From an uncultured Ignavibacteria bacterium (GTDB lineage: Bacteria; Bacteroidota; Ignavibacteria; Tepidaquicellales; OLB5): DNA of 64,000 nt. The notes beneath the pieces were generated by a model. It saw only the letters and a list, made by a program, of their open reading frames with translations, ran no database searches and was not told the origin of the DNA. Location: positions 62,001 to 126,000 of the forward strand of contig CALMYL010000006.1 of the NCBI GenBank assembly GCA_937873695.1. The letters are read 5' to 3'. Numbering within the stretch: position 1 is the stretch's first letter; the number at the start of each line of letters is the position of its first letter. This document shows positions 1 through 64,000 of this stretch, piece after piece. The position numbers and the translations under genes were made by a program.

Positions 1-47
1 CGGTTACCTTCTTCATCTATCTTTTTTGAGAGATTAAATATTTAGTG

Positions 48-208
48 TTGATTGTGACAGACTTAATTTTCAAACAGCGAGTAATGAACAAAATTAACCC
101 AAAACAGCATTGTATTTCAAAGAATAATAAGCTTAATTGTGACTTTATAAATTGATAAAAACGGTAAATGTTACAGTAATATTTAATAATATTTGTTAAT
201 TGTGACAG
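48..208 (+). repeat. Three direct repeats upstream of p1
   Basis: The motif TTRATTGTGAC occurs at 48-58, 133-143 and 196-206; the first and third copies extend to ...GACAG. The third copy ends five bases before the p1 start codon, where a ribosome binding site would be expected, and no purine-rich site is visible. The spacing (85 and 63 bases) and placement suggest binding sites for a regulator; TGTGA resembles a CRP/FNR half-site. This is inference. The AT-rich background makes partial matches easy, but three matches of 11 bases in 160 bases look non-random. Confidence 0.45.
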
Positions 209-212
209 CAAA

Positions 213-1628
213 ATGAAAAACAGCAAATTTGTAAAAAGTCTTAAATACTTAAATTATAAGCAGCTTGAAGAATTTGAAAGATTTATCAATTCTCCGTATT
301 TTTTGAAACGTAAAAGTTTGCCGGTTGTATTTAAGAAGATCAAAATGTATTATCCCGAATACAATGCAGCAAAAGAAGAAATATTTATAGCTGCCACACC
401 GGGAAAGAAATACAACGATGTGCTGATGAGAAAATATCTTTCTGAACTGAACATCATGCTTAATGATTATCTTGCAGTAAGCAGTTTCAGGAAAGATAAA
501 ATGACTTACGGCAGCAAACTGATAGACAGACTTATAGAAATAAAGAATTATGATGAAGCAGGCAAATCTGCTATGGAAGCATTGACGGAGCTTGAAAAAA
601 ATCCTTTAAGAAACGAAAAGTATTATTACAATAAATTTATCTTTGAAAGTTATTCAAAAACTATAAGTAATCTTAAAACCAATTTAAATCCCGATACCGA
701 CTGGAAAGAGGCAATGGATGGATTTGTCAATTATTCTGCATTAACGGTGTTCCAGTTCTATTACATAATATTGAATGATGCCCGTTTCAGGAAAGAAAAG
801 AGCAATATAGATCTTGAAATTCTGAATGATCTTGTGAATGTGTATGAAAAAAGGGGTATTACAGATAAGAACCCGATAGCATTTATTTTAAGTAACCTGG
901 TAAGCTCATACCTGAAGCCTGAAGATGAAGTGTATTACAGGAACATTAAACAAATGATCTCCAGTCATAAACACTTGCTTGATAAAAATGAACTGGCGGC
1001 AATTTACACTTATCTGCACAACTACTGTTTTGTAAAAGTAGATAACGGAAACCTGGATTTTCTGAAAGAAAGATTTGAAATTGTGAACGAAGTACTCAGC
1101 AGCGGGTTCCACCTTAAAGATGGCTACATAATACCCGATATGTATATATCCATGGCAAACAATGCTTTAATGCTTAAAGAGTTTGAATGGGCTGAGGATT
1201 TCATACGGAAATACAATGTTAACCTGCCTGAAGAAGAAAAAAGATCATATGAGCATCTTGCACTATCAATCTTATATATGTTTAAAGGAAATTATGACGA
1301 GGCATTGAAATACCTTAGCCGTGTGAAATTCAGGAAGTACTACGATAAGTTTAAGATAAAAGCATTGAACCTGATGATCTATTATGAGGCCGGATATTTT
1401 GAAGAAGCTTTTTTACTTGCTGATTCATACCGGCATTTTATTTCAAAATACAGGTCTGTAACTCCTTATGTAAAAGAAAGAACCAATAATTTTGTAAAAC
1501 AGGTTCTGCAATTGATCAAATTCCGGCTGAATCAGACAGAAAACCCCAAAATTAATGATTTTGAAACTTGTACCATAATGTACAGGCCATGGCTCATAAG
1601 GAAAATTAACGAAGCAGCGGCAAACTGA
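213..1628 (+). CDS. Helical repeat protein of unknown function, family copy p1
   Basis: This 471-residue protein has no signal peptide or membrane segment and is predicted all-helical. It belongs to a family with three other members here (9761-11194, 12770-14206, 16593-18044). Shared features are an N-terminal block ending in SPYF/SPYY (residues about 27-30), a PGKKY/PGEEF motif near residue 65-70, and TPR-like repeats in the last third (for example GNYDEALKYLSRVKF). The C-terminal W-L-x-x-K motif is WLIRK here. p1 is the most divergent copy: it has Leu where the others have Asn after SPYF/SPYY, and it is the only one on the plus strand. The ATG is in frame with the conserved block. Function is not recognised; a scaffold or protein-binding role is only a guess from the repeats. 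Confidence 0.85.
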   Translation: MKNSKFVKSLKYLNYKQLEEFERFINSPYFLKRKSLPVVFKKIKMYYPEYNAAKEEIFIAATPGKKYNDVLMRKYLSELNIMLNDYLAVSSFRKDKMTYGSKLIDRLIEIKNYDEAGKSAMEALTELEKNPLRNEKYYYNKFIFESYSKTISNLKTNLNPDTDWKEAMDGFVNYSALTVFQFYYIILNDARFRKEKSNIDLEILNDLVNVYEKRGITDKNPIAFILSNLVSSYLKPEDEVYYRNIKQMISSHKHLLDKNELAAIYTYLHNYCFVKVDNGNLDFLKERFEIVNEVLSSGFHLKDGYIIPDMYISMANNALMLKEFEWAEDFIRKYNVNLPEEEKRSYEHLALSILYMFKGNYDEALKYLSRVKFRKYYDKFKIKALNLMIYYEAGYFEEAFLLADSYRHFISKYRSVTPYVKERTNNFVKQVLQLIKFRLNQTENPKINDFETCTIMYRPWLIRKINEAAAN

Positions 1629-1703
1629 CGTGATTTAATAACTTATTTGGGTATATTAAAGAGTATTATTATTTATTAATTTAGAACCGGAGGTCATAAT
1701 TAT

Positions 1704-2147
1704 ATGGTCGAAATTAATACAATCTACTCAGGCGGCCTGCACTGCAAAGCTGTGCATAAACCAAGCGGAGTAACAATAGAAACAGATGCCCCGGTTGATA
1801 ACCGCGGCAAAGGTGAGAGTTTTTCGCCAACCGATCTTCTGGCAACTTCACTGGCGGTATGTTATTTGACAACAATGGGTATCGCCGCTGAGGACAGGGG
1901 AATAAACATGAAAGGCGCAACCTGCAGAATAGAAAAACACATGAGCACAGATTCACCCCGCAGGGTTGCAAAACTTGTCGCTGAAATCGTTTTTCCTGCC
2001 GGTATACCTTTTGATAAACGCGGCATTCTGGAAGCAGTAGCGCTTCACTGCCCGGTATCTAAAAGTCTTAGTGCTGATATTGATGTGGATCTGAAACTCC
2101 ATTTCCCGGATGGGCAGGATATGGAAGAGCATACGCATCATAATTAG
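1704..2147 (+). CDS. OsmC/Ohr family thiol peroxidase
   Basis: This 147-residue cytoplasmic protein matches the OsmC family, which reduces organic hydroperoxides with two cysteines. Both expected cysteines are present, one in AVCYLTTM on the central helix and one in ALHCPVSKSL. The family motif SPTDLLATSLAVC is intact. A strong ribosome binding site (GGAGG, 1689-1693) lies 10 bases before the ATG. The sequence resembles the YhfA-like OsmC branch more than classical Ohr, so the natural substrate is uncertain. It ends in HTHHN, a His-rich tail. It converges with the PAP2 gene on the other strand and looks monocistronic. Confidence 0.9.
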   Translation: MVEINTIYSGGLHCKAVHKPSGVTIETDAPVDNRGKGESFSPTDLLATSLAVCYLTTMGIAAEDRGINMKGATCRIEKHMSTDSPRRVAKLVAEIVFPAGIPFDKRGILEAVALHCPVSKSLSADIDVDLKLHFPDGQDMEEHTHHN

Positions 2148-2170
2148 GAATGCGAATTTTATTCTGAAGT

Positions 2171-3079
2171 TTATTGTTGGGCAGGCTTAATCAGTTTATC
2201 TGCCAGATAAATGCTTAATGCAGCAACAGGCAGTGAGCCAACCAGATCAATTAAATAATGCTGACGCAGGTAAACAGTGGCAACTGCAAGCAATGTGCCT
2301 ACAGGCAGTGTGGCAAACCAGAAGTATTTTCTCTTAAATCTGTAAGCGAAGTAATTGGTGATAAGTATTATCCCGAAATGCATACTCGGAAAAGTATTCC
2401 GTACAAATGATTCCTTTAAATATTTCCCTAAATTTTCCAGATACATGTTGGTGAGTGGTGAGAGTCCCTGTATAGGGACAGTATAATGTTCAGGGAAAGC
2501 TATATCGGGTCCGGCAGCAGGCAGAGCAATATAAAATAAAAAAGCTCCGTACCAACCGATAACAATTGCCAGCAGGTAATTACGGGCTTTTTTAAAAGCG
2601 GCAGGGTCCTTGCCAAAGTACAGCAATACGAAAGTTAAAGTGGGAAATACATAATATGAGAAATATGAAAGTGTTAGTAACTCCGTCATTCCTTTGCCCG
2701 TGAATTGCTCAAACCAGCGTGTTATATCAAATCCGAATACAGTAAGATCAGCCTTCAGCAGAAGGGTGTCATAATCAGTTGGATTCATTATATGCACAAA
2801 TTGCTGAAAAGCACTGAATATAATGCCATACAAAGGAATATGCAGGTAACTTCTCAGGAATTTAAGTAACTTTGAAGGCGAGCTTTTTTGATATGAAGTT
2901 AAAAATGAAAAGGCCAGAATTGAAACTGCAGGTACTATTAATGCAGACTGATCTTTGATTTTACCGCCAGCAATATTGTACGCCAGCAGAAACACTGTTA
3001 TGCTTGAAAAAAGTACAGCAATGATATCTTCAGGATAAAGCTTGTTAAGTATTGTGTTTTTGATCCCGCGATTTTCCAA
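2171..3079 (-). CDS. PAP2-family membrane phosphatase or phosphotransferase
   Basis: This 302-residue integral membrane protein has about six or seven hydrophobic segments. The PAP2 motifs are visible: FPSMHFG (about residue 235) and YLRQHYLIDLVG (about 270), which carry the active-site histidines. Its layout, with a long N-terminal membrane part before the motifs, is like the inositol phosphorylceramide synthase (AUR1-like) PAP2_3 branch, so it may transfer lipid headgroups rather than simply dephosphorylate lipids. The start is TTG, one base after the stop of the upstream nucleotidyltransferase gene, implying translational coupling. It is the last gene of the operon that starts with porX. 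Confidence 0.8.
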   Translation of the reverse strand: MENRGIKNTILNKLYPEDIIAVLFSSITVFLLAYNIAGGKIKDQSALIVPAVSILAFSFLTSYQKSSPSKLLKFLRSYLHIPLYGIIFSAFQQFVHIMNPTDYDTLLLKADLTVFGFDITRWFEQFTGKGMTELLTLSYFSYYVFPTLTFVLLYFGKDPAAFKKARNYLLAIVIGWYGAFLFYIALPAAGPDIAFPEHYTVPIQGLSPLTNMYLENLGKYLKESFVRNTFPSMHFGIILITNYFAYRFKRKYFWFATLPVGTLLAVATVYLRQHYLIDLVGSLPVAALSIYLADKLIKPAQQ

Positions 3080-3080
3080 T

Positions 3081-3830
3081 TCAGGCTCTTGAATTCAATG
3101 CATCTTCCATTTCCTTAAGCTGCTCAATTGAATTCACGCCGGTTACTTCAAGCTCATCACTGGTAACAACCGTGCCTGTTTTTTCTTTTGGGATGAAGTG
3201 GAAAATATCGGTAAGATAATATTCCTTCTGGTTATTTTCGGGAGATATTTTTGAAAGCGCATCAAACAAAACTTTTGCGTTAACAATATAAATTGCCGGA
3301 TTGATCTCTTTTATCTGTTTCTCTTCTTCTGCCGCGTCCTTTTCTTCAACTATCCTGCTGAAGTTACCTTCGGCATCACGTACTATTCTTCCGTAACCGT
3401 GAGAGTTTTCAAAAACTGTTGTTAACAGCGTTGCTGTATAGTTCTTTTCAAAGTGCTCATTAATAAGTCTTTCAACCGTTTCAAACTTTAACAGCGGTAC
3501 ATCACCTGAAAGTATCAGTATTTCGCCGTCGAAATCCTTTAACAGCTCAGCTGTCTGTATTACGGCATGACCCGTACCAAGCTGTTCAGCCTGTACAGCA
3601 TATTCAATATTTTTGCCTGCAAAAGTCTTATTCAGAAAATCTATCACAAGTTCGCGGTGATGGCCCACAATCGGCACAACTTTTTCAGCATTCACCATGA
3701 ACGCAAGTTCAACAACATAATCTATCATGGGCCGCCCGTTAATTTCAAACATTACTTTGGGTTTATCGGGACTCTTCATTCTTTTACCAAGACCCGCAGC
3801 AAGAATTGCCACGGCGAGCTTTTTGTTCAT
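3081..3830 (-). CDS. GlmU-type nucleotidyltransferase without acetyltransferase domain
   Basis: The protein has the N-terminal uridylyltransferase fold of GlmU: LAAGLGKRMKS for nucleotide binding, KPKVMFEINGRPM, GTGHAV and LSGDVPLL. It should make a UDP- or other NDP-sugar from a sugar 1-phosphate. It stops at about 249 residues, so the left-handed beta-helix acetyltransferase half of GlmU is missing and another enzyme must acetylate glucosamine 1-phosphate. The frame stays open to an ATG at 3929, but the ATG at 3830 is preceded by AGAAGGAA and begins directly with the conserved MNKKLAVAILAAG. I therefore prefer 3830; the longer form would add 33 residues. It is coupled to the downstream PAP2 gene. 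Confidence 0.85.
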   Translation of the reverse strand: MNKKLAVAILAAGLGKRMKSPDKPKVMFEINGRPMIDYVVELAFMVNAEKVVPIVGHHRELVIDFLNKTFAGKNIEYAVQAEQLGTGHAVIQTAELLKDFDGEILILSGDVPLLKFETVERLINEHFEKNYTATLLTTVFENSHGYGRIVRDAEGNFSRIVEEKDAAEEEKQIKEINPAIYIVNAKVLFDALSKISPENNQKEYYLTDIFHFIPKEKTGTVVTSDELEVTGVNSIEQLKEMEDALNSRA

Positions 3831-3981
3831 ATTTCCTTCTGTATCCTTTACTTTCTTCATCAGCTCTGCAAGCTGATTTTCGAGGAAAGCAGATTTCTTA
3901 TTGTTAAAATCAGTATCGGTTATAGGCATAATACAGGTATTAAATAATTATTTTCGGAAGGTGAAAGCAAAGCAGGATTTT

Positions 3982-4344
3982 CTATTGATTTTTGAATTTC
4001 AGCAGGTATTCTTTTGATTTATTATACCAGCCGGCCTGCGATTCGTAATCAACGAAATATATTTTCAGGTCAGCCTGTGATTCGTAATCCACAAAGTACA
4101 GTTTAAAATCAGCCTGGCTTTCATATGAAACATTATACCAAAGTCCATCTTTGTTTGCCTGTGATTCATAATTAACCATGAACACCTTCAGGTCACATTG
4201 TGATTCGTATGAAACTACGTACACTTTTAAGTCAGCCTGAGATTCATACTGCACCTTATACATCTTTTGCGCAAACAGTAGGGTAGAACCGCTGAAAATA
4301 AATAATGAAATCAGAATTAAACGTAAGTAATTTTTCATTTTCAT
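3982..4344 (-). CDS. Exported protein made of six 13-residue YESQ repeats
   Basis: This is a 120-residue protein. Residues 1-25 are a signal peptide (hydrophobic run ending LLFA, then Q26). The mature part is almost entirely a tandem repeat: YESQ begins at residues 33, 46, 59, 74, 87 and 100, a period of 13 with one 15-residue unit. The unit is YESQADLKVYVVS. Cys50 replaces Ala in unit 2. From memory the repeat resembles short proteins filed as DUF6150; those I recall lack an obvious signal peptide. Alternating hydrophobic residues suggest one short beta strand per unit. The gene lies 6 bases downstream of panD in the operon. The function is unknown. Confidence 0.8.
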   Translation of the reverse strand: MKMKNYLRLILISLFIFSGSTLLFAQKMYKVQYESQADLKVYVVSYESQCDLKVFMVNYESQANKDGLWYNVSYESQADFKLYFVDYESQADLKIYFVDYESQAGWYNKSKEYLLKFKNQ

Positions 4345-4350
4345 ATACAG

Positions 4351-4731
4351 TTAAACTTCCAGGATCTCGTTGGTATGTTTAATATCTTTTATCTTGTTAT
4401 CTTTATCCATCAAAATTATGGTCGGCTTGAAAGTTTTAAGCTCTTCTTCTGTGTAGTTGGCATAAGTTATAATTATTATATGATCACCTACAGCAGCATT
4501 TCTTGCTGCAGCGCCGTTTATGCATATTGTACCGCTTCTGCGTTTTCCTTCAATAGCGTAACTTTCGAACCTGGAACCGTTATTAATATTTACAACCTGA
4601 ATTTTCTCATACGGCATAATATCGGCGGCATCAAGCAGGTCCGCATCGATGGTTACACTTCCCTCGTAATAAAGCTCAGCCTGGGTAACAGTCGCCCGGT
4701 GAAGCTTTGATTTGCACATTATTCTTTCCAT
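4351..4731 (-). CDS. panD: Aspartate 1-decarboxylase
   Basis: This 126-residue PanD makes beta-alanine from aspartate for pantothenate and CoA synthesis. It is a pyruvoyl enzyme made as a proenzyme; the self-cleavage site Gly24-Ser25 is in YYEGSV, and Ser25 becomes the pyruvoyl group. The start [16 protein letters not shown] is typical, preceded here by three extra residues (MERI). The length is normal. It follows panC by 48 bases, so the two products that PanC joins or uses come from one transcript. The ketopantoate branch (panB, panE) is not in this window. Confidence 0.95.
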
Positions 4732-4779
4732 GGTTTTAATGCCTTTCTATTTCAGGAAAAATCCAGCGTGATTACAAAA

Positions 4780-5646
4780 TTAACGCTTAATTACTATATT
4801 ATCAATTAATCTCACTTTGCCAAATCTTACCGCTAAACTTATCAATATTGCTGAATTATTGCTGTTTTTAAGCGATTTTACCTCTTCAAGCGTATCATAA
4901 TCATTAAACGAAATATAATCAATTTTTGTTGCAGTTTTACGTGATTTGATGAGTTTGCTCATCTGTCCCGCAAGGAACTCAATATCCTTGTTGTATCCTT
5001 CAAGCAAAATTTTGCGTTTGGCATATTGAAGCGATTTCTGCAGATACGGTGCATCCGCTCTTTGCTCTTTTGTTAAGTAAACATTCCTCGAGCTCATTGC
5101 CAAACCGTCCGCTTCGCGGACTGTGGGTGAAACGATGATTTTCGTGTTCACATTCAGATCAGCGGTCATTTTTTTTATTACCGCTGCCTGCTGTGCATCC
5201 TTCTGCCCGAAAACTGAAAAGTGCGGCTGGATTATATTAAAGAGCTTAAGCACAATTGTGGTTACTCCCTTAAAATGCTCAGGCCTGATTTTGCCTTCCA
5301 GTCCGTTTGTGATATTTTCTACGGTTACATATGTTGAATATTTTTCAGGGTACATTTGTTTATCATCAGGGTAGAATATATAATCTACTCCCGCTTTGCG
5401 GCATAGTGCCTCATCGCGTTTAAAATCACGGGGGTATTTAGAGAGATCTTCGGTTGGAGCAAATTGCAAAGGATTAACATAAATGCTTACAATTACTATA
5501 TCAGCTTTTTTGCGGGCGGCTTTTACCAATGAAAGGTGTCCATCGTGAAGGTAGCCCATTGTTGGAACAAAGCCTATCGTTTTGTTCTTCAGTCTCAGCG
5601 AAGTGGTAAGTTTCTGCGCTTCGCCAATTGTGCGGAGGATTTTCAT
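4780..5646 (-). CDS. panC: Pantothenate synthetase
   Basis: This 288-residue enzyme condenses pantoate with beta-alanine using ATP. The adenylation motif FVPTMGYLHDGHLSLV (about residues 26-41) contains the HxGH signature. GQKDAQQA and the SSRNVYL motif are also present. It is full length for the family. It lies 43 bases downstream of accD and 48 bases upstream of panD on the minus strand, in the porX-led operon. Its position beside accD links CoA supply to fatty acid synthesis, which fits but is inferred from order alone. Confidence 0.96.
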   Translation of the reverse strand: MKILRTIGEAQKLTTSLRLKNKTIGFVPTMGYLHDGHLSLVKAARKKADIVIVSIYVNPLQFAPTEDLSKYPRDFKRDEALCRKAGVDYIFYPDDKQMYPEKYSTYVTVENITNGLEGKIRPEHFKGVTTIVLKLFNIIQPHFSVFGQKDAQQAAVIKKMTADLNVNTKIIVSPTVREADGLAMSSRNVYLTKEQRADAPYLQKSLQYAKRKILLEGYNKDIEFLAGQMSKLIKSRKTATKIDYISFNDYDTLEEVKSLKNSNNSAILISLAVRFGKVRLIDNIVIKR

Positions 5647-5689
5647 TTATATGGCTGCCGTACTTTCAGTATGTTCAGTAACTTCCGGG

Positions 5690-6535
5690 CTATTTTTTAT
5701 CATGCATGTAAACCATGAACTGGTAAAGCTTATCTTTCAGGTCTTTGCGGTTTACAACGCAATCCAGGAAACCATGCTCCTGAACAAATTCAGCATGCTG
5801 GAAACCTTTCGGCAGATCTTTACCTGTAGCCTGCCTTACAACACGTGGACCCGCAAATCCTATTAATGCATCAGGCTCTGCAATGTTAACATCACCAAGC
5901 ATAGAAAAACTTGCAGATGCTCCGCCTGTTGTTGGATCTGTAAGTACGGAAATATACGGTAATTTATGCTCAGCAAGTTTTGCAAGCCATGCCGAAGATT
6001 TTGCAAGCTGCATGAGTGATATTGCAGCTTCCATCATTCTTGCACCGCCTGATTTGGAAATTATTATGTACGGACACTTTTCTTTGATAGCTCTCTGTAT
6101 TCCGCGGGCAATCTTTTCGCCAACAACTGAACCCATCGAGCCACCGATGAAATTAAAATCCATTGCGCTTATAACACACTCTTTGCCGTTTATTTCCCCA
6201 ATGGCATTCCGTATTGCGTCATAAAGCCCTGTCTTTTTGATAGTATCATTAATTCTATCCTTATACTTTTTGGTATCTACAAAATCAAGCGGATCCTTTG
6301 AAGTTACTTTCCTGTCAAATTCCTTAAATTCGCTGTTATCAAATAAGAGCTTAAAATATTCTTCGCTTCCAATACGGAAGTGGTAATCGCACTTTGTGCA
6401 GAGATAATAATTATTTTCCCACTGCTTTTTGTGCATAATTTCATCGCACTTAGGACACTTTATCCAATGCCCTTCACCAAGCTCTTTTTTTTCCTGTGTA
6501 GCAATATTCTGTTTTGTTCTCTTAAACCAGGCCAT
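5690..6535 (-). CDS. accD: Acetyl-CoA carboxylase carboxyltransferase subunit beta
   Basis: This 281-residue AccD is the beta subunit of the carboxyltransferase that makes malonyl-CoA. The N-terminal zinc ribbon is complete, with Cys27, Cys30, Cys46 and Cys49 in CPKC and CTKC. The crotonase-like domain follows, with SGGARMMEA and [16 protein letters not shown]. The length is typical. The partner accA is not in the window, so the subunit genes are split. It is 32 bases downstream of tsaB in the same operon. Confidence 0.96.
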
Positions 6536-6567
6536 CTTTTCTCCTGAAAAATTGTATAATTATTTTG

Positions 6568-7230
6568 CTAAGGTTTCCTGAAATTAAAATCCTTTAGATA
6601 TAAAGGCTGCACATCTTTTGCATCTGTTAAATTATCGGAAATAAACTCCTTTTGAGCAATTTTGGACATTGCATCAAACTCACTTACCCGAAGTTTAACA
6701 TTAAGAACACTAAAATAACAATGTTTTAATTGAGTTTCATCGTCAAAATCTCCCACTACAATTGTATCATTTCCAAGTGTTTTTGCCAGAATTTCAAGTG
6801 TTTCTGAGCCTTTTTTTATAATTTTTTCATTTTCATAAACGGCGTAATAATATTCCGGAAGCTTTGCTTCCAATAGAACGCAGTATGTATTATCCGGCTG
6901 AATTTCATTAAGCCTGCCTAGAGTAAGCTCAAAATTGTTCACCGGTATTATTTTTTTATCCAGCCCGAAAGCTATTCCTTTTGCAAGAGCAAGCCCCACC
7001 CTTATTCCCGTAAATGAACCGGGACCAACGGTAACAGCAATTGCATCAATATCTTTAATATCCGATTCAGATGTAAGCTTATCAAGGCAGTGAATAAGTT
7101 TATCGGGTGTTTTTCCCGGGATACTTTCCGGTTCTTTAAATTCTGACGCATAAACAACTGCCTGTTCAGATCCATGTACAATAGCCGTAAATGCATTCTT
7201 ATCAGTTGAATTAATGAGCAGTAATTTCAT
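6568..7230 (-). CDS. tsaB: tRNA t6A biosynthesis protein TsaB
   Basis: TsaB is the inactive TsaD paralogue that scaffolds threonylcarbamoyl transfer to A37 of ANN-decoding tRNAs. The ASKHA-type N-terminus is clear: MKLLLINSTDKNAF and VGPGSFTGIRVGLALAKG. The frame is open to 7257, but the ATG at 7230 overlaps the tsaE stop as ATGA and has GGAGG about 10 bases upstream, so I set the start there. This gives 220 residues, normal for the family. TsaB works with TsaE, encoded just upstream, and TsaD, which is not in this window. Confidence 0.93.
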   Translation of the reverse strand: MKLLLINSTDKNAFTAIVHGSEQAVVYASEFKEPESIPGKTPDKLIHCLDKLTSESDIKDIDAIAVTVGPGSFTGIRVGLALAKGIAFGLDKKIIPVNNFELTLGRLNEIQPDNTYCVLLEAKLPEYYYAVYENEKIIKKGSETLEILAKTLGNDTIVVGDFDDETQLKHCYFSVLNVKLRVSEFDAMSKIAQKEFISDNLTDAKDVQPLYLKDFNFRKP

Positions 7231-7670
7231 AGCGCAATACCCTCCACCCTGATCCACCGTTCATTTTCATTTTCAACTGAGTGCGAAATGTGTATCTTAA
7301 TTGTACCTTCCGGCAAAAGACGTTCGGCGTGCTCCGGCCATTCAATAAGTACAATCCCGCGGTTTTTCATGTAGTCTTCAAAACCCATTGCAAGAATTTC
7401 ATCTTCTGATTTCAGTCTATAGAGATCAAAATGATATATATTGTGAAATTTTGCGGAGTTGTATTCATTTACTATTATAAAGGTTGGCGAATTTACCATT
7501 TGTTTTACATCAAGTCCCAGGCAAATGCCTTTTGCAAGGCGGGTTTTCCCTGAGCCAAGATCGCCATATAATGCAATCACATCCCCGCTTTTAAGCGAGG
7601 ATGCGATTTTCAATCCAAGATCAATTGTTTCAGATTCGTTTTTTGTAGTTAGTGCAAAATCGCGGGCCAT
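7227..7670 (-). CDS. tsaE: tRNA t6A biosynthesis ATPase TsaE
   Basis: TsaE is the small P-loop ATPase that resets the TsaB-TsaD complex. The Walker A motif is GDLGSGKT, followed by SPTFIIVNEY, the HFDLYRL motif and IEWPEHAERLLP. The frame opens at a TTG at 7697 inside porX; the ATG at 7670, 10 bases past the porX stop, is the better start and gives 147 residues. The stop overlaps the tsaB start by 4 bases, so the two are translationally coupled. Confidence 0.93.
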   Translation of the reverse strand: MARDFALTTKNESETIDLGLKIASSLKSGDVIALYGDLGSGKTRLAKGICLGLDVKQMVNSPTFIIVNEYNSAKFHNIYHFDLYRLKSEDEILAMGFEDYMKNRGIVLIEWPEHAERLLPEGTIKIHISHSVENENERWIRVEGIAL

Positions 7671-7680
7671 ATAAAAATAA

Positions 7681-9249
7681 TTACGATTTTGGTTCAAGTG
7701 TTATAACAGGCAGTATCAGTTCTTCCATTGATATGCCGCCGTGCTGGAAAGTGTTTTTGTAATGGCTTAAGTAATAATGATAATCAGTGGGGTACACAAA
7801 ATAAAAATCTTCCTTTGTGACAACGTAATTCACAATTCCGCCGCGTTTGGGTAATTTGTAATCCTGCGGATTTCGGATAAATATTGCCTGGCGGTCATCA
7901 ATTTTTACATTCCTTCCGTATTTATAACGCAGATTTGTTGAGGTTTCTCTGTCGCCAAGTACCTTTGAGCCGCGCATACAGCGTATGCTGCCGTGATCGG
8001 TAGTAACTATGATCTTTATATCTTTCTGCTGTGAGAGAATTTTGAACATATTGAATAGTGATGAATGTTCAAACCATGATTGTGTTAAAGAGCGGTATGC
8101 TGATTCATCCGGCGCAATTTCCTTCAATACTGCGTTATCTGAACGGTTGTGAGCGAGTATATCAACAAAATTCACAACAATTGCATTCAGGTGAGTATTG
8201 GAAAAGCTTGATATCTTATTTTCAATTCCTTTTCCGAAGTCAGCGTCAAGTATTTTTACATAGCGCAGTTCATTTCTCAGCTTAATACGTTTTCTGTCAA
8301 GCAGCTTCTGCAGGAATTCCTTCTCATAATTATTTTTGCTGTTCTCGTCATCTTCGCCTTTTGCAAAAAGCTCGGGGTAATGTTTTTCAATTTCGCTGGG
8401 GTACAGCCCGCTGAAAATGGAATTCCTTGCATACGGAGTCGCAGAAGGTATGATGCCGTAATGGAAATCTTTGGATATCTTGAAATAATCATAAAGCATT
8501 TTTTCCATCAGCATCCATTGGTCAAGCCTTAAGCAATCAATTACAAAAAAGAAAACTGATTTATTATTATCAAGCTCGGGCAGCACATATTTTTCAACAA
8601 TACCGTTAGAAAAGGTCGGACCTTCTTTTTTTCCGTGGATCCACTCAATATAATTCCTTTCAAAAAACCTGCAGAACTCTGCGTTGCATTCCTTACGCGT
8701 AGCAAGTACAGTATCCTTCAAACCAAGCTCAGGGTGTTCATCAAGCTCCATTTCCCACTGGGTGAGGTCGCTGTTAATTTTTATCCAGTCGTTATAATCC
8801 AGCGGCTCCATCATAGACATGTTTATCTTGTTGAGCTCCTGAATATAATCGCGGGAAACAGTTTCACCTTTTATTCGTTTTCCTTCGAGGAATTTCTTGC
8901 AGACAAGAAGTATCTGGTTAGGATTAACCGGTTTGAGAAGATAATCAGATATTTTGGCTCCGATGGCATCTTCCATAAGGGATTCAGTTTCATTCTTTGT
9001 TACCATCACCACGGGAACATTAGGCTGTACCTCTTTAATAGAGGCGAGGGTTTTGAGTCCGCCCATACCGGCCATCATTTCATCCAGAAAAATGAGGTCA
9101 AAATCTTTTTCTTTCACCATATCAACGGCATCTTCACCATTGGTGGCTTTCTCAACAAAATAGCCTTTATCTTCCAGAAAGAGGATATTTGAGCGTAAAA
9201 GCTCAATTTCATCATCAACCCAGAGAATCTTGTTCTTCAATTTTTCCAT
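7681..9249 (-). CDS. porX: PorX, response regulator with PglZ-type phosphatase domain
   Basis: The 522-residue protein has an N-terminal receiver domain (acidic VDDE near residue 11, phosphoacceptor Asp56 in FLDEMM, Lys in LLKPV). A middle helical linker and a C-terminal alkaline-phosphatase-superfamily (PglZ) domain follow. Metal-site motifs seen are FVIDCLRLDQW, SATPYARNSIFSGLYP, TTDHGSIR and QHGGISMEEL. This architecture defines PorX, which with the sensor PorY and an ECF sigma factor controls T9SS genes in Porphyromonas and Flavobacterium. The many T9SS cargo genes nearby agree. No porY-like gene is adjacent; the histidine kinase at 54543-55946 is OmpR-partnered. It heads the nine-gene minus-strand operon. 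Confidence 0.93.
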   Translation of the reverse strand: MEKLKNKILWVDDEIELLRSNILFLEDKGYFVEKATNGEDAVDMVKEKDFDLIFLDEMMAGMGGLKTLASIKEVQPNVPVVMVTKNETESLMEDAIGAKISDYLLKPVNPNQILLVCKKFLEGKRIKGETVSRDYIQELNKINMSMMEPLDYNDWIKINSDLTQWEMELDEHPELGLKDTVLATRKECNAEFCRFFERNYIEWIHGKKEGPTFSNGIVEKYVLPELDNNKSVFFFVIDCLRLDQWMLMEKMLYDYFKISKDFHYGIIPSATPYARNSIFSGLYPSEIEKHYPELFAKGEDDENSKNNYEKEFLQKLLDRKRIKLRNELRYVKILDADFGKGIENKISSFSNTHLNAIVVNFVDILAHNRSDNAVLKEIAPDESAYRSLTQSWFEHSSLFNMFKILSQQKDIKIIVTTDHGSIRCMRGSKVLGDRETSTNLRYKYGRNVKIDDRQAIFIRNPQDYKLPKRGGIVNYVVTKEDFYFVYPTDYHYYLSHYKNTFQHGGISMEELILPVITLEPKS

Positions 9250-9306
9250 TTTTTAATGTTTTTTGTTTGAAAATTGCCCGGATTAGAGGCGGGCGTTAAA
9301 TAGTAA

Positions 9307-9338
9307 ATTGATTTTCTTATAAGATATGGCTATTTTTG
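9307..9338 (+). promoter_or_regulatory. Putative Bacteroidota-type promoter for rpsT
   Basis: TATTTTTG at 9331-9338 fits the TAnnTTTG minus-7 box. ATTG at 9307-9310, exactly 20 bases upstream, is one base from the TTTG minus-33 box. The predicted start near 9345 gives a leader of about 57 bases. This assumes the sigma factor has the Bacteroidota preference, which is not proven for this lineage. Confidence 0.45.
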
Positions 9339-9401
9339 GAATTAAATTTAAATTGCGTAAAAATAAATCATTATTAATAGTATAAAAAGGACAAAAATTA
9401 G

Positions 9402-9659
9402 ATGCCATTAAGACATAAATCGGCTCAAAAAAGAGCCAGGCAGACACCTAAGAGAACTGAATATAATAAACACTTTAAAGCGAAGATTAAATCCGCTTTA
9501 AAAAACGTTACCGCTGCCAAGAAAAAGGACGAAGCTGAAAAAGAACTGAAAAAAGCCGTTAAAGTTCTGGATAGAGCTGCTGTAAAAGGTATTATTCACA
9601 AGAATAACGCAGCTAACAAAAAATCAAAACTTACCAAAGCTGTTAATAAATTGAGTTAA
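9402..9659 (+). CDS. rpsT: Small ribosomal subunit protein S20
   Basis: This 85-residue, lysine- and arginine-rich helical protein binds 16S rRNA early in 30S assembly. The start MPLRHKSAQKRARQTPKR and the centre AVKVLDRAAVKGIIHKNNAANKKSKL are classic S20. AAAGGAC precedes the ATG by about 11 bases. It is transcribed alone, divergently from porX, and is followed by a strong terminator at 9714-9739. Confidence 0.97.
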   Translation: MPLRHKSAQKRARQTPKRTEYNKHFKAKIKSALKNVTAAKKKDEAEKELKKAVKVLDRAAVKGIIHKNNAANKKSKLTKAVNKLS

Positions 9660-9713
9660 TTTTTACTCTTCCGGTATTTCTGAGTTAACGGATGAGTGTA
9701 CCAGGTATAACCA

Positions 9714-9739
9714 AAAAAGGAGCTAATTAGCTCCTTTTT
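9714..9739. terminator. Bidirectional Rho-independent terminator
   Basis: A near-perfect palindrome, AAAAAGGAGCT-AATT-AGCTCCTTTTT, is flanked by A and T runs on both sides. It can stop rpsT on the plus strand and the p2 gene (ending at 9761) on the minus strand. Three other terminators in the window share the AAAGGAG stem base. Confidence 0.9.
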
Positions 9740-9760
9740 GTTATTAAATGCCTGTCTGAT

Positions 9761-11194
9761 TTAAACTAATTCTTTCAGCCTGTCTTCCAGCCAGAATTTA
9801 ATTCCAAAATGATTCATTTGCTTCTTTTCAACCATTTCCAGAAGTCTTTTTGCTTCTGCCTGCATTTTCTTTTTGTTCGGTTCCTGCTTAAGATTTATCA
9901 GGTTAATGGTCATCTTTAAAAAACTCAGAATTGATCCCTTGAAATTATCTGATATGACGGCTTCCTTCGTAAAAGTTTTCTTGAAGGATTCAATGAGACT
10001 TCGTGTTTCTTCGTAATATCCAAGCTGGAAATTCAGCTGGACTTCTATAAGTCTCACCTGTACTTTCAAAATTGCCAGTGGAAAGTTTACCATTGTAATC
10101 AGTTTTAAGGCTTTGTTGTAGTCGCCTTCATAATGCGCAATATATGCATTTGAATAATTCAGGCAGTTATCAAGCTGGTCCTTTGGAAGCTGCGCCGCAT
10201 AGTCCGCTATAAATTTACGGGTAAGCTCAGTATCTCCAGCCCTGACAAATATTTTAATATAATTCACAAAGTCAGGATACAGCAGCTCTCCGGAAGTTAC
10301 CCTGTTATTAAGATATGAATGCCTGTACAGCTCGTATCCTTCATTAATGAATCTTCTGTCACCTGAAATATTATATTTATCCGCGCAGTACCCGAACATA
10401 TACATGTGTACTGTATACGCCGAGAACTCATTCATGAACTCAAAATTTCTGAAATAATGTTCCTTTAGTTTGAAGAAGTACTCTTCTTTACCCCTGGTTT
10501 TGAGAAGTATAAGATAGTTATAGGATAATGTAACAGGATGTTCACTTGCTTTATCGTGTTCAAGGAACGCTGTGACTTCTTCCATCATTTTTATATCCAG
10601 CTTAATATTATTATCCTTGCTTATATGAATAAGCAGGTTATAATAATGAAGAAGATTATTGAGAAAGTATTCAAAAAAACTGTCAAACTCATTAACTATC
10701 CCCGAAATGCTGCTGGGCTTTTCAAACAGATCAACGAATTGGCTTTCTGTTGCAATAAGATAATTGCTGTATAGAAATGCATTATCTTTGACCTTTGTTT
10801 CTTTAAAGGTTTTTTCAATTGATTTAACAAGCTTTCCATGGAGGTTAAACAGTTTGCGCATTCTCAATTGCACGATTAGATTATATTGTGAAGTAAACTC
10901 AGTTGCCGGATTGGGTGTCAGCCTAAGGAATTCAAGACCCAGGTTATAAAGATCTGATGAAATATTTTTGATCTTAAAATAATCAAATTCTTCACCCGGA
11001 AATATCTCGCTGAATATTGTTTCTTCATCCGGAAGTGTGGAATCGAATTCAGGGTGAAATCTGAAAAGTACTTCATTGAGCTTTTGTACGTTCTTATTTT
11101 TATTAAAATAAGGCGAAAGAACAAAATCCCTGAATTTTTTTATTTCTTCCCTGGAAAAAGTTTTTAGCAGAGTAATAAGTTTGGTGTTTTTCAA
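9761..11194 (-). CDS. Helical repeat protein of unknown function, family copy p2
   Basis: This 477-residue protein is in the same family as p1, p3 and p4. The N-terminus reads LLKTFSREEIKKFRDFVLSP, then YFNKNKNV, and FPGEEFDYFKIKN near residue 67. The TPR-like region GDYNKALKLITMVNF is in the last third, and it ends with FWLEDRLKEL. p2 and p3 are the closest pair: both carry F-D-Y-F-K-I-K-N after the P-G/N motif. There is no signal peptide and it is likely cytoplasmic. It is divergent from the T9SS cargo gene at 11489, with 294 bases between the starts. I do not recognise a function; a role coupled to the divergent exported protein is inference. Confidence 0.87.
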   Translation of the reverse strand: MKNTKLITLLKTFSREEIKKFRDFVLSPYFNKNKNVQKLNEVLFRFHPEFDSTLPDEETIFSEIFPGEEFDYFKIKNISSDLYNLGLEFLRLTPNPATEFTSQYNLIVQLRMRKLFNLHGKLVKSIEKTFKETKVKDNAFLYSNYLIATESQFVDLFEKPSSISGIVNEFDSFFEYFLNNLLHYYNLLIHISKDNNIKLDIKMMEEVTAFLEHDKASEHPVTLSYNYLILLKTRGKEEYFFKLKEHYFRNFEFMNEFSAYTVHMYMFGYCADKYNISGDRRFINEGYELYRHSYLNNRVTSGELLYPDFVNYIKIFVRAGDTELTRKFIADYAAQLPKDQLDNCLNYSNAYIAHYEGDYNKALKLITMVNFPLAILKVQVRLIEVQLNFQLGYYEETRSLIESFKKTFTKEAVISDNFKGSILSFLKMTINLINLKQEPNKKKMQAEAKRLLEMVEKKQMNHFGIKFWLEDRLKELV

Positions 11195-11488
11195 TAAGAC
11201 CCTTTAAAATTCAGAATAATTCTTATTCAATTTTTTCTAAAAAATTCTCTGCAAAATGCTCAAAATTATTGCTAATTGCAATTTATTCTGATATTTAAAG
11301 AAATATTATTCTAAAATCCTGTAATTATTCTTTGCAGCACCGCTAAATGGAATATATGTTTGTACTGTTACAGCGAAACAGCAAGAATTATGATTTTTAT
11401 TTTACTCATGAAAGCTTTTCACTTCTGCTGATACTGTTTCGCTGAAAAATCACAGAATAAAACTGCAGAGGTAATTTTTTTATTAGTT
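11195..11488. promoter_or_regulatory. Divergent intergenic region with 11-bp inverted repeat
   Basis: The 294-base gap separates p2 (left) from a T9SS cargo gene (right). CAGCGAAACAG at 11371-11381 is repeated inverted and exact as CTGTTTCGCTG at 11434-11444, with a 52-base loop holding a smaller hairpin (TGAAAGCTTTTCA). Nearer p2, the motif ATTGCTAATTGCAATTTA and, about 60 bases further on, TTCTTTGCAG match in order similar elements upstream of p3 and p4. The inverted repeat sits in the probable leader of the right-hand gene and could act as an RNA structure or operator. Confidence 0.5.
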
Positions 11489-12718
11489 ATGAAAGAAATA
11501 ATTTATTTAATGATTGGATTCTGTTTAATCTCACAAATACAATCACAATGGACAACATTGGATACTGGCTTTCCGCAGATTTTAACATCTATTTCGGCGG
11601 TTGATGATAATGTTGTTTGGACATGCGGACATCTTGGAAAAGTGTGCAGAACAACTAACGGAGGAGCAAGCTGGGATATTTCTGTTGTAACGCCTGATAC
11701 ATCGACACTTAACAATGTTTATGGCTTAGATCAAAATACAGCGTTTGTTTCAGCCAAAGACTATAGCCCTTCATCATCATCAGTATGGAAAACGACTGAT
11801 GGTGGCAGTTCCTGGCAGCAGGTATTCTCACAGCCGAATGGTGAAATTTATTCACTCGAAGTATTTTCTAACGGAACAGGAATTATGATCGGTAAACCGT
11901 TTAGCGGCAGATGGTCATTATTTAAAACTTCTAACTATGGTTCAACCTGGGATTCCGCGGGAATGTTTGTGCCGGGTTCAGGCGGTTCCACAGAAAACTC
12001 TTTATATACAAGAGACAATGAATATTGGTTCGGCGCATCCGGCGGACGGCTGTATTATTCGTCTAACTCCGGCATTAACTGGAGCTATCAAACACTTGGA
12101 TCAACCAATATTATCGGTATTTGGTTTAACGGACAAACAGGAATAGCCACGGGCAGCGGCGGATTCAGAACTACCAATGGGGGTATAAGCTGGTCACCTT
12201 TAACAATTCCCGGAACAGGTAACCAGCTGCCAATAAGCGGTTATGGTACTAATTTCTGGATGATAACAAGGGGAAGCATAAATATTTACAATACAACCAA
12301 TAATGGTGATAACTGGAGTAACTATAGTTCCGTATACCAGTATTCTGATATAGCAGCATCCCGCAGTGGCAGCAGGATATGGATAGCCACTCTTTCACAG
12401 TACGTGTTAAAAGACGTGGTAAATTCGGTTTCACAAATTTCTTCTCAGATTCCCCGGGATTATGAGCTTTTACAGAATTACCCAAACCCGTTTAATCCTG
12501 TTACTAATATTGAGTTCAGTATTCCAAAATCATCATTCATAACGCTCACAATATATGATATATCTGGAAGAGAGATTGAGGTCTTGGTTAATCAGAATAT
12601 GAATGCAGGCACCTATAAAGCTGACTGGGATGCATCAAAGTATTCAAGCGGTATTTATTTTTACAGGTACGAAGCAGGTGAGTATTCAGAGACAAAAAAA
12701 ATGATCCTTGTGAAATAA
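11489..12718 (+). CDS. T9SS-secreted beta-propeller with Asp-box repeats
   Basis: This 409-residue protein has an N-terminal signal peptide (ending about SQIQSQ) and at least six Asp-box-like units: TTNGGASWD, TTDGGSSWQ, TSNYGSTWD, SSNSGINWS, TTNGGISWS and TTNNGDNWS. These are typical of sialidase- or Ycf48-type beta-propellers. The C-terminal 75 residues are a T9SS type A sorting domain ([18 protein letters not shown] ... KKMILVK). No glycosidase catalytic residues are evident, so binding is more likely than catalysis. It faces away from p2, converges on p3 and is followed by a probable terminator. Confidence 0.88.
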   Translation: MKEIIYLMIGFCLISQIQSQWTTLDTGFPQILTSISAVDDNVVWTCGHLGKVCRTTNGGASWDISVVTPDTSTLNNVYGLDQNTAFVSAKDYSPSSSSVWKTTDGGSSWQQVFSQPNGEIYSLEVFSNGTGIMIGKPFSGRWSLFKTSNYGSTWDSAGMFVPGSGGSTENSLYTRDNEYWFGASGGRLYYSSNSGINWSYQTLGSTNIIGIWFNGQTGIATGSGGFRTTNGGISWSPLTIPGTGNQLPISGYGTNFWMITRGSINIYNTTNNGDNWSNYSSVYQYSDIAASRSGSRIWIATLSQYVLKDVVNSVSQISSQIPRDYELLQNYPNPFNPVTNIEFSIPKSSFITLTIYDISGREIEVLVNQNMNAGTYKADWDASKYSSGIYFYRYEAGEYSETKKMILVK

Positions 12719-12745
12719 GTTTTTTATACTTTACAAAAGGATGGC

Positions 12746-12768
12746 AGAGGAGTCTAGATGACTTCTTT
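12746..12768. terminator. Probable convergent terminator
   Basis: AGAGGAGTC-TAGAT-GACTTCTTT forms a nine-pair stem with G-U wobbles and then T-rich sequence. It lies between the end of the T9SS cargo gene (12718) and the end of p3 (12770). Confidence 0.5.
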
Positions 12769-12769
12769 G

Positions 12770-14206
12770 TTATTTTAATTCACCGGCTTTTTCAATCAGC
12801 CAGTTTTTTGCCCCAAGCGGATTTGCGCTCATCTGCTTGATTTGCTTCTTCAAAACAGCCAGGTCAACAAATGTGGTTTTGTTGATCCCTTCAAATTTCA
12901 GCCTTGCAAGCTCAGTTAGATTCCTTAAAAATTCGTAATGCGCATTCTTTTGTTCTTCTGCCATCATTTTTTCGGTCTTAAGATAATGCCTGAAAGTATC
13001 TACAGCAGAAATAGTCTGCTCATACAGGTTCTGCTCATAGTAAATACGCGCTGAATAGCTTTTTACCATAACTTTCATTAAGTACAGTTTGAAGTTAGTT
13101 TTCGAGAAAAGCTGCAGAGCCCTTCCAAAATCTTTTTGCCGGTATGCCAGGTAACCTTTGCAGTAATTAATTGTATTTAGTTTTTCTTCCTTCGGTGATA
13201 TACCGCTTTGAGCTTTTTTCAGGAAATCTTCTGCCCATTCATATTCATTTGCCATACATGCAGAAGTATAAGCGGATATTACATTCGGGAAGATCAGGTA
13301 ACCCGTATCCATAAATTTCTTTTCCACCATTTCCCTGAATGCTCTGAAGCGCTCAACATAATAATTTTCATCACCAAGTTTTAATCTGTATGCAGAGTAT
13401 GAATTCTGTTCCTGCAGTATATAATAGTATTCTTCCGGCGGGATGTTCTTCCTGTATTTTTCTTTTATTTCAAGCAATTTTCTGTAATCAGCTTCACTTT
13501 TGGATAGCTCGAGAGAAATTACCTGTTTGTAGATCAAACATGAAGGATTATCACTGAAATCCATTTCTTTGGCATATTGCCACACATTTTCAAACATCTT
13601 CATATCAAACTGAATATTGCCGTGATTTTTGTTATGGAGCATTTTAGAATACAATCTAAGTAAGCCCGTTAATGAGTATTCCAGGAAACTGTCAAATTCT
13701 GTTTGTATGCTGTTGAATGAGTATGATGAACCGGAAAATTTGTAATGCGCAATATTAACTCTTTCAAGCTGGTACTGCCTTAAATAGTTATCTTCATCTT
13801 TTACTTCTGCCCCGCGGAGCTGTTGTTTAACCTTTTTTTCTCTTTGTGAATATATGTTATCAAGTCTTCTGTCGTGCAATGCATTTAACAGATTTATTTC
13901 ACTATCCAAAGGCCGGCTTTGCGATATTGACACCTTCAAAAATTCCGCTGTAAGAGCGTACAGATCTGAAATAACATTTTTGATCTTGAAGTAATCAAAG
14001 TTCTCATTCGGAAATATCTTCCGGAAGATGTTTTCTTCTGTAAATTTTGGAGATTCAAAACCCGGCCAATAGGGTAAAACAGCTTCACAGAGATTTATGA
14101 CATTTTTATTTTTATTAAAAAAAGGTGACTTAACAAAATCATCCAGCCTAAGGATTTCCTGTTTTGAAAATGTACCAAGCAGCGATATTAGTTTGGTTTT
14201 TTTCAT
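12770..14206 (-). CDS. Helical repeat protein of unknown function, family copy p3
   Basis: This 478-residue protein has LLGTFSKQEILRLDDFVKSP followed by FFNKNKNV at the N-terminus, then FPNENFDYFKIKN, and a C-terminal WLIEKAGEL. It is the closest relative of p2. The helical hairpin region KDFGRALQLFSKTNF resembles a degenerate TPR. It is likely cytoplasmic and is divergent from the T9SS cargo gene at 14503, so p3 repeats exactly the arrangement of p2. The function is unknown. Confidence 0.87.
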   Translation of the reverse strand: MKKTKLISLLGTFSKQEILRLDDFVKSPFFNKNKNVINLCEAVLPYWPGFESPKFTEENIFRKIFPNENFDYFKIKNVISDLYALTAEFLKVSISQSRPLDSEINLLNALHDRRLDNIYSQREKKVKQQLRGAEVKDEDNYLRQYQLERVNIAHYKFSGSSYSFNSIQTEFDSFLEYSLTGLLRLYSKMLHNKNHGNIQFDMKMFENVWQYAKEMDFSDNPSCLIYKQVISLELSKSEADYRKLLEIKEKYRKNIPPEEYYYILQEQNSYSAYRLKLGDENYYVERFRAFREMVEKKFMDTGYLIFPNVISAYTSACMANEYEWAEDFLKKAQSGISPKEEKLNTINYCKGYLAYRQKDFGRALQLFSKTNFKLYLMKVMVKSYSARIYYEQNLYEQTISAVDTFRHYLKTEKMMAEEQKNAHYEFLRNLTELARLKFEGINKTTFVDLAVLKKQIKQMSANPLGAKNWLIEKAGELK

Positions 14207-14502
14207 AATAGCCTCTAAAAAATTGGATAAAATCCCCCAAAATTAGCAATATTTAAACAAATATCAAAATCAGAGCTCTAAAAAACCGCAATACTTTCTT
14301 TGTAAACCCCAAATCAATAAATTAAGTTTGAAGCGTTCGGCTATTGTTCGTGATGCTCAGATATCCTATATACATTTTTTCGTATGATACGGAACTTCAA
14401 ACTTGAAGCAGCCCGCGGCAGAAACTGTACTAAAACATGAGTTGTTTTACAGCAAAGGTTTAAAATGATATTCAAATTGAACAATAACAAAGGAGATTCA
14501 AA
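14207..14502. promoter_or_regulatory. Divergent intergenic region with 10-bp inverted repeat
   Basis: AAGTTTGAAG at 14324-14333 is repeated inverted as CTTCAAACTT at 14395-14404, 61 bases apart. This parallels the arrangement upstream of the 11489 gene, although the stem sequence is different. Near p3, CAAAATTAGCAATATTTA and then CTTTCTTTGTAA about 54 bases later match the order seen upstream of p4. AAAGGAGA gives the right-hand gene a strong ribosome binding site. Confidence 0.5.
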
Positions 14503-16581
14503 ATGAAAAAAGTTTTAATATTAGCAATTATTGCGATCAGTCTTATCTTCGGTTATCATCTAAACGCACAGGTTTCACAGGAGTGGGCTGCAAGATTCAC
14601 ATCTGCAGGTGAAAACAGAGATGCCGTTAATGATATGTTTGTTGATCAGCAGGGCAATGTGTATGTAACAGGCTCTCAGAAAGAAGGATCATATCCATAC
14701 GGATACAGGATAGAAAGTGTTACCATTAAGTACAACAGCATGGGTGTACAGCAATGGATACAAAATTACAGGGCAGCGGATACTAACGGAGCGTTCACCA
14801 GGGCAATACATGTTGATGCCGCAGGTAATGTTTATGTGACCGGCGAATCAGCAATTTATTCGGGCGGCGCAAATAAAATGCTGGTTATCAAATACAGTCC
14901 TGCAGGCACCCAGCTTTGGGCAAATCTTTTCCAATACGGAAGTAATGCTTATTGCGGCGGGTTTGATATCATCACGGATCTCTCGGGAAATGTATATGTG
15001 ACAGGTGAATACGCAACTAATGTAACTACTCTGAATAATATGTTCATTGCAAAGTATAATTCTACCGGTACATTGGTTGGGCAGACATTTATTAATGTTG
15101 GGAGCGAAGGCGCAAGAAAAATAGCAATAGATGGAGCAGGAAAAATAATAATAGCCGGTTACTGCAATATCAATCAGGCTGATTCAAACAGGTTTATGGC
15201 CGCTAAATTTGAACAAAACCTTGACCATGTATGGCAGATGAGATGCGGCAGCAAAGGTACAGGAGATCCGTCTTCACCATTTGATATGAAAGTAGATATA
15301 AACAGCAATATTATTATTACAGGTCCAAATGACAATAATTATGCGGTGTTCAAAATTAATCCTGATGGAACCCTTTCATGGAACAGATTTTATAACTACA
15401 GCGCAGATATTCCCAGGGCAGTTGTTACTGATAACACCGGTAATGTGTATGTTACAGGTGAAACCGGAAGTGCAGGATTTCCGCTTTCATATTCTATCAC
15501 AACAATTAAATATGACCCCAACGGAAATGAGCAATGGATCAAGAGCTACAATGGCGGCAGCGTACCTGATGGTTACCGCGGATATAATATTGCCATTGAT
15601 AACACAGCAAGTATATATGTAACCGGAAATATTTATAGTTCTTCAAATATCTCAACTATAAAATATAATTCAAACGGAACTTTGCAGTGGGCTAAATCAT
15701 ATAACGGGCCCAGCAACAGCGCTGATTTAAGCTGCGCTGTTGGTGTTGACGGAAACGGGAACACATTCTCGGCAGGCACAAGCAACGATTTTACCTGGGG
15801 TTATGATATTGCGGTCATAAAATATTCTCCTGTTTCTGTTTTTGCAGCGGAATTCAGGAAAAATTCAGTTAACACAGTTATTAACGATCTGCAAAGCTCA
15901 TATGATACAATTCCAGTTGACTTTACTTCTCCCATAAGTTATTATGTTTATGATGTAAACCTCAGGATAGATTCAGTTATTCATCCAAATGACGGTGATC
16001 TTGAGATCTATCTGGTTCACAACGGCGTAACCGATACTGCAATTTATCAGGTTGGCGGCTCAGGTGATAATTTTATCGGCACAGTACTTGATGATTCAGC
16101 AGCAAATACAATAGGAAGCGGAATATCCCCGTTTACAGGATCATTTAAGCCGAGTAGAGTGCTCTCTGCATTCAATAACTCAAATATTAACGGTTCGTGG
16201 ATACTGAAGATTTACGACCGGGCCGCCGGGAATACCGGAACTCTCAAAGCGTGGTCGCTTAATTTTGTGATTGGTACAAATCCTATTGGAATAAATAATA
16301 TTTCGGGTGAAGTACCAGATAAATGTTCACTTTCTCAAAACTATCCAAATCCTTTCAATCCTGCAACAAATATTAAGTTTTCAGTTCCAAAAGCCGGATT
16401 CGTAAAGCTGATAGTATTTGATATGCTTGGCAGGGAAGTTGAAACTCTTGTTAATGAAAATCTTAATGCCGGTACATACAATGTTGACTGGAAGGCAGCT
16501 AATTATTCAAGCGGAGTGTATTTTTACAGGTTGCACTCAGGTGAGTTCAGTGATATAAAGAAAATGGTTCTTATCAAATAA
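14503..16581 (+). CDS. T9SS-secreted SBBP beta-propeller with P-domain
   Basis: This 692-residue protein has a signal peptide (residues 1-22) and then about eight SBBP-type units centred on D-x-x-G-N-V-Y-V-T-G (for example [30 protein letters not shown]). A P/Homo B domain follows at about residues 470-595 ([10 protein letters not shown] ... [24 protein letters not shown]), and the protein ends with a T9SS type A sorting domain ([18 protein letters not shown] ... KKMVLIK). P-domains usually accompany subtilisin-type proteases, but no protease domain is present. It is probably an adhesive or binding surface protein. It is divergent from p3 and convergent with p4, 12 bases from the p4 stop. Confidence 0.9.
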
Positions 16582-16592
16582 CAGCAGGAAAA

Positions 16593-18044
16593 CTATTTCT
16601 TCAATTCTTCTATCTTCAAAAGCAGCCATTCGCCAAACGGGAGTTCAGGGTCAACGGTAAGTTTTTTCCTTATGATTTCGATCTCGGCGCTGTCATTTTT
16701 TTCAATGGCGTTTGTTAAGTTGGTAAGAAAGTTAAGGAACCTCAGAAAATTCACTCTGGTTTTTTCACTTAGCGAAACTGTTGAGCTAATGAAGTGTTTA
16801 GCGGAATCTACCTGGTACATTAACAGTTCAAATTCACGGGTTTCGAAATACGTTCTTAAATAAAGTGATTTAACATACATCTTATCTCTAATGTCAATAA
16901 ATTTCACATCCTTCAGGTTTTCAATAACCAGACTGTGTTTTTTAAGTTTCAAATTCAGGTATGCAAGTGCAAGCGCTTTCATTGGTTTCTGGTATGATGA
17001 TCTTAACCTTTGAGAGTATTCGTTAATATAATCAGGCGCCCATTCTGTTTTGTTTATTGAAAGGGCATTCCGCAATATCTGAATGAAAAGTATTTTTGAC
17101 AGGTGTTTGCTGTTGCCGCTGTACCCGACTTTGAGCTCAAGATTATTGAGATCAAAAAGATACTCCCTGTATTTTTTTTCTCCTTCATTACCGCGTAAAG
17201 TACAATAATTTGAAAGAGTCGTTATCCAGGACAATTTTTCATTGTCAGAAAATCTTTCAATATTTAGCTCAAAAAGTTCCTTGAGTCTGAGGAAATATTT
17301 CTCTTCTTTGCCCTTTATTACTGTCATAATTGAACAGTACAGCATTTCCATGATATCTGAATCCTCGTAGTTGTTATCCCTTGCATACCTAATAACGCTT
17401 TCCATATCAATGGCAGAAATGAATGAAAAAGGAATATTCACATCAAACTTAGCGTTAAACATAAACGCATTCGCGTTGATATCATTTATAACAGAGGAAA
17501 GCTGCCGCAGCATATTCATAATTGCGTACTCACCTTTTTTCACAATGTGCTTCGAAAGCAAATGCTGTGTATCTTTAAGGAAATGGTACATCATCCTTCC
17601 CGATTCGAGTTCGTTTTTATTTTTAAAATAATCCTCACTAATACCTGTCTTTTCAATGGCTTTTTCCATTTCGTCAAGCTTTTTTAACTGGTATGATGCA
17701 AGTCTTCTGTTAAGGAATTCATCAGCAAGCAGCCTGTTCTTTATGAACTTATTTTTAGTTAGTGATGTACTTATCAAAAATTCTTCTGCCATCTGCTGCA
17801 GTGATGAAGTCATATTCCAGATTATCTGTTTGTTGAATTTTTTGCCGGGGTATAATAATGAATAAACATACTCATGTGTAAGAGTTTCATCTTCAAATTT
17901 AGGTGAAAATTTATTTATTTGTGTGAGAAGGGGAAGGTAATTTCTGCCTTTATTATAGTATGGTGAACCTATGAACTTTTCGAACTCCTTAAGCTCGTTT
18001 TTTGAGAAAGTCCTCAGAATATTTATCAGTTTTGAGTTTATCAC
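16593..18044 (-). CDS. Helical repeat protein of unknown function, family copy p4
   Basis: This 483-residue protein has ILRTFSKNELKEFEKFIGSP followed by YYNKGRNY at the N-terminus, YPGKKFNKQIIWN near residue 67, and ends WLLLKIEEL. The N-terminal block is strongly conserved with p2 and p3 and the middle much less so. Unlike p2 and p3, no T9SS gene lies divergently upstream; the 372-base gap instead holds a short plus-strand unit with promoter, 24-codon ORF and terminator. The function is unknown. Confidence 0.86.
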   Translation of the reverse strand: MINSKLINILRTFSKNELKEFEKFIGSPYYNKGRNYLPLLTQINKFSPKFEDETLTHEYVYSLLYPGKKFNKQIIWNMTSSLQQMAEEFLISTSLTKNKFIKNRLLADEFLNRRLASYQLKKLDEMEKAIEKTGISEDYFKNKNELESGRMMYHFLKDTQHLLSKHIVKKGEYAIMNMLRQLSSVINDINANAFMFNAKFDVNIPFSFISAIDMESVIRYARDNNYEDSDIMEMLYCSIMTVIKGKEEKYFLRLKELFELNIERFSDNEKLSWITTLSNYCTLRGNEGEKKYREYLFDLNNLELKVGYSGNSKHLSKILFIQILRNALSINKTEWAPDYINEYSQRLRSSYQKPMKALALAYLNLKLKKHSLVIENLKDVKFIDIRDKMYVKSLYLRTYFETREFELLMYQVDSAKHFISSTVSLSEKTRVNFLRFLNFLTNLTNAIEKNDSAEIEIIRKKLTVDPELPFGEWLLLKIEELKK

Positions 18045-18187
18045 TCTGAATTGAACCCAGTTTAGTTATCAGATGCTGTATTCTGCTGTTTAGTTTTGAT
18101 CTTTTAAAACCTGCAAAAAAGCTCCAAAATCCCGCTTTTTCACAATTTCATTCAATTTAGCAATGTTTAGTTCGTTTTTAAAGTCTC

Positions 18188-18219
18188 TTTGAATCCCCTT
18201 TGCATGAAGAATATCTTTG
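18188..18219 (+). promoter_or_regulatory. Consensus Bacteroidota-type promoter
   Basis: TTTG at 18188-18191 and TATCTTTG at 18212-18219 are separated by exactly 20 bases. This is a full match to the TTTG-N19/21-TAnnTTTG promoter of Bacteroidota. It points right into the stretch 18220-18376, where the only ORF is 24 codons long. The predicted start is near 18226. Confidence 0.6.
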
Positions 18220-18251
18220 TAACAGGTAAAAATTAAAAGAGAATCTAACTA

Positions 18252-18326
18252 ATGAACAAACAAACTAAAACACAGCATCGTAATACAACCGGTCGCAACA
18301 TCTGGGGTCCTGTAATTTCAGGATAA
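18252..18326 (+). CDS. Possible 24-residue peptide or leader of a small RNA
   Basis: The 372-base stretch between p4 and the aminotransferase holds a complete-looking short transcription unit. A consensus promoter (18188-18219) is followed by AAAAGAGA about 10 bases before an ATG, then 24 codons (start MNKQTKTQHRNTT, end GRNIWGPVISG) and a terminator at 18349-18376. The peptide is basic and unlike anything I recognise. The end of the ORF overlaps a small hairpin (TCCTG-TAATTT-CAGGA, 18308-18323). The unit may equally be a non-coding RNA of about 150 bases. The position mirrors that of the T9SS cargo genes in the p2 and p3 modules. Confidence 0.35.
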   Translation: MNKQTKTQHRNTTGRNIWGPVISG

Positions 18327-18348
18327 ATTCGGGAGAATTCCGGCAATC

Positions 18349-18376
18349 AAAAAAGGAGCCAATGGGCTCCTTTTTT
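18349..18376. terminator. Bidirectional Rho-independent terminator
   Basis: AAAAAAGGAGCC-AAT-GGGCTCCTTTTTT has a strong GC stem with A and T runs on both sides. On the minus strand it follows the aminotransferase gene; on the plus strand it ends the short unit starting at 18188. Confidence 0.9.
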
Positions 18377-18416
18377 ATGGATAACTTTAATCTTAAAAAC
18401 CACAGAAAAATTATTT

Positions 18417-19712
18417 TTAGCTTAATTTTGCTAAAGCGCTTCTTAAGCTTTCAACTACTTTACTTACTTCTTCAAGCCTGCATGTACCGACTGAAAGGCG
18501 GTACCATGAGGAGTTTTCGTCATCCCCGAAAGCTGAAAATGGAACAATTGCAACCCGTGCTTCTTCAAGCAGGTATTTGGTAATATCTTTTGTGGTTGCA
18601 AGTACAGTGCCGTCTTCTTTTTTCTTTCCGTGAAGCGCAAACTGAACAGTCAGATAAATTGCAGCCTGCGGAGCAATTGCATCAACCCTAAATCCCTCAT
18701 TCTTTAAGGCCATAAAACCGTCATAGAAACCGTCAAGCCTGTCATGAACTTCTTTTTTAAATCTGTTAAGATAATTTTCTACATCTTCTTTTCTAGCAAG
18801 ATACTTCGCGGTTGCAACCTGTTCAGCTTTAGGTGCCCAAGCACCAAGATGAGAGAGTATTGATTTCATTTTTCCAATAACGCGTGCGGGTCCGACTGAC
18901 CAGCCTACCCTAACACCTGTTGCAGCAAATGCTTTTGAAAGCCCATCAATGAAAATTGTATAATTTTTCATTTCGGGAATCAATGATACAGGATTGTAGT
19001 GTTCGGTATCGCCATATGTTAAAACCCAGTATATCTGATCATACATTAAGTACAGCGGTTTTTCATCCGCACCGCGTGAATGGTTCTCTTCAATTATAAG
19101 TTCACAAATTTCTTCAAGATCTTTCCTTGAAAACGTCGTACCTGTCGGGTTCAGCGGTGAACATAAAGCAACCAGCGCAGCGCCTTTTAGATGAGGCTTC
19201 AGGTCTGCGGCCGTTGGCATAAAATGATTTTCCGGGGTTGCCATTATCTCGATCTTTTTTGCATGAGAGAGATGTGTGTAATGATTGTTATTCCATGAAG
19301 GCACCGGGAAAATTACCGTATCACCCGGCTGAACCAGGGTCTGATATGTTGCGTATATAAGCGGTCTTGCGCCCGCAGACATTAATATTTCTGTTGCGGG
19401 GTTGTACTCAACGCCTTCTTTTTCTTTTAAGAAATTCGATACTGCTTTGCGTGTTTCAAGCATTCCGTCTGCAGGGGGATAGTTCGTTTCGTGGTTGGTA
19501 TATGCTTTGATGATCTCTTCTTCAAGCTCTGCGGGTATGGGAAAAACTTTCGGATCAAAATCACCTATGGTTAAATTGTATATCTTTTCGCCCTGTTTGA
19601 TCTTCTCATTTATCTCACCGGCAAGTTTAATAATTTCTGATGCTATAAGTGTCTCAGCCATCTTAGAGACCCTAAGAGTCTTTTCTTTTACTTCTATTAT
19701 ATCTGTAGGCAT
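18417..19712 (-). CDS. Class I/II PLP-dependent aminotransferase
   Basis: This 431-residue fold type I enzyme resembles aspartate or aromatic aminotransferases. The PLP lysine is Lys260 in IDGLSKAFAATGVRVGW, and SPLNPTGT (185-192) is the usual cofactor motif. Arg276 is in VRVGW, and the C-terminal substrate carboxylate Arg is probably in YRLSVG. The substrate cannot be set from sequence. RidA, encoded just upstream on the same strand, destroys reactive enamines made by PLP enzymes, so the pair fits functionally. A terminator follows at 18349-18376. Confidence 0.9.
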   Translation of the reverse strand: MPTDIIEVKEKTLRVSKMAETLIASEIIKLAGEINEKIKQGEKIYNLTIGDFDPKVFPIPAELEEEIIKAYTNHETNYPPADGMLETRKAVSNFLKEKEGVEYNPATEILMSAGARPLIYATYQTLVQPGDTVIFPVPSWNNNHYTHLSHAKKIEIMATPENHFMPTAADLKPHLKGAALVALCSPLNPTGTTFSRKDLEEICELIIEENHSRGADEKPLYLMYDQIYWVLTYGDTEHYNPVSLIPEMKNYTIFIDGLSKAFAATGVRVGWSVGPARVIGKMKSILSHLGAWAPKAEQVATAKYLARKEDVENYLNRFKKEVHDRLDGFYDGFMALKNEGFRVDAIAPQAAIYLTVQFALHGKKKEDGTVLATTKDITKYLLEEARVAIVPFSAFGDDENSSWYRLSVGTCRLEEVSKVVESLRSALAKLS

Positions 19713-19806
19713 AGGATTTTTAATAGGTTAATTATATTCAAAATTAGTCAAATATAACTTCATAGAAAATCCAAAATGAACATGTTATCTGTGTTGTAAC
19801 AATATT

Positions 19807-20199
19807 TTATATCATCGCTATCAATTCAATTTCAACCAGCGCATCTTTTGGAAGCCTTGCCACTTCTATTGTCGAGCGTGCCGGTTTTGAATCACCAAAG
19901 TATTCAGCGTACACTTCATTCATTGCTGCAAAATCATTCATATTTTTTAAAAATACCGTCGTTTTAACTACGTTCTTCAGATCACTTTTCGCTTCATTCA
20001 GCAGAGCTGAAAGATTTTCCATTACCTGTTTTGTTTGCTCCCTGATACCCCCTGAAATAAAGTTGCCCGTTGCGGGGTCTATGGCTACCTGCCCCGAAGT
20101 ATAAAGCATTTTTTGCGCTTCCCAGCTGACAAAAATACCTTGAGAATATGGGCCTATTGGCTCAGGAGCTTTGTTACTATATAATATATCTTTCTTCAT
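19807..20199 (-). CDS. ridA: RidA family reactive intermediate deaminase
   Basis: This 130-residue protein is a typical RidA (YjgF/YER057c), which hydrolyses 2-aminoacrylate-type enamines and imines released by PLP enzymes. Motifs seen are GPYSQGI, TSGQVAIDPATG and ARSTIEVARLPKDALVEIE, with the catalytic Arg in PARSTIEV. The length is normal. It is 94 bases upstream of the aminotransferase gene on the same strand. Confidence 0.93.
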   Translation of the reverse strand: MKKDILYSNKAPEPIGPYSQGIFVSWEAQKMLYTSGQVAIDPATGNFISGGIREQTKQVMENLSALLNEAKSDLKNVVKTTVFLKNMNDFAAMNEVYAEYFGDSKPARSTIEVARLPKDALVEIELIAMI

Positions 20200-20271
20200 C
20201 TTTTTGATGTTTAATTAGAAATGATAATACAAAATAAACCAATATTTATATGAAAATCAAGCAGTGACAAA

Positions 20272-20406
20272 ATTTCACACTTAGTGGAATAATTAACACA
20301 AAACCGTAAAAAATGCCAATAACTATGTACTTTTTGGCAAAGTGAAATAGACTCTTAGGTCAAAAATATCAATTAAACATAAAAAAAGTTTGGCACGGCT
20401 ATTGTA
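20272..20406 (+). promoter_or_regulatory. Sigma-54-type promoter with upstream palindromes
   Basis: Bases 20390-20406 read TTGGCACGGCTATTGTA and match the sigma-54 consensus YTGGCACGrNNNTTGCW at all but one position (T for C in the minus-12 element), with correct spacing. The predicted start is near 20417. Upstream are two nested inverted repeats, ATTTCAC (20272-20278) with GTGAAAT (20342-20348) and TGCCAA (20314-20319) with TTGGCA (20334-20339). They lie at about minus 70 to minus 145, where enhancer-binding activators usually bind. No activator or rpoN gene is in the window. Confidence 0.6.
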
Positions 20407-20462
20407 TATACTATGTGTGTTAGAAAAAAATTATTAATCAAATATAAAAGGAGATTTTAAAA

Positions 20463-20918
20463 ATGACATTAGTAAAATTCAGACCCGCATCAGAACTTTC
20501 AAACATCGATAAGAAGATCAAAAAGTTCTTCGAAGATTTTGATTCACCTTTTAACGGTGATTGGGGCATTAAGCCGTTTGGCGGAAATGCATTTACACCC
20601 AGGGTTGATGTTACTGAAGATAATGAAAACTTATATGTACACGCAGAAGTACCAGGTGTTGATAAGAATGATATTAAGATCAACCTGGTAGGCGATGTTT
20701 TAACTATCAGCGGTGAAAAGAAATCAGAGCAGAAAGATGAAAAGAAAAATTACTACAGGATAGAAAGAAATTACGGGGCATTTTCAAGAAGCTTCACTCT
20801 TCCTGCGGAAGTAATTTATGACAAGATATCCGCTGACTATAAAGAAGGTGTTCTGAATATCACTCTGCCGAAAACAGAAGAAGCTAAGATCGTCGAAAAA
20901 CAGATCGAAATAAAATAA
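20463..20918 (+). CDS. Small heat shock protein, Hsp20 family
   Basis: This 151-residue holdase has a central alpha-crystallin domain (PRVDVTEDNENLYVHAEVPG through GVLNITLPK) and a short N-terminal arm. The C-terminal anchoring motif is a variant (IVEKQIEIK), not a clear IXI. AAAGGAGA lies about 8 bases before the ATG. The promoter looks sigma-54-dependent, which would tie expression to a specific activator. A GC-rich terminator follows at 21007-21035. It opens a stress-protein cluster ending with dnaK. Confidence 0.93.
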   Translation: MTLVKFRPASELSNIDKKIKKFFEDFDSPFNGDWGIKPFGGNAFTPRVDVTEDNENLYVHAEVPGVDKNDIKINLVGDVLTISGEKKSEQKDEKKNYYRIERNYGAFSRSFTLPAEVIYDKISADYKEGVLNITLPKTEEAKIVEKQIEIK

Positions 20919-21006
20919 GCTTCTGGATATAACGATTGTTTCTTAGTTAGTTATTATTTGGTTAATTGTAGTAAATAAAGCAGAATCTTGCTTTAGTATT
21001 ATCAAA

Positions 21007-21037
21007 AGCGCCGGAGTTGATGGTCCTCCGGCGCTGA
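21007..21037 (+). terminator. Rho-independent terminator after hsp20
   Basis: AGCGCCGGAG and CTCCGGCGCT form a perfect 10-bp stem with a nine-base loop, followed by a short T-rich tail (GATTTTAT). Confidence 0.8.
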
Positions 21038-21072
21038 TTTTATGAAAGAGTTTTAATTTTAAGGAAAATTCA

Positions 21073-21516
21073 TTGAAAAATGCTTTAAGTGCAGTTCTCA
21101 AAAAACAGGGGTATCACAAAATTTTCCTTAGGAATAACGGAGCAGGGCACTTTAAGTTAAATCTTAAAATTAATGGCGCAGCCGGTAATTTTATAATTGA
21201 TACAGGGGCTTCGCACAGTGTTATTGATGAAGTTTCAGCCGGAAAGTTTTCGCTGAAGTTCAGTGATAAAGCATCAAAAGATGCCGGCGGGCTCGGAAAT
21301 TCAGCTTTGAAAACCAGGAAGAGCACCGGCAATATGATTGACCTGAAAGGATTTCAGATCAAAAAAGCCGTACTCATAGCAATTGATCTTTCTCATGTAA
21401 ATGACACACTAAAAAAAGGCGGCTCAGGAAGAATTGATGGAGTGATAGGTTCAGATATACTTAAGAAACACAAAGCATTGATAGATTACTCTGAAAAAGC
21501 TTTGTATCTCAAGTAG
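21073..21516 (+). CDS. Retropepsin-like aspartic protease domain protein
   Basis: This 147-residue protein has the single-domain clan AA aspartic protease signature DTGASHSVID (about residues 43-52) and a second hydrophobic element with IDGVIGSDILKKHKALIDY. Such domains act as homodimers, each giving one catalytic Asp. No signal peptide or membrane segment is seen, so it is probably cytoplasmic. The TTG start has AAGGAAAA just upstream. The next gene starts 4 bases after its stop. The substrate is unknown. Confidence 0.82.
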   Translation: MKNALSAVLKKQGYHKIFLRNNGAGHFKLNLKINGAAGNFIIDTGASHSVIDEVSAGKFSLKFSDKASKDAGGLGNSALKTRKSTGNMIDLKGFQIKKAVLIAIDLSHVNDTLKKGGSGRIDGVIGSDILKKHKALIDYSEKALYLK

Positions 21517-21520
21517 GCAC

Positions 21521-21919
21521 ATGTTCAGAAAAGATTACATAATGCGGATGATCGAGGACTTTATAAAAGCTATGGCTAAGATCATAATGATGCGCGAAAT
21601 GAAAAGCTATACTGATGCAAGAGTTGAGCTTGATGGTTTAAGTAAACTTGTTACGGGATTCGGAATTGAGCATTTAAGATCATTAGGCGCGGCAGGAATT
21701 AAATATGTTTTTTCTCAAAATAAAGAATCAGAAGCTGAAAAAATATTTTGTTCCGCAAAGATCCTGAAAGAAGAAGGATTGATACTGAAATCTCAGGGTA
21801 AAACAGAAGACGGTTTAAAAAGCCTGGAAACAGCCAAAGAGCTTTTTAAAATGGCTTCAGAAATGGATATACCTGAAAAGACAGAAGCAATTAAAGAATT
21901 TGAAGAGTTAAGTAAATAA
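21521..21919 (+). CDS. Small helical protein, DUF6483-like
   Basis: This 132-residue all-helical protein begins MFRKDYIMRMIEDFIKAMAK, which recalls the DUF6483 family from memory. The C-terminal half looks like a single TPR-type hairpin (AEKIFCSAKILKEEGLILKSQGKTEDGLKSLETAKELF). It follows the retropepsin gene by 4 bases and precedes dnaK by 78, so it may be co-expressed with chaperones. The function is unknown. Confidence 0.7.
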   Translation: MFRKDYIMRMIEDFIKAMAKIIMMREMKSYTDARVELDGLSKLVTGFGIEHLRSLGAAGIKYVFSQNKESEAEKIFCSAKILKEEGLILKSQGKTEDGLKSLETAKELFKMASEMDIPEKTEAIKEFEELSK

Positions 21920-21997
21920 AAGGTTTTAATAAAATATAAATTGATACGGTTATTTATGATTGATCGTGTCTAAATAAAAACAGAAAGAATAAAAACT

Positions 21998-23935
21998 ATG
22001 GGAAAAATTATCGGAATCGATTTAGGAACGACAAACTCGGTAGTTGCCGTAATGGAAGGCAGTGACCCGGTTGTAATTCCTAATGCGGAAGGACACAGGA
22101 CTACACCGTCTGTTGTTGCTTTCACTAAAGGCGGCGAGCGCCTTGTGGGACAGGCAGCAAAAAGGCAGTCAGTTACAAATCCGCAGAACACAGTATCATC
22201 CATAAAGAGATTTATGGGCAGAAGATACAATGAAGTAACAGATGAGATCTCAAAAGTATCGTACAAAGTTGTAAAAGGCGAAAATGATACTGCAAGAGTT
22301 GAGATCGGTGACAGGGTTTACTCACCACCGGAAATCTCAGCAATGGTACTTCAGAAAATGAAACAGACCGCAGAAGATTACCTCGGTCAAAAGGTAACCG
22401 AAGCTGTTATTACAGTGCCGGCTTACTTTAATGACGCACAAAGACAGGCTACAACCGATGCAGGTAAAATTGCAGGGCTTGAAGTAAAAAGAATTATCAA
22501 TGAGCCTACGGCAGCTGCGCTTGCATACGGACTTGATAAAAAGAAAAAAGATGAAAAAGTAGCTGTTTATGATCTTGGCGGCGGTACATTTGATATATCC
22601 ATTTTGGAATTATATGATATCGAAGGAACAGGCAACTTTCAGGTTAAGTCAACCAACGGTGATACTCACCTTGGCGGTGATGATTTTGACCAGAGGCTTA
22701 TGGACTATCTTGCAGAAGAATTCCAGAAGCTCGAAGGTATTGACCTGAGAAAAGACCCTATGGCCTTACAGAGATTAAAAGTTGAAGCTGAAAGAGTTAA
22801 ATGCGACCTTTCAAGCCAGACCCAGGCCGATGTAAAACTTCCGTATATAACTGCAATTGACGGTGTGCCAAAACACATTGATATGACAGTAACACGCGCT
22901 AAGTTTGAGCAGCTTGTTGATGATCTCATTCAAAGGACAATGGAACCATGTAAAAAAGCATTGGCAGATTCAGGATTTTCAGTTGACCAGATAGACGAAG
23001 TTATCCTGGTCGGCGGTTCAACCAGAATTCCCAAGGTTCAGGAAGCAGTTAAAAACTTCTTCAAAAAAGAACCGCATAAAGGCGTGAATCCTGATGAAGT
23101 TGTTGCAATTGGCGCAGCCATACAGGGCGGTGTTTTGACAGGTGATGTTAAGGACGTATTGCTTCTTGATGTTACACCGCTTTCTCTCGGAATAGAAACA
23201 CTTGGCGGAGTTATGACTAAAATGATAGATGCCAATACAACAATTCCAACAAAGAAAACAGAGGTGTATTCAACCGCTGCTGATAATCAGCCTTCCGTTG
23301 AAATACATATTCTGCAGGGTGAGCGTCCCATGGCAAATGATAACAGGACAATAGGCAGATTCCACCTTGATGGAATTCCGCCTGCTCCGCGCGGCATACC
23401 GCAGATAGAAGTTACTTTTGATATTGACGCCAACGGTATACTCCATGTTGCCGCTAAGGATAAAGCATCCGGAAAAGAGCAGTCAATTAAGATAACTCAC
23501 TCCAGCGGCCTAAGCGATGCGGAAGTTGAAAAAATGAGAAAAGACGCTAAAGAGCACGAAGGCGAAGATAAGAGAAAACGCGAAGAAGTTGATACTAAGA
23601 ACCATGCTGATAGTTTGATATTCCAGACTGAAAAACAGATGAAGGAATTCGGCGAAAAGCTTACACCTGATATGAAAGGCAAGCTTGATGCGGCTCTTGG
23701 CAGATTGAAAGAAGCTGCAAAGGGCACGAATACCGACGAGATAAAATCAGCCACCGAAGCGTTGAACGCGGCATGGAATGAAGCATCAACCCAGATGTAC
23801 AGCCAGGCAACCGGCACACCGGGTGCAGGCGGCGAAGAGCAGGCAAATCCAAATGCCGGCGCAGAAGGCCAGCAGCCTGATGACAAAAAGGTTGAAAATG
23901 CCGACTTCGAAGTAGTTGATGATGAAAAGAAATAA
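21998..23935 (+). CDS. dnaK: Chaperone DnaK (Hsp70)
   Basis: This 645-residue Hsp70 is full length. The ATPase domain has GIDLGTTNS at residue 4, [15 protein letters not shown] and [11 protein letters not shown]. The substrate-binding domain follows, and the lid ends in an acidic tail ([11 protein letters not shown]) after a Gly/Ala/Gln-rich linker, as is usual for DnaK. No dnaJ or grpE is next to it, which is less common. A strong terminator follows at 23986-24016. Confidence 0.98.
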
Positions 23936-23985
23936 CTTGTTGTACCCATAGCTTTAATATCATATATTCTCCATTAAAGCAAAAT

Positions 23986-24016
23986 AAGCCATCCTGAATT
24001 TTAGGATGGCTTTTTT
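23986..24016 (+). terminator. Rho-independent terminator after dnaK
   Basis: AAGCCATCCT and AGGATGGCTT form a 10-bp stem around a short loop, followed by a T run. Confidence 0.9.
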
Positions 24017-24104
24017 ATTAATACAAATTGTTCTCACTAATTTCAATTTTTAATTCAAACATTAATCGGTATTTTCAAACTCCAGAAAATATAAATGCTG
24101 ATCT

Positions 24105-24821
24105 TTGATAAAGAAACTAACTAAGTTTATAAAAGTTTTCGGTAACAGTTCATACCGCAAGGCAGCTTTTATCGGTGCCGCTGCGGGAATTGAACATGAA
24201 GCAGTCCTTAAAACTCTCAATTGCAGTACTATCATAGATATTGGCGCAAATAAAGGACAATTTGCCCTGGCTGCAAGAAAATGTTTACCGATGGCTAAGA
24301 TATATTCATTTGAACCGCTTGCACATCCCGCTGAAATATTTAACAAGGTGTTTGTTAATGACAGTAATATCAAACTTTTCCCGTTTGCTATAAGCGATGA
24401 AACGGGGGAAGCTGAAATACATATATCCCACCGCGAAGATTCTTCTTCGCTGCTGCCTATTGGCGAAAAGCAGAATGAAATGTTCCCCGGTACATACGAA
24501 GTGGGAGTTGAAAAGATCACCATGAAGAAGCTGAGTGATACCCTTTCGGCTTCTGATCTGATAAGCCCCGTACTTATGAAAATTGATGTCCAGGGTTTTG
24601 AGCTAAGTGTATTAAAGGGCAGCACAGAGCTTTTCAGCCGTATAAAATACATATATTCTGAGTGTTCTTACATTGAGCTTTATAAAGGTCAGGCTTTGCT
24701 TCCGGAAATTTCTGACTTTCTTGCAAAGCATGGCTTTAAAAGAACCGGTGAGTTTAATACCAGCTTTGATGAATCGGGCAAACCAGTTCAAAGCGATTTC
24801 CTGTTTGAAAATTTCAGTTAA
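24105..24821 (+). CDS. FkbM family SAM-dependent methyltransferase
   Basis: This 238-residue protein has the FkbM-type Rossmann methyltransferase features: IDIGANKGQFALAAR (about 44-58, SAM binding), YSFEPLAHP, and LMKIDVQGFELSVLKGS, which is the FkbM hallmark. Members usually methylate hydroxyl groups on glycans or polyketides; the substrate here is unknown. The start is TTG at 24105 without a clear ribosome binding site. It is followed 24 bases later by a serine hydrolase gene on the same strand. Confidence 0.85.
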   Translation: MIKKLTKFIKVFGNSSYRKAAFIGAAAGIEHEAVLKTLNCSTIIDIGANKGQFALAARKCLPMAKIYSFEPLAHPAEIFNKVFVNDSNIKLFPFAISDETGEAEIHISHREDSSSLLPIGEKQNEMFPGTYEVGVEKITMKKLSDTLSASDLISPVLMKIDVQGFELSVLKGSTELFSRIKYIYSECSYIELYKGQALLPEISDFLAKHGFKRTGEFNTSFDESGKPVQSDFLFENFS

Positions 24822-24845
24822 CATTTCATAAACCAATATTTAAAA

Positions 24846-25928
24846 ATGAACAAGATCATTTTAGTGACTGCTGCTGCTTTATGTTTGCTTGTTAAACCGG
24901 TATTTACCCAGAATTCTGATAAACTGATAAATTTCATTGAGCATTATTCGGATTCTATGTTAACTACCGCGCTGCAGCCGGGTATGATTATCAGCATTAC
25001 CAAAGGGAATGAGATTATTTACGAAAAATCCAAAGGACTTGCCAACATTGAAACAAAGGCTCCCATGGTTACTGATTTCCGGTTCAGGATAGGAAGTCTG
25101 ACCAAAACTTTTACATGCACTGTCCTGCTTCAGCTTGTTGATGAAAAAAAACTTACACTTGATCAAACTATTGATAAATACTTTCCTGCTCTTCCAAATG
25201 CAGAAAATATCACAGTCAGAATGCTTGGCGATATGACAAGTGGTTTGTATAACTACAGCGAAGCTAAAGAGTTTGATGATTCAATGCAGGTTAACCCCAA
25301 AAAACAATGGAAGCCTTCGGAGCTGGTGGAAGTATCGGTTCGCAACGGAACGTATTTTGAGCCCGGCAAAGGATGGCATTACAGCAATACCAATACAACT
25401 TTATTGGGTATGATAATTGAAAAGATAACGGGTAACTCTTTACCGATGGAAATTAAATCACGTATCACTGATAAGCTTGGAATGAAAAATACCGATTTCC
25501 CCGAGGTGCCGGAAATTTGGGGCTCACATCCCGAGGGATACGGTGAAGATGACGGTTCATGGGTTTACCCGCTGGTGGATGTTACCACAAAATACAATCC
25601 AAGCTGGGGCTGGGCAGCCGGCGCAATGGTTTCAACGATTGATGATCTGAAGATCTATCTGAAAGCTTTGGCTGAAGGCACAATGATAAGCAAAGAACTT
25701 ATGGCTGAAAGAATAAAACCGGGACTGGAAAGAGACGGTTTGAAATATTGTTTCGGAATGTTCATACTTGGTGATATGTATATAGGTCATAATGGTTCTT
25801 ATCCGGGATTCCATAACATATCAGTGCACTCACCTAAAACCGGAATAACAGCAATTATATTTTATAACACACAGTCAAACCGCTCACCTGATGATTTTTT
25901 AAAGGCGATATTACCAATGATAGAATAG
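24846..25928 (+). CDS. Exported serine hydrolase of the class C beta-lactamase family
   Basis: This 360-residue protein has a signal peptide (about residues 1-21, ending VFTQ). The S-x-x-K motif is Ser84-Leu-Thr-Lys87 and the Y-x-N motif is Tyr179-Ser-Asn181. The late HxG motif is probably HNGSYPG. These match D,D-peptidases, esterases and class C beta-lactamases, so periplasmic peptidoglycan or ester hydrolysis is possible; sequence alone does not make it a resistance enzyme. A TPR protein gene starts 4 bases after its stop. Confidence 0.88.
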   Translation: MNKIILVTAAALCLLVKPVFTQNSDKLINFIEHYSDSMLTTALQPGMIISITKGNEIIYEKSKGLANIETKAPMVTDFRFRIGSLTKTFTCTVLLQLVDEKKLTLDQTIDKYFPALPNAENITVRMLGDMTSGLYNYSEAKEFDDSMQVNPKKQWKPSELVEVSVRNGTYFEPGKGWHYSNTNTTLLGMIIEKITGNSLPMEIKSRITDKLGMKNTDFPEVPEIWGSHPEGYGEDDGSWVYPLVDVTTKYNPSWGWAAGAMVSTIDDLKIYLKALAEGTMISKELMAERIKPGLERDGLKYCFGMFILGDMYIGHNGSYPGFHNISVHSPKTGITAIIFYNTQSNRSPDDFLKAILPMIE

Positions 25929-25931
25929 TAT

Positions 25932-26819
25932 ATGAATCTATTTTTTCAGATTGCGGAAAAAGTGTTTGACTGGAATGAACTTATCAAAGTAATTCTGATA
26001 TTGCTAGCTTGTTTTATTGTGCCTTATCTGCTGATTTTTCTGTTCTCTTCAAAAAGTAAATATATGAAAGCAGTTAAAGCCTATAATAGGGGAGATCTTG
26101 ATACTGCAAAATACCTGCTAGAGAAAATTAAGCCAACCGGATCAATGTATTTTTACGCAAGGCTTTTTCTGTCTCAATTGGAAATGCGGCTGGGTAAAAA
26201 GGATGCTGCAATTCAGATCTGCAGAGAACTCATAAGAGAGCACCCGGATAAATACGAGCCTTATCAGTTTATTTCACAGGTATATTTATCGATCAAGGCA
26301 AATGACCTTTGTCTGGATAATATTTATAAGGCGCTCGATAGAAATCCTCCCAGAAAAGATAAATATGCGCTTTATGTTAATATGGGAACTGCTTTTGACG
26401 AAATGAAGCAATATGATGAGGCGATTCGGTCATATCTAAAGGCTGTTGAACAGATAGATAATGATCATGTAGTCTTTAATAATATCGGTTATGCTTATTT
26501 GATGCAGAGTAAATTCCCGGAAGCAATTACCTATTTTGATAAGTCAATCAAATTGAATAGTAAGTTTGCATTTTCTTATAACAACAGGGGATTTGCTTAT
26601 GCAAATCTGGGTGATTTTGAAAGAGCTTTTGAAGATTTCAAAGCTTCGCTTCTGCTTGATTCTTCTAATCCTTACCTTTACAAATTCAGGGGGATTTCCT
26701 TATATAAATTTGGCAATTTTACAGAAGCAAGAACTAATCTTGAAAAAGCACTGCAATTATGCCCCGATTTCAACGATGAAATATCCCCAATTCTCACCGA
26801 AATCAACAAAATCAGCTAA
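25932..26819 (+). CDS. Membrane-anchored TPR protein
   Basis: This 295-residue protein has one N-terminal transmembrane helix (about residues 18-37, VILILLACFIVPYLLIFLF) and about six tetratricopeptide repeats over residues 45-290 (for example YALYVNMGTAFDEMKQYDEAIRSYLKAV and VVFNNIGYAYLMQSKFPEAITYFDKSI). It probably scaffolds protein complexes at the membrane. It starts 4 bases after the serine hydrolase gene, suggesting co-translation. Confidence 0.85.
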   Translation: MNLFFQIAEKVFDWNELIKVILILLACFIVPYLLIFLFSSKSKYMKAVKAYNRGDLDTAKYLLEKIKPTGSMYFYARLFLSQLEMRLGKKDAAIQICRELIREHPDKYEPYQFISQVYLSIKANDLCLDNIYKALDRNPPRKDKYALYVNMGTAFDEMKQYDEAIRSYLKAVEQIDNDHVVFNNIGYAYLMQSKFPEAITYFDKSIKLNSKFAFSYNNRGFAYANLGDFERAFEDFKASLLLDSSNPYLYKFRGISLYKFGNFTEARTNLEKALQLCPDFNDEISPILTEINKIS

Positions 26820-26902
26820 AATACCGTAATAACAGTATATAACCATTTGTTTAAATCTAAACTTTAGATTATTTTGGTATAACGTATATAACTATACTGG
26901 TT

Positions 26903-27544
26903 ATGAAAAACAGAAATTTACTAAACATATCACTGATTTTCCTTCTAAGCTTATACCTTACAGGATGTTTCCCGGCTTCGCGAACTGAAGAAGATTCAGA
27001 GCAGACCACCGAAACCACAACTGAAGAAAAACAGAACGAGGTAAAGGACAAAGAAGTTACAGATGTAAGTGATGCCAGCGGTGCTAAAATAATGAGAATT
27101 GCTGCAAGCGAACAGAATGTTGAATGGTACTCGCCTGGTGTTGATTCTACTTACCTGTATTGGCTTAATAATCAGCTGATAATCCTCAACGGTTCAACAA
27201 AGTGTAATATATTTGCGCTTAACGTGCTGTATAAATCCGGTTTCAAGACTCCAAAGCAAAATGCTTTATGCCGAGACCTGCATAACACAGATAACTTTAC
27301 AGATATTTTGCCTGTGGTTGGAATAAAAGATATCTCATCTATAAAAAAAGGTGATCTGATTGTATGGAAAGGTCATGTAATTATATTCGAAGAAATGGTT
27401 CAATCAAAAAAGGATATTTATGTTAAAGCATGGTGGGCAGGCACAAGGCAGAAGGATAATGGTGATAATATCCGCAACAATGTTATATACGGTAAGTATA
27501 AAATAAGCGGTGATTATGTTGTAAGAAGACCTATGAAAAAATAG
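26903..27544 (+). CDS. Lipoprotein with NlpC/P60- or CHAP-like domain
   Basis: This 213-residue protein has a lipoprotein signal peptide ending LTGC (lipid Cys22) and then a Glu/Thr-rich linker (about 28-55). The remaining domain has Cys101 in TKCNIFALNVL and His158 in KKGDLIVWKGHVIIFE. This spacing and the GDxxxWxGHV pattern are those of papain-fold NlpC/P60 and CHAP cell-wall peptidases. Activity is therefore likely but the family is inferred from motifs only. It converges with another lipoprotein gene. Confidence 0.7.
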   Translation: MKNRNLLNISLIFLLSLYLTGCFPASRTEEDSEQTTETTTEEKQNEVKDKEVTDVSDASGAKIMRIAASEQNVEWYSPGVDSTYLYWLNNQLIILNGSTKCNIFALNVLYKSGFKTPKQNALCRDLHNTDNFTDILPVVGIKDISSIKKGDLIVWKGHVIIFEEMVQSKKDIYVKAWWAGTRQKDNGDNIRNNVIYGKYKISGDYVVRRPMKK

Positions 27545-27570
27545 AAGGCAGAAGTAAAAAGGCAAAAATA
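27545..27570. repeat. Polypurine repeat, left copy
   Basis: AAGGCAGAAGTAAAAAGGCAAA is repeated inverted, with an 8-base difference in the middle, at 28412-28447. Together the two copies flank the lipoprotein gene at 27584-28273. Confidence 0.5.
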
Positions 27571-27583
27571 GAAATAAGTACTT

Positions 27584-28273
27584 CTAAAAGCTGCACTCCA
27601 GGCCAACGAGCCCAAAACCTCTATCGTAATTAAAATCAGGTCCCTTAATTGAATTTATCAGGTTATATCCCAATTGAAATTTTATTTTCAGGAATTCTCC
27701 CCCTATCCTGATTTTCATTGCGGGTTCAATACCAATTGCCTGCGGCATAACCGGGTTTATGAACTCATGGGATTCATATCTGGTGAAACTGAAATAGCTC
27801 AAACGCACTGATATAATAAAATCAATAAATTCCTGCTGAACTGAAATATTCTGTGTTACAAAAAATCTATTATAATCCGCGTTTTCATAACCCGGACCAT
27901 TTGTCAAAAACTGATCTTCATAGGCTGAATTCGTTCTGCCATTACTATAACTTCCGAATACTTCATAGAACATTGAATCAGCTTGGTTTATCCTGGTAAA
28001 ATAACCCAATCCCAGCGACCAGGTTCTCTGGAAACGCGGCTCACTGCTTTTTCTATCCAGGTATGAAATATCACCAACAGCCGCGAAATGTTTGTAAAAC
28101 GAATATCCAAGCTGCAGATTTGTACCGCTGTTGCCGATTGAAATTCCGCCTTTGAACTGGTTGGGTTCATTAAAAGCCGGTGCATTAATTTCTGTTGGAA
28201 TGTAAACAGTTGTGCATGAGGAGAGCAGTAGCAGTGCTGATAAGAAAACTGATAAGATGAGTAAGTTTTTCAT
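27584..28273 (-). CDS. Lipoprotein with beta-barrel-like sequence
   Basis: This 229-residue protein has a lipobox LLSSC (Cys20). The rest is rich in alternating aromatic/polar strands and Gly-Asn-Tyr turns (GGISIGNSGTNLQLGYSFY, WSLGLGYFTRI, KFQLGYNLINSIKG), and it ends in the aromatic residue Phe (ECSF). It looks like a small outer-membrane beta-barrel of about eight strands. Combining a lipid anchor with a barrel is unusual but occurs in this phylum. No partner is obvious. It is bracketed by inverted polypurine repeats. Confidence 0.65.
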   Translation of the reverse strand: MKNLLILSVFLSALLLLSSCTTVYIPTEINAPAFNEPNQFKGGISIGNSGTNLQLGYSFYKHFAAVGDISYLDRKSSEPRFQRTWSLGLGYFTRINQADSMFYEVFGSYSNGRTNSAYEDQFLTNGPGYENADYNRFFVTQNISVQQEFIDFIISVRLSYFSFTRYESHEFINPVMPQAIGIEPAMKIRIGGEFLKIKFQLGYNLINSIKGPDFNYDRGFGLVGLECSF

Positions 28274-28411
28274 GATGATTTCTTTAGTTCAAGGTAATAC
28301 TTCAATTAAACCTATACCTAAAATACATTAATTTTTAAAAATAGTAAATGAAGAAATATCATATAATCTTTTTAAACAGAAACTGCAAATTTTGGATAAC
28401 TTACAAATTTG

Positions 28412-28450
28412 ATTTTTTGCCTTTTTATTTTTCACTTTTGCCTTCCTTTT
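28412..28450. repeat. Polypurine repeat, right copy
   Basis: The minus strand reads GGAAGGCAAAAGTGAAAAAT and then AAAAAGGCAAAAAATC, the inverted partner of 27545-27570. It lies in the 255-base gap before asnS, which is otherwise AT-rich. Confidence 0.5.
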
Positions 28451-28528
28451 TATTCATTGTAACACTCTCAAATTTTAGGTAATTTCCGCATTATCAACAG
28501 AAAACCTATATTTGTTAAGGAGAAATTT

Positions 28529-29869
28529 GTGAAAAAACGCTATTTTATTGATAAAATTGCAGATTACGTAGGCCAGGAAGTCATTATCCGCGGATGGCTG
28601 TATAACATCCGTACTTCAGGTAAATTAATGTTTCCGCAGCTTCGTGATGGTACAGGAATTATACAGGGAGTTGTATCTCAAAAAGAAGTAAGTGAAAAAG
28701 TTTGGGAAGATTTCAAAAAGCTTACACAGGAATCATCACTTATTGTGACCGGAACAGTTGCGAAACACCCCAAGAAAGAAGAATATGAGCTGCATGTAAA
28801 GGATGTTGAAGTCATACAGGTAGCTGAAGCATACCCAATAACGCCGAAGGATCATGGAATTGAATTTCTTGCTGACCACAGGCATTTGTGGGTGCGCTCG
28901 CAAAGGCAGACTGCAATAATAAAAGTTCGTGAAGAAATTATTAAAGCGTGCCGTGACTACATGTATGATAACGGCTTTACGCTTTTTGATTCACCTATAT
29001 TTACCCCAAACGCCGCTGAGGGAACAACGACCTTATTCTCATCAGATTATTTTGATCTTGGCAAGGCGTACCTTGCACAGACGGGTCAATTGTACGCTGA
29101 AGCCGGTGCAATGGCTTTTGGTAAGGTTTATGATTTCGGTCCAACTTTCCGCGCGGAAAAATCAAAAACGCGCAGGCACTTAACTGAGTTTTGGATGATT
29201 GAACCTGAAATGGCATTCTATGATATTTACGATGATATGGATCTTATTGAGGATTTCATTGTATATATAGTAGAACGCGTAATTAAGAGCAGAAGAAAAG
29301 AGCTTGATATACTTGAGCGTGATATAACGAAACTTGAGGCGGTAAAGAAACCGTTCCCCAGAATAACATATGATGAGGCTGTTGAAATTATAAATAAAAA
29401 GAATGTTCCGCTTATCCGCAAAAAAGCTGATGGCGGCGAAGAAGAAATTAGACCTTTCCCCTGGGGTGAAGATTTTGGCGCGCCGCATGAAGAGGCTGTT
29501 GTTGAAGATTACGACAGGCCCGTTATGGTTTATAACTGGCCATCAGAAGCCAAGGCTTTTTATATGAAGCGTGATCCTGAGAATCCGAAAGTCGTGCGGG
29601 GTGTGGATGTGCTTGCACCCGAAGGCTACGGCGAAATAGTTGGCGGCAGCGAGCGTGAAGATGACCTTGGGCTGCTTGAATCCAGAATTAAGGAACATAA
29701 TCTGCCTATGGATGCGTTTGGGTGGTACCTGGATCTCCGCCGTTTCGGCAGCGTTCCCCATAGCGGTTTTGGTATGGGTATTGAGCGCGTAGTATGCTGG
29801 CTCTGCAAGCTTGACCACGTCAGGGAATCAATTCCATTCCCAAGATTGATGTACAGGAACAGACCGTAA
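28529..29869 (+). CDS. asnS: Asparaginyl-tRNA synthetase
   Basis: This 446-residue class IIb synthetase has an N-terminal OB fold ([24 protein letters not shown]), motif 2 ([25 protein letters not shown]) and motif 3 ([15 protein letters not shown]). [10 protein letters not shown]-type endings are typical of AsnRS; here it is PRLMYRNRP. The start is GTG with AAGGAG 7 bases upstream. It is plus strand, alone, and followed 50 bases later by a toxin-antitoxin pair. Confidence 0.96.
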
Positions 29870-29918
29870 ACAGGGGAATAACGAATTTTGAAATTGAGAA
29901 TTAAAATACTAATCTAAT

Positions 29919-30101
29919 ATGACTGGAATAAATTTTGTTATAAACGAAAAAGGAAAAAAAAGTGCCGTTGTAATAGATCTCAAAAAACATGGTAAACTTT
30001 GGGAAGATTTTTATGATGCCTTAAAGGTAAGGCAAAGAAAAAATGAACCAAGAGAAACTTTGCAGATGGTGAAGGATAAACTTAAAAGATCTACGAAGTA
30101 A
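29919..30101 (+). CDS. Antitoxin of a type II toxin-antitoxin pair
   Basis: This 60-residue protein starts MTGINFVINEKGKKSAVVIDLKKH, a pattern common in short antitoxins of the Bacteroidota that pair with RelE-type toxins. It has a charged helical C-terminus. Its stop is two bases before the toxin ATG. The antitoxin should bind and neutralise the toxin and repress its own promoter. The family assignment rests on this pairing and on the general pattern. Confidence 0.75.
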   Translation: MTGINFVINEKGKKSAVVIDLKKHGKLWEDFYDALKVRQRKNEPRETLQMVKDKLKRSTK

Positions 30102-30103
30102 GA

Positions 30104-30358
30104 ATGTATGAAATAATATTTGCCCGCTCCGCTAGGAAAGATCTTCAAAAACTAAGTAATCTTGATATAAACCGAATACTTAAAAAGATTGAAATGCTTG
30201 AATTTGATCCAAGACCACCAGGTTGTGAGAAGTTAAAAGGTGAGAGTAATCTATGGAGAATCAGAGTTGGTAATTTCAGAGTAATTTATACAGTTTCAGA
30301 TAAAAATAAAGTAATTGATATAAGTCTGATAAGGCACCGTAGAGAAGCATATAAATAA
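30104..30358 (+). CDS. RelE/ParE-family toxin
   Basis: This 84-residue toxin has the RelE fold signature: SARKDLQKL, DPRPPGCEKLKG, WRIRVGNFRVIYTV and the C-terminal RHRREAYK. Conserved Arg residues in WRIRVGNFRVIY and the terminal RHR fit a ribosome-dependent mRNA interferase. Its stop shares one base (TAATG) with the start of the NYN nuclease gene, so ribosomes can pass directly from toxin to nuclease. Confidence 0.88.
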   Translation: MYEIIFARSARKDLQKLSNLDINRILKKIEMLEFDPRPPGCEKLKGESNLWRIRVGNFRVIYTVSDKNKVIDISLIRHRREAYK

Positions 30359-30849
30359 TGGAAACCATAATTATCGACGCATACAACCTGATGCATAAAG
30401 TAGCTGAGCTTAAGGTACTGCTGGCTCAGTCGCAGGAAATTTGCGTTGATACAATGATCCAAAAACTGCGCAATCACTATCATGGAAGAAGCACAAAATG
30501 TATACTTGTATTTGATGGTTTCGGACAGAACAAGCACGAAGGCAATATAAGCGTTAAATTTTCCAAAACTGCCGTCGGACCGGATTACGGTCACGCTGAT
30601 GCATTAATAAAACACCTCATCGAAAAATCAAGAAACCCTAAGCTGATGAAAGTAGTCTCATCAGACAGGGAAGTTGTTATGTTTGCCAAAGAGTGCGGCT
30701 CCAGAATTCTTTCTTCTGAAAGCTTTTGGGGTGAAGTTAAGGATAGAAGAGTTGAAAGAAGCGAAGCAATTCGTGAATCAAAAGAAAAACCCGCAGTAGT
30801 TACACGCGGAGAATTTGAATTTTTGCTAAAGGAATTTACAAAAAAATAA
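30358..30849 (+). CDS. YacP-like NYN domain ribonuclease
   Basis: This 163-residue protein has the NYN/PIN-like fold of YacP (Rae1). It begins METIIIDAYNLMHK, with the first catalytic Asp at residue 7; CILVFDGFG and VVSSDREVVMFAKECG hold the others. Rae1 of Bacillus cuts mRNA in the ribosomal A site. The start overlaps the toxin stop by one base, and the next gene (ABC ATPase) begins 3 bases after its stop. RelE-type toxins also cut mRNA in the A site, so the coupling joins two nucleases with related targets; that link is inferred. Confidence 0.85.
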   Translation: METIIIDAYNLMHKVAELKVLLAQSQEICVDTMIQKLRNHYHGRSTKCILVFDGFGQNKHEGNISVKFSKTAVGPDYGHADALIKHLIEKSRNPKLMKVVSSDREVVMFAKECGSRILSSESFWGEVKDRRVERSEAIRESKEKPAVVTRGEFEFLLKEFTKK

Positions 30850-30852
30850 TAT

Positions 30853-31785
30853 ATGCATGTAATAGAAACCCAAAATCTGTACAAAGAGTACACCCAGAAG
30901 TTTTCAAAACAAAAAGTTAACGCTTTGAATGACTTTACATTCAATGTTGAGCAGGGCGAGATATTTGGTTTACTTGGACCCAACGGGGCAGGTAAAACAA
31001 CACTTATTAAAATACTGCTTGCAATAACTTTTCCCACTAATGGATCAGCGAAGCTTTTTGGGACTGATGTCAAAAATCATAAAGCAAAAACTAAGGTTGG
31101 TTACCTTCCCGAAAATCACAAGTTCCCCAGTTATTTAACAGGCGAACAGGTTCTATCTTATTACGGGCAGCTCTCAGGTATGAGAGCCGGCAGTGAAATG
31201 AATAAGCGCATTGATGAAATGCTCGGTATGATGAATCTTACCCAATGGCGTAAAACCAAGATCAAAAAATATTCCAAGGGTATGATGCAGAAACTGGGGC
31301 TGGCGCAATCGATGCTAAGCGACCCTGACCTGATCTTTCTGGATGAACCTACAGACGGTGTTGACCCGATAGGAAGGAAAGAGATCCGTGACATACTTGC
31401 ACAGATAAAATCGCGCGGCAAAACGATATTCCTCAATTCGCATCTGCTTTCAGAAGTTGAGATGATATGCGACCGTGTTGCTATCTTAAACAAAGGCGAC
31501 CTCATAAAAGAAGGAAATGTCGAAGATCTGACCAAAGCCGAGAATATTTTTGCTGTTCATACAGTCGAAACACTTACAATGGAAATAAAACAGAAGGTAC
31601 TTGCAATTGATGGAAATGCCGGAATTGGCGAAAAGGAAATTAACACTGAAGCCGGAATTGATAAGCTGAACGGCATTATTGATACTTTGCGTTCGGGCGG
31701 TGTGAAAATACAATCTGTAAACCAGAAAACAAATACTCTTGAGGAATTATTTATTAACGTAATAAAAAAGGATAATACCAACTAA
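30853..31785 (+). CDS. ABC transporter ATP-binding protein
   Basis: This 310-residue ATPase has Walker A GPNGAGKT, signature YSKGMMQKLGLAQ, Walker B LIFLDEPTDGVDP and an H-loop in LNSHLLSE. The signature Ser-Lys-Gly-Met replaces the usual Leu-Ser-Gly-Gly, as in other ABC-2 drug or lipid exporters. It starts 3 bases after the NYN gene and pairs with the permease that starts 10 bases downstream. The substrate is unknown. Confidence 0.93.
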   Translation: MHVIETQNLYKEYTQKFSKQKVNALNDFTFNVEQGEIFGLLGPNGAGKTTLIKILLAITFPTNGSAKLFGTDVKNHKAKTKVGYLPENHKFPSYLTGEQVLSYYGQLSGMRAGSEMNKRIDEMLGMMNLTQWRKTKIKKYSKGMMQKLGLAQSMLSDPDLIFLDEPTDGVDPIGRKEIRDILAQIKSRGKTIFLNSHLLSEVEMICDRVAILNKGDLIKEGNVEDLTKAENIFAVHTVETLTMEIKQKVLAIDGNAGIGEKEINTEAGIDKLNGIIDTLRSGGVKIQSVNQKTNTLEELFINVIKKDNTN

Positions 31786-31794
31786 GGATATATA

Positions 31795-32628
31795 ATGCTG
31801 ACAATAATTCAAAATACTTTCCGTGAAGCTTTGGCAAAGAAAATATTTATTGGTTATTATATATTCTATGCCATAGTTATACTTATTATGATATTCCTTG
31901 TGAATATGGATTCCGTTGAAGGCGTTATGAGCCTTGCAGACTCTAAAATGCTTGTTCACCAGGTTGAAACCGGGTTTTTGACAATTTCCTGGAATCTGAT
32001 AATTTTCTTCTCGCTTATTTCAACAGCTTCTTTTATTCCTTCTATGCTTGAAAAGGGCACAATTGATCTGCTGATATCAAAGCCTATTTCAAGACCTATG
32101 ATACTGATCTCAAAATATTTGGGTGCGGTCCTGTTTGTATTCATTAGCATGGTATTCCTTTTGGGCTCTATTTGGCTGATATTGTCACTCAAATCAGGAT
32201 TCTGGGACCCCACATTCCTGCTCTCGATTCTATGGTTAACGCTTGCTTTTGCTGTGATGTACAGCATAGTTGTGATTATCGGCTTAACAACCCAAAGTAC
32301 AGTTGTGGCAATTCTTGTAAATTTTTTCCTGATATTCGTTCTCTGCCCGGTACTTTCTGTCAGAGAGGCTGTCGTATTCAGCCTGGTTACCAATGAAACT
32401 GTCAGGTTTGTGTTTGATTTTCTGTATTACCTTCTCCCAAAACCCGGTGAATTCAGGGATGTCACCACATCGCTTATCACTGGTGATACTATTAATATGT
32501 GGAAGAGTTCTTCAAATGCCGAAACCGGATTATTTACGGTTTCCTGGCTTTCGCCGATAAGCTCTGTGTTATTTTTACTGGTAACAATGGCGTATTCAAT
32601 TTACTTTTTTTCTAAGAAAGACTATTAA
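31795..32628 (+). CDS. ABC-2 type transporter permease
   Basis: This 277-residue protein has about six transmembrane helices and the layout of the NosY/ABC-2 permease subfamily: an N-terminal helix, a long extracytoplasmic segment, then KGTIDLLISKPISRPMILISKYLGA leading into the helix bundle. It is co-transcribed with the ATPase just upstream. The following lipoprotein gene (27 bases downstream) may be an accessory part of the exporter. Confidence 0.88.
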   Translation: MLTIIQNTFREALAKKIFIGYYIFYAIVILIMIFLVNMDSVEGVMSLADSKMLVHQVETGFLTISWNLIIFFSLISTASFIPSMLEKGTIDLLISKPISRPMILISKYLGAVLFVFISMVFLLGSIWLILSLKSGFWDPTFLLSILWLTLAFAVMYSIVVIIGLTTQSTVVAILVNFFLIFVLCPVLSVREAVVFSLVTNETVRFVFDFLYYLLPKPGEFRDVTTSLITGDTINMWKSSSNAETGLFTVSWLSPISSVLFLLVTMAYSIYFFSKKDY

Positions 32629-32644
32629 TATCAATTTACAATTG

Positions 32645-32735
32645 GCAATTAGCAATGAACAGTAAAAAGCAGTTATTCCGAAGTATTGCTTACCTTGTAA
32701 TTATTGTTAATTGCTCATTGTTTATTGCTAATTGC
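32645..32735. repeat. Inverted repeat overlapping a lipoprotein start
   Basis: GCAATTAGCAATGAACA at 32645-32661 recurs inverted at 32719-32735 with one mismatch. The ATG of the next gene is inside the left arm, and the right arm encodes the end of its signal peptide. Related TTACAATTGGCAATT sequence precedes the left arm, so this looks like a copy of a dispersed intergenic repeat. Confidence 0.65.
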
Positions 32736-33731
32736 GGCAAGAAGCTTGACCCCGACCCGTTACCGCTTACCGTTAAACAAAACCTGGCTTTGCTGCAAAC
32801 TGATCCTCAGTTTGTGATGTACTTCAATTTCAAGAAGATGCGCGATACTAAGTTCTGGGAGCAGTTCCTTTCGGATTCCGTTTTCAGCGCTGAGCGCAAT
32901 TTCGGGGGATTTTTGAACCTCATAAACCAGGCAGCCGGTGTAAGTATTTCCAACGGAATAGATGAAATGTACTTTTCCAATTCATGGATAGGAGATAATG
33001 CGATTGTTGTTAAAGGTACTTTTGACCGCAAACGCGTTAATGATTATATTACCGCAGATACCCTTTATACCAAAATAGACTACCCGAATGGCATAACCGT
33101 TTATAAACAGGTTGATGCAAACCTGAATTTCTATTTTAAAGATGACTTTACCCTTTGCGCAAGCAATTACCTTAAGCAAATCGAAAATACATTCGCTGTA
33201 ACTGATACATCAACTGCCGGACTCTTAACGAACTTCAATCTAATGAAGGAAATTGAACAGATAAAGCACAAGGAAAATCTCTGGATGATATCTAACCAGA
33301 AACTTTTTATTCGCGGTATCTTTGAGAATTTTTCTGATATGAATAAGAAAAAAAGCAATGTTCTGCCGGGCGGTGAACCAAGTGATTCGCTCAGTTTAAG
33401 TGATACTACACAAAATGAAAGCATGAACGAACTGTTTTCTATATATAAAAAGATAAATTCCGTAGCTTTTTCTCTGAAGATGACCGATGATATTGAGATC
33501 GTGATGCAGAATGAGTGCGAAGATCCAAATTCAGCAACCGAGCTTAAGAATCGTATGGAAGCAGTGATAGCTCTTGCCAAATTATCTACATCGCTTAGCG
33601 GAAAGAAACCGCCGCCTGCAATAAAATTGCTGGATAAGGTTGAAACTGAGGTATTTAATAATACTGTAATACTTGAAGCTAAGCTGAATGAAAACGATAT
33701 AAAAGAATTAAGACAGCAAAAGATCTTTTAA
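32655..33731 (+). CDS. Lipoprotein of unknown function
   Basis: This 358-residue protein has the signal peptide MNSKKQLFRSIAYLVIIVNC followed by SLFIANC. The lipid Cys is residue 27; Asn just before it is atypical for a lipobox. The mature part is a mix of strands and helices with no motif I know (QTDPQFVMYFNFKKM, NGIDEMYFSNSWIGDN). The region with VNCSLFIANC is encoded by an inverted repeat. It follows the ABC permease by 27 bases and may be an accessory to it, which is inferred only from position. Confidence 0.75.
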   Translation: MNSKKQLFRSIAYLVIIVNCSLFIANCGKKLDPDPLPLTVKQNLALLQTDPQFVMYFNFKKMRDTKFWEQFLSDSVFSAERNFGGFLNLINQAAGVSISNGIDEMYFSNSWIGDNAIVVKGTFDRKRVNDYITADTLYTKIDYPNGITVYKQVDANLNFYFKDDFTLCASNYLKQIENTFAVTDTSTAGLLTNFNLMKEIEQIKHKENLWMISNQKLFIRGIFENFSDMNKKKSNVLPGGEPSDSLSLSDTTQNESMNELFSIYKKINSVAFSLKMTDDIEIVMQNECEDPNSATELKNRMEAVIALAKLSTSLSGKKPPPAIKLLDKVETEVFNNTVILEAKLNENDIKELRQQKIF

Positions 33732-33765
33732 AACATAATATGCCTTTATGGCTTAATTAAAAATT

Positions 33766-35307
33766 ATGATATCACCTGTATTAACAGCGGTTACTGTTGG
33801 AGTAAATGCATTTGTTGTTAAGGTTGAAACTCATTTTTCCACACAGGTTCCATCAAGATTCATTATTGTCGGTCTCCCGGATAAAGCCGTTTCAGAAGCA
33901 TCTGAAAGGGTAGTTGCCGCAATAAAGAATTCAGGTTACTATACCCCCAACAGAAGAATAACTATTAATCTCGCACCTGCTGATATAAGAAAAGAGGGAA
34001 GCGGGTTTGATCTGCCTATTGCGCTGGGCGTGATTTGCGAAGCAGATCAGATTAAGCCTGATATGTTCACTGACCATATTTTTGTGGGTGAGCTATCACT
34101 GGATGGAAAGCTCAGACCGGTAAGAGGTGTACTGCCTATAGCCATAGAAGCGCGTAAGCAGGGAATAAAAGGATTAATAGTACCGGAAGAAAACGCCAAA
34201 GAAGCCGCCATGGTTGATGGTATTGATGTTTTCCCGCTTGGTACATTGCAGGAAGTTGTTGAGTTTCTGAATAATGGCGGCGGTTTAGAGCCGTTTAAAG
34301 TCGACCTGAAAGAAATATTTAATGTTGACCAGAAAAGTATTGTTGATTTTGCCGATGTAAAGGGACAGCATGAAGTTAAACGCGCCCTTGAAGTAGCAGC
34401 AGCAGGAGGTCATAATATTATTATGGTCGGCCCTCCGGGCTCGGGGAAGACAATGCTTGCAAAACGCATACCTACAATATTACCTCCAATGACGTTTGAC
34501 GAAGCACTTGAAACTACAAAAATTCATTCCGTTGCGGGATTGCTTCCTTCAAACACAGCACTGGTATCAATTAGGCCGTACCGCTCACCGCATCATACAA
34601 TCAGTGATGTTGCGCTTGTCGGCGGGGGACCCGCAGCGAAGCCGGGAGAAATTTCCTTCGCGCATCATGGCGTGTTATTCCTGGACGAACTTCCTGAATT
34701 CAAAAAAAATGTGCTTGAAGTAATGCGTCAGCCGCTTGAAGACGGAAGGGTAACTATATCAAGATCAAAAGTTACGGTTGATTACCCATGTAATTTTATG
34801 CTTGCATCAGCTATGAATCCATGCCCCTGCGGTAATTACGGTAACCCGAACCAGGACTGCCAATGCCAGCCGCAGCAGATACAGAGATATATGTCTAAAA
34901 TATCGGGTCCGCTGCTGGATAGAATTGATATTCATATTCAGGTACAGTCAGTGAAATATAAAGAGCTTTCTTCAACAACTGCAGGGGAGCCATCAGGCGA
35001 TATCAGGCAGCGCGTTATCAAAGCCCGTGATTTTCAGTTAAGGAGATTTAAGGATAAGAAGCATATTTTCTGCAATGCTGATATGCAGTCAAAAGATATC
35101 AGGGAGTACTGTAAGATAGATACAGCAAGCGAAGAACTGATGAAAATGGCAATAACAAAACTCGGTCTTTCCGCACGCGCATATGATAGAATACTGAAAG
35201 TTGCCCGCACAATTGCCGACCTGAATGGCGATGAAAATATAAATTCTGCTCACATCAGCGAAGCTATCCAATACCGCTCATTGGATAGAACCATGTGGAT
35301 GGGGTGA
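33766..35307 (+). CDS. YifB/ComM family AAA ATPase
   Basis: This 513-residue protein has an N-terminal S5/Lon-like domain, then an Mg-chelatase-type AAA domain with Walker A GPPGSGKT and Walker B GVLFLDELPEF, and a Cys cluster CPCGNYGNPNQDCQC. The C-terminal Mg_chelatase_C domain ends the protein. ComM, the best-known member, is a helicase that extends branch migration during natural transformation; YifB in other bacteria is uncharacterised. The length is normal. The REP/RAYT element begins 28 bases after its stop. Confidence 0.93.
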   Translation: MISPVLTAVTVGVNAFVVKVETHFSTQVPSRFIIVGLPDKAVSEASERVVAAIKNSGYYTPNRRITINLAPADIRKEGSGFDLPIALGVICEADQIKPDMFTDHIFVGELSLDGKLRPVRGVLPIAIEARKQGIKGLIVPEENAKEAAMVDGIDVFPLGTLQEVVEFLNNGGGLEPFKVDLKEIFNVDQKSIVDFADVKGQHEVKRALEVAAAGGHNIIMVGPPGSGKTMLAKRIPTILPPMTFDEALETTKIHSVAGLLPSNTALVSIRPYRSPHHTISDVALVGGGPAAKPGEISFAHHGVLFLDELPEFKKNVLEVMRQPLEDGRVTISRSKVTVDYPCNFMLASAMNPCPCGNYGNPNQDCQCQPQQIQRYMSKISGPLLDRIDIHIQVQSVKYKELSSTTAGEPSGDIRQRVIKARDFQLRRFKDKKHIFCNADMQSKDIREYCKIDTASEELMKMAITKLGLSARAYDRILKVARTIADLNGDENINSAHISEAIQYRSLDRTMWMG

Positions 35308-35334
35308 GATTCAAATATCAAACAACAGAGTATT

Positions 35335-36128
35335 CTCGTGCCACGAATAAAAAACCGATGATTGATTTCGGTAAATTTAAGTAAAAAATAAATATTATCT
35401 TCTTAGAAACTAATTTCGTGGAACGAGTATCTTTTTTACATCATAAATATGAAACTTCATCACAATAACATCTATCATATTTATAACAGAGGTAACAATA
35501 AACAAAAGATCTTTTTTACAAAGAAAAATTACCTGTTCTTTTTACAAAAGGTAAAAACAGAATTAAAACCCTATTCAGATATTATTTGTTATTGTCTAAT
35601 GCCAAACCACTTTCATTTTATGTTATCAACATACAATAACTTTAACGAAGAAAAATTCAGTAACGGATTCAGAATTCTGTTAAGTTCTTATACTAAAGCA
35701 ATTAATCTGCAGGAAAAGCGGACCGGCTCGTTATTTCAGCAGAATAGTAAGGCAAAGTGTTTGACTGCTTTAAGTAATTATAAAAACAATAATTATGGGT
35801 TGGTTTGCTTTAATTATATTCATCAAAATCCTGTTAATGCGAGATTAATCAATAAAATGGAAGATTGGGAATTTTCTTCGTTCAGAGATTCTGCAGGTAT
35901 GAGGAACGGTACAATGTGTAATAAGAATTTAGCTTATGAATTATTAGGAATCCCCATTTCAAAAACAGGATTTATGAAGTTATCAAATGAAATGCTGGAT
36001 CCGGTAAAATTGCAGAGGATTTTATAAAAAATATTCGTGCCACGAAATTAGTTTCTTGAAATACAAAAAGAGAATGAAAAATATATTAAGTTTAAACTAC
36101 TTATTGTGTATTCTATTCGTGGCACGAG
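35335..36128 (+). mobile_element. REP/RAYT element, HUH transposase with nested palindromes
   Basis: Four related REP-like palindromes surround the transposase gene. The outer pair is CTCGTGCCACGAA (35335-35347) and its exact inverse TTCGTGGCACGAG (36116-36128). The inner pair is TTCGTGGAACGAG (35415-35427) and TTCGTGCCACGAA (36034-36046), extended by GAAACTAAT on the outer side of each; inverted identity reaches about 22 bases (35406-35427 with 36034-36055). RAYT proteins move or maintain such REP hairpins. The right outer copy lies inside the next gene. Confidence 0.85.
35449..36027 (+). CDS. REP-associated tyrosine transposase (IS200-like, Y1)
   Basis: This 192-residue transposase has the HUH metal motif in MPNHFHFML (His-Phe-His) and the catalytic Tyr in FNYIHQNPVNARLI, both typical of TnpA-REP (RAYT) proteins. 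Length is in the normal range, and the N-terminal NIYHIYNRGNNKQKIFF is also typical. It has no partner TnpB. It is flanked by REP palindromes, as RAYT genes usually are. Both catalytic motifs are intact, so it may be active. Confidence 0.92.
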   Translation: MKLHHNNIYHIYNRGNNKQKIFFTKKNYLFFLQKVKTELKPYSDIICYCLMPNHFHFMLSTYNNFNEEKFSNGFRILLSSYTKAINLQEKRTGSLFQQNSKAKCLTALSNYKNNNYGLVCFNYIHQNPVNARLINKMEDWEFSSFRDSAGMRNGTMCNKNLAYELLGIPISKTGFMKLSNEMLDPVKLQRIL

Positions 36129-37612
36129 GGATTACCTTTTCCCAAACAATTCCGGAAAAGTTTTTTGAAGCGCTTATTTATGACAAGGCTGAGATAAGTG
36201 ATTATATAAATAAAGAGGAGCTCAAACATAGCAGCAGGCTTGGTATTGAGTACACCGGAGTAAAAAACAAAGTTCTTATAGGGTATGAATTGCCAGATGA
36301 AATAAAATCAGGCATCACTAGCGGAAAATACAAATATGAGATCAAAGAGCAGCCCCTTGCAGATACTTATACCGAAGTGACATTTAATGTACCGGAGGCA
36401 AATTACTTACGGAAGTATTACTTTAACAATGGATTTGTAACAAACAGCACTTACTATCCATGGCTATGGGAGAGTAAGGAAAGCAAGTATTTTACTTTTC
36501 GGATTGAAGAGCCAATATATTTCAACGATTATTGCATAAAAAGACTTGATGACTTTGTTGATATGATTGCCGATACACTCGACTTTACAGTTTCTGAAAG
36601 GCGTATTCTTGAAAAGGAAAAGATCGGTTACGTTTTTTGTAAAGATGAAGCCAGCGTCGAAAAAATTACCGGATTTAAGGCAAAAGGTATGGCAATGCTT
36701 GGCAGTGATGTTGTTGTTACTAGTTATCAAACGCATTTTCATGAAGTAGCCCATATTTTAATAAACTACAAACTCAAAAAGCTGGGTCTATACACGCTGC
36801 CGTTCTTTATGGAAGGATTTGCTGTTGCCGTAGGCGGCAGGGGTGGAATGGCTACGAGGGTTATAACTGATCTGGGCTATTACCTCGAAAAATCCGGAAT
36901 ACTTACATACGATTCGATATTAACAAACGAAGGATTTTACAACAATGACGCAAGCATGAGCTACGCGGTTGCCGGTTTGTATAATTCATTTTTGCTGAGT
37001 GAACTTGGCGGAGAGAAGTATCTGGAATTGTATAAAAAAGTAAATGGGAGCTTGGAGTATGTGAAGAATATTGAAATGAACTCACTACATCTTCCCAAAA
37101 TCAATAACTGGAATGCATATTTATTTGAATATAATAAAAATCCTGATTTATATTTTATTATTTCAGATACCAGTAAACCATCAAGAGTTGGCAATATTGG
37201 ATATGCTCCAATTTTCAAGAAAGATAAAGTCAAATTCTTTGTAAGTTATTACCAATTTATTGGATTTGACAAACTAAATGAGAATGGAAATAATTATACA
37301 AGTAAACTGTTTTTATCAATGTTTCCTAAAGATTCTTTGTCGGCAACAAATCCCACTGAAATAGGAATTTTTGTTGACAGCGTTTCTTTAAAAGTGGTAA
37401 ACTTCTTTAATGACGAAATCATTGTTAATTATTTGAAGAATTTATCATACTCAAACGAGCTTGTACCTAGCAAAGGGAATATTTTTGAATTCCTCATAAA
37501 AAGAGATGTCTTGATACGGTTCAAAAATAATGGTTTCGTTCTCAGTGGGGTTATATTGAAAACCTATATTGATCTCTTTGAGCAACAATGGAAGAATAAA
37601 CAAAATAAATAA
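36074..37612 (+). CDS. Exported HEXXH zinc metallopeptidase-like protein
   Basis: Counted from the ATG at 36074 the protein has 512 residues; a TTG at 36056 would add six. The signal peptide MKNILSLNYLLCILFVARGI is followed by TFSQ. The zinc motif HEVAH is near residue 223 (FHEVAHILINYK), and FFMEGFAVAVGG about 25 residues later gives a likely Glu third ligand, as in gluzincins. The remainder is of unknown fold. A REP palindrome at 36116-36128 encodes part of the signal peptide (FVARG), so its present N-terminus was shaped by the element upstream. Confidence 0.75.
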   Translation: MKNILSLNYLLCILFVARGITFSQTIPEKFFEALIYDKAEISDYINKEELKHSSRLGIEYTGVKNKVLIGYELPDEIKSGITSGKYKYEIKEQPLADTYTEVTFNVPEANYLRKYYFNNGFVTNSTYYPWLWESKESKYFTFRIEEPIYFNDYCIKRLDDFVDMIADTLDFTVSERRILEKEKIGYVFCKDEASVEKITGFKAKGMAMLGSDVVVTSYQTHFHEVAHILINYKLKKLGLYTLPFFMEGFAVAVGGRGGMATRVITDLGYYLEKSGILTYDSILTNEGFYNNDASMSYAVAGLYNSFLLSELGGEKYLELYKKVNGSLEYVKNIEMNSLHLPKINNWNAYLFEYNKNPDLYFIISDTSKPSRVGNIGYAPIFKKDKVKFFVSYYQFIGFDKLNENGNNYTSKLFLSMFPKDSLSATNPTEIGIFVDSVSLKVVNFFNDEIIVNYLKNLSYSNELVPSKGNIFEFLIKRDVLIRFKNNGFVLSGVILKTYIDLFEQQWKNKQNK

Positions 37613-37662
37613 GTTGAAACTTTACTTATTTCAATAAAGCAATAGTTTAGCTATTTTTAAAT

Positions 37663-37908
37663 ATGACAACAATCGAAATAAAAAACTACATACACGAGAA
37701 AATAGATTCAATTGAAGACGAAGCTATTCTTTTGCAACTAGAAGAAATTATTCAAATTATTATCAGTGATTCTAAAGTTAAGTATGACTCATTTAATGAA
37801 GACTTAAAATCCTCAATTGCCAAAGGAATCAAAGAGCTTAATGAAGACAAGTCCATTTCATATGAAGAAGTAAAAGAAAATATTCTAAAAGAGCTTAAAA
37901 ATAGATAG
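37663..37908 (+). CDS. Orphan antitoxin-like protein
   Basis: This 81-residue acidic helical protein ends SSIAKGIKELNEDKSISYEEVKENILKEL, closely matching antitoxins of RelE-type pairs in this phylum (charged helix with ISxEEV). No toxin gene follows: the next gene, a flavoprotein, starts 14 bases later. It is probably an orphan or a component acting in trans. Confidence 0.6.
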   Translation: MTTIEIKNYIHEKIDSIEDEAILLQLEEIIQIIISDSKVKYDSFNEDLKSSIAKGIKELNEDKSISYEEVKENILKELKNR

Positions 37909-37922
37909 TATATTAACCCCTT

Positions 37923-39113
37923 TTGTATAATAAATTGAACTACAACACCATCATAATAGGCGCAGGGGCTGCGGGACTTATGTGCGCAATCGAAGCGGGC
38001 AAACGCGGCAGGAAAGTACTGGTGCTTGAACATGCCGAAAAGATAGGGAAGAAAATACTTATTTCCGGTGGCGGCAGGTGTAACTTTACCAATCTTGATG
38101 TTAAGCCCGAAAATTTCATTTCAAATAATCCTCATTTCTCGAAATCAGCTTTAGCAAGGTACACCCCGCAGGATTTTATTTCGCTCATAGAAAAACACGG
38201 CATAAAATATCACGAAAAAAAGCTGGGACAGCTTTTTTGTGACGGCTCAGCAAAAGAGATAGTTCAAATGCTGCAAACAGAATGTGAGGATGCGGGAGTT
38301 GATATAAAAGTAAATTGCACCATTGATAAAATTGAACAAATTGATATTTTGCAAAGCAGCGAAACAGTGTTTCGCGTTACATCCAATCTTGGTGAGTTTG
38401 CTTCTGAATCACTTGTCATAGCCACCGGAGGTATATCAATTCCCCAAATGGGCGCAACCGATTTTGGATATAAGCTTGCAAAACAATTTGACTTAAAATT
38501 AACTAAAACCGTTCCGGGACTGGTACCTTTTATTTTAAATGAGGCATCATACAGCGAATTATCCGGACTTTCGATTGATTCCATAGTTACCTGTAATAAT
38601 ACCAGATTTCGTGAAAATATTTTGTTCACCCATAAAGGTTTAAGCGGTCCGGCAATTTTGCAGATTTCAAATTATTGGAATGAGGGCGATGAGATAACTA
38701 TAGATTTACTGCCCGGAATAGATTTGCTTTCAGTTATAAATGAACATAAGCCAAATAAAACTGAGTTTGTAAATGTACTTGCTAAATTCTTCCCTAAACG
38801 GTTTGCGGAAAAGTGGTGTGAACTTAACTTTCCAACCAAACCCGTGAACAGATTATCAGATAAAGATATCGAAATGATTGACAAACTGCTTCATAACTGG
38901 AAGTTAGTGCCTAAAGGCACTGAAGGTTTTGGCAAAGCTGAGGTGACAAAAGGGGGAGTTGATACAAATGAGCTTTCAAGTAAAACTATGGAATCAAAAA
39001 AAGTACCCGGACTTTATTTCATAGGTGAAGTTGTTGATGTTACCGGCTGGCTAGGGGGGTACAATTTCCAGTGGGCATGGGCATCCGGATCTGCAGCGGG
39101 ACAATATGTATAA
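37923..39113 (+). CDS. NAD(P)/FAD-dependent oxidoreductase, BaiN/YhiN family
   Basis: This 396-residue flavoprotein has the dinucleotide motif IIGAGAAGLMCAIEAGKRG, the family motif GKKILISGGGRCNFTN and the C-terminal GEVVDVTGWLGGYNFQWAWASG, which define the HI0933/YhiN/BaiN group. The reaction is uncertain: BaiN reduces bile acid intermediates in gut bacteria, but most members are uncharacterised. The start is TTG at 37923. Its stop abuts, with no gap, the end of the convergent gene on the other strand. Confidence 0.9.
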   Translation: MYNKLNYNTIIIGAGAAGLMCAIEAGKRGRKVLVLEHAEKIGKKILISGGGRCNFTNLDVKPENFISNNPHFSKSALARYTPQDFISLIEKHGIKYHEKKLGQLFCDGSAKEIVQMLQTECEDAGVDIKVNCTIDKIEQIDILQSSETVFRVTSNLGEFASESLVIATGGISIPQMGATDFGYKLAKQFDLKLTKTVPGLVPFILNEASYSELSGLSIDSIVTCNNTRFRENILFTHKGLSGPAILQISNYWNEGDEITIDLLPGIDLLSVINEHKPNKTEFVNVLAKFFPKRFAEKWCELNFPTKPVNRLSDKDIEMIDKLLHNWKLVPKGTEGFGKAEVTKGGVDTNELSSKTMESKKVPGLYFIGEVVDVTGWLGGYNFQWAWASGSAAGQYV

Positions 39114-39515
39114 CTATGGCTCTAACCTGGCACCGTCAATAAGCGGGAACACATATTTATCATAAACCTTTACCTGTATATTACTATCCGGCTGAAGCTG
39201 TGATAAATAATAAGTATCAACATACCATCTGGCCGATAGCATCTTGAATTCTCCGTTAGTTTCTTTAATTTCAAACCTCAAATTAACAAAACGGTTTGCG
39301 GGACTTGTATTGGATTGCCCCTCGGATCTTGCGCTTATTATTCTTGCCTCCCTGAAGTCTCCCTTATGCTTCAGCTCATCAAGTTCTTTAAGTCTGTTCC
39401 TGTATGCTTCATCACGGTTCATGTTCTTCGCAAACAGTCTGTAAAAGAACACAGCAAGCAAAATTATAACAACCAGCGGAATAATTACCGCTAGATACAA
39501 TCCCATACTATCCAT
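39114..39515 (-). CDS. Single-pass membrane protein of unknown function
   Basis: This 133-residue protein has an N-terminal transmembrane helix (about residues 6-28, LYLAVIIPLVVIILLAVFFY), a basic helical stretch (RDEAYRNRLKELDELKHKGDFREA) and a beta-rich C-terminal part. I do not recognise it. It lies 10 bases downstream of the 39526-40203 gene on the same strand, so they may be co-transcribed. Confidence 0.7.
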   Translation of the reverse strand: MDSMGLYLAVIIPLVVIILLAVFFYRLFAKNMNRDEAYRNRLKELDELKHKGDFREARIISARSEGQSNTSPANRFVNLRFEIKETNGEFKMLSARWYVDTYYLSQLQPDSNIQVKVYDKYVFPLIDGARLEP

Positions 39516-39525
39516 TATATTTATT

Positions 39526-40203
39526 TTAGTTCAAGATCTTTAACAGCAATTCACGTTTCCTTCTCGAAAAACTGCCCTCAGGCTTTAATCTTTTCAAAGC
39601 TCTTTCACAAGCAGGAAGCGCATAGTTTATTTCTTTTGTGGCAAGCGGGTCGTCAATTTCCCAAAGCGCAAGCAGCGTGTAATAGAAGGGAAATCTGCCC
39701 CACTTTCCGGATTCATCACGATTGCTGTGAAGTGACATCAGTCCGTTAGATATATTTTCACGGTATTTTGGCAGCCCGCCGGCGTTTAAGTAACGCCATA
39801 ATCCTATTGTACATGCAGCGCAGCAAAAGGTACCAAGAGGTTTCCCCGCTGATTCTGAAGCCTTAAGCATTTTATAAAACCATTCATCAGTATTTTTCAG
39901 CGTCTCAGGTTTTGCGCCGTTAATTTCAGAAAGCTGAAGAACAACCCGGGCTGATTCCTCCGCCATTATATGCCTCATTGATGCGCACAGCAGGCGCTCG
40001 CCGGTAAATGTATATACAGGTGTCTTCATATCCTTTCCCGTCAATCCGTAACTGTGATTATAAGAGTATTCAGTATCATATCTTGTTGATATCCATTCAA
40101 CGATCTCTTTGGCATCTTTTCTTGAGATCTTTTTACCGAAGAATAGTGATTCATTTACATTATCCACGGTTTTATACAGACTTGTTCTGTTTAGCAGTGA
40201 CAT
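39526..40203 (-). CDS. Helical protein of unknown function
   Basis: This 225-residue protein has no signal peptide. It is helical, with a Cys-rich patch GTFCCAACTIGLWRYL and the motif GKWGRFPFYYTLLAL, which recalls the paired helices of alpha/alpha toroids such as prenyltransferase or squalene cyclase repeats. That similarity is weak. The function is unknown. Confidence 0.65.
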   Translation of the reverse strand: MSLLNRTSLYKTVDNVNESLFFGKKISRKDAKEIVEWISTRYDTEYSYNHSYGLTGKDMKTPVYTFTGERLLCASMRHIMAEESARVVLQLSEINGAKPETLKNTDEWFYKMLKASESAGKPLGTFCCAACTIGLWRYLNAGGLPKYRENISNGLMSLHSNRDESGKWGRFPFYYTLLALWEIDDPLATKEINYALPACERALKRLKPEGSFSRRKRELLLKILN

Positions 40204-40267
40204 AACTTCAGCTTTTTAATGTTCATTAATTAAAATGCTTAAATAATACCTGACTGCAAAAAAATAT

Positions 40268-41161
40268 CTATGCGTTCTGAAGCAGTTCGTGTCTCGGTGC
40301 CTGCATGCATTCTTCGCTGCAGGAGCGTGCCCATTTCTCTTCACAAACTTCGCATTCAAAATGCTGTTTGTGGCAATCAAGATTCGCGCAATTCACATAC
40401 CTATCGGTAGCTGTACCGCAATGATGACATTTGCCTGTAATAACATACTCATCAGCAAAATTCACGGGCACTGATATTCTTTCATCAAATACATAACACT
40501 TGCCTTCAAACAGCTTACCTTTAACTTCAGGATCATGAGAATAATTCACTATACCGCCGTTCAGCTGGTATACATCCTTAAATCCCTGCTGCAGCAGGTA
40601 TCCGGAAAGTTTTTCACATCTTACGCCTCCGGTGCAGTAGGTCAGAACTTTTTTATCTTTATAATGCTTGAAATCATTTTCTACCCAATCAGGAAATTCA
40701 CGAAAAGATTTAACAGGCGGCCTTATTGCGTTCCTGAAATGCCCGAGATCAAATTCGTAATCTGTTCTTCCGTCAAGTATTATAACATCATCCTGCTGCA
40801 TCAGCTCAAGCCATTCTTTCGGTTCAAGGTGTTTGCCGCTCAAAACATTCGGGTCAAGATCCACAGGCAGCCTGAATGTAACAAGCTCCTGCTTAACTCT
40901 TACATGCATCTTCTTAAATACATGTCCGTGCGTTTCATCAATTTTAAACCAAAGGTCTTTGAAGCGGCTGTCAAGCTTCATATGCTCCATGTATTTTTCA
41001 GTCTGGCTGAAAGATCCGCTGCATGTGCCGTTTATACCTTCGGGGGATATCAGTATCCTTCCGCGCAAACCAAGATCACGGCAATAACCCAAATGCTCTT
41101 CAGCAAAGAATTCCGGATTATCGATCTTCACATATTTGTAATACAATAATATTCTGTACAT
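40268..41161 (-). CDS. trhO: tRNA uridine(34) hydroxylase TrhO, rhodanese family
   Basis: From the ATG at 41161 the protein has 297 residues; a TTG at 41170 would add three. It has the YceA/UPF0176 layout: an N-terminal acylphosphatase-like domain (RGRILISPEGINGTCSG), a rhodanese domain with the active Cys in TYCTGGVRCEKLSGYL, and a C-terminal Cys-rich tail (CHHCG ... CEVCEEKWARSCSEEC) that may bind zinc. TrhO hydroxylates U34 of certain tRNAs. The family name is firm; the activity is by homology. Confidence 0.93.
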   Translation of the reverse strand: MYRILLYYKYVKIDNPEFFAEEHLGYCRDLGLRGRILISPEGINGTCSGSFSQTEKYMEHMKLDSRFKDLWFKIDETHGHVFKKMHVRVKQELVTFRLPVDLDPNVLSGKHLEPKEWLELMQQDDVIILDGRTDYEFDLGHFRNAIRPPVKSFREFPDWVENDFKHYKDKKVLTYCTGGVRCEKLSGYLLQQGFKDVYQLNGGIVNYSHDPEVKGKLFEGKCYVFDERISVPVNFADEYVITGKCHHCGTATDRYVNCANLDCHKQHFECEVCEEKWARSCSEECMQAPRHELLQNA

Positions 41162-41268
41162 AATAGGCAAAATATCAAATTTATGAGCAAATAAAAATGA
41201 ACATTATTATTCTGAACTTTCATTGGTTTTGTGCTGTTTTTAATGATAATTATGGATAATATTTGCTG

Positions 41269-42594
41269 ATGGAAACTAATGATCCTGTTAAGCCGGTCAG
41301 CCGCAGAGAAGCTAAAGCACTTGTGAACGATGAACTTAAGGCCGAACTGAGCAAAGGCGGCTATGCTTCTGAAAGCGGTTTTAGTATTAAACGAACTTTT
41401 ACAGCATTAAGGTATCCAAATTACAGGCTCTGGTTCTGGGGTCAGATGGTTTCAATGCTTGGAACTTGGATGCAGATAACTGCACAGGGTTTCCTTATTT
41501 ATGATATAACCCGCTCACCTGCGTATCTTGGTTATGTAGGTTTTGCTTCAGGGATCCCCACGTGGGTTTTCATGCTTTACGGCGGAGTTATCGCGGATAG
41601 ATTTTCCAGGCGGAAAGTTCTGGTAATAACCCAATCAGTTATGATGATCTTGGCTGGCGCACTTGCTTTGCTGACTTTTACTTCATTAGTTCAGCCCTGG
41701 CATATAATTCTGCTGGCTTTTCTTTTGGGTACCGCCAATGCTTTTGATGCTCCTTCCAGGATATCATTTGTGAATGAATTGGTTGATAAACCCGATCTTA
41801 CTAATGCGATCGCGCTGAATTCGACAATGTTTAATACCGCGACTGCAACCGGTCCCGCTGTTGCCGGAATTGTATATGCTGCAGCCGGCCCTGCCTGGTG
41901 TTTTACAGTTAACGCGGTTTCATTTGTTGGCGTGCTGCTTGCATTGAATAGAATGAAACTTAAAGAGCCTAAGATATCTGCCGGCGGCAAATCGGCATTT
42001 GCCGAAATAAAAGATGGTTTAAAATACATTGCCAAGAACCCTGTTATCAGGGTACTTATGCTGATGGTTGCTTCAATGAGCCTTTTCGGGCTATCATTTT
42101 CAACATTATTGCCTGCATGGTCTGTGAATATTCTTGGCGGCAACTCAGCTACAAACGGATTTCTTCAGTCAGCAAGGGGTGCAGGAGCGCTTGCCAGCGC
42201 TCTGTTTATTGCTTCGCTTGGAAGATTTGATTATAAGGGCAAACTTCTCACAACTGGCTCAATTTCATTTCCGCTGGTAATGCTCATTTTCTCGTTTGTC
42301 CGCCTGATACCTGTATCACTTATCATTATTTTCGCGCTCGGATGCGCACTTATACTTGCAATGAACATTGCCAATTCTCTTGTGCAGACACTCGTCCCCG
42401 ATGGACTGAGGGGAAGAGTTATGGGTATATATACCTTAACATTTTTCGGGTTACTGCCTATTGGTTCTCTGCTGATGGGTATTCTTGCAGAACATTTTGG
42501 TGAAGCTGAGGCCATTTTAATGTGTTCTATTGTTACACTGATAACCGCTCTTCTGATCTACTTCTTTGCCCCGGCAATTAGGAAACTTAAATAA
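41269..42594 (+). CDS. MFS transporter, EntS-like exporter
   Basis: From the ATG at 41269 the protein has 441 residues; a TTG two codons upstream is possible. It has 12 predicted membrane helices after a cytoplasmic N-terminus of about 45 residues. FWGQMVSMLGTWMQITAQGFLIYDITRSPAYLG and the loop GGVIADRFSRRKVL (MFS motif A) resemble the EntS/YfiS-type exporters. The substrate is unknown. It is plus strand, 103 bases before the class V aminotransferase gene. Confidence 0.88.
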   Translation: METNDPVKPVSRREAKALVNDELKAELSKGGYASESGFSIKRTFTALRYPNYRLWFWGQMVSMLGTWMQITAQGFLIYDITRSPAYLGYVGFASGIPTWVFMLYGGVIADRFSRRKVLVITQSVMMILAGALALLTFTSLVQPWHIILLAFLLGTANAFDAPSRISFVNELVDKPDLTNAIALNSTMFNTATATGPAVAGIVYAAAGPAWCFTVNAVSFVGVLLALNRMKLKEPKISAGGKSAFAEIKDGLKYIAKNPVIRVLMLMVASMSLFGLSFSTLLPAWSVNILGGNSATNGFLQSARGAGALASALFIASLGRFDYKGKLLTTGSISFPLVMLIFSFVRLIPVSLIIIFALGCALILAMNIANSLVQTLVPDGLRGRVMGIYTLTFFGLLPIGSLLMGILAEHFGEAEAILMCSIVTLITALLIYFFAPAIRKLK

Positions 42595-42697
42595 CTGTTT
42601 TGTATATAATTATACTCTCACTCAGTATGACTATAATCATAGTAATAATGAGTCTCATCCTGTTATTTTTGTATGTATGTTTCTATATTAAGCTCAA

Positions 42698-44218
42698 ATG
42701 GATAATGTAATAAAAGAAAAAACCAAAAAAACGGGGAAGACTGAAACCGGGAGTTTACCGGATGTTTTCAGAGAGATCAGAAAGAACATTGTCGGTTATA
42801 ATTCTGAGTTTGTGACTCCTTACGGGAAGAAGAAACTTATATATGCCGACTGGACTGCAAGCGGAAGATTATACAAACCTATAGAGGAAAAACTTTCGAA
42901 TGAGTTTGGTTCGCTGATCGGAAATACACATACAGAAACTAATGTGACCGGATCTTCAATGACCCTTTCGTATCTTAAAGCGAAACAGATCATCAAAAGG
43001 CATGTAAATGCGGATGAAAACGATGCTGTAATTGCAACCGGCTCCGGTATGACCGGCGCCATGCTTAAACTTCAAAGGATGCTTGGATTCAAAGTGCCGT
43101 CAAGGCTTCGGCAGTATTTAAAAATTCCGGGTGAACAAAGACCGGTAGTTTTTATCACACATATGGAGCATCATTCCAACCAAACGACATGGCTTGAAAC
43201 AATTGCGGATGTTGAGATCATTGAACCGGATGAAAACGGACTTGTAGATCTTGAACAATTTGAGGTACTATTAAAAAAATTCAGCAGCAGGAAGATCAAA
43301 ATAGCCTCCATAACTTCATGCAGCAATGTAACAGGAATTTTTACGCCCTATCATAAGATCGCGGAATTGATACACAGGTACAATGGATGGTGTTTTGTTG
43401 ATTTCGCATGTTCCGCTCCATATATTGATATAAGTATGCACCCTGATGATCCGAAAGAAAAGCTTGATGCGATATTTTTTTCGCCCCATAAATTTTTGGG
43501 CGGACCCGGCAGCGCAGGAATACTGATATTTAACCGCAGCTTATATGACAGCCATTTTTCACCTGATCAGCCCGGCGGCGGTACTGTTAAATGGACAAAT
43601 CCATGGGGTGAGCACAGCTTTTACGAAGATGTAGAACTTAGGGAAGATGGCGGTACACCGCCATTTATGCAAACTATCAAAGCGGCCCTGGCCATAAAAC
43701 TGAAAGAAGAGATTGGCACAGAAAGGATTGCCGCCCGGGAGAAAGAAATAACAGAAAAGGTATTCAGCAGGCTTAAGAAGATTAGCAATCTTCATTTGCT
43801 GGCTGAGAACATTGAAAAAAGGCTCCCCGTGATCTCGTTCTACATAGATAGTATGCATTATAATCTTGGTGTAAGGCTGCTGAATGACAGGTTCGGGATA
43901 CAGGTAAGAGGAGGATGCTCATGCGCCGGGACTTACGGTCATTACCTGCTGCATGTATCAAAGAAGAAATCTCATAAGATCACTCAAATGATAGAGCATC
44001 ACGATCTTTCAGAAAAACCAGGATGGATAAGAATGTCCCTGCATCCTGCAATGACCGATGAGGAAATTGAATTTATACTGAAATCAGTTGAAGAACTTTC
44101 GGTTAATCATAAAACATGGGCAGGTGATTATGAATACGACCCCCATGAGAATAATTTTGTTCATAGATCAAAACCGGATTTTGAAAAATTGGCCGTTGAA
44201 AATTGGTTTGAAAACTAA
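42698..44218 (+). CDS. Class V aminotransferase (cysteine desulfurase-like)
   Basis: This 506-residue fold type I PLP enzyme resembles Csd/SufS-type proteins. His157-His158 in THMEHHSN lie at the PLP-stacking position, and Lys265 in FFSPHKFLGGPGS binds PLP. Two cysteines near RGGCSCAGTYGHYLL resemble the catalytic loop of cysteine desulfurases, but spacing and length (506 against about 400) differ, so desulfurase activity is uncertain. The ending DYEYDPHENNFVHRSKPD is an unusual extension. Its stop overlaps by 4 bases the end of the convergent glycosyltransferase gene. Confidence 0.85.
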   Translation: MDNVIKEKTKKTGKTETGSLPDVFREIRKNIVGYNSEFVTPYGKKKLIYADWTASGRLYKPIEEKLSNEFGSLIGNTHTETNVTGSSMTLSYLKAKQIIKRHVNADENDAVIATGSGMTGAMLKLQRMLGFKVPSRLRQYLKIPGEQRPVVFITHMEHHSNQTTWLETIADVEIIEPDENGLVDLEQFEVLLKKFSSRKIKIASITSCSNVTGIFTPYHKIAELIHRYNGWCFVDFACSAPYIDISMHPDDPKEKLDAIFFSPHKFLGGPGSAGILIFNRSLYDSHFSPDQPGGGTVKWTNPWGEHSFYEDVELREDGGTPPFMQTIKAALAIKLKEEIGTERIAAREKEITEKVFSRLKKISNLHLLAENIEKRLPVISFYIDSMHYNLGVRLLNDRFGIQVRGGCSCAGTYGHYLLHVSKKKSHKITQMIEHHDLSEKPGWIRMSLHPAMTDEEIEFILKSVEELSVNHKTWAGDYEYDPHENNFVHRSKPDFEKLAVENWFEN

Positions 44219-45363
44219 GTATCAGAAAGGTGATTATCGAGCACCCGGTTGTACACTTTTTCTATATTCGCAGCCATTATATCAACGGTAAATTTTTTAA
44301 GCATAAGTTCATAGCTTTTTTTACCCATCTTGTTTCTTAATTGTTCATCGCCGCAAAGCTGCATCAGTTTTTCTGAAATACCTTTTACATCTTTGTCTTC
44401 CAGAACATAACCGTTAACACCTTCTTCCACCATTGCCGGCATATCACCTACGCGGGTAATTACCATAGGCAATTCCTGCGCAAGCGCATGAAGCATGGCA
44501 TATGGAAAAGTCTCACCACCGCCTTCAACAGAAGTATGGGCGTAAATATCAAATGCTGAATACATTGATTTTATATCACCGCGGAATCCGGGAAAAATTG
44601 TTCTATCGCTTATTCCAAGTTTTTCGGATAAGTGGCGCAGCATTCCGTTTAATTCACCATCTCCTACTATCATAAGTTTGCTTTTGGGGCAGGCTTTCAT
44701 GACCTCAGGGTATGAGCGTATCAGGTACTCCTGACCTTTAAAGGGCACCATTCTTGCTGCATTACCTATTAAAATTTCATCATCCTTAACCCCAAATTCA
44801 GCGCGAATCTGTTTTCCTGTACCCGGGTCTTTTTTGTTTTGTTCAGGGTCAAGCCCCAGGTGAAGCAGCGTAATTTTTGAAGGGTTAATCTTGTCTTCGT
44901 TGATAAGCAATTCTCTGGTGCAAACACCATCAACCATAAAATGGTGAATGAGAAATTTATTCCTGTACCAGTGGGTTAAGTTATGCGAAATGCTGTGAAA
45001 GCTGTGAACATTCGAAACGTGCCTTACGCCCGCAAACTTCGCAGCAAACGCGCCGGCCGTTCTATCGTAATTTGTGTTTGAGTGTACTATGTCAATATTC
45101 TGCTCTTTTACAAAATTACTCAATATCCTCGAGTTCTTCCAAAGGTCGCTTTTTCCTGAATGTTCGGGGTAATCCAGCGGGTAAACGCCAATGCCTTCAT
45201 CAAGGCACCTGCTGTAAATGATGTTATCTTTCCTGCAGGAAACCCATACTTTGTGACCCTTTTGGGTAAGCAGCTTAGCCAGCTGATACACAAAGAACTC
45301 TCCCCCGCCGTAGATATCCAGTGCATTTAAAAGAAGTATGTTTAATGGCTTATTATTAGTCAT
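44215..45363 (-). CDS. Family 4 glycosyltransferase
   Basis: This 382-residue GT-B enzyme has an N-terminal domain (LNILLLNALDIYGGGEFFVYQLAK) and a C-terminal donor site with GNAARMVPFKGQEYLI and the GT4 motif EGGGETFPYAMLHALAQELPMV (catalytic Glu pair E-x7-E pattern). It is probably cytoplasmic and adds sugars to a surface polysaccharide or glycolipid. No polysaccharide cluster is adjacent. It is divergent from transketolase and convergent with the aminotransferase. Confidence 0.88.
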   Translation of the reverse strand: MTNNKPLNILLLNALDIYGGGEFFVYQLAKLLTQKGHKVWVSCRKDNIIYSRCLDEGIGVYPLDYPEHSGKSDLWKNSRILSNFVKEQNIDIVHSNTNYDRTAGAFAAKFAGVRHVSNVHSFHSISHNLTHWYRNKFLIHHFMVDGVCTRELLINEDKINPSKITLLHLGLDPEQNKKDPGTGKQIRAEFGVKDDEILIGNAARMVPFKGQEYLIRSYPEVMKACPKSKLMIVGDGELNGMLRHLSEKLGISDRTIFPGFRGDIKSMYSAFDIYAHTSVEGGGETFPYAMLHALAQELPMVITRVGDMPAMVEEGVNGYVLEDKDVKGISEKLMQLCGDEQLRNKMGKKSYELMLKKFTVDIMAANIEKVYNRVLDNHLSDT

Positions 45364-45422
45364 TTCAGTGCAAAATTAGGGGTTAAATACCATATATTAA
45401 ACATTGAAAAAATGACATATAA

Positions 45423-45452
45423 ATCAGTACAAAAAACTGATAAATGTCAGTT
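45423..45452. promoter_or_regulatory. Possible operator with three half-sites
   Basis: ATCAGT (45423-45428), ACTGAT (45436-45441) and TCAGTT (45447-45452) form two overlapping inverted repeats around ACTGA. They lie in the divergent promoter region between the glycosyltransferase and transketolase genes, about 100 bases before the transketolase start. Confidence 0.35.
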
Positions 45453-45551
45453 AATAACATAGTGTAAATCATATGATATTATGACATGACACGTTAATTT
45501 AGTAGTGGTAAAAAATACTCTGTTCAATAAAAACATATAAAATTTATTAAA

Positions 45552-47942
45552 ATGGAAACAATAGCCTATAAAGATGTGAATTCAAAAGAACTTGGTTTTG
45601 CGGCCAGAAGAGGAAAATATTACGATGTTAATGATATTCTGAAATCGGGTCTGCCGCTGAAGGATAAAGAAGCCGAAAATTTTGAAAAGCTTGATGTAAT
45701 TTACAGAACACTGTGTGCTGTACTGTTTAATTTTGTTCCTACAAGCGGTCACCCCGGAGGTTCAATTTCATCGGGAAGATTTGTTTCATCGATTTTGTAT
45801 AATATTCTGGATTTCGATATCAAAGACCCCTTCCGTGACGATTCGGATCTAATTGTATATGCTGCCGGCCATAAGGCATTGGGTTTGTATGCAATGTATG
45901 CATTAAGGAATGAACTTGTAAGAGCATACAAACCGGAATTATTGCCCGATGAGAAATTCCAGATGAGACTGGAAGATTTGCTGGGATTCAGAAGAAACCC
46001 TGAAAATGAACTACCGCTGTTCCATAAATATAATGCAAAAGCGCTTGATGGTCACCCGACCCCTGCAACTCCGCATGTTAAGATTGCCACAGGTGCAAGC
46101 GGTGTTGGTGATACTGCAGCATTTGGGTTAGCGCTGGGTGCAATCGATTATTTCGGTGAGAACGCTCCGCAAATTCACGTCATTGAAGGAGAAGGCGGAA
46201 TGACCCCGGGAAGGGTTGCAGAAGCGTTAGCTGCAGCGAGCGCAATGAGGCTGCATAATATCAAATTCCATATTGATTTCAACCAGGCTTCAATAGACTC
46301 AAACCGTGTTTGCCGTGAGGGTGAATTGAAGGGCGATTATGTACAATGGAACCCGATGGAACTTTGTTACCTGCATGATTTTAATGTTATTTATGTTGAT
46401 GACGGAACAGACTTCAATAAGATTACCGCTGCCCAATTGTTCGCAAAGAAAATTGATAATAAGATGCCTACAGCTATTGTTTATCGCACAGTCAAAGGAT
46501 GGAAATACGGCATCGAAGGCAGAGCGTCTCACGGTGCAGGGCATAAAATGAATTCTGAAGGATATTACAAGGCCTGCAGTGAATTCGAAACAGCTTTCGG
46601 AGTAAAGGTTCCGCATTTTGAAGGCGAAGCTACTCTTAACAATATTGAAAAGTATTTTTATGATACCCTGCTTGCAATCCGCGGAGTTATTGAAAAGGAG
46701 AATTATCTGAAATATTTTGCTGAGGCAATTGAAGAAAGCAAAACAAGATTAACCAAAGACAACAGGAAACCCAAAGGTGAAGGCTCAGATAAAGATGCGT
46801 TGTATAAAGATAATATTCTTAATGAAAAAGAAACTCCCGCAGAACTGAAAATTGTTCCGGGTGAAACAACAACACTCCGCGGAGTTCTTGGCTCATCACT
46901 TGGTTATATCAACAAAAGATCAAAAGGAGCTGTTCTTGGTGTTGCCGCTGACCTGCTTGGGTCAACCTCAGTAAATCTTGTGGGCACAGGATTCCATGAA
47001 GGCTTTTACGATGCAGTTGACAATCCTGATTCAAGGATCCTGGCAGTAGGCGGTATTTGCGAAGATGCAATTGGCGGAATGATGGCCGGACTTTCAGCAT
47101 TTGGTAAACACATAGGTGTAAGTTCATCTTATGGCGCGTTTATCAGCGCAATGGAGCATACCGCAGCAAGGCTGCATGGAATTGGCGAACAGAACAAAGT
47201 AATGCACTTTGGCGGAAATTATAATACATGGATCCTCATAAACGCTCACGCAGGACTTAAGACCGGTGAAGACGGCCCCACACACGCTGACCCGCAGTGC
47301 CTGCAGCTTATTCAGGAAAACTTTCCCCCGGGAATACTGATAACACTTACTCCCTGGGAGCCCGGTGAAATATGGCCATTGCTTGCAGCCGGGCTGAAGC
47401 AAAGACCTGCGATACTTTCACCATTTGTTACAAGACCCAATGAGATGATAATGGATAGGGTGAAGCTCGGGATTGCGCCGGCTTCAGAAGCGGCAAAAGG
47501 CGTTTATGCTTTAAGGAAAGCCGACCCGAATCAGCCGCTTGATGGCTCAATAATACTTCAGGAAAGCGGTGTAACAATTGAATTTGTTACAAAGGTGCTG
47601 CCAATGCTTGATAAAGATGGATATAACATGAATATTTATCATATATCGAGCGCTGAGCTATATGATGCACATCCAAAAGAAGAACGTGAAGCATTACTTC
47701 CTTATACAGTAAGGCGCGAAGCTTTGGGAATTACAGGTTTCACACTTCCAACTATGTATAAATGGATAACAGGCTTTGAAGCACGCTATAACATTCTGCA
47801 TCCGTTCCGCAAAGGATACTACCTTGGCAGCGGCTCTGCTGAAAGCGTGTTACACCAGGCCGGACTTGATGCTGAAACTATGTACGCAGAAGTAAAAAAA
47901 TATATTGAAACCAAGTCGAGAGAAAAACTTTCGGTAAACTAG
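45552..47942 (+). CDS. Divergent long transketolase-like protein
   Basis: This 796-residue protein has the transketolase fold: SGHPGGSISSG, ATGASGVGDTAAFGLALGA, the TPP/metal site GEGGMTPG (residues 213-220) with IDFNQASID, and a second half with HAGLKTGEDGPTHADPQCLQL. It is about 130 residues longer than E. coli transketolase, mainly through a charged linker near 390-440 (TRLTKDNRKPKGEGSDKD). The metal-site Asp of GDG is Glu here. These differences leave it uncertain whether it makes standard pentose phosphate reactions. A strong terminator follows. Confidence 0.85.
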   Translation: METIAYKDVNSKELGFAARRGKYYDVNDILKSGLPLKDKEAENFEKLDVIYRTLCAVLFNFVPTSGHPGGSISSGRFVSSILYNILDFDIKDPFRDDSDLIVYAAGHKALGLYAMYALRNELVRAYKPELLPDEKFQMRLEDLLGFRRNPENELPLFHKYNAKALDGHPTPATPHVKIATGASGVGDTAAFGLALGAIDYFGENAPQIHVIEGEGGMTPGRVAEALAAASAMRLHNIKFHIDFNQASIDSNRVCREGELKGDYVQWNPMELCYLHDFNVIYVDDGTDFNKITAAQLFAKKIDNKMPTAIVYRTVKGWKYGIEGRASHGAGHKMNSEGYYKACSEFETAFGVKVPHFEGEATLNNIEKYFYDTLLAIRGVIEKENYLKYFAEAIEESKTRLTKDNRKPKGEGSDKDALYKDNILNEKETPAELKIVPGETTTLRGVLGSSLGYINKRSKGAVLGVAADLLGSTSVNLVGTGFHEGFYDAVDNPDSRILAVGGICEDAIGGMMAGLSAFGKHIGVSSSYGAFISAMEHTAARLHGIGEQNKVMHFGGNYNTWILINAHAGLKTGEDGPTHADPQCLQLIQENFPPGILITLTPWEPGEIWPLLAAGLKQRPAILSPFVTRPNEMIMDRVKLGIAPASEAAKGVYALRKADPNQPLDGSIILQESGVTIEFVTKVLPMLDKDGYNMNIYHISSAELYDAHPKEEREALLPYTVRREALGITGFTLPTMYKWITGFEARYNILHPFRKGYYLGSGSAESVLHQAGLDAETMYAEVKKYIETKSREKLSVN

Positions 47943-47985
47943 GTATCATCTGAACTTAAGATTTAAATTGGGGGGTTATGTATTG

Positions 47986-48022
47986 AACTGCTCTGAAAGA
48001 TCTCTTTTAGAGCAGTTTTTTT
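47986..48022 (+). terminator. Rho-independent terminator after transketolase
   Basis: AACTGCTCT and AGAGCAGTT form a 9-bp stem with a 14-base loop followed by a run of T. Confidence 0.85.
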
Positions 48023-48032
48023 AATAAATTAT

Positions 48033-48935
48033 TCAGTCATCATCTTCACTATCATTGTTTCTGTTCTTATTTCTCTTCTCTTCCTTATCGTTTTTCTCTT
48101 TTTTGTCATTCCTATCATTGCCGTTCTTGATATCATGTTCATTTGCGCTTTTGTGACATGAAACACAATCTTCAAAATTAGTTATTCCTTCTTCATTATG
48201 TTCATCAGCAATATTACCCGGTGTATGTTCGTGGCATCCGTAACAAGTATATACTTTATATTGATTGCCGGTATGGCAGGTAATACATTTTGTGTTGTGA
48301 TCACTATCCAGTATGAAACCGGAAGAGTGATCAAATGTAGATGGTTTCCATTTTGAGGTGCTATGGCAAAAATTACAGTTTTCAGTCATTCCAGTATGAA
48401 GGTCATCATCCGGAATTTTATGACAGGAACTGCAGTTGTTAATTTCGTTGCCTAAAACTAATTCATGTTTGAAATTCTGTATATCACTCCACTTTCCGGT
48501 TACGTGGCATCCTTTACATTCACTTTTGAATTTAGCGTGTTTTGAATCTGAAGGAATTTCGTGACATCCAGCACAATTACTTATTACATTTTCTGAAATC
48601 AATTCGTGTGAGAATCTTACTGTAGAATTCTGCGGATTCAGGCCGTTATGATCTGTATGGCAGGCGGAACACTCCTGGTGTATCAAGTTTTTGTGAAAGA
48701 GTATCTTTTTCATCTTTACACTATCTTGTCTTTTTGCACCTATCTCAGAAATATTGTGACAGGTAATACATTTCTCGTTTGATATTCCCCAAAATGGTTT
48801 GTGACAAGCAAAACAATCTGATGCGATTTGTTGATGATTATTGGTAAGCTCACCGGGGTTTAACATCATATTCGGGTAAACATACATAAGGCCAATAATA
48901 ACTATCGTAATAAGTATTACATAAACTTTATTCAT
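48033..48935 (-). CDS. Decaheme c-type cytochrome, membrane-anchored
   Basis: This 300-residue protein has an N-terminal hydrophobic anchor (VYVILITIVIIGLMYVYP) and exactly ten CxxCH heme sites: CFACH, CITCH, CSACH, CAGCH, CKGCH, CSSCH, CNFCH, CITCH, CYGCH and CVSCH. It ends in a lysine- and acid-rich tail with little sequence complexity (NDKKEKNDKEEKRNKN ... DSEDDD). It should carry electrons across the periplasm, as in metal-reducing or other respiratory chains. Its ATG overlaps the stop of the upstream cytochrome b gene as ATGA, so both proteins are made together and likely form one complex. Confidence 0.9.
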   Translation of the reverse strand: MNKVYVILITIVIIGLMYVYPNMMLNPGELTNNHQQIASDCFACHKPFWGISNEKCITCHNISEIGAKRQDSVKMKKILFHKNLIHQECSACHTDHNGLNPQNSTVRFSHELISENVISNCAGCHEIPSDSKHAKFKSECKGCHVTGKWSDIQNFKHELVLGNEINNCSSCHKIPDDDLHTGMTENCNFCHSTSKWKPSTFDHSSGFILDSDHNTKCITCHTGNQYKVYTCYGCHEHTPGNIADEHNEEGITNFEDCVSCHKSANEHDIKNGNDRNDKKEKNDKEEKRNKNRNNDSEDDD

Positions 48936-49513
48936 TTAATAAACATGATTATAGTTATGATATGCAGAATCGCGAGAATTGCGAAGAGAATAGTTATTGG
49001 AATATGCACTACCCTCCATTTTTTCATAAGGTCAACAGTAATTGAATCAATGAATAATTTTCTCTCAGCATCTTCACTGTTCAATCCGCTGTCTTCCAGA
49101 AATTTCTTTTTTGCTTTCAAATTTTCATTTGCCTTTTTAAGGAGGAATTTACCAGTTAAACCGCTGGCAACCGTTATTATCATCATAATAACGGCCAGCC
49201 AGGGCAGTATAGCATTAAAATGAATGCCGCCATGAACAATAAGTAAAATTGAACCCGCCCATGCAAAATATTCATGTATTGAAAGCAGTTTTTTGGGCGA
49301 ACCTTTTTCTATTAACTTACGCTTACGAAGTGAGTACAAAAATGAAAGTATAATAAGAAGTGTTCCGGGGTAGCTTAACCAGTAACCTACTGATAAAAGA
49401 TTAAATTTGTGGAGCAGGTAATCAAGAAAGATAGCTGTTAAAACCAACAGGCCGAACCATTGAACAAAGGGCAGGATGTATTTTGATGCTACAGATTTTT
49501 GCATATCTATCAT
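48932..49513 (-). CDS. Membrane cytochrome b-like protein
   Basis: This 193-residue protein has about five transmembrane helices. Histidines lie in membrane or interface positions (IHEYFAWAG, LLIVHGGIHFN, RVVHIPIT, LHIITII), as needed for two b hemes. A cytoplasmic loop with a helix (ENLKAKKKFLEDSGLNSEDAERK) joins helices. It probably oxidises quinol and passes electrons to the decaheme cytochrome encoded by the overlapping next gene. The family is not certain: cytochrome b561 or ferric reductase-like are both possible. Confidence 0.75.
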   Translation of the reverse strand: MIDMQKSVASKYILPFVQWFGLLVLTAIFLDYLLHKFNLLSVGYWLSYPGTLLIILSFLYSLRKRKLIEKGSPKKLLSIHEYFAWAGSILLIVHGGIHFNAILPWLAVIMMIITVASGLTGKFLLKKANENLKAKKKFLEDSGLNSEDAERKLFIDSITVDLMKKWRVVHIPITILFAILAILHIITIIMFIK

Positions 49514-49829
49514 TCAAAAATAATTGATTACATTATCAATTCATATGATTTTTATCTTATAAATAAATTTTCTGCTATATGGTATAGAGCCGTGAACAGA
49601 AAAAGTAGTTTATGTATTCAAAATTTCTTAAATATTAAAAATACAATTATCTTTATGGTTAATAATGTACATTTCTGTAACCGAAAATGTATTGTTAAAT
49701 CAGATTTAAATACATGGCAAATTACACTTTATCAGGGTAAAACAAAGTGATCCGGCTTGAAATTCAATTTATCCGCATGTTCTATTAAATGAATGTTTCA
49801 TTTTTAGTGAAGAACGGTAAAAAAGAATT
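49514..49829. other. AT-rich gap, promoter region of the cytochrome genes
   Basis: This 316-base gap lies upstream of the cytochrome b gene and downstream of the M43 protease gene. No gene or clear promoter is evident. A small hairpin (AAATGAA-TGT-TTCATTT, 49787-49803) lies near the protease end but has no T run, so its role as terminator is doubtful. CAAAAATA at 49515-49522 reads TATTTTTG on the minus strand, but it is too close to the start codon to be the promoter. Confidence 0.4.
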
Positions 49830-51251
49830 TTATTTCAGTAGGACCATTTTTTTGGTAAAGATTATGCTCTGTGACATAAGTTGATAATAATAAATACCGC
49901 TTGGATATTCTGTGGCATCCCATTTGATCGTATGATATCCGGCCCGCTTGATTTCATCCAGCAGTACAGATATTTGCTCACCTATTGAATTATAGATATT
50001 CAGAGACACGGAAGTTTGTTCGGGAATTCTGAAACTGATTTCTGTTGCAGGATTAAACGGATTAGGGTAATTCTGGAATAATTCATAACCGAGCGGAGTA
50101 TTTCCGCCTTCATTATTGAATCCCAATACAGCAACACATAAACCATGAGTGCCCAGCTGATTCCTGAACGGACTGTTCAGCATTGCAGTTTGCATTCTTA
50201 CCGCCTGGTCATATGTGAACATATATTTTGCCGGGTCAGCTGAATAATCCATGTAGTTCATATACATCTCGCCATTGGGTGAATTGCTTGGACTGCCGCA
50301 GGAACCGGGGTTCAGCGGGTAAACCGGGAATCCTGTGTTTGATGTGAAAGCCGGAGGAGTATCAGTGCAATAGTCTGTCAGGCAATTGCCGTCTCCCCAA
50401 ATATGCCTTAATCCCAGGTAATGTCCTGCTTCATGAGTAATTGTTCTGCCTCTCACATTTGGTGATGCGTAAATTCCCCCGGGAAACAGCAGCGCTGAAC
50501 CTACCGCAGATGTGTAGCTCCAAATTCCATCAGTTGTTTCGGTACCCTCGCCGCCGCCTGTAATACCAGGCAGTGTGCTAAGAGGAGGCAGTGTGGCAAA
50601 TCCGGTGAAGGGTACAGCCGCATTCTTATCGCTTATCCATATGTTAAGGTATTTTCTTACGTTCCATATTGAGCCGGGTTTAATAGTGCCATCAAAATAT
50701 GCGCGTAGTGTTTGGGGAGTGGTAAAAGTATTCGGATTAACCCATCCTCTCGAATTCAGGTTTATTCTTTCAATGCCGGGTTCAGTCAAAATATTGCCAA
50801 GCGTATCTTTTTCAGCCAGGCAGAATTTGATATTAATGTTTGCTATCTTAACTCTGCCTAAGGAATCCAAGTTTGCCTGGGGAAGACTCTGGTTTATTGC
50901 CCATTGCACAAAAGCATTTGAAGGGTACGTGCTATAGTTAAAACCTGTACCGGCGTAATCCTGATTTAATACAGTTATCTGCGAGTTTATTTGAGCCTGA
51001 ACTATATTCGGGAATGTACCTACAGACTGTCCGCTGTGGATAACGTGAAATATCACCGGGATTGTGTATTCAACAAATTGATCGTTAGTACGTAAACCCA
51101 TGTTGTTACGGAATTGCTGCACGTACACCGAGAAAATATCTTCCCATTGTTGTGAAGGTACGTATGTGCCGCAAAGATCATTATGATCCTGAGTTCTTGT
51201 ATTACCTGAAAAGTAACAAAGTGAAAGAAGTATTAACAGAAGTTTCACCAT
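49830..51251 (-). CDS. T9SS-secreted M43-family metalloprotease
   Basis: This 473-residue protein has a signal peptide (to about residue 20), a pappalysin/cytophagalysin-type catalytic domain with the zinc motif HEAGHYLGLRH (residues 273-283) and a Met-turn in MNYMDYS. Cysteine pairs near CLTDYCTDTPP are typical of M43. It ends in a T9SS type A sorting domain ([18 protein letters not shown] ... KKMVLLK). It should be an extracellular endopeptidase. It is transcribed alone. Confidence 0.93.
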   Translation of the reverse strand: MVKLLLILLSLCYFSGNTRTQDHNDLCGTYVPSQQWEDIFSVYVQQFRNNMGLRTNDQFVEYTIPVIFHVIHSGQSVGTFPNIVQAQINSQITVLNQDYAGTGFNYSTYPSNAFVQWAINQSLPQANLDSLGRVKIANINIKFCLAEKDTLGNILTEPGIERINLNSRGWVNPNTFTTPQTLRAYFDGTIKPGSIWNVRKYLNIWISDKNAAVPFTGFATLPPLSTLPGITGGGEGTETTDGIWSYTSAVGSALLFPGGIYASPNVRGRTITHEAGHYLGLRHIWGDGNCLTDYCTDTPPAFTSNTGFPVYPLNPGSCGSPSNSPNGEMYMNYMDYSADPAKYMFTYDQAVRMQTAMLNSPFRNQLGTHGLCVAVLGFNNEGGNTPLGYELFQNYPNPFNPATEISFRIPEQTSVSLNIYNSIGEQISVLLDEIKRAGYHTIKWDATEYPSGIYYYQLMSQSIIFTKKMVLLK

Positions 51252-51349
51252 TTGAAATTGAATTTATTGATTTTCAATAATAATTAAAAGAATATTAATT
51301 TAATCATAAATAATGAGGTAGCCCGAGCAGAATTATTTTGTATCTTTTA
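51252..51349. other. AT-rich upstream region of the M43 protease gene
   Basis: No gene is visible. It presumably holds the protease promoter, reading left. The rest of the 327-base gap to tRNA-Leu is described in the next entries. Confidence 0.3.
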
Positions 51350-51384
51350 AATGAATTACAAATTTATTAAATTTGTAATTCATT
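51350..51384. repeat. Perfect 16-bp AT-rich hairpin
   Basis: AATGAATTACAAATTT is followed by a three-base loop (ATT) and its exact inverse AAATTTGTAATTCATT. Neither strand continues into a T run, so it is not a typical terminator. Its position between the M43 gene start and the tRNA repeats suggests a recombination or structural element. Confidence 0.6.
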
Positions 51385-51434
51385 AAGACAAATTGTTGCA
51401 AAACAGAGTGTTTTTGGTGTTTTTTTGTGTAAGC

Positions 51435-51586
51435 GGCCTACGACTTATCAAATCGTAGATTTGAGAAGTGAAATTGGCGGAAGTTTTATTCTTATAATTA
51501 TTGCGGGAATGGCCTACGACTTATCAAATCGTAGATTTGAGAAGTGAAATTGGCGGAAGTTTTATTCTTATAATTATAGCGGGAAT
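51435..51586 (+). repeat. 76-bp tandem duplication carrying the tRNA 5' end
   Basis: Two copies of a 76-base unit (51435-51510, 51511-51586) are identical except for one base near the end (ATTATTGCGGG against ATTATAGCGGG). Each ends with GCGGGAAT, which in the second copy is the first eight bases of tRNA-Leu. The copies join the tRNA at a shared GGC. Each unit includes a hairpin (CTACGA ... TCGTAG) and TATAAT, so the tRNA's upstream region is doubled. Confidence 0.9.
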
Positions 51587-51661
51587 GGCGAAATTGGCAG
51601 ACGCACCATCTTGAGGGGGTGGCGCTCACAAGGCATGGGGGTTCAAGTCCCCCTTCCCGCA
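51579..51661 (+). tRNA. tRNA-Leu (anticodon GAG)
   Basis: The cloverleaf is complete: acceptor GCGGGAA/TTCCCGC with discriminator A, D arm GCG/CGC, and anticodon stem CCATC/GGTGG around TTGAGGG, which gives anticodon GAG. The class II variable arm is CGCTCACAAGGCAT (short stem GCT/GGC), and the T arm is GGGGG-TTCAAGT-CCCCC. CCA is not encoded. A terminator follows at 51667-51693. It is flanked on both sides by partial copies of itself. Confidence 0.95.
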
Positions 51662-51666
51662 CGAAG

Positions 51667-51694
51667 AAAGGAGAGCAAATAGCTCTCCTTTTTG
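51667..51694 (+). terminator. Terminator after tRNA-Leu
   Basis: AAAGGAGAGC and GCTCTCCTTT form a 10-bp stem with a 5-base loop followed by T residues. Confidence 0.9.
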
Positions 51695-51721
51695 CTTTTT
51701 ATATTTGAAATAGTGCTGATG

Positions 51722-51820
51722 CGGCATGGGGTTCCTCCAAAGGTCCGAAGGACTCTTTGAGAGTCCCTTTGGGAAAGTCCCCCTTCCCGCACGAAAAAGG
51801 AGAGTTATTTATTCTCCCTT
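51722..51820 (+). pseudogene. Disrupted second copy of the tRNA-Leu 3' end
   Basis: GGCATGGGGTTC (51723-51734) matches the tRNA from the variable arm into the T arm. After about 40 inserted bases, AAGTCCCCCTTCCCGCACGA (51775-51794) matches the tRNA end and continues to a degenerate terminator (AAAGGAGAG ... TTCTCC). The inserted stretch folds on itself (GGACTC-TTTGA-GAGTCC, with outer pairs TCCAAAGG/CCTTTGGGA). It cannot make a tRNA. It was once a copy of the 3' half of this tRNA plus its terminator. Confidence 0.85.
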
Positions 51821-51835
51821 CTTTATCATCATTTT

Positions 51836-53032
51836 TTACTTTATCAAAAGCATTTTCTTTGTCTGAAGAAATGTCGGCGTTGATAGAGTATAGAAGTATA
51901 CACCTGAACTAAGCCCGGATGCATCCCATTCGATTTCATAACTTCCCGGTTCGAAGTGATCATTGGTCAAAATCCTGACCTTTTGACCCGCGCTGTTATA
52001 AATTGCAAGTGTTACAAGTTCGTTTTTCGCAATTGAGAACATTATTGTAGTTGAAGGGTTAAATGGATTGGGATAATTTTGATATAGTGAAGTATTTTCA
52101 GGCATTTCATTTGATTTCGTAATTAAGCCTACCAGATTTCCAATTTGTCTTCTGTAAACCCCGTTTGCGGATGCTCCTGCAAATAAGTAATTGTTTACAA
52201 TACGAAGGGAATGTATTGTTATGTTGCCAAGCCCTTCATTCCTTTGAGTCCAGCTTACGCCATTATCTTCTGATACAAAAACACCATGCAGCTCAGTACC
52301 TGCAAATACGTTGCTGCCGCTTACTGCCAGTGAATAAACCAGTTCATTATTCAGTGAGGTTTGAGTCCATGTATATCCGCTATCACTTGAGTAATAAACA
52401 CCGCTGCCGGTTCCCGCAAAGGCTATGTTACCGTTTAAAGATAAAGAGTAAACCGACTTATAATTTAATGAGCTCGAAGACCAGTTTGTTCCGTTGTTTG
52501 TTGATATAAAAACACCTTCTGAATTCCCGCAGCCGGCTAGTAAAAAAGTTCCGTTGACTGCCAGCGCCTTTACGCTTTGTGTATTTAACTGGCTTATAAA
52601 CCAGCCTGTACCTCCTGCGGAATAGAATAATCCGGAATTATGTGAGCCAACAAACACCCTTGACTGGTTTGAAGCTAAAGAATACATTGTTGTATTATTT
52701 AATGACGTATAGCTCCAGTATGCCCCGTTATTTGAAGTCCTCCAGACTCCCAGCTCACATGCTGCATACAGGTAACCGCCAAATTCTGTTACCGCATATG
52801 TGATATTAAAATAGTTAACTCCCGCCGGGTTCCAGTTTGTACCATTATCAGATGAAAGGTATAATCCATGATTTGAAGACCCCGCGTAAATATAGTTGCT
52901 GTTATTATACAAAGAATAAACCGGTCTGTTGCCTATGCCCGTTGAAACATTTTCCCACTGGGCAATTGTAACCTGTGCTGAGAATATTATTAAGAAAACT
53001 ATTGATAAAACGGACCTTATTAATGTTCTCAT
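51836..53032 (-). CDS. T9SS-secreted Asp-box beta-propeller
   Basis: This 398-residue protein has a signal peptide (to about residue 24) and repeats with S-x-N-G-x-x-W units: SSDNGTNWN, TSNNGAYWS, STNNGTNWS, SSDSGYTWT, SEDNGVSWT. It ends in a T9SS type A sorting domain ([18 protein letters not shown] ... KKMLLIK). It is probably a surface-binding or sensor-like propeller, with no catalytic residues known to me. Its ATG overlaps the stop of the upstream propeller gene (ATGA), so the two are co-translated. Confidence 0.9.
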   Translation of the reverse strand: MRTLIRSVLSIVFLIIFSAQVTIAQWENVSTGIGNRPVYSLYNNSNYIYAGSSNHGLYLSSDNGTNWNPAGVNYFNITYAVTEFGGYLYAACELGVWRTSNNGAYWSYTSLNNTTMYSLASNQSRVFVGSHNSGLFYSAGGTGWFISQLNTQSVKALAVNGTFLLAGCGNSEGVFISTNNGTNWSSSSLNYKSVYSLSLNGNIAFAGTGSGVYYSSDSGYTWTQTSLNNELVYSLAVSGSNVFAGTELHGVFVSEDNGVSWTQRNEGLGNITIHSLRIVNNYLFAGASANGVYRRQIGNLVGLITKSNEMPENTSLYQNYPNPFNPSTTIMFSIAKNELVTLAIYNSAGQKVRILTNDHFEPGSYEIEWDASGLSSGVYFYTLSTPTFLQTKKMLLIK

Positions 53033-54381
53033 TTTGTTAATATCATCTTTTTAGTAGATGTAAAATTTTTGGTTTTTATTGTATAGAAATATACACCGCT
53101 TGATAATCCTGCAGCATCAAATGTGATTTCATGGCTGCCCGCATCCATTTGCCCGTTAAGAAGTACAACTGCTGCGCTTCCGGTAACATCATATACAGTA
53201 ATGTTTACCATTTCTGATTTTGGAATGTCGAAGCTTATCTTTGTTGTTGGGTTGAATGGATTTGGATAATTCTGTGACAGATTATAATCTTCCGGTATGG
53301 TTGAATTTGAATTATTAACGCCTGTTAACAGTCCATCCCATTGCGCTACATTACTATATGGTGAACTGAATATTCCTCCGCAGACTAGATTTCCGTTAAA
53401 AATGCACATTGCAAAAGCGCCGCAAGCGTTTCCGTAACCAAAACCGCCTCCCAAACCCGACCATGTTGTACCATTCCATTTTGCAATACCGTTTACTGTT
53501 TGACCGCCTGCTGTTGTGTATAATCCACCTGCATATACATCATTTCCGTAAACTAATATAGCAAATACATACGGGTATGTCCCGCCGCCGACTCCGCCTC
53601 CAAGATTTGACCACGATGTGCCATCCCAACCTGCAATACAGTTATATGAAGAAGACAGGCTGCCCGCATACAATTTACCATTGCCGGAGGCTACCGAGTA
53701 AACAATCCCGGGAATGCCTGTTCCAATTGGTGACCAGCCAGATCCATCCCACTGTGCTACGTGGCTTGCAGATATACCTCCGGCTGTTGAAAAGAATCCG
53801 CCGGCAATTAGTCTATTGTTGTATGTTGTTAATGCCATGACCTGTGAATTAGTTCCGCTTCCGAGGGCAACCCAGCCGCCATTGCTGTTCCATTTTGCAA
53901 TATGATTTGCAGTCATGTTTTCTACTGCTGTGAAATATCCGCCGACTACCAGGTCACCGTTGTATACTGTTAATGCTGAAACAATACTGTTTGGTCCGCC
54001 GCTTATATCAGCCCATTCAACGCCATCCCATTGAGCAATATTTTTCATTTCCAATCCGCCGGCCAACGTAAACGAACCGCCTACAATCAGTTTTCCGTTA
54101 TATACAACCAGTGCATTTACAGTCCCGTTGATTCCGCCAAAATCACTCCAGGTAGTACCATCAAATTTTTTCAGCCCGTTTCCGCCGCTTCCGCTCTGCT
54201 CACCGGCGTAAAGCTCATTATTATAAACCACTAATGAATATTCCCAATTAGTTCCGCCTCCTAAAGGAGACCAGCCCTGAGAATAAGACTGTGAGGTTAA
54301 AATGAAAATAAGCATCAAAATACCCGTGGCTAGGGTGAAAACCTTTTTCGAAATTGAAGAAATGTTAGTTTTTGTCATCAT
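53029..54381 (-). CDS. T9SS-secreted beta-propeller with W-G repeats
   Basis: This 450-residue protein has a signal peptide (to about residue 34) and six or seven repeats of the form IAQWDG-x-W-x-x-LGGG (VAQWDGSGWSPIGTG, IAGWDGTSWSNLGGG, IAKWNGTTWSGLGGG). A T9SS type A sorting domain follows ([18 protein letters not shown] ... KKMILTK). It looks like a beta-propeller of about seven blades. It is the first gene of a two-gene unit with the 51836-53032 gene, which overlaps it by 4 bases. Confidence 0.9.
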   Translation of the reverse strand: MMTKTNISSISKKVFTLATGILMLIFILTSQSYSQGWSPLGGGTNWEYSLVVYNNELYAGEQSGSGGNGLKKFDGTTWSDFGGINGTVNALVVYNGKLIVGGSFTLAGGLEMKNIAQWDGVEWADISGGPNSIVSALTVYNGDLVVGGYFTAVENMTANHIAKWNSNGGWVALGSGTNSQVMALTTYNNRLIAGGFFSTAGGISASHVAQWDGSGWSPIGTGIPGIVYSVASGNGKLYAGSLSSSYNCIAGWDGTSWSNLGGGVGGGTYPYVFAILVYGNDVYAGGLYTTAGGQTVNGIAKWNGTTWSGLGGGFGYGNACGAFAMCIFNGNLVCGGIFSSPYSNVAQWDGLLTGVNNSNSTIPEDYNLSQNYPNPFNPTTKISFDIPKSEMVNITVYDVTGSAAVVLLNGQMDAGSHEITFDAAGLSSGVYFYTIKTKNFTSTKKMILTK

Positions 54382-54542
54382 CTGATATGTATTATTTTAA
54401 ATTTCTTTTACTATTACCGGTTAATATTACCAGGGTCAGAAAACCATAAGGGTTTTGACTTTGTTCAATACATACAAAATTAACTCCGTTATTCTAAACG
54501 CAGTATTAATGAATTCTTAAAAAACGCTAAAAATTTAAACTA

Positions 54543-55946
54543 TTATAATAATAGGGATTTATCTATGTCTTTTTTATCAAAACTTAGCGAAACGGTTGTT
54601 CCTTTAAGGATTTCGCTTGAGAAACTTACTTTTATTTTTTGAAGGTCAGCAAGCCTTTTAACAATTGCCATACCTATTCCATGTCCTCCGGCTTCTGTAC
54701 TCCTTGCTTCATCGCTTCTGTAAAATCTGTCAAAAACCCGCATGATCTGTTCCTTACTCATTCCTATTCCATAATCTTTAATTGAGCATATTACTTCATT
54801 TTTTGTTTCAGCCAATATGACATCTATTTGTTTACTTTCGTTTGAGTACTTTATGGCATTGGATAGCAGATTTTCAAGAATAATATCAAGCAGTGAGGGA
54901 TCGGCACAAACAAAATATTTTTTATCTTCATTAAAATTGATAATTATACCTTTATCTCCGGCATACTCATATAGTCTGTGGATACAATATTGAACGTTTT
55001 GGTTCAGCTCAATTTTAATTTCATTTGTATGAACTTCCTCACTTTCAAACCTGGCCAGCAATAAAAGCTGATCTATGAGAACACCTATTCGGTCAACTTC
55101 TTTAATGCAATATTGAATTTTGTTTTGATACTGTGAGACGTCTCTCGGTTTTCTTATAAGTACTTCTAGAGTTCCTTTGATCACTGAAAGGGGAGTGCGA
55201 AGCTCATGAGACGCATCCGCGGTAAATTGTTTCTCACGTAAGACAGCGTCTTCAAGCCTGTTCATCAGTCCGTTTATAGTTCCCGCCAGTTCAAAAATTT
55301 CATCTTTATTCTTTGGCAGGTCAATTCTTGTCCCGAGACTTTCTTTAGTTATCTTCTGTGCCTCGTCATTTATTTTCTTAAGCGGCGTTATACTTTTTCC
55401 GGCAATGTATCTGGAAATAAAGAACAGGATCATAAGTAAAACAGGATAACTTATTAACAGAACATTTTTTAAGCTGGAAATAACATTTATTGCGCCTTCC
55501 ACAGGAATTGCAACTATTATGTATCCAATGAGCTTACCTTTCCTGTTAATTATTGGACGCTGCAGCAGCCTTATCGGTTTATCTGAGATTCGTGAATTAA
55601 AGTTTTCTGTGATCCCCGGCGTTATACTTAAGGAATCGTTCTTTAGGTTGGGTGTTTTTTTCAGGGATATCTTTTCTGTATTTGCAACTTCTGCGAATAT
55701 CGGGTAAACTTCAACATTTGAATGCTCTTTTTCTGACCATTCTGATTCATCTGTAAAATAAATAGAATCAAGATTCATATCAATATCATCCAGTATGTCA
55801 AGGGCTTCAAACTCAAGGCGTTCATCAAGTGTTTTGAAAGAAGTATCATAAACAACCTGGTATATTACCACAAACAGCAGTAGTGTAATTACCGATGTTG
55901 CGCTAAGATAGAATAATGCTATTCTGTTTCTCAGGCTTAAGCTCAA
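54543..55946 (-). CDS. Two-component sensor histidine kinase
   Basis: This 467-residue membrane kinase has two transmembrane helices (about 10-30 and 160-180) around a periplasmic sensor region of about 130 residues, a HAMP domain, a HisKA domain with His247 in ASHELRTPLS and a HATPase domain with NAIKYS, DYGIGM and GGHGIGMAI. It resembles CusS- or ArlS-type kinases. The start is TTG, 11 bases after the response regulator stop, so the two are one operon. The signal is unknown. Confidence 0.93.
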   Translation of the reverse strand: MSLSLRNRIALFYLSATSVITLLLFVVIYQVVYDTSFKTLDERLEFEALDILDDIDMNLDSIYFTDESEWSEKEHSNVEVYPIFAEVANTEKISLKKTPNLKNDSLSITPGITENFNSRISDKPIRLLQRPIINRKGKLIGYIIVAIPVEGAINVISSLKNVLLISYPVLLMILFFISRYIAGKSITPLKKINDEAQKITKESLGTRIDLPKNKDEIFELAGTINGLMNRLEDAVLREKQFTADASHELRTPLSVIKGTLEVLIRKPRDVSQYQNKIQYCIKEVDRIGVLIDQLLLLARFESEEVHTNEIKIELNQNVQYCIHRLYEYAGDKGIIINFNEDKKYFVCADPSLLDIILENLLSNAIKYSNESKQIDVILAETKNEVICSIKDYGIGMSKEQIMRVFDRFYRSDEARSTEAGGHGIGMAIVKRLADLQKIKVSFSSEILKGTTVSLSFDKKDIDKSLLL

Positions 55947-55957
55947 TTTTATATATT

Positions 55958-56728
55958 TTATTTATCCCGGGTAATGTAGCCCACACCCCTTATAGTATGG
56001 ATAAGTTCTTTTTCTTTTCCCCCGGGATTCAGTTTTTTCCTTAGAAAATTTATATAAACATCAATTATTGATGTATCTGAATCAAAATGTATATCCCAAA
56101 CGTGTTCAATAATATTCGTTCGTGTGCATACCTTTTCTTTGTTCCTTATAAGATACTCAAGAAGCGAGAACTCTTTTGGAGTCAGTTCAATTTCTTTTGC
56201 ATTTCGGAATACACGGTGTGTACCAAGATTCATTTCAATATCACCTAGTTTAAGAACAGTTTGTTCGCCTGATCTTGTTTTTAGCTGTACCCTTATGCGG
56301 GCAAGTAACTCATCAAATTCAAATGGTTTCTTTATATAATCATTAGCCCCTGCTTCCAGACCGAAGACAACATCCTGTACGGTGTCGCGGGCTGTAAGGA
56401 ATATGACAGGAGATGTTTGATTCAGTTTTCTGAATTCGCGGCAAAGCTCAATTCCGCTTAGCCCGGGAAGCATCCAGTCAAATATAAGCAGGTCGTAGTC
56501 ATTGGATGAAGCAAGTTCTAATCCTTTTCTGCCGTCAACCGCAAAATCAACGGCAAAACCTTCTTCTTCAAGTCCGTCTTTCAGAAAATTTGAAATACCC
56601 TTTTCATCTTCTACTATCAGAATTCTCATGATTTCATCAAATTCATTTTGTGCGCTGTCAATTGTTTTAATATCCGGTAAACTATCAACTGTAAAAGTTG
56701 AATTCGGCATTTTTTCGGTATCTATCAT
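55958..56728 (-). CDS. OmpR-family response regulator
   Basis: The protein has a receiver domain (VEDE acidic site, phosphoacceptor in LLIFDWMLPG, Asp84 by this count or Asp51 from the internal Met) and a C-terminal winged-helix DNA-binding domain (GDIEMNLGTHRVFRNAKEIELTPKEFSLLEYL ... DVYINFLRKKL). An ATG at 56728 gives 256 residues with a 33-residue N-terminal extension; the internal ATG at 56629 starts with the usual MRILIVEDE and gives 223. Neither has a clear ribosome binding site. I list the longer form but favour the shorter. It pairs with the downstream kinase. Confidence 0.93.
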   Translation of the reverse strand: MIDTEKMPNSTFTVDSLPDIKTIDSAQNEFDEIMRILIVEDEKGISNFLKDGLEEEGFAVDFAVDGRKGLELASSNDYDLLIFDWMLPGLSGIELCREFRKLNQTSPVIFLTARDTVQDVVFGLEAGANDYIKKPFEFDELLARIRVQLKTRSGEQTVLKLGDIEMNLGTHRVFRNAKEIELTPKEFSLLEYLIRNKEKVCTRTNIIEHVWDIHFDSDTSIIDVYINFLRKKLNPGGKEKELIHTIRGVGYITRDK

Positions 56729-56901
56729 CCAGTTTTTGTATTAATTGATACAAATATATGCCGGCTAATCTTAAAGCAAGTTCAGTTAATTCTTAAAAAT
56801 GGCTTAAAAAGCCTATTAAAAATATGCAAATTATTACTTTTAAAATATGATAATAATCAAGTATTTAGATGACTATTTAAAAAAATCCCTATGATCAATT
56901 A

Positions 56902-58029
56902 TCATCTTATTAACGTTTTGATTCCTGTTTTATCCACCCTGAATTCACTTCCGTTTTCTATCAATAGACCTTCAGTATCTCCTTCTGCATGATCAGTGTC
57001 TATTCCGATAACTTTCTTACTGTAGAAATACCTCACGTCATCTACTATTGTATGTCCAACAACAATCTTGTTTACATTAAAGATTTTCAGAGTTAAGTCA
57101 AGAGATTCTTCCTTAATAGTCTCTTCAACATAACCTCTGTACCAGAATGGCGAATACTTAGACCTGAAAACAGTACTCACAAGTGTATCTCCGCTTTGGC
57201 GGGCAGCTTTGCTGCTGTAGTAATAATTCCTTGACTTGGTATTTATGTCTTCAATAACGGGATTTAACATATTCAATTCTTCTGAAATTCCGCCATGCAG
57301 AAACAGATAGTCGCCTATCTTTTCAATGATATTTTTCGTTTCAAGCCATCTGCCCAGCTCTGTGTTTTGTTTGTAAAATGACCTGTAATCCTCGTCCATC
57401 AATTCTGCATTTTTAAGATACTTATTTCTTACATATCTTATATCATCATTCATATTCATGATTTCATGATTTCCCAGAATAAAATGAACATAGCCGCCGT
57501 TCTTAACGGCTTCCTGCTCCAAATGATAAACGAACCAAAGGCACTCAGTTACATTCAATCCCCTGTCAAAAAAATCACCGTTTAATACCAGATGACCCCT
57601 GCCGTATATCCATTGGTTATTGGAATTTATCACTTTGTTATTGATCAAAAACTCTCTGAAAGCACCGAAATTGCCTTCTATATCAGAAATGGCAATCAGT
57701 TTTTCCGGCATTTCGTAAACAGGATTTTCAACAACTAACGTATCTTTTATAATTGTCACAAAAGAAAGTGAGTCATTGATATTGCAGGTAATCAATTTTC
57801 CCTCAATGAAACCTGAAATTGAATCAGATCTACACGCAAAATCATTGGTTCCCTTAATAACCTGTTTTATTATGGTTGAACCATTTCTATAAATAACATA
57901 AGGTCCGTCATAATCGGATGTTGAATTATCGGTGGAATCTTCTTCGATTGCGGGAAATTCAGGTTCTTCTGAAAAAATATCAGGCGCAGAAAGTAATAGT
58001 AATAGCAATAATAAAAATAAACGATTCAT
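56902..58029 (-). CDS. Exported calcineurin-like metallophosphatase
   Basis: This 375-residue protein has a signal peptide (about 1-20, FLLLLLLLLLSAPDIFS). The metallophosphoesterase motifs are IAISDIEGNFG, LVLNGDFFDRG, LGNHEIMNM and VGHTIVDDV. The GDxxDR and GNHE signatures are intact with GDFFDRG and GNHEI. It should be a periplasmic or surface phosphatase with a two-metal centre. The substrate is unknown. It lies just upstream of the two-component genes' promoter side, in the same orientation. Confidence 0.88.
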   Translation of the reverse strand: MNRLFLLLLLLLLSAPDIFSEEPEFPAIEEDSTDNSTSDYDGPYVIYRNGSTIIKQVIKGTNDFACRSDSISGFIEGKLITCNINDSLSFVTIIKDTLVVENPVYEMPEKLIAISDIEGNFGAFREFLINNKVINSNNQWIYGRGHLVLNGDFFDRGLNVTECLWFVYHLEQEAVKNGGYVHFILGNHEIMNMNDDIRYVRNKYLKNAELMDEDYRSFYKQNTELGRWLETKNIIEKIGDYLFLHGGISEELNMLNPVIEDINTKSRNYYYSSKAARQSGDTLVSTVFRSKYSPFWYRGYVEETIKEESLDLTLKIFNVNKIVVGHTIVDDVRYFYSKKVIGIDTDHAEGDTEGLLIENGSEFRVDKTGIKTLIR

Positions 58030-58098
58030 CCTGTTGTTCTTTAAGAATAATTCAATTCATCAAAAATAACGAAAATATATTATCTATTATCCGCAAAA

Positions 58099-58126
58099 AA
58101 AGGCGTTCATTTAAATGAACGCCTTT
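58099..58126 (-). terminator. Palindromic terminator of the first M1 gene
   Basis: AAAGGCGTTCATTTAAATGA plus ACGCCTTT is a perfect 28-base palindrome with a T run on the minus strand. It ends the gene at 58165-60207. A near-identical terminator ends the second M1 gene. Confidence 0.92.
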
Positions 58127-58164
58127 AGAGCGGATTGCCAAACCGGAATTTGCGGTTTAGAGTA

Positions 58165-60207
58165 TTATTTTACTACTACCATCTTTTTTACATCTCTGAA
58201 TAACGCAATACCTGATTCATTTAAGGCAGTTATTTCATAGTAGTAAACTCCGGATGCTAGATCCGCCGCGTCAAAATCTGCTGTATATACACCGGGTTCA
58301 CTTAGACCTTTATAAATTTCGGTTACAAGTCTGCCTGTTACGTCAAATACTCTTAATGTTACATTTGAGCGTTTGGGAATATCAAATTTTATATTTGTAA
58401 CAGGGTTAAACGGATTCGGATAGTTTTGCTTAAGTGAATATACTTTTGGCAGCTCCGTAGTGTTTACTGAAATACCAATTGTTCCCGGTACAACCCCCGC
58501 AGCGGTTGTACCTGTTTTTAAAACTATGTCATTTAACGGGTCAAATGCAAACGCAGTTGGCTGCCTGTTGAAAGTCCATATCCATATTTGATTATTTGAA
58601 GTGTTGTCTATCCTGAATGTTGTATCCGGTCCCGATGCAAATGTAATTCTGATCGTCAGCGGCATTCTGTGGAAAGGAGAATTTGACTGGGTTTGTTTTG
58701 CCTGGAAGCCGACATTCCAGCTGCCATTTCCCAGATCAGCAAACTGGTAAAGATTACCATAAACAGGATGATTTGGCTGTTTTACCCACTGGTCCATAAA
58801 CCATGTTAAGTCCTGCCCCGATACCTGGCTTATCTTAGCCGTGAAATCATCGGTTGTTGCTGTCTTGTATTTAAAATCCGCAGTATCCATTGCGTAGCCG
58901 CGCAGACAGTTAAAGAATGTATTCGTATCATTGAGAACATACCGTAACATGTGAAGCACGCATGCGCCTTTGTTATACGTAATTGCGGTATTGTAAAGTG
59001 TATTAACATCAGGGGTAACAATTGCCCATTGCGGATTGTAGATGGGCCACCCCGGATTGCTTTGCAGATAAGCTGCCGCTGTATTATTTATATCGTTCTT
59101 ATAAGCTGTATATCCGCCGGTTTTTTCATACCACAATGACTCACAATAGGTCGCAAATCCTTCATTTAACCAGACATCAGCCCATGTTGCGCATGTGACA
59201 AGATCTCCAAACCACTGATGAGCGAATTCATGTGAAACAAGGTTTTCATTCCAGCAATTGGGGCATAATGTTGTCAGAGTCTGATTTTCCATTCCCGCCC
59301 AGGAAAATCCGGGCGCCGGTGCTGTTGCAAAACCGTTCTTCTCAAATCCGTGTTCACCGAATTTCTGCGAAAAGTATGTTGTCATGTTCACTACAGCATT
59401 CTGCATTGCGGTTGGATTTTCTCCGGCGTTAAAATAAAACCTGAGCGGAATACTATCCATAGGATTTGATAACTTCTGCCAGTAAACAATATTCAGGTTA
59501 TAATTTACTTTGCCAGTTAGAACGACAAGATAAGTAGCAACGGGGTCGCGGCTTATCCAGTGATAATACGCGGTATCACCCGTTATCGTAGAATCGTTCA
59601 GCCTGCCATTTGAACCTATCTTTGCATTTGCAGGGACTTTTACGGTAATATCTATAGTAGCTTTATCTGAAGGTTTATCCCAGCAGGGGAACCACTTCCT
59701 TGCGCCTTCAGGGGGAGCGTCTGTGAAAAATCCGCCATTGCCAGTATATATAGAGCCATCAACAACATTATTCCTGGAATAGTTTACAAGTACCTCTGTT
59801 ACTTCACCCGGGTTATAAACCCTGTTTAATACTATATTCAGAATATTGCCGGTGTGAGTAAACGATACTCCGCTTGATTCTACTGAGTTTACCACTATTG
59901 AATTATTTGAGGCATTCAGATTTATTGAACTGAGTGCCGTATCTACCCTGAATTTTACGATCACACTTCCTGTAAACGAGCGGGGATACGGCGTAAGAAA
60001 GCAATTTCTTATATCCAGGTTCAGTTTATAATCCAGAACATCAAATGAATGTTTAGGTGAATTAGGCGAATCACTTTCTGAAAAAACGTTCGTCATTGAG
60101 CGTTTTCGTTCAGAGCAGAGATCGCTGCCTTTTCTATTTTCATATTGTGAAAACAATGTAAGCGGAATATAAAGGACCGCCAATACCAGGTATATTTTGA
60201 ATTTCAT
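58165..60207 (-). CDS. T9SS-secreted M1-family aminopeptidase, copy A
   Basis: This 680-residue protein has a signal peptide (about 1-20) and an N-terminal beta-sandwich domain. The M1 catalytic domain has GMENQT (about 307), the zinc motif HEFAHQWF (326-333) and WLNEGFATYCE about 20 residues later. It ends in a T9SS type A sorting domain ([18 protein letters not shown] ... KKMVVVK). It should release N-terminal amino acids from peptides outside the cell. It is very similar to its neighbour, copy B, over its whole length; divergence is mostly in the linker before the sorting domain. Confidence 0.95.
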   Translation of the reverse strand: MKFKIYLVLAVLYIPLTLFSQYENRKGSDLCSERKRSMTNVFSESDSPNSPKHSFDVLDYKLNLDIRNCFLTPYPRSFTGSVIVKFRVDTALSSINLNASNNSIVVNSVESSGVSFTHTGNILNIVLNRVYNPGEVTEVLVNYSRNNVVDGSIYTGNGGFFTDAPPEGARKWFPCWDKPSDKATIDITVKVPANAKIGSNGRLNDSTITGDTAYYHWISRDPVATYLVVLTGKVNYNLNIVYWQKLSNPMDSIPLRFYFNAGENPTAMQNAVVNMTTYFSQKFGEHGFEKNGFATAPAPGFSWAGMENQTLTTLCPNCWNENLVSHEFAHQWFGDLVTCATWADVWLNEGFATYCESLWYEKTGGYTAYKNDINNTAAAYLQSNPGWPIYNPQWAIVTPDVNTLYNTAITYNKGACVLHMLRYVLNDTNTFFNCLRGYAMDTADFKYKTATTDDFTAKISQVSGQDLTWFMDQWVKQPNHPVYGNLYQFADLGNGSWNVGFQAKQTQSNSPFHRMPLTIRITFASGPDTTFRIDNTSNNQIWIWTFNRQPTAFAFDPLNDIVLKTGTTAAGVVPGTIGISVNTTELPKVYSLKQNYPNPFNPVTNIKFDIPKRSNVTLRVFDVTGRLVTEIYKGLSEPGVYTADFDAADLASGVYYYEITALNESGIALFRDVKKMVVVK

Positions 60208-60271
60208 ACTTTTTTTTATTCAATTATTTGTGATGGATTTCTCTTAAAATAACTCTTTTTTGAGCACAAAA

Positions 60272-60299
60272 AAAGGCGTTCAGTTAACTGAACGCCTTT
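60272..60299 (-). terminator. Palindromic terminator of the second M1 gene
   Basis: AAAGGCGTTCAGTTAACTGA plus ACGCCTTT is a perfect palindrome with a T run on the minus strand. It differs from 58099-58126 only in the central TTTAAA/GTTAAC and matches its position after a gene. Confidence 0.92.
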
Positions 60300-60321
60300 G
60301 CATGAATAATTTCTATGATCT

Positions 60322-62364
60322 CTATTTAAGCACAACCATTTTCTTAACATCTTTGAATATTACGCCGCCATTATCAGAGCTGGCTGTAATTACATAATAA
60401 TAAACACCAGATGCTAATTTCGCAGCGTCAAAATCAGCGGTATATTTGCCCGGGTCGCTCAGGCCTCTGTAAATTTCACTTACCGCTTTACCTGTAATAT
60501 CGTATACTATTAACGAAACATTCGAACGTTTGGGTATATCAAACCTGATATTTGTTACAGGGTTAAACGGGTTCGGGTAGTTCTGCATTAATGCGAAAAC
60601 AGCCGGGAATTCGTTGTTAGTTGATGATATTCCGGTTACTCCCGGTACTGTTCCGGCTACAGTTGAACCTGTTTTAAGAACTATATCATTATTAGGGTCA
60701 AATGCAAAAGTATTGGGCTGCCTGTTGAAGTTCCATATCCAGATCTGGTTATTGGCAGTATTATCAACCCGGATCGTTGTATCAGGTCCGCTTGTAAAAG
60801 TGATCTTCAAAGTAAGCGGCATTCTGTGGAACGGTGTGTTGGATTGTGTTTGTATTGCCTGGAAACCCGCATTCCATGTACCGTTGCCGTTATTATAGAA
60901 TTGGTATACATTAGCGTAAACAGGATGATTAGGCTGTTTTACCCATTGGTTTATGAACCATGAAAGATCCTGTCCGTATATCTGGCTTATCTTTGCTGTA
61001 AAATCATCTGTTGCAGAAGATTTGTACTTGAAGTTTGCGGTATCCATTGCGTAACCTCTTAGTATATTGAAGAACATATTTGTATCATTAACCGTATATC
61101 TCAGCATATGAAGCACGCACGCGCCCTTATTATATGTAATTGCTGTATTAAACAAGGTTCCGCTTGGCGGTGTATTAATTGCCCAATCAGGATTATAGAT
61201 AGGCCATCCCGGATTTCCGCTTAAGTAACCGCTTGCGTCACTGTTTATATCACTCTTATATGAAGAATAGCCGCCGGTTTTTTCATACCACAAAGCTTCG
61301 CTGTATGTAGCAAAACCTTCGTTCAGCCATATATCAGCCCATGTTGCCGGTGATATCATATCGCCGAACCACTGGTGAGCAAATTCATGCGAGATCAGGT
61401 TTTCGCTCCAGCAGTTTGCGCACAGAGTGGTCAATGTCTGGTTTTCCATTCCGCCCCAGGTAAATCCGGATGCCGGTGCAGTTGTAAATCCGTTCTTTTC
61501 AAAACCATGCTCACCAAATTTCTGCGAGAAGTAAGTTATCATGTTCGGGAACATTGACATCATTGCGGCCGGGTTTTCTCCTGAATTGGAATAGAACCTT
61601 ATCGGCACCAGTTCAGATGGATTTGAAATTTTTGGCCAATAAATAATATTTAAATTGTAATTAACTTTTCCGGTTAACACAGTTAAGTATGTTGTTACCG
61701 GGTCACGGCTTACCCAGTGGTAATATAAAGTATCACCTGTCAAAGTTGAATCATTCAGCCTGCCGTTTGAACCTATCTTAACATTTGCAGGAACCTTTAA
61801 TGTAATATCTACCGTTGCCTTATCAGATGGTTTATCCCAGCACGGGAACCATTTTCTTGCTCCTTCAGGTTCAGCATCAGTAAAGAAGCCGCCGTTACTT
61901 GCATAGATAGCGCCATCGCTTACATTATTGTGTGAATAGTTTATCAGCACCTCTGTCACTTCACCCGGATTGTACTGCCTGTTTAAATTAACAGTTAAGA
62001 TATTACTTGAGTGAGTAAACGATACTCCGCTCATACCAACAGAGGCAACCACAATTGAAGTATTAACAGCATTCAGATTTATTGAACTGAGAGCTGTATC
62101 AATTCTGAATTTTACAATTATGCTGCCCGTAAAAGATCTGGGATATGGAGAAATAAAACAACTCCTGATATCAAGATTCATTTTGTAATCAAGTACATCA
62201 AATGTGTGCTTTGGAGAGTTCGGAGAGTCCTGTTCATAAAAGGAATGCGGTAACGACATTTTCCTTTCAGAACAAAGCTCGCTGCCTCTTTTAAGCGGCA
62301 TCTGAGAATATATTGTACCTGCTAGCAAGAGCGTAATAATTATTGTATACAAACTGGATTTCAT
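60322..62364 (-). CDS. T9SS-secreted M1-family aminopeptidase, copy B
   Basis: From the ATG at 62364 this is 680 residues, the same as copy A; a TTG at 62391 would add nine. The catalytic residues match copy A (GMENQT, HEFAHQWF at 326-333, WLNEGFATYSE), with many substitutions elsewhere. It ends in a T9SS type A sorting domain ([18 protein letters not shown] ... KKMVVLK). Copies A and B are adjacent and same-strand and arose by tandem duplication. They may differ in peptide preference. Confidence 0.95.
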   Translation of the reverse strand: MKSSLYTIIITLLLAGTIYSQMPLKRGSELCSERKMSLPHSFYEQDSPNSPKHTFDVLDYKMNLDIRSCFISPYPRSFTGSIIVKFRIDTALSSINLNAVNTSIVVASVGMSGVSFTHSSNILTVNLNRQYNPGEVTEVLINYSHNNVSDGAIYASNGGFFTDAEPEGARKWFPCWDKPSDKATVDITLKVPANVKIGSNGRLNDSTLTGDTLYYHWVSRDPVTTYLTVLTGKVNYNLNIIYWPKISNPSELVPIRFYSNSGENPAAMMSMFPNMITYFSQKFGEHGFEKNGFTTAPASGFTWGGMENQTLTTLCANCWSENLISHEFAHQWFGDMISPATWADIWLNEGFATYSEALWYEKTGGYSSYKSDINSDASGYLSGNPGWPIYNPDWAINTPPSGTLFNTAITYNKGACVLHMLRYTVNDTNMFFNILRGYAMDTANFKYKSSATDDFTAKISQIYGQDLSWFINQWVKQPNHPVYANVYQFYNNGNGTWNAGFQAIQTQSNTPFHRMPLTLKITFTSGPDTTIRVDNTANNQIWIWNFNRQPNTFAFDPNNDIVLKTGSTVAGTVPGVTGISSTNNEFPAVFALMQNYPNPFNPVTNIRFDIPKRSNVSLIVYDITGKAVSEIYRGLSDPGKYTADFDAAKLASGVYYYVITASSDNGGVIFKDVKKMVVLK

Positions 62365-62557
62365 GGCATTATTTATTAAATTTTGGAACAAAATTTTTTT
62401 AAAAATAACAAAATTTTAGGGATAAAACCTATGATTTGCGTCATAATAAATTGATAATAAAAATGATATTTTTGAAGTGTAAGATGGATAGTTTTTTGAG
62501 CAAATTTTGATAATTTTGCTGTAAATCAAGTAAAATTATTAAAGGAACCTGCAAACT

Positions 62558-62944
62558 ATGAAAAAGTTCAATCCTGTTAAGACCGATCCGGCTAAAACGA
62601 GCCTTTTAGAATCATTCGATAATTCCTTTCCACAAAGAAACTACCTTATCATTCACCGTGCCAATGAATTCACTTCTGTTTGTCCAAAGACAGGGCAGCC
62701 TGATTTTGGGGTTATCACTATTTCTTACATTGCCGGCAAAAAATGTGTCGAGCTCAAATCTCTCAAATTCTACCTACAATCGTTTCGAAATGAAGGAATA
62801 TTTTACGAAAATGTGATCAACAGGATCCTGGATGACCTTGTTGGTTTATTAAAGCCTAAATGGATGGAAGTAAAAGGTGAGTTTACTCCGCGGGGCGGTT
62901 TAAATTCCACCGTTACTGCTGTACATGGTAAAAAGAAGCAATGA
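62558..62944 (+). CDS. queF: NADPH-dependent 7-cyano-7-deazaguanine reductase
   Basis: This 128-residue protein is the short (unimodular) QueF type, which reduces preQ0 to preQ1 in queuosine synthesis. The nucleophilic Cys is in FTSVCPKTGQPDFG, and the QueF motif ELKSLKFYLQSFRNEGIFYE binds NADPH. The start has AAAGGAAC upstream. Its stop overlaps the ATG of the next gene (ATGA). No other queuosine gene is in the window. Confidence 0.95.
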   Translation: MKKFNPVKTDPAKTSLLESFDNSFPQRNYLIIHRANEFTSVCPKTGQPDFGVITISYIAGKKCVELKSLKFYLQSFRNEGIFYENVINRILDDLVGLLKPKWMEVKGEFTPRGGLNSTVTAVHGKKKQ

Positions 62945-64000
62945 AAACAATAGATAAAAGTAATTTAGATAAACTTATTGGTATTCTAAAAAAAGACGGC
63001 TATACTGTTATTGGACCTGTCATTAAAGATGGTGCAATTGTATACGATGAAATTGATAGCATTAACGATATTCCTGTCGGCTGGGGAGATGAACAGGAAG
63101 CGGGATCATACAGGCTGGTTAAGCGCGGTGATGACTCTCTTTTTGGTTATGTTGTCGGTCCGCAATCCTGGAAAAAATTCCTTTTCCCCCAGAGAATGAA
63201 ACTTTGGGAAGCGGATCGCGAAGGTAAGGGTTTCACAATTAAACATTCCGATGAGCCGGTTCCTAAGTACGCATTCCTTGGAGTAAGATCATGCGAGCTG
63301 AAAGCGATTTTTATTCAGGATAAAGTTTTTAATAATGATCTGTTCACTGACAGTTATTACAATAACGTAAGGAACAATATTTTTATTATTTCCGTGAACT
63401 GCACGCAGTCTGCTTCAACTTGCTTTTGTGTATCCATGAAATCAGGGCCAAAAGCAAAAGAAGGTTATGATATTTCCCTCACTGAAGTTATCAGCAAAGA
63501 TAAGCATTATTTTGTGCTGGATGATTCTTCAGAAAAAGGAAAAGAGCTGATTGCGGAGCTTGATACCCCGGCTGCCACGGAAGCAGAGATAAAAGCGTCC
63601 GAAGCAGGCATCGCTTCTGCTGAGCTTAGTATGAAGCGCTCTATGAATACAGCAGGAATTAAAGAGTTATTATATCATAACCATGATCATCCAAACTGGG
63701 CAGAAATTGCATCACGGTGCCTTTCATGCGCTAACTGTACATTGGTTTGCCCGACATGCTTTTGTCATACAATGGAAGATACCACCGACCTGACAGGTGA
63801 CCATACCGAAAGATGGAGAAGGTGGGATTCTTGTTTCAGCCTGGATTATTCAAAGGTCGCAGGCGGTAATTTCAGAACCTCGCCTAAGGCAAGATACCGA
63901 CAGTGGATGACCCACAAGCTTGCATCGTGGATAGACCAGTTCGGCACTTCGGGATGCGTTGGCTGCGGCAGATGTATTTCCTGGTGTCCGGTTGGTATTG
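62941..64000 (+). CDS. Iron-sulfur subunit, sulfhydrogenase beta-like (partial)
   Basis: The frame is open from ATG 62941 to the end of the window (353 codons) and is truncated by it. It has an N-terminal globular part (VPKYAFLGVRSCELKAIFIQDKV) followed by two ferredoxin-type 4Fe-4S sites, CLSCANCTLVCPTC and CVGCGRCISWCP. This matches the HydB/AsrA-like family: the beta subunit of bidirectional NiFe sulfhydrogenase or of anaerobic sulfite reductase. The partner subunits would lie downstream. The start overlaps the queF stop as ATGA, though the two pathways are unrelated. Confidence 0.85.
   Translation, partial: MKTIDKSNLDKLIGILKKDGYTVIGPVIKDGAIVYDEIDSINDIPVGWGDEQEAGSYRLVKRGDDSLFGYVVGPQSWKKFLFPQRMKLWEADREGKGFTIKHSDEPVPKYAFLGVRSCELKAIFIQDKVFNNDLFTDSYYNNVRNNIFIISVNCTQSASTCFCVSMKSGPKAKEGYDISLTEVISKDKHYFVLDDSSEKGKELIAELDTPAATEAEIKASEAGIASAELSMKRSMNTAGIKELLYHNHDHPNWAEIASRCLSCANCTLVCPTCFCHTMEDTTDLTGDHTERWRRWDSCFSLDYSKVAGGNFRTSPKARYRQWMTHKLASWIDQFGTSGCVGCGRCISWCPVGI

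Follow-up and report, generated by a model that had tools for sequence, protein, structure and literature searches.

An expanded family of helical proteins paired divergently with T9SS cargo genes in Ignavibacteria: candidate local regulators

Results

The window, a stretch of 64,000 nucleotides from an Ignavibacteria genome, contains four genes (p1 to p4) whose products belong to one family (Table 1). The preliminary description had recognised p2, p3 and p4 as relatives on the minus strand, and their coordinates as first read are correct. It had also placed T9SS cargo propellers at 11489 and 14503. TIGR04183 confirms both, each scoring above the cut-off of 23 bits, and both translations have hydrophobic N-termini. 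The short plus-strand unit that it saw to the right of p4, with a promoter, a 24-codon ORF and a terminator, is likewise present, the terminator being a terminator-like hairpin.

Table 1. Features of the p1 to p4 loci (window positions unless a genome coordinate is given).
Feature	Position	Strand	Remarks
p1's divergent T9SS cargo	G000:C6:60644-61909	-	left of window
p1 third GTCACAA copy	52..58	-	in cargo leader; fourth copy 64 bp further, outside window
p1 proximal operator-like copy GTCACAA	137..143	-	63 bp from distal
p1 distal operator-like copy GTCACAA	200..206	-	adjoins p1 start; same place in G009 and G002 orthologues
p1, family member, 471 aa	213..1628	+	
p2, family member, 477 aa	9761..11194	-	
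Distal operator-like box TTCTAAAA, p2 gap	11235..11242	+	
Proximal operator-like box TTCTAAAA, p2 gap	11309..11316	+	74 bp from distal; 22 bp before -33
Cargo promoter TTTG-N20-TATGTTTG, p2 gap	11331..11362	+	-33/-7 at 11331/11355
p2-cargo 5'-leader pseudoknot	11371..11472	+	0/60 shuffles as stable
Pseudoknot stem 1 CAGCGAAACAG/CTGTTTCGCTG	11371-11381/11434-11444		
Pseudoknot stem 2 ACTTCTGC/GCAGAGGT	11421-11428/11465-11472		
T9SS type A cargo, BNR/Sortilin-like propeller, 409 aa	11489..12718	+	TIGR04183 E 3.1e-12, 46.3 bits
p3, family member, 478 aa	12770..14206	-	AlphaFold2 pLDDT 95
Distal operator-like box CTCTAAAA, p3 gap	14213..14220	+	in presumed p3 5' leader
p3's own promoter-like TTTG-N19-TAATTTTG	14238..14268	-	between p3's two operator-like boxes
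Proximal operator-like box CTCTAAAA, p3 gap	14276..14283	+	63 bp from distal
Cargo promoter TTTG-N20-TAAGTTTG, p3 gap	14299..14330	+	-33/-7 at 14299/14323
T9SS type A cargo, SBBP-repeat propeller with P-domain, 692 aa	14503..16581	+	TIGR04183 E 5.3e-10, 39.1 bits
p4, family member, 483 aa	16593..18044	-	
Distal operator-like box GTTTAGTT, p4 gap	18088..18095	+	further copy at 18060
Proximal operator-like box GTTTAGTT, p4 gap	18165..18172	+	77 bp from 18088; 23 bp before -33
Divergent promoter TTTG-N20-TATCTTTG, p4 gap	18188..18219	+	-33/-7 at 18188/18212
Conserved 24-aa peptide ORF MNKQTKTQHRNTTGRNIWGPVISG	18252..18326	+	present in five relatives
Terminator-like hairpin AAAAAGGAGCC-AAT-GGGCTCCTTTTTT	~18350..18376	+	after peptide ORF; from sequence

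No Pfam or NCBIfam model covers the family, and searches of Pfam, NCBIfam and PDB sequences returned weak TPR/ARM matches and otherwise no assignment. Contigs were searched with a subset (A2) of the paralogue alignment. The 3.78-Mb source genome carries 39 divergent copies, and relatives carry up to at least 52 per genome. Full-length members are also found in Saprospiraceae and Chitinophagales. Across 30 genomes, the related ones being non-independent samples, copy number correlates with the number of T9SS tails (rho 0.78).

The preliminary description had stated that the arrangement would be chance if members elsewhere preferred neither T9SS neighbours nor a divergent layout. Other genomes were checked and this was not the case. 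When family-family tandems are left out, the upstream neighbour is divergent for 116 of 119 family members, as against 266 of 764 other genes. The divergent partner carries a C-terminal T9SS sorting domain in 78 of 113 cases, compared with 9 of 142 divergent pairs without a family member, and the excess holds in three sets (Fisher p = 4e-9, 4e-4 and 9e-19). An independent check with TIGR04183 upholds 36 of 42 partners outside Ignavibacteria. A T9SS tail is missing from about 30% of the divergent partners, many of which nevertheless have the look of secreted proteins.

The two-gene duplication originally suggested is not supported in that form: among 19 pairs of the source genome, similarity between family proteins does not predict similarity between their cargo (Mantel rho 0.003), and co-duplication was rejected there. 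A rho of 0.72 in another set was rejected as evidence for it, that set including orthologous pairs. The family gene and the operator-promoter region travel as a unit and the cargo gene is swapped. The proposed swap of the right-hand gene stands, while its simple loss at p4 does not, a conserved 24-codon ORF being found there.

The p2, p3 and p4 gaps had been described as sharing an order of elements, a TAGCAAT-like motif followed by CTTTG. A common order does exist, although part of it was misread. In all three gaps CTTTG is the -33 element of a Bacteroidota promoter, TTTG-N20-TAnnTTTG. TAGCAAT was rejected as a common element: exact copies occur in the p3 and p4 gaps only, and that of p3 (14244-14250) overlaps the -7 box of p3's own promoter. 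The recurring element is instead a direct repeat: its proximal copy precedes the -33 box by about 20-25 bp, and a second copy stands 63-66, 74-78 or ~87 bp beyond the proximal one. The repeat sequence varies by subfamily, yet orthologues keep it at a fixed position even though their gaps differ in other respects.

In the p2/p3 clade, YTCTAAAA lies 19-21 bp before the -33 motif in all 24 gaps (expected 1.9), and in 19 of the 24 it occurs again at a distance of 63-64 or 74-76 bp (expected 0.06). None of the source genome's 26 other gaps has this arrangement, and members outside the clade have different boxes at the same position. Orthologues of p1 keep four GTCACAA copies, in pairs 63-64 bp apart; the C20_7798 group keeps two copies of GGTTACAA in six genomes, 64-66 bp apart, and C17_107535 two copies of GGGTAATA, the remaining gap diverging in all three cases. 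A GWTTAGT-type pair is kept in the p4 group at a spacing of 77-78 bp. Outside Ignavibacteria, a single set, from Saprospiraceae, has a conserved repeat (~87 bp spacing). By a strict test, exact octamer pairs at operator spacings are present in a minority of gaps: 15 of 74 in Ignavibacteria (1.8 expected), with 4 of 60 in control divergent gaps. Outside Ignavibacteria this test is at chance level (1 of 40 gaps, 1.0 expected), and strict operator pairs are unsupported there as a phylum-wide feature.

Among the roles offered for the family (regulation, processing or export of the neighbour), the operator-like pairs argue strongly, if indirectly, for regulation. Small proteins, RHH-like or other, often head the cargo operons, and small RHH-like ORFs are found in some leaders, so that the boxes might be bound by such factors while the helical protein does something unrelated. 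This is very improbable: p1, p2 and p3 keep their boxes without any such ORF, the box sequence tracks the family subclade, and the family gene is the sole constant neighbour.

In the p2/p3 clade 23 leaders were examined, and each is predicted to form an H-type pseudoknot at its 5' terminus, the arms being specific to the locus; for every one of them 0 of 60 shuffles were as stable. Stem 1 shows compensatory changes, and the leader model (R1) precedes family partners throughout the genus. An Rfam search of the window and the leader-bearing loci gave no match for the leaders, which constitute a new class. Most gaps lack a significant pseudoknot, and outside Ignavibacteria nearly all do; a universal pseudoknot leader was rejected, significance being limited to a subset of gaps. 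One leader copy, in genome G004, has no adjoining family gene. The reading that G004 keeps leader and regulator unlinked was withdrawn because its one protein of the clade is a p2 orthologue (61%) and not an orthologue of the regulator that accompanies that leader type.

The clade-wide pseudoknots, the compensatory changes and the recurrence of R1 before family partners would fit a post-transcriptional role, in which the TPR protein attaches to the structured leader at the 5' end of the cargo mRNA and so sets how well this is translated or how stable it is, in the manner of organellar helical-repeat proteins. We regard this as improbable, however, since most gaps have no significant pseudoknot, the boxes are upstream DNA outside the cargo transcript, and the G004 leader stands without a family gene.

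The 24-codon ORF divergent from p4 is 45-88% identical in orthologues, and its last 11 codons show mostly synonymous changes in the closest of them. The C-terminus follows xIWGxVIxG (IWGPVISG in p4's own), and the peptide has no obvious signal sequence. Judged by this conservation, the p4 locus is no simple loss of the cargo gene; the ORF encodes a conserved peptide. Elsewhere, three small ORFs have apparent signal peptides.

The AlphaFold2 model of p3 is all-helical. Residues ~98-478 form a predicted C-terminal TPR superhelix, visible through the predicted fold and not through profile models: at 1e-3, TPR-type Pfam models touch at most about 10 of 100 members (best 3e-5). With the whole model, the best 12 VIA-align matches are all Rap/NprR regulators (Z 13-15), a range that unrelated TPR proteins can reach. 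The N-domain (residues 1 to ~97, with the SPYFNKN block) is the most conserved part of the protein and comparatively basic; the C-terminal region is variable. The N-domain is predicted at pLDDT 93, and its weak structural matches (best Z 4.8) include winged-helix RstA and PerR. None of these matches is confident, and a DNA-binding fold is putative. Foldseek matches of this domain (USP7 and others) were discarded as noise.

The TPR fold, the variable C-terminal region and the tight genetic link to exported proteins would also suit cytosolic cargo-specific chaperones or secretion adaptors that keep the product of the adjacent gene until it is exported, comparable to the class II chaperones of type III systems. 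Chaperone genes usually share a transcript with their cargo, whereas the family is almost always divergent, and the conserved paired boxes, the cytosolic partners and the pairing of p4 with a 24-aa peptide would be left unexplained. We find this role quite improbable.

Discussion

We think it likely that the family consists of unnamed cytoplasmic one-component DNA-binding regulators, each controlling the divergent gene and probably itself too. Members stand almost always back to back with an exported-protein gene, and the DNA between the two has paired, copy-specific sequences resembling binding sites, so that each copy most likely serves its neighbour as a private on/off switch. We infer that the family protein itself binds these boxes: the N-terminal helical domain would recognise a regulator-specific direct repeat, and the TPR superhelix would sense a putative ligand. 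In the divergent cargo promoter the proximal box precedes the -33 element by ~20 bp, which puts it at about -55, a typical activator position. The distal box lies roughly whole helical turns away, beside the regulator's start; at p3 the regulator's presumed own promoter is between the two. Given the box positions relative to both promoters, each copy is probably an activator of the adjacent gene, which in most cases encodes a surface protein exported by the T9SS, and a repressor of its own, perhaps through a DNA loop. In one clade the pseudoknot at the start of the cargo mRNA may add a second, post-transcriptional layer.

The family would provide, in each genome, dozens of natural pairs of protein and operator with a changed DNA code, from which the way a new DNA-binding domain reads DNA could be learned. 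It also bears on how Bacteroidota choose among their hundreds of T9SS surface proteins: with genes, partners, promoters and predicted boxes all specified, cargo-by-cargo control is testable.

The closest comparison is with the RRNPP regulators of Firmicutes (Rap, Rgg, NprR, PlcR, PrgX), cytoplasmic TPR proteins of similar size, among which Rap and NprR are the best structural matches. Many of them combine an N-terminal DNA-binding domain with an adjoining short peptide gene (PMC10075063). The published receptor criteria are a length of 250-500 aa, TPR profile matches, an adjacent small secreted propeptide and a peptide-binding TPR domain (PMC10075063). At 471-483 aa, p1 to p4 are within the size range; TPR profiles do not detect the family, and a directly adjacent small secreted propeptide is lacking, most partners being large. 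The divergent 24-aa peptide of p4 recalls Rgg with SHP. A Gram-negative, peptide-responsive RRNPP-like superfamily, with TPR receptors, some having divergent short peptides, that govern private exported proteins, is conceivable but rather unlikely; a single cell would then operate about 40 insulated circuits side by side, their DNA codes having diverged. Unlike RRNPP proteins, the family has Gram-negative hosts, no detectable sequence relation to them and no established HTH, and its usual partner is a large T9SS protein instead of a propeptide. It is also set apart by its pseudoknot leaders, by the pairing of its boxes at 6-8 turns and by having tens of paralogues in each genome.

In polysaccharide utilisation loci (PULs), SusR/HTCS regulators and ECF sigma/anti-sigma pairs form dozens of paralogous local regulators beside the exported-protein genes that they control. 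The family resembles them in its many local paralogues, each adjoining an exported-protein gene. The PUL regulators work through the membrane or through sigma factors and their domains are known, whereas the family is soluble, helical and without a Pfam or NCBIfam model. PorX/PorY/SigP is one global T9SS regulatory system acting on secretion genes. The family would share with it T9SS-linked transcriptional control, but with one private regulator per cargo.

A family of divergent genes and its spread

The preliminary description had placed p2, p3 and p4 in one family, with ORF positions that proved correct, and p1 also belongs to it. Among 100 members, Pfam and NCBIfam gave no family assignment apart from scattered weak TPR/ARM matches; by name the family is new. 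The draft genome under study (3.78 Mb), whose closest public relatives are Ignavibacteria MAGs, holds 39 copies, found with a profile built from 36 paralogues. With the same profile, genomes of the same genus typically hold 16 to at least 52 copies, and the range across the order is from 0 to at least 52. Identity between copies is mostly only about 20-30%. One copy (C7:197142-198578) is interrupted by a single in-frame TAG and is probably a decaying gene.

In a sample of the phylum 31/296 genomes had a match; most matches were weak, and some families had full-length copies. The named members of full length belong to Ignavibacteria, Saprospiraceae, Chitinophagales, Sphingobacteriales and one Kapaibacterium. 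The distribution of individual copies is patchy: among 13 genomes of the genus p1 is present in 3, and two members outside the window, C17_107535 and C20_7798, in 2 and 6. Genomes with more T9SS-tail candidates have more copies (rho 0.78 across 30 genomes), and the correlation with genome size is weaker (rho 0.66).

Coordinates of family genes, leaders and neighbouring features (p1-p4 and the p4 peptide in window positions, the window being G000:C6:62001-126000; G000, genome under study; G004 and G009, relatives)
Feature	Coordinates	Strand
p1	213-1628	+
p2	9761-11194	-
p3	12770-14206	-
p4	16593-18044	-
ORF of p4 peptide	18252-18326	
Interrupted copy	G000:C7:197142-198578	
L016 (FN3-like first gene)	G000:C7:72599-74047	
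L014 (FN3-like first gene)	G000:C26:13889-15340	
Leaders with RHH-like ORF	G000:C6:445138; G000:C23:162551; G000:C21:80181	
Leaders with 61-70 aa protein	G000:C8:223302; G000:C8:493406; G000:C4:119607	
L163 (pseudoknot leader)	G004:C71:20975-21103	
L171 (tandem p2 and p3 orthologues)	G009:C1:428000-440000	

Pairing with T9SS cargo

Both plus-strand genes previously read as T9SS cargo carry a T9SS type A sorting domain above cut-off. Neighbours were counted after gene calling by a simple longest-ORF rule, with family-family tandems set aside. The upstream neighbour was divergent for 32/33 family genes in the genome under study (other genes 98/327), 42/42 in other Ignavibacteria (66/207) and 42/44 in other Bacteroidota (102/230). 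T9SS tails were scored by an iterated profile; when NCBIfam TIGR04183 was used on the non-Ignavibacteria set, the count was again 36/42. The divergent partner was a T9SS gene in 21/31 cases in the genome under study versus 5/62 pairs without the family (Fisher p 4e-9), 21/41 versus 2/24 in other Ignavibacteria (p 4e-4) and 36/41 versus 2/56 in other Bacteroidota (p 9e-19), in statistics where related genomes are not independent and loci were located via the family itself. The pairing suspected from the window, in both T9SS neighbour and divergent layout, is real. Partners without a tail are often secreted- or lipoprotein-like, and a few are cytosolic. Because similarity between family members in the genome under study is not matched by similarity of their cargo, the cargo is exchangeable.

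Several loci depart from the simple pair. Tandem family genes that overlap by 4-8 bases at their ends, or all but touch, lie behind one divergent gap at L067, L072, L079, L097, L105, L116 and L121, and L062 has four in a row. At L075, L088, L093, L099 and L113 the divergent partner of a family gene or family pair encodes a conserved cytosolic protein of 136 aa (MFGFGKK...PRVGDKINIKYNPANTSQV) instead of a secreted one. At L171 the orthologues of p2 and p3 are arranged in tandem without cargo between them, and the divergent partner of the p2 orthologue was lost.

Promoter and paired boxes in the gap

The gaps have a median length of about 260-320 bp. In Ignavibacteria TTTCTTTG is enriched in them (30/65, 1.4 expected). 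The motif corresponds to the -33 part of the pattern TTTG-N20-TAnnTTTG, which agrees with the known Bacteroidota promoter and occurs, with its 20-bp spacer, in the gaps of p2, p3 and p4. TTTCTTTG lies upstream of 8/21 T9SS partners, compared with 1/20 of the other T9SS genes and 6/156 of the remaining genes. In the gaps of three Saprospiraceae loci (L094, L098, L110), TTGTACTTC is strongly conserved near the promoter and CATAATCCCATTTRCA directly 5' of the cargo start codon.

In the p2/p3 clade YTCTAAAA stands 19-21 bp before the -33 motif in 24/24 gaps, and a second copy, adjoining the family gene, is exactly 63-64 or 74-76 bp away in 19/24. Other members have different box sequences in the same register, and comparison of orthologues provides the strongest evidence for these candidate operators. 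Orthologues of p1 retain GTCACAA at four places, 63-64 bp apart within each pair, while the remaining gap diverged. C20_7798 and five orthologues (56-74% identity) have GGTTACAA twice, spaced 64-66 bp, and C17_107535 and its orthologue GGGTAATA twice, spaced 65-66 bp. In p4 and most of eleven usable relatives a GWTTAGT-type pair, read partly by eye, is spaced 77-78 bp. Direct repeats in 100 gaps show peaks in spacing at 60-64 (12 versus 3.2 expected) and 75-79 (10 versus 3.1). Under a strict exact-octamer test, pairs occurred in 15/74 gaps of Ignavibacteria against 1.8 expected, in 1/40 gaps of other Bacteroidota against 1.0, and in 4/60 control divergent gaps against 1.1; one Saprospiraceae set has a repeat at about 87 bp. 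Within Ignavibacteria the box pair is therefore solid; beyond them it is no more than suggested. A promoter-like element of the family gene sits between its two boxes in p3 and three relatives.

Leaders and small ORFs

In the p2/p3 clade the predicted start of the cargo transcript lies about 5-10 nt past the -7 box, at the place where a helix starts. An interlaced 1-2-1'-2' structure was found in 23/23 leaders of this clade, and 0/60 shuffles were as stable in any of them. The arms vary by locus (e.g. CAGCGAAACAG, TTCGGCTATG, GGCTATATGATGC, CTAATGGCGTTA) with complementarity kept; stem 1 has both-side changes in 6 pairs and a covariation score of 0.167 versus 0.100 shuffled and 0.024-0.070 slid. 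This stem of the pseudoknot is lost in p3's own leader and retained in p3 orthologues. A leader model matched 19 times across 13 genomes, in nearly every case ahead of a family partner; at L163 the leader precedes a 125-130 aa lipoprotein gene without an adjoining family gene. Outside the clade the pseudoknot is rare among family members.

Some cargo operons open with a small gene. At L016, L014, L064, L089 and L109 it encodes an FN3-like protein of about 89-110 aa, without a signal peptide, preceding the secreted cargo. At L191 and the RHH-type leaders of the table it is a small RHH-like ORF with a GYRLKPETH-type motif. The 61-70 aa proteins, encoded in leaders adjoining family members, have apparent signal peptides and loosely share a C-terminal pattern, YxIxV...DGxxV; they are possible secreted peptides.

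Five relatives keep the 24-codon ORF noticed to the right of p4 (MNTQTKTNHHNSTGRNIWGPVISG, MKTKRNNTQNTAGGRNIWGPIISG, MNKTKQTTAGFRNTWGPVIIG, MKTNQTKRVDLSRHIWGSVIAD, MKATNVKTCLKLNRTIWGSVIVG). The ORF's C-terminus is retained and its N-terminus drifts: the last 11 codons show 5 synonymous and 0 non-synonymous changes in one close comparison, and 6 and 1 in another.

Structure and comparison with known regulators

The AlphaFold2 model from 100 aligned members is all-helical (pLDDT 95), with a TPR superhelix at residues ~98-478. Its best 12 VIA-align rows are all Rap/NprR (Z 13-15), with other TPR proteins just below, a modelled likeness that is suggestive but falls short of proof. Conservation is highest in the N-terminal ~97 residues, which also have a higher net positive charge (+4.0 versus +1.7). 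Residues 1-114 predicted alone fold confidently (pLDDT 93); this domain had no good structural match, its weak best rows including winged-helix RstA, PerR and Fur (Z 3.8-4.8).

The simplest account of all these facts is a local one-component regulator with its own box pair. The family protein would bind its own two candidate boxes, acting from about -55 to activate the divergent gene, and would also regulate itself.

Local one-component TPR regulators are already known as a kind of system in Firmicutes, where they include the RRNPP group (Rap, Rgg, NprR, PlcR, PrgX). Of the published RRNPP features looked for in the family, two were lacking, and for that reason it is not classed as a member. 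Rgg regulators have short peptides encoded divergently, which the predicted p4 peptide recalls. Among the Firmicutes TPR regulators no counterpart is known for the scale of the family, its link to T9SS, its host phylum, the architecture of paired boxes or the pseudoknot leader.

Follow-up and report, generated by a model that had tools for sequence, protein, structure and literature searches.

Hairpin-bearing tRNA copies in Ignavibacteria and their possible link to small GIY-YIG nuclease genes

Very short dispersed double hairpins occur in Allomyces mitochondrial DNA (Paquin 2000, cited in PMC5910586), and sponge mitochondrial DNA harbors RHE, short hairpins dispersed in spacers and sometimes inside genes (PMC2800124). 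In bacteria, REP/REPIN elements are associated with RAYT (TnpA-REP) transposases (PMC3116915, PMC8266576, PMC2817692), and chromosomal integration commonly leaves partial tRNA copies (PMC9897764). The locus analyzed here resembles each of these systems and departs from each. Like the mitochondrial hairpins and RHE, its hairpins are very short, dispersed and conserved in their stems; unlike them, they reside in bacterial chromosomes, at palindrome centers and in the T loops of copies beside intact tRNA genes, with GIY-YIG genes at some sites. REP/REPIN elements likewise are short dispersed palindromes with two hairpins back to back in genomes with Y1-type genes, whereas the unit here is 22 nt, shorter than usual, occupies tRNA copies, and leaves Y1_Tnp genes unflanked (1/10). 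Integrative elements also yield one intact and one partial tRNA copy, but the copies here are ~100-500 bp apart, form tandem arrays, carry hairpins in their loops and are not accompanied by an integrase.

Free-standing GIY-YIG homing endonucleases lie beside tRNA genes, as exemplified by SegB of phage T4. The genes reported here similarly place a GIY-YIG protein in a tRNA region; unlike SegB-type enzymes, this protein is ~80 aa, UPF0213-like and bacterial, and its gene adjoins a hairpin-bearing tRNA copy. The tyrT repeats of E. coli (rtT), which hold 19 nt of the tRNA-Tyr 3' end, offer a further parallel as tandem repeats 3' of a tRNA gene that repeat its last 18-19 nt; we know of no loop hairpins or GIY-YIG gene there, in which respect the present loci differ. 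A search of an open-licence literature collection found no description of the combination seen here; for the GIY-YIG/tRNA arrangement we make no claim of novelty.

The tRNA-Leu(GAG) locus of the window

The window is a 64,000-nt stretch (G000:C6:62001-126000) of a 3.78-Mb draft genome in 30 contigs (G000). Partial copies stand on both the 5' and the 3' side of its intact tRNA-Leu(GAG) (Table 1), as a sequence-only reading of the same DNA had proposed. That reading also described a recurrence of the T arm, acceptor and terminator 130 bases downstream, and this is confirmed: the last 18 nt of the tRNA together with 6 further nt (51645-51668) reappear at 51775-51798 (96%), the 18 tRNA nucleotides being identical to the 3' end of the intact gene. 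Its coordinates were good to a few bases, the copy beginning at ~51723, directly 5' of which the bases resemble a decayed variable region. Spliced alignment revealed that one G is absent from the T stem of the copy and that the self-complementary insert, given earlier as about 40 bases in the T arm, is exactly 40 nt and is located between TTC and AAG of the T loop. Together with its terminator, tRNA-Leu(GAG) has a decayed second copy in tandem, whose T loop received a small double hairpin. An Rfam search of the window matched this tRNA and no other family.

Table 1. Features at the tRNA-Leu(GAG) locus (window positions)
Feature	Position	Strand	Composition or evidence
Upstream unit 1, 76 bp	51422..51497	+	Decayed tRNA 5' piece, then palindrome, GAAATTGGCGGA, AT-rich promoter-like end
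Palindrome of unit 1, 32 nt	51438-51469		
Upstream unit 2, 76 bp	51498..51573	+	GCGGGAATGGC, palindrome, GAAATTGGCGGA, AT-rich promoter-like end
Palindrome of unit 2, 32 nt	51514-51545		
Intact tRNA-Leu(GAG)	51579..51662	+	ARAGORN; Rfam RF00005, 47.4 bits
Terminator hairpin of intact tRNA	51664..51693	+	Hairpin and T run read directly; fold; repeat comparison
3' copy, T arm 5' strand, one G missing, ends TTC	51723..51734	+	Spliced alignment
Nested double-hairpin insert in T loop of 3' copy, 40 nt	51735..51774	+	Spliced alignment; related copies C8:114404, C6:278227, C24:2665
Last 18 nt of tRNA-Leu(GAG) (rest of T loop, T stem, acceptor 3' strand)	51775..51792	+	
Second terminator hairpin copy, 72% to first	51796..51820	+	Repeat comparison

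Upstream of the intact gene, the two 76-bp units, whose bounds were set partly by eye, stand in tandem; their tRNA 5'-end pieces are split by a 32-nt palindrome that differs from the T-loop insert. In the relative G011, an upstream insert has the same ends as the insert of unit 2 with a fully exchanged stem. BLAST gave no match to the 32-nt insert elsewhere in the genome, and a loose pattern for this insert class was not enriched (4 matches vs 116 for the reversed control).

Reading the relatives by eye disclosed hairpin-bearing tRNA-Leu(GAG) copies also in G002, G003, G004, G008, G010, G011 and G013, the last belonging to the same family outside the genus, and no copy near tRNA-Leu(GAG) in G005, G006, G007, G009 and G012. 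In G002 the gene is followed by three copies whose D, anticodon and T regions bear hairpins, in a record that contains short N runs.

A dispersed double hairpin at palindrome centers

The 40-nt insert is a nested version, in inverted orientation, of the 22-nt double hairpin TCCC-GAA-GGGA/CTCC-TTT-GGAG. On the minus strand it runs TCCCAAAGGGA CTC[TCAAAGAGTCCTTCGGAC]CTTTGGAG, which we read as a 22-nt double hairpin enclosing an 18-nt one. The earlier suggestion was that the insert may itself be a small mobile hairpin, and a genome search supports a small hairpin that is dispersed: BLAST matched it to C8:114404 (91%), C6:278227 (85%) and C24:2665 (88%), and more weakly to other places, with a best E value of 6.7e-11. 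The related 22-nt unit, TCCCRAAGGGACTCCTTTGGAG, has 35 copies in this genome at ≤3 mismatches, and the reversed-pattern control none. It is present in 9 of the 13 genus genomes, this one included (G003, 27; G002, 14; G011, 11; G005, 7; G010, 6; G006, 5; G009, 3; G008, 2); the pattern scan found none in G001, G004, G007 and G012, and the control pattern matched once across the genus, in G008. A Marinimicrobia genome (G307, locus L301) holds 43 double-hairpin copies, many with ACCC..GGGT stems.

Most changes in the stems are paired. Among 42 distinct variants, 18 stem changes were paired and kept pairing, 6 were one-sided breaks and 6 were G-U; with 15 further variants from other genomes, these numbers became 26, 12 and 9, respectively. 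Flanking sequence was then compared across 84 unit contexts, 63 of them non-redundant. In the non-redundant set the mean flank stem was 4.38 bp vs 3.01 bp for shuffled partners (300 permutations, sd 0.15, maximum 3.38). Where the flank stem reached ≥5 bp, the unit lay within a few bases of the dyad center, with offsets of (2,1) or (0,2) in 32/41 contexts, redundant ones included. Hosts comprise REP-like CCCCTCTCC palindromes and tRNA T loops. The double hairpin is a dispersed REP-like unit, made of two adjacent short hairpins in many copies, that also sits at the center of other palindromes. Units lie ≤700 nt from an intact tRNA in 7/35 cases vs ~0.6 expected (P=1.6e-6, from hand-counted inputs); the other 28/35 in this genome are not beside a tRNA, which counts against a tRNA-element explanation.

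Occupied and empty orthologous sites were found at one locus only, the Ile-gat/Ala-tgc interval. Here G009 lacks a copy, G002 has a copy with T loop GGTTCAACTCC and no hairpin, and the Ile-gat copy in G000 and G003 bears 22 nt between GGTTC and AACTCC, with stems that differ but pair. This comparison therefore shows an exact gain or loss of the unit that left no target duplication.

To map the spread of T-loop double hairpins, the pattern GGTTCTNCCRAAGGNACTCNNTNGGAG was scanned across an 84,980-species collection and matched 33 other genome stretches, against a rough, uncomputed chance estimate of <0.1. Titles in 32/33 name Ignavibacteria, Melioribacter, Stygiobacter, Chlorobi OLB5, Bacteroidetes/Bacteroidales, Chitinophagales, Calditrichia, Marinimicrobia or Kryptonia, which we take to be the FCB group; the remaining stretch is titled only 'bacterium'. 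In 26/33 stretches an intact tRNA is present on the same strand at a distance of ≤800 nt, and in 7 there is none; leaving aside the 22 nt, several copies extend over much or all of the tRNA (Melioribacter, Ignavibacteriaceae, Bacteroidetes). Among 247 phylum genomes, the forward pattern marked 19 sites in 9 genomes, and all 10 inverse-pattern matches were forward-pattern places on the other strand. The window insert, inverted relative to nearly all other T-loop copies, is thus an exception in orientation.

Copies at other tRNA genes and adjoining GIY-YIG genes

Scars like the 3' copy of the window recur as a class next to tRNA genes of this genome, the genus and other FCB-group bacteria. Going beyond the sequence-only reading, we observed this scar pattern at a third of the tRNA genes, with GIY-YIG genes at some sites. 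In the loci analyzed from this genome, ARAGORN identified 42 distinct tRNAs. Searching their own flanks by blastn-short (≥26 bits) gave 36 same-strand partial copies and none on the opposite strand, while spliced alignment to 500-bp flanks placed same-strand copies at 14/42 tRNAs, vs 0/42 for reverse-complemented flanks and 1/84 for flanks of other tRNAs. Copies accompanied 3/40 tRNAs in G009, 5/13 in a G002 sample and 1/26 in a sample of G026, from another family; reverse-complement controls were 0.

At all 14 tRNAs the neighboring copies contain hairpins within arms or in place of them. T-loop inserts are exactly 22 nt in the Ile-gat, Ala-tgc, Val-tac, Pro-cgg, Arg-acg and Ala-ggc copies, and those of the Ile, Ala, Val, Pro and Arg copies lack a duplication; anticodon arms are often replaced by TCCCGC..GCGGGA hairpins. 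In a subset counted by eye, 9/10 double-hairpin-type inserts were in the T loop. Across all inserts of 10-60 nt, 25/37 avoid stem strands vs 53% expected (p=0.055), a non-significant result that leaves loops unproven as the site of every insert type and to which the frequent replacement of arms, as opposed to their interruption, contributes. A full-length copy folds with acceptor, D and anticodon arms and an extended T arm. At least 4 identical 111-bp units follow tRNA-Gln(ctg) in G009; each is a copy of the tRNA in which a hairpin takes the place of the anticodon arm.

Three loci (L293, L297 and L279) contain an ORF of ~80 aa with a GIY-YIG domain between tRNA and copy. The L293 protein matches Pfam PF01541 (E=5.6e-16, 59 bits vs a cut-off of 22.6); this test was made on one protein, and the other GIY-YIG ORFs were found by a profile built from it. 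The closest solved chains are UPF0213 (PDB 1zg2, 1ywl). NCBIfam returned only a sub-threshold group I intron endonuclease match, and a query of plasmid and phage records only distant relatives (<60% identity; 5 plasmid, 18 phage). In this genome the profile detected single-domain GIY-YIG ORFs at Ile-tat, Met and Leu-caa and upstream of Trp, the ORF at the Met locus being present twice, in tandem with the copy; others occur at Pro, Met, Ser and Leu loci of G009/G002 and at Asp of G026. GIY-YIG genes beside hairpin-bearing copies were seen at L083, L091, L119, L261, L279, L293 and L297, and at L091 and L261 the gene is tandemly repeated together with the copy. The copy may come before or after the intact tRNA gene at GIY-YIG loci. 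A long exonuclease-UvrC-like fusion gene adjoins tRNA-Leu(taa) at L115 (G000:C6:29086-30855).

Quantitatively, 121 tRNAs of four genomes were divided into 6 with copy and GIY-YIG, 17 with copy only, 6 with GIY-YIG only and 92 with neither, an association with an odds ratio of 5.4 (one-sided p=0.011) in a statistic that ignores shared ancestry. A GIY-YIG gene thus stands at 6/23 copy-bearing tRNAs, with none near 17/23; similarly, it adjoins the copy in 10/26 tRNA-named stretches, with none near 16/26. Contigs C6 and C8 (1.02 Mb, 11 tRNAs) contain no single-domain GIY-YIG gene and only two long UvrC-like matches, and the window and all tRNA-Leu(GAG) loci fetched were free of GIY-YIG genes. In a tree of 21 proteins, those of the genus group in pairs that share a tRNA (starred support for Ile-tat, Pro-cgg and Ser-gct; 94/80 for Leu-caa), and proteins from the sites of other groups cluster with weak support (86/60).

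Origin of the hairpin-bearing copies

What is firmly established is that a tRNA 3' copy stands in tandem, that its T loop holds a dispersed double hairpin, and that many tRNAs show the same pattern. As to cause, our leading reading, to which we give a probability of about one half, is that hairpin-bearing tRNA copies were left by GIY-YIG elements targeting tRNA genes and that the locus in the window is a relic from which the nuclease is missing. The position of the nuclease gene suggests that its product may take part in making the copies. An element would comprise one gene for a single-domain GIY-YIG endonuclease plus a tRNA copy with hairpins in its loops. Its nuclease would cut the tRNA gene or the hairpin extruded from it, and repair or a single crossover would then place the intact tRNA, the nuclease gene and the hairpin-bearing copy in a row on one strand; depending on the side of the T loop at which the crossover fell, the copy could precede or follow the intact gene. 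A hairpin at the T-loop dyad TTC|GAA would destroy the cut site in the copy. Were the nuclease gene lost or never included, the hairpin-bearing copy would stand alone, as in the window. Several observations count against this scheme: an intact, presumably cuttable tRNA persists beside the copy, the window insert has the minority orientation, the tRNA-Leu(GAG) loci and most copy-bearing tRNAs and named stretches yielded no GIY-YIG gene, most double hairpins lie away from tRNAs, and the avoidance of stem strands falls short of significance.

A broader form of the same proposal, which we put forward only tentatively, envisages an FCB-group family of very small tRNA-gene parasites, each a nuclease of ~80 aa with a tRNA copy whose loops are filled by double hairpins. 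Each lineage would be tied to one tRNA, insert harmlessly beside it and leave hairpin copies at its death, the window being one such remnant. If so, a nuclease element much smaller than any known integrase would be attacking the tRNA genes of a large bacterial group, and the 22-nt double hairpin would mark the T-loop dyad as a nuclease-element site. The tRNA-like debris that troubles annotation programs would be accounted for, and the loci would provide a simple system for how palindrome centers open and fill.

The strongest competitor, possible but to our minds doubtful, dispenses with the nuclease. Ordinary recombination would duplicate tRNA genes in tandem, the spare copies would gather REP-like hairpins at their palindrome centers through a HUH (Y1/RAYT-type) transposase or replication errors, and the GIY-YIG genes would be unrelated hitchhikers. 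In favor of this reading, double hairpins do occur in non-tRNA palindromes, and G002 has a copy without a T-loop hairpin. Y1_Tnp genes are present in 12/13 genus genomes, with 8 Y1-type matches at E≤0.001 in this one, and their number correlates with that of double hairpins (rho 0.60, p=0.029, n=13), although this correlation is confounded by genome quality and size. Against a REP/RAYT arrangement, in which the repeat flanks the transposase gene, only 1 of the 10 Y1_Tnp loci of this genome lies ≤1.5 kb from a double hairpin, and duplication by recombination leaves the position of GIY-YIG genes between intact tRNA and copy unexplained.

It is improbable that the copies are working tRNA-like RNAs, for instance decoys or RNAs that bind the GIY-YIG protein in the manner of RNA antitoxins, with the terminator-bearing tandem arrays as their genes. 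Such a role would suit the tandem units, some with terminators (Val, Ala-ggc and Cys arrays; the G002 Leu-gag array), the stems that keep pairing and the full-length copy that still folds with an extended T arm, but most copies lack their 5' or 3' half, and the characterized GIY-YIG enzymes are known to act on DNA.

We consider it very improbable that the flanking copies are att scars of a lost tyrosine-recombinase element of tRNA-Leu(GAG), although the sequence-only reading had raised integration and loss of an element, with relatives as the place to look for it. An integrated element does exist in G002 (L392/L393, G002:C1:859960-886400), where ~26.5 kb encoding a phage-type integrase, DrmA, DrmB and DrmMII (DISARM) and Vsr lie in tRNA-Leu(GAG) between its 5' half and a complete tRNA. 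Its junction, however, falls at the anticodon region, and copies with hairpins stand beyond each of its ends; this element therefore did not make them, and on these grounds an integrase scar was rejected. Similar tRNA-Leu(GAG) copies occur in relatives where no such integrase element was seen, and no integrase-bearing element separates the copies in the window. Scars of the same kind accompany 13 other tRNAs. Copies also stand in tandem arrays and bear loop hairpins, which, to our knowledge, integrases do not leave.

Ordinary decay of a second tRNA-Leu gene around a chance palindrome, to which the partial copy and its degraded upstream side might point, has next to no standing: the insert matches elsewhere in the genome exclude chance, the 35 dispersed units and the T-loop site shared with other tRNA copies exclude simple decay, and the two intact tRNA-Leu genes in gradual decay, without an insert elsewhere, that would have spoken for it were not seen in relatives.

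Farther downstream in the window (51836-56728), genes for two repeat proteins of the sorting-signal type, a histidine kinase and a response regulator separate the tRNA from a phosphatase gene; in the relatives G009, G011 and G002, the phosphatase gene lies directly 3' of tRNA-Leu(GAG).
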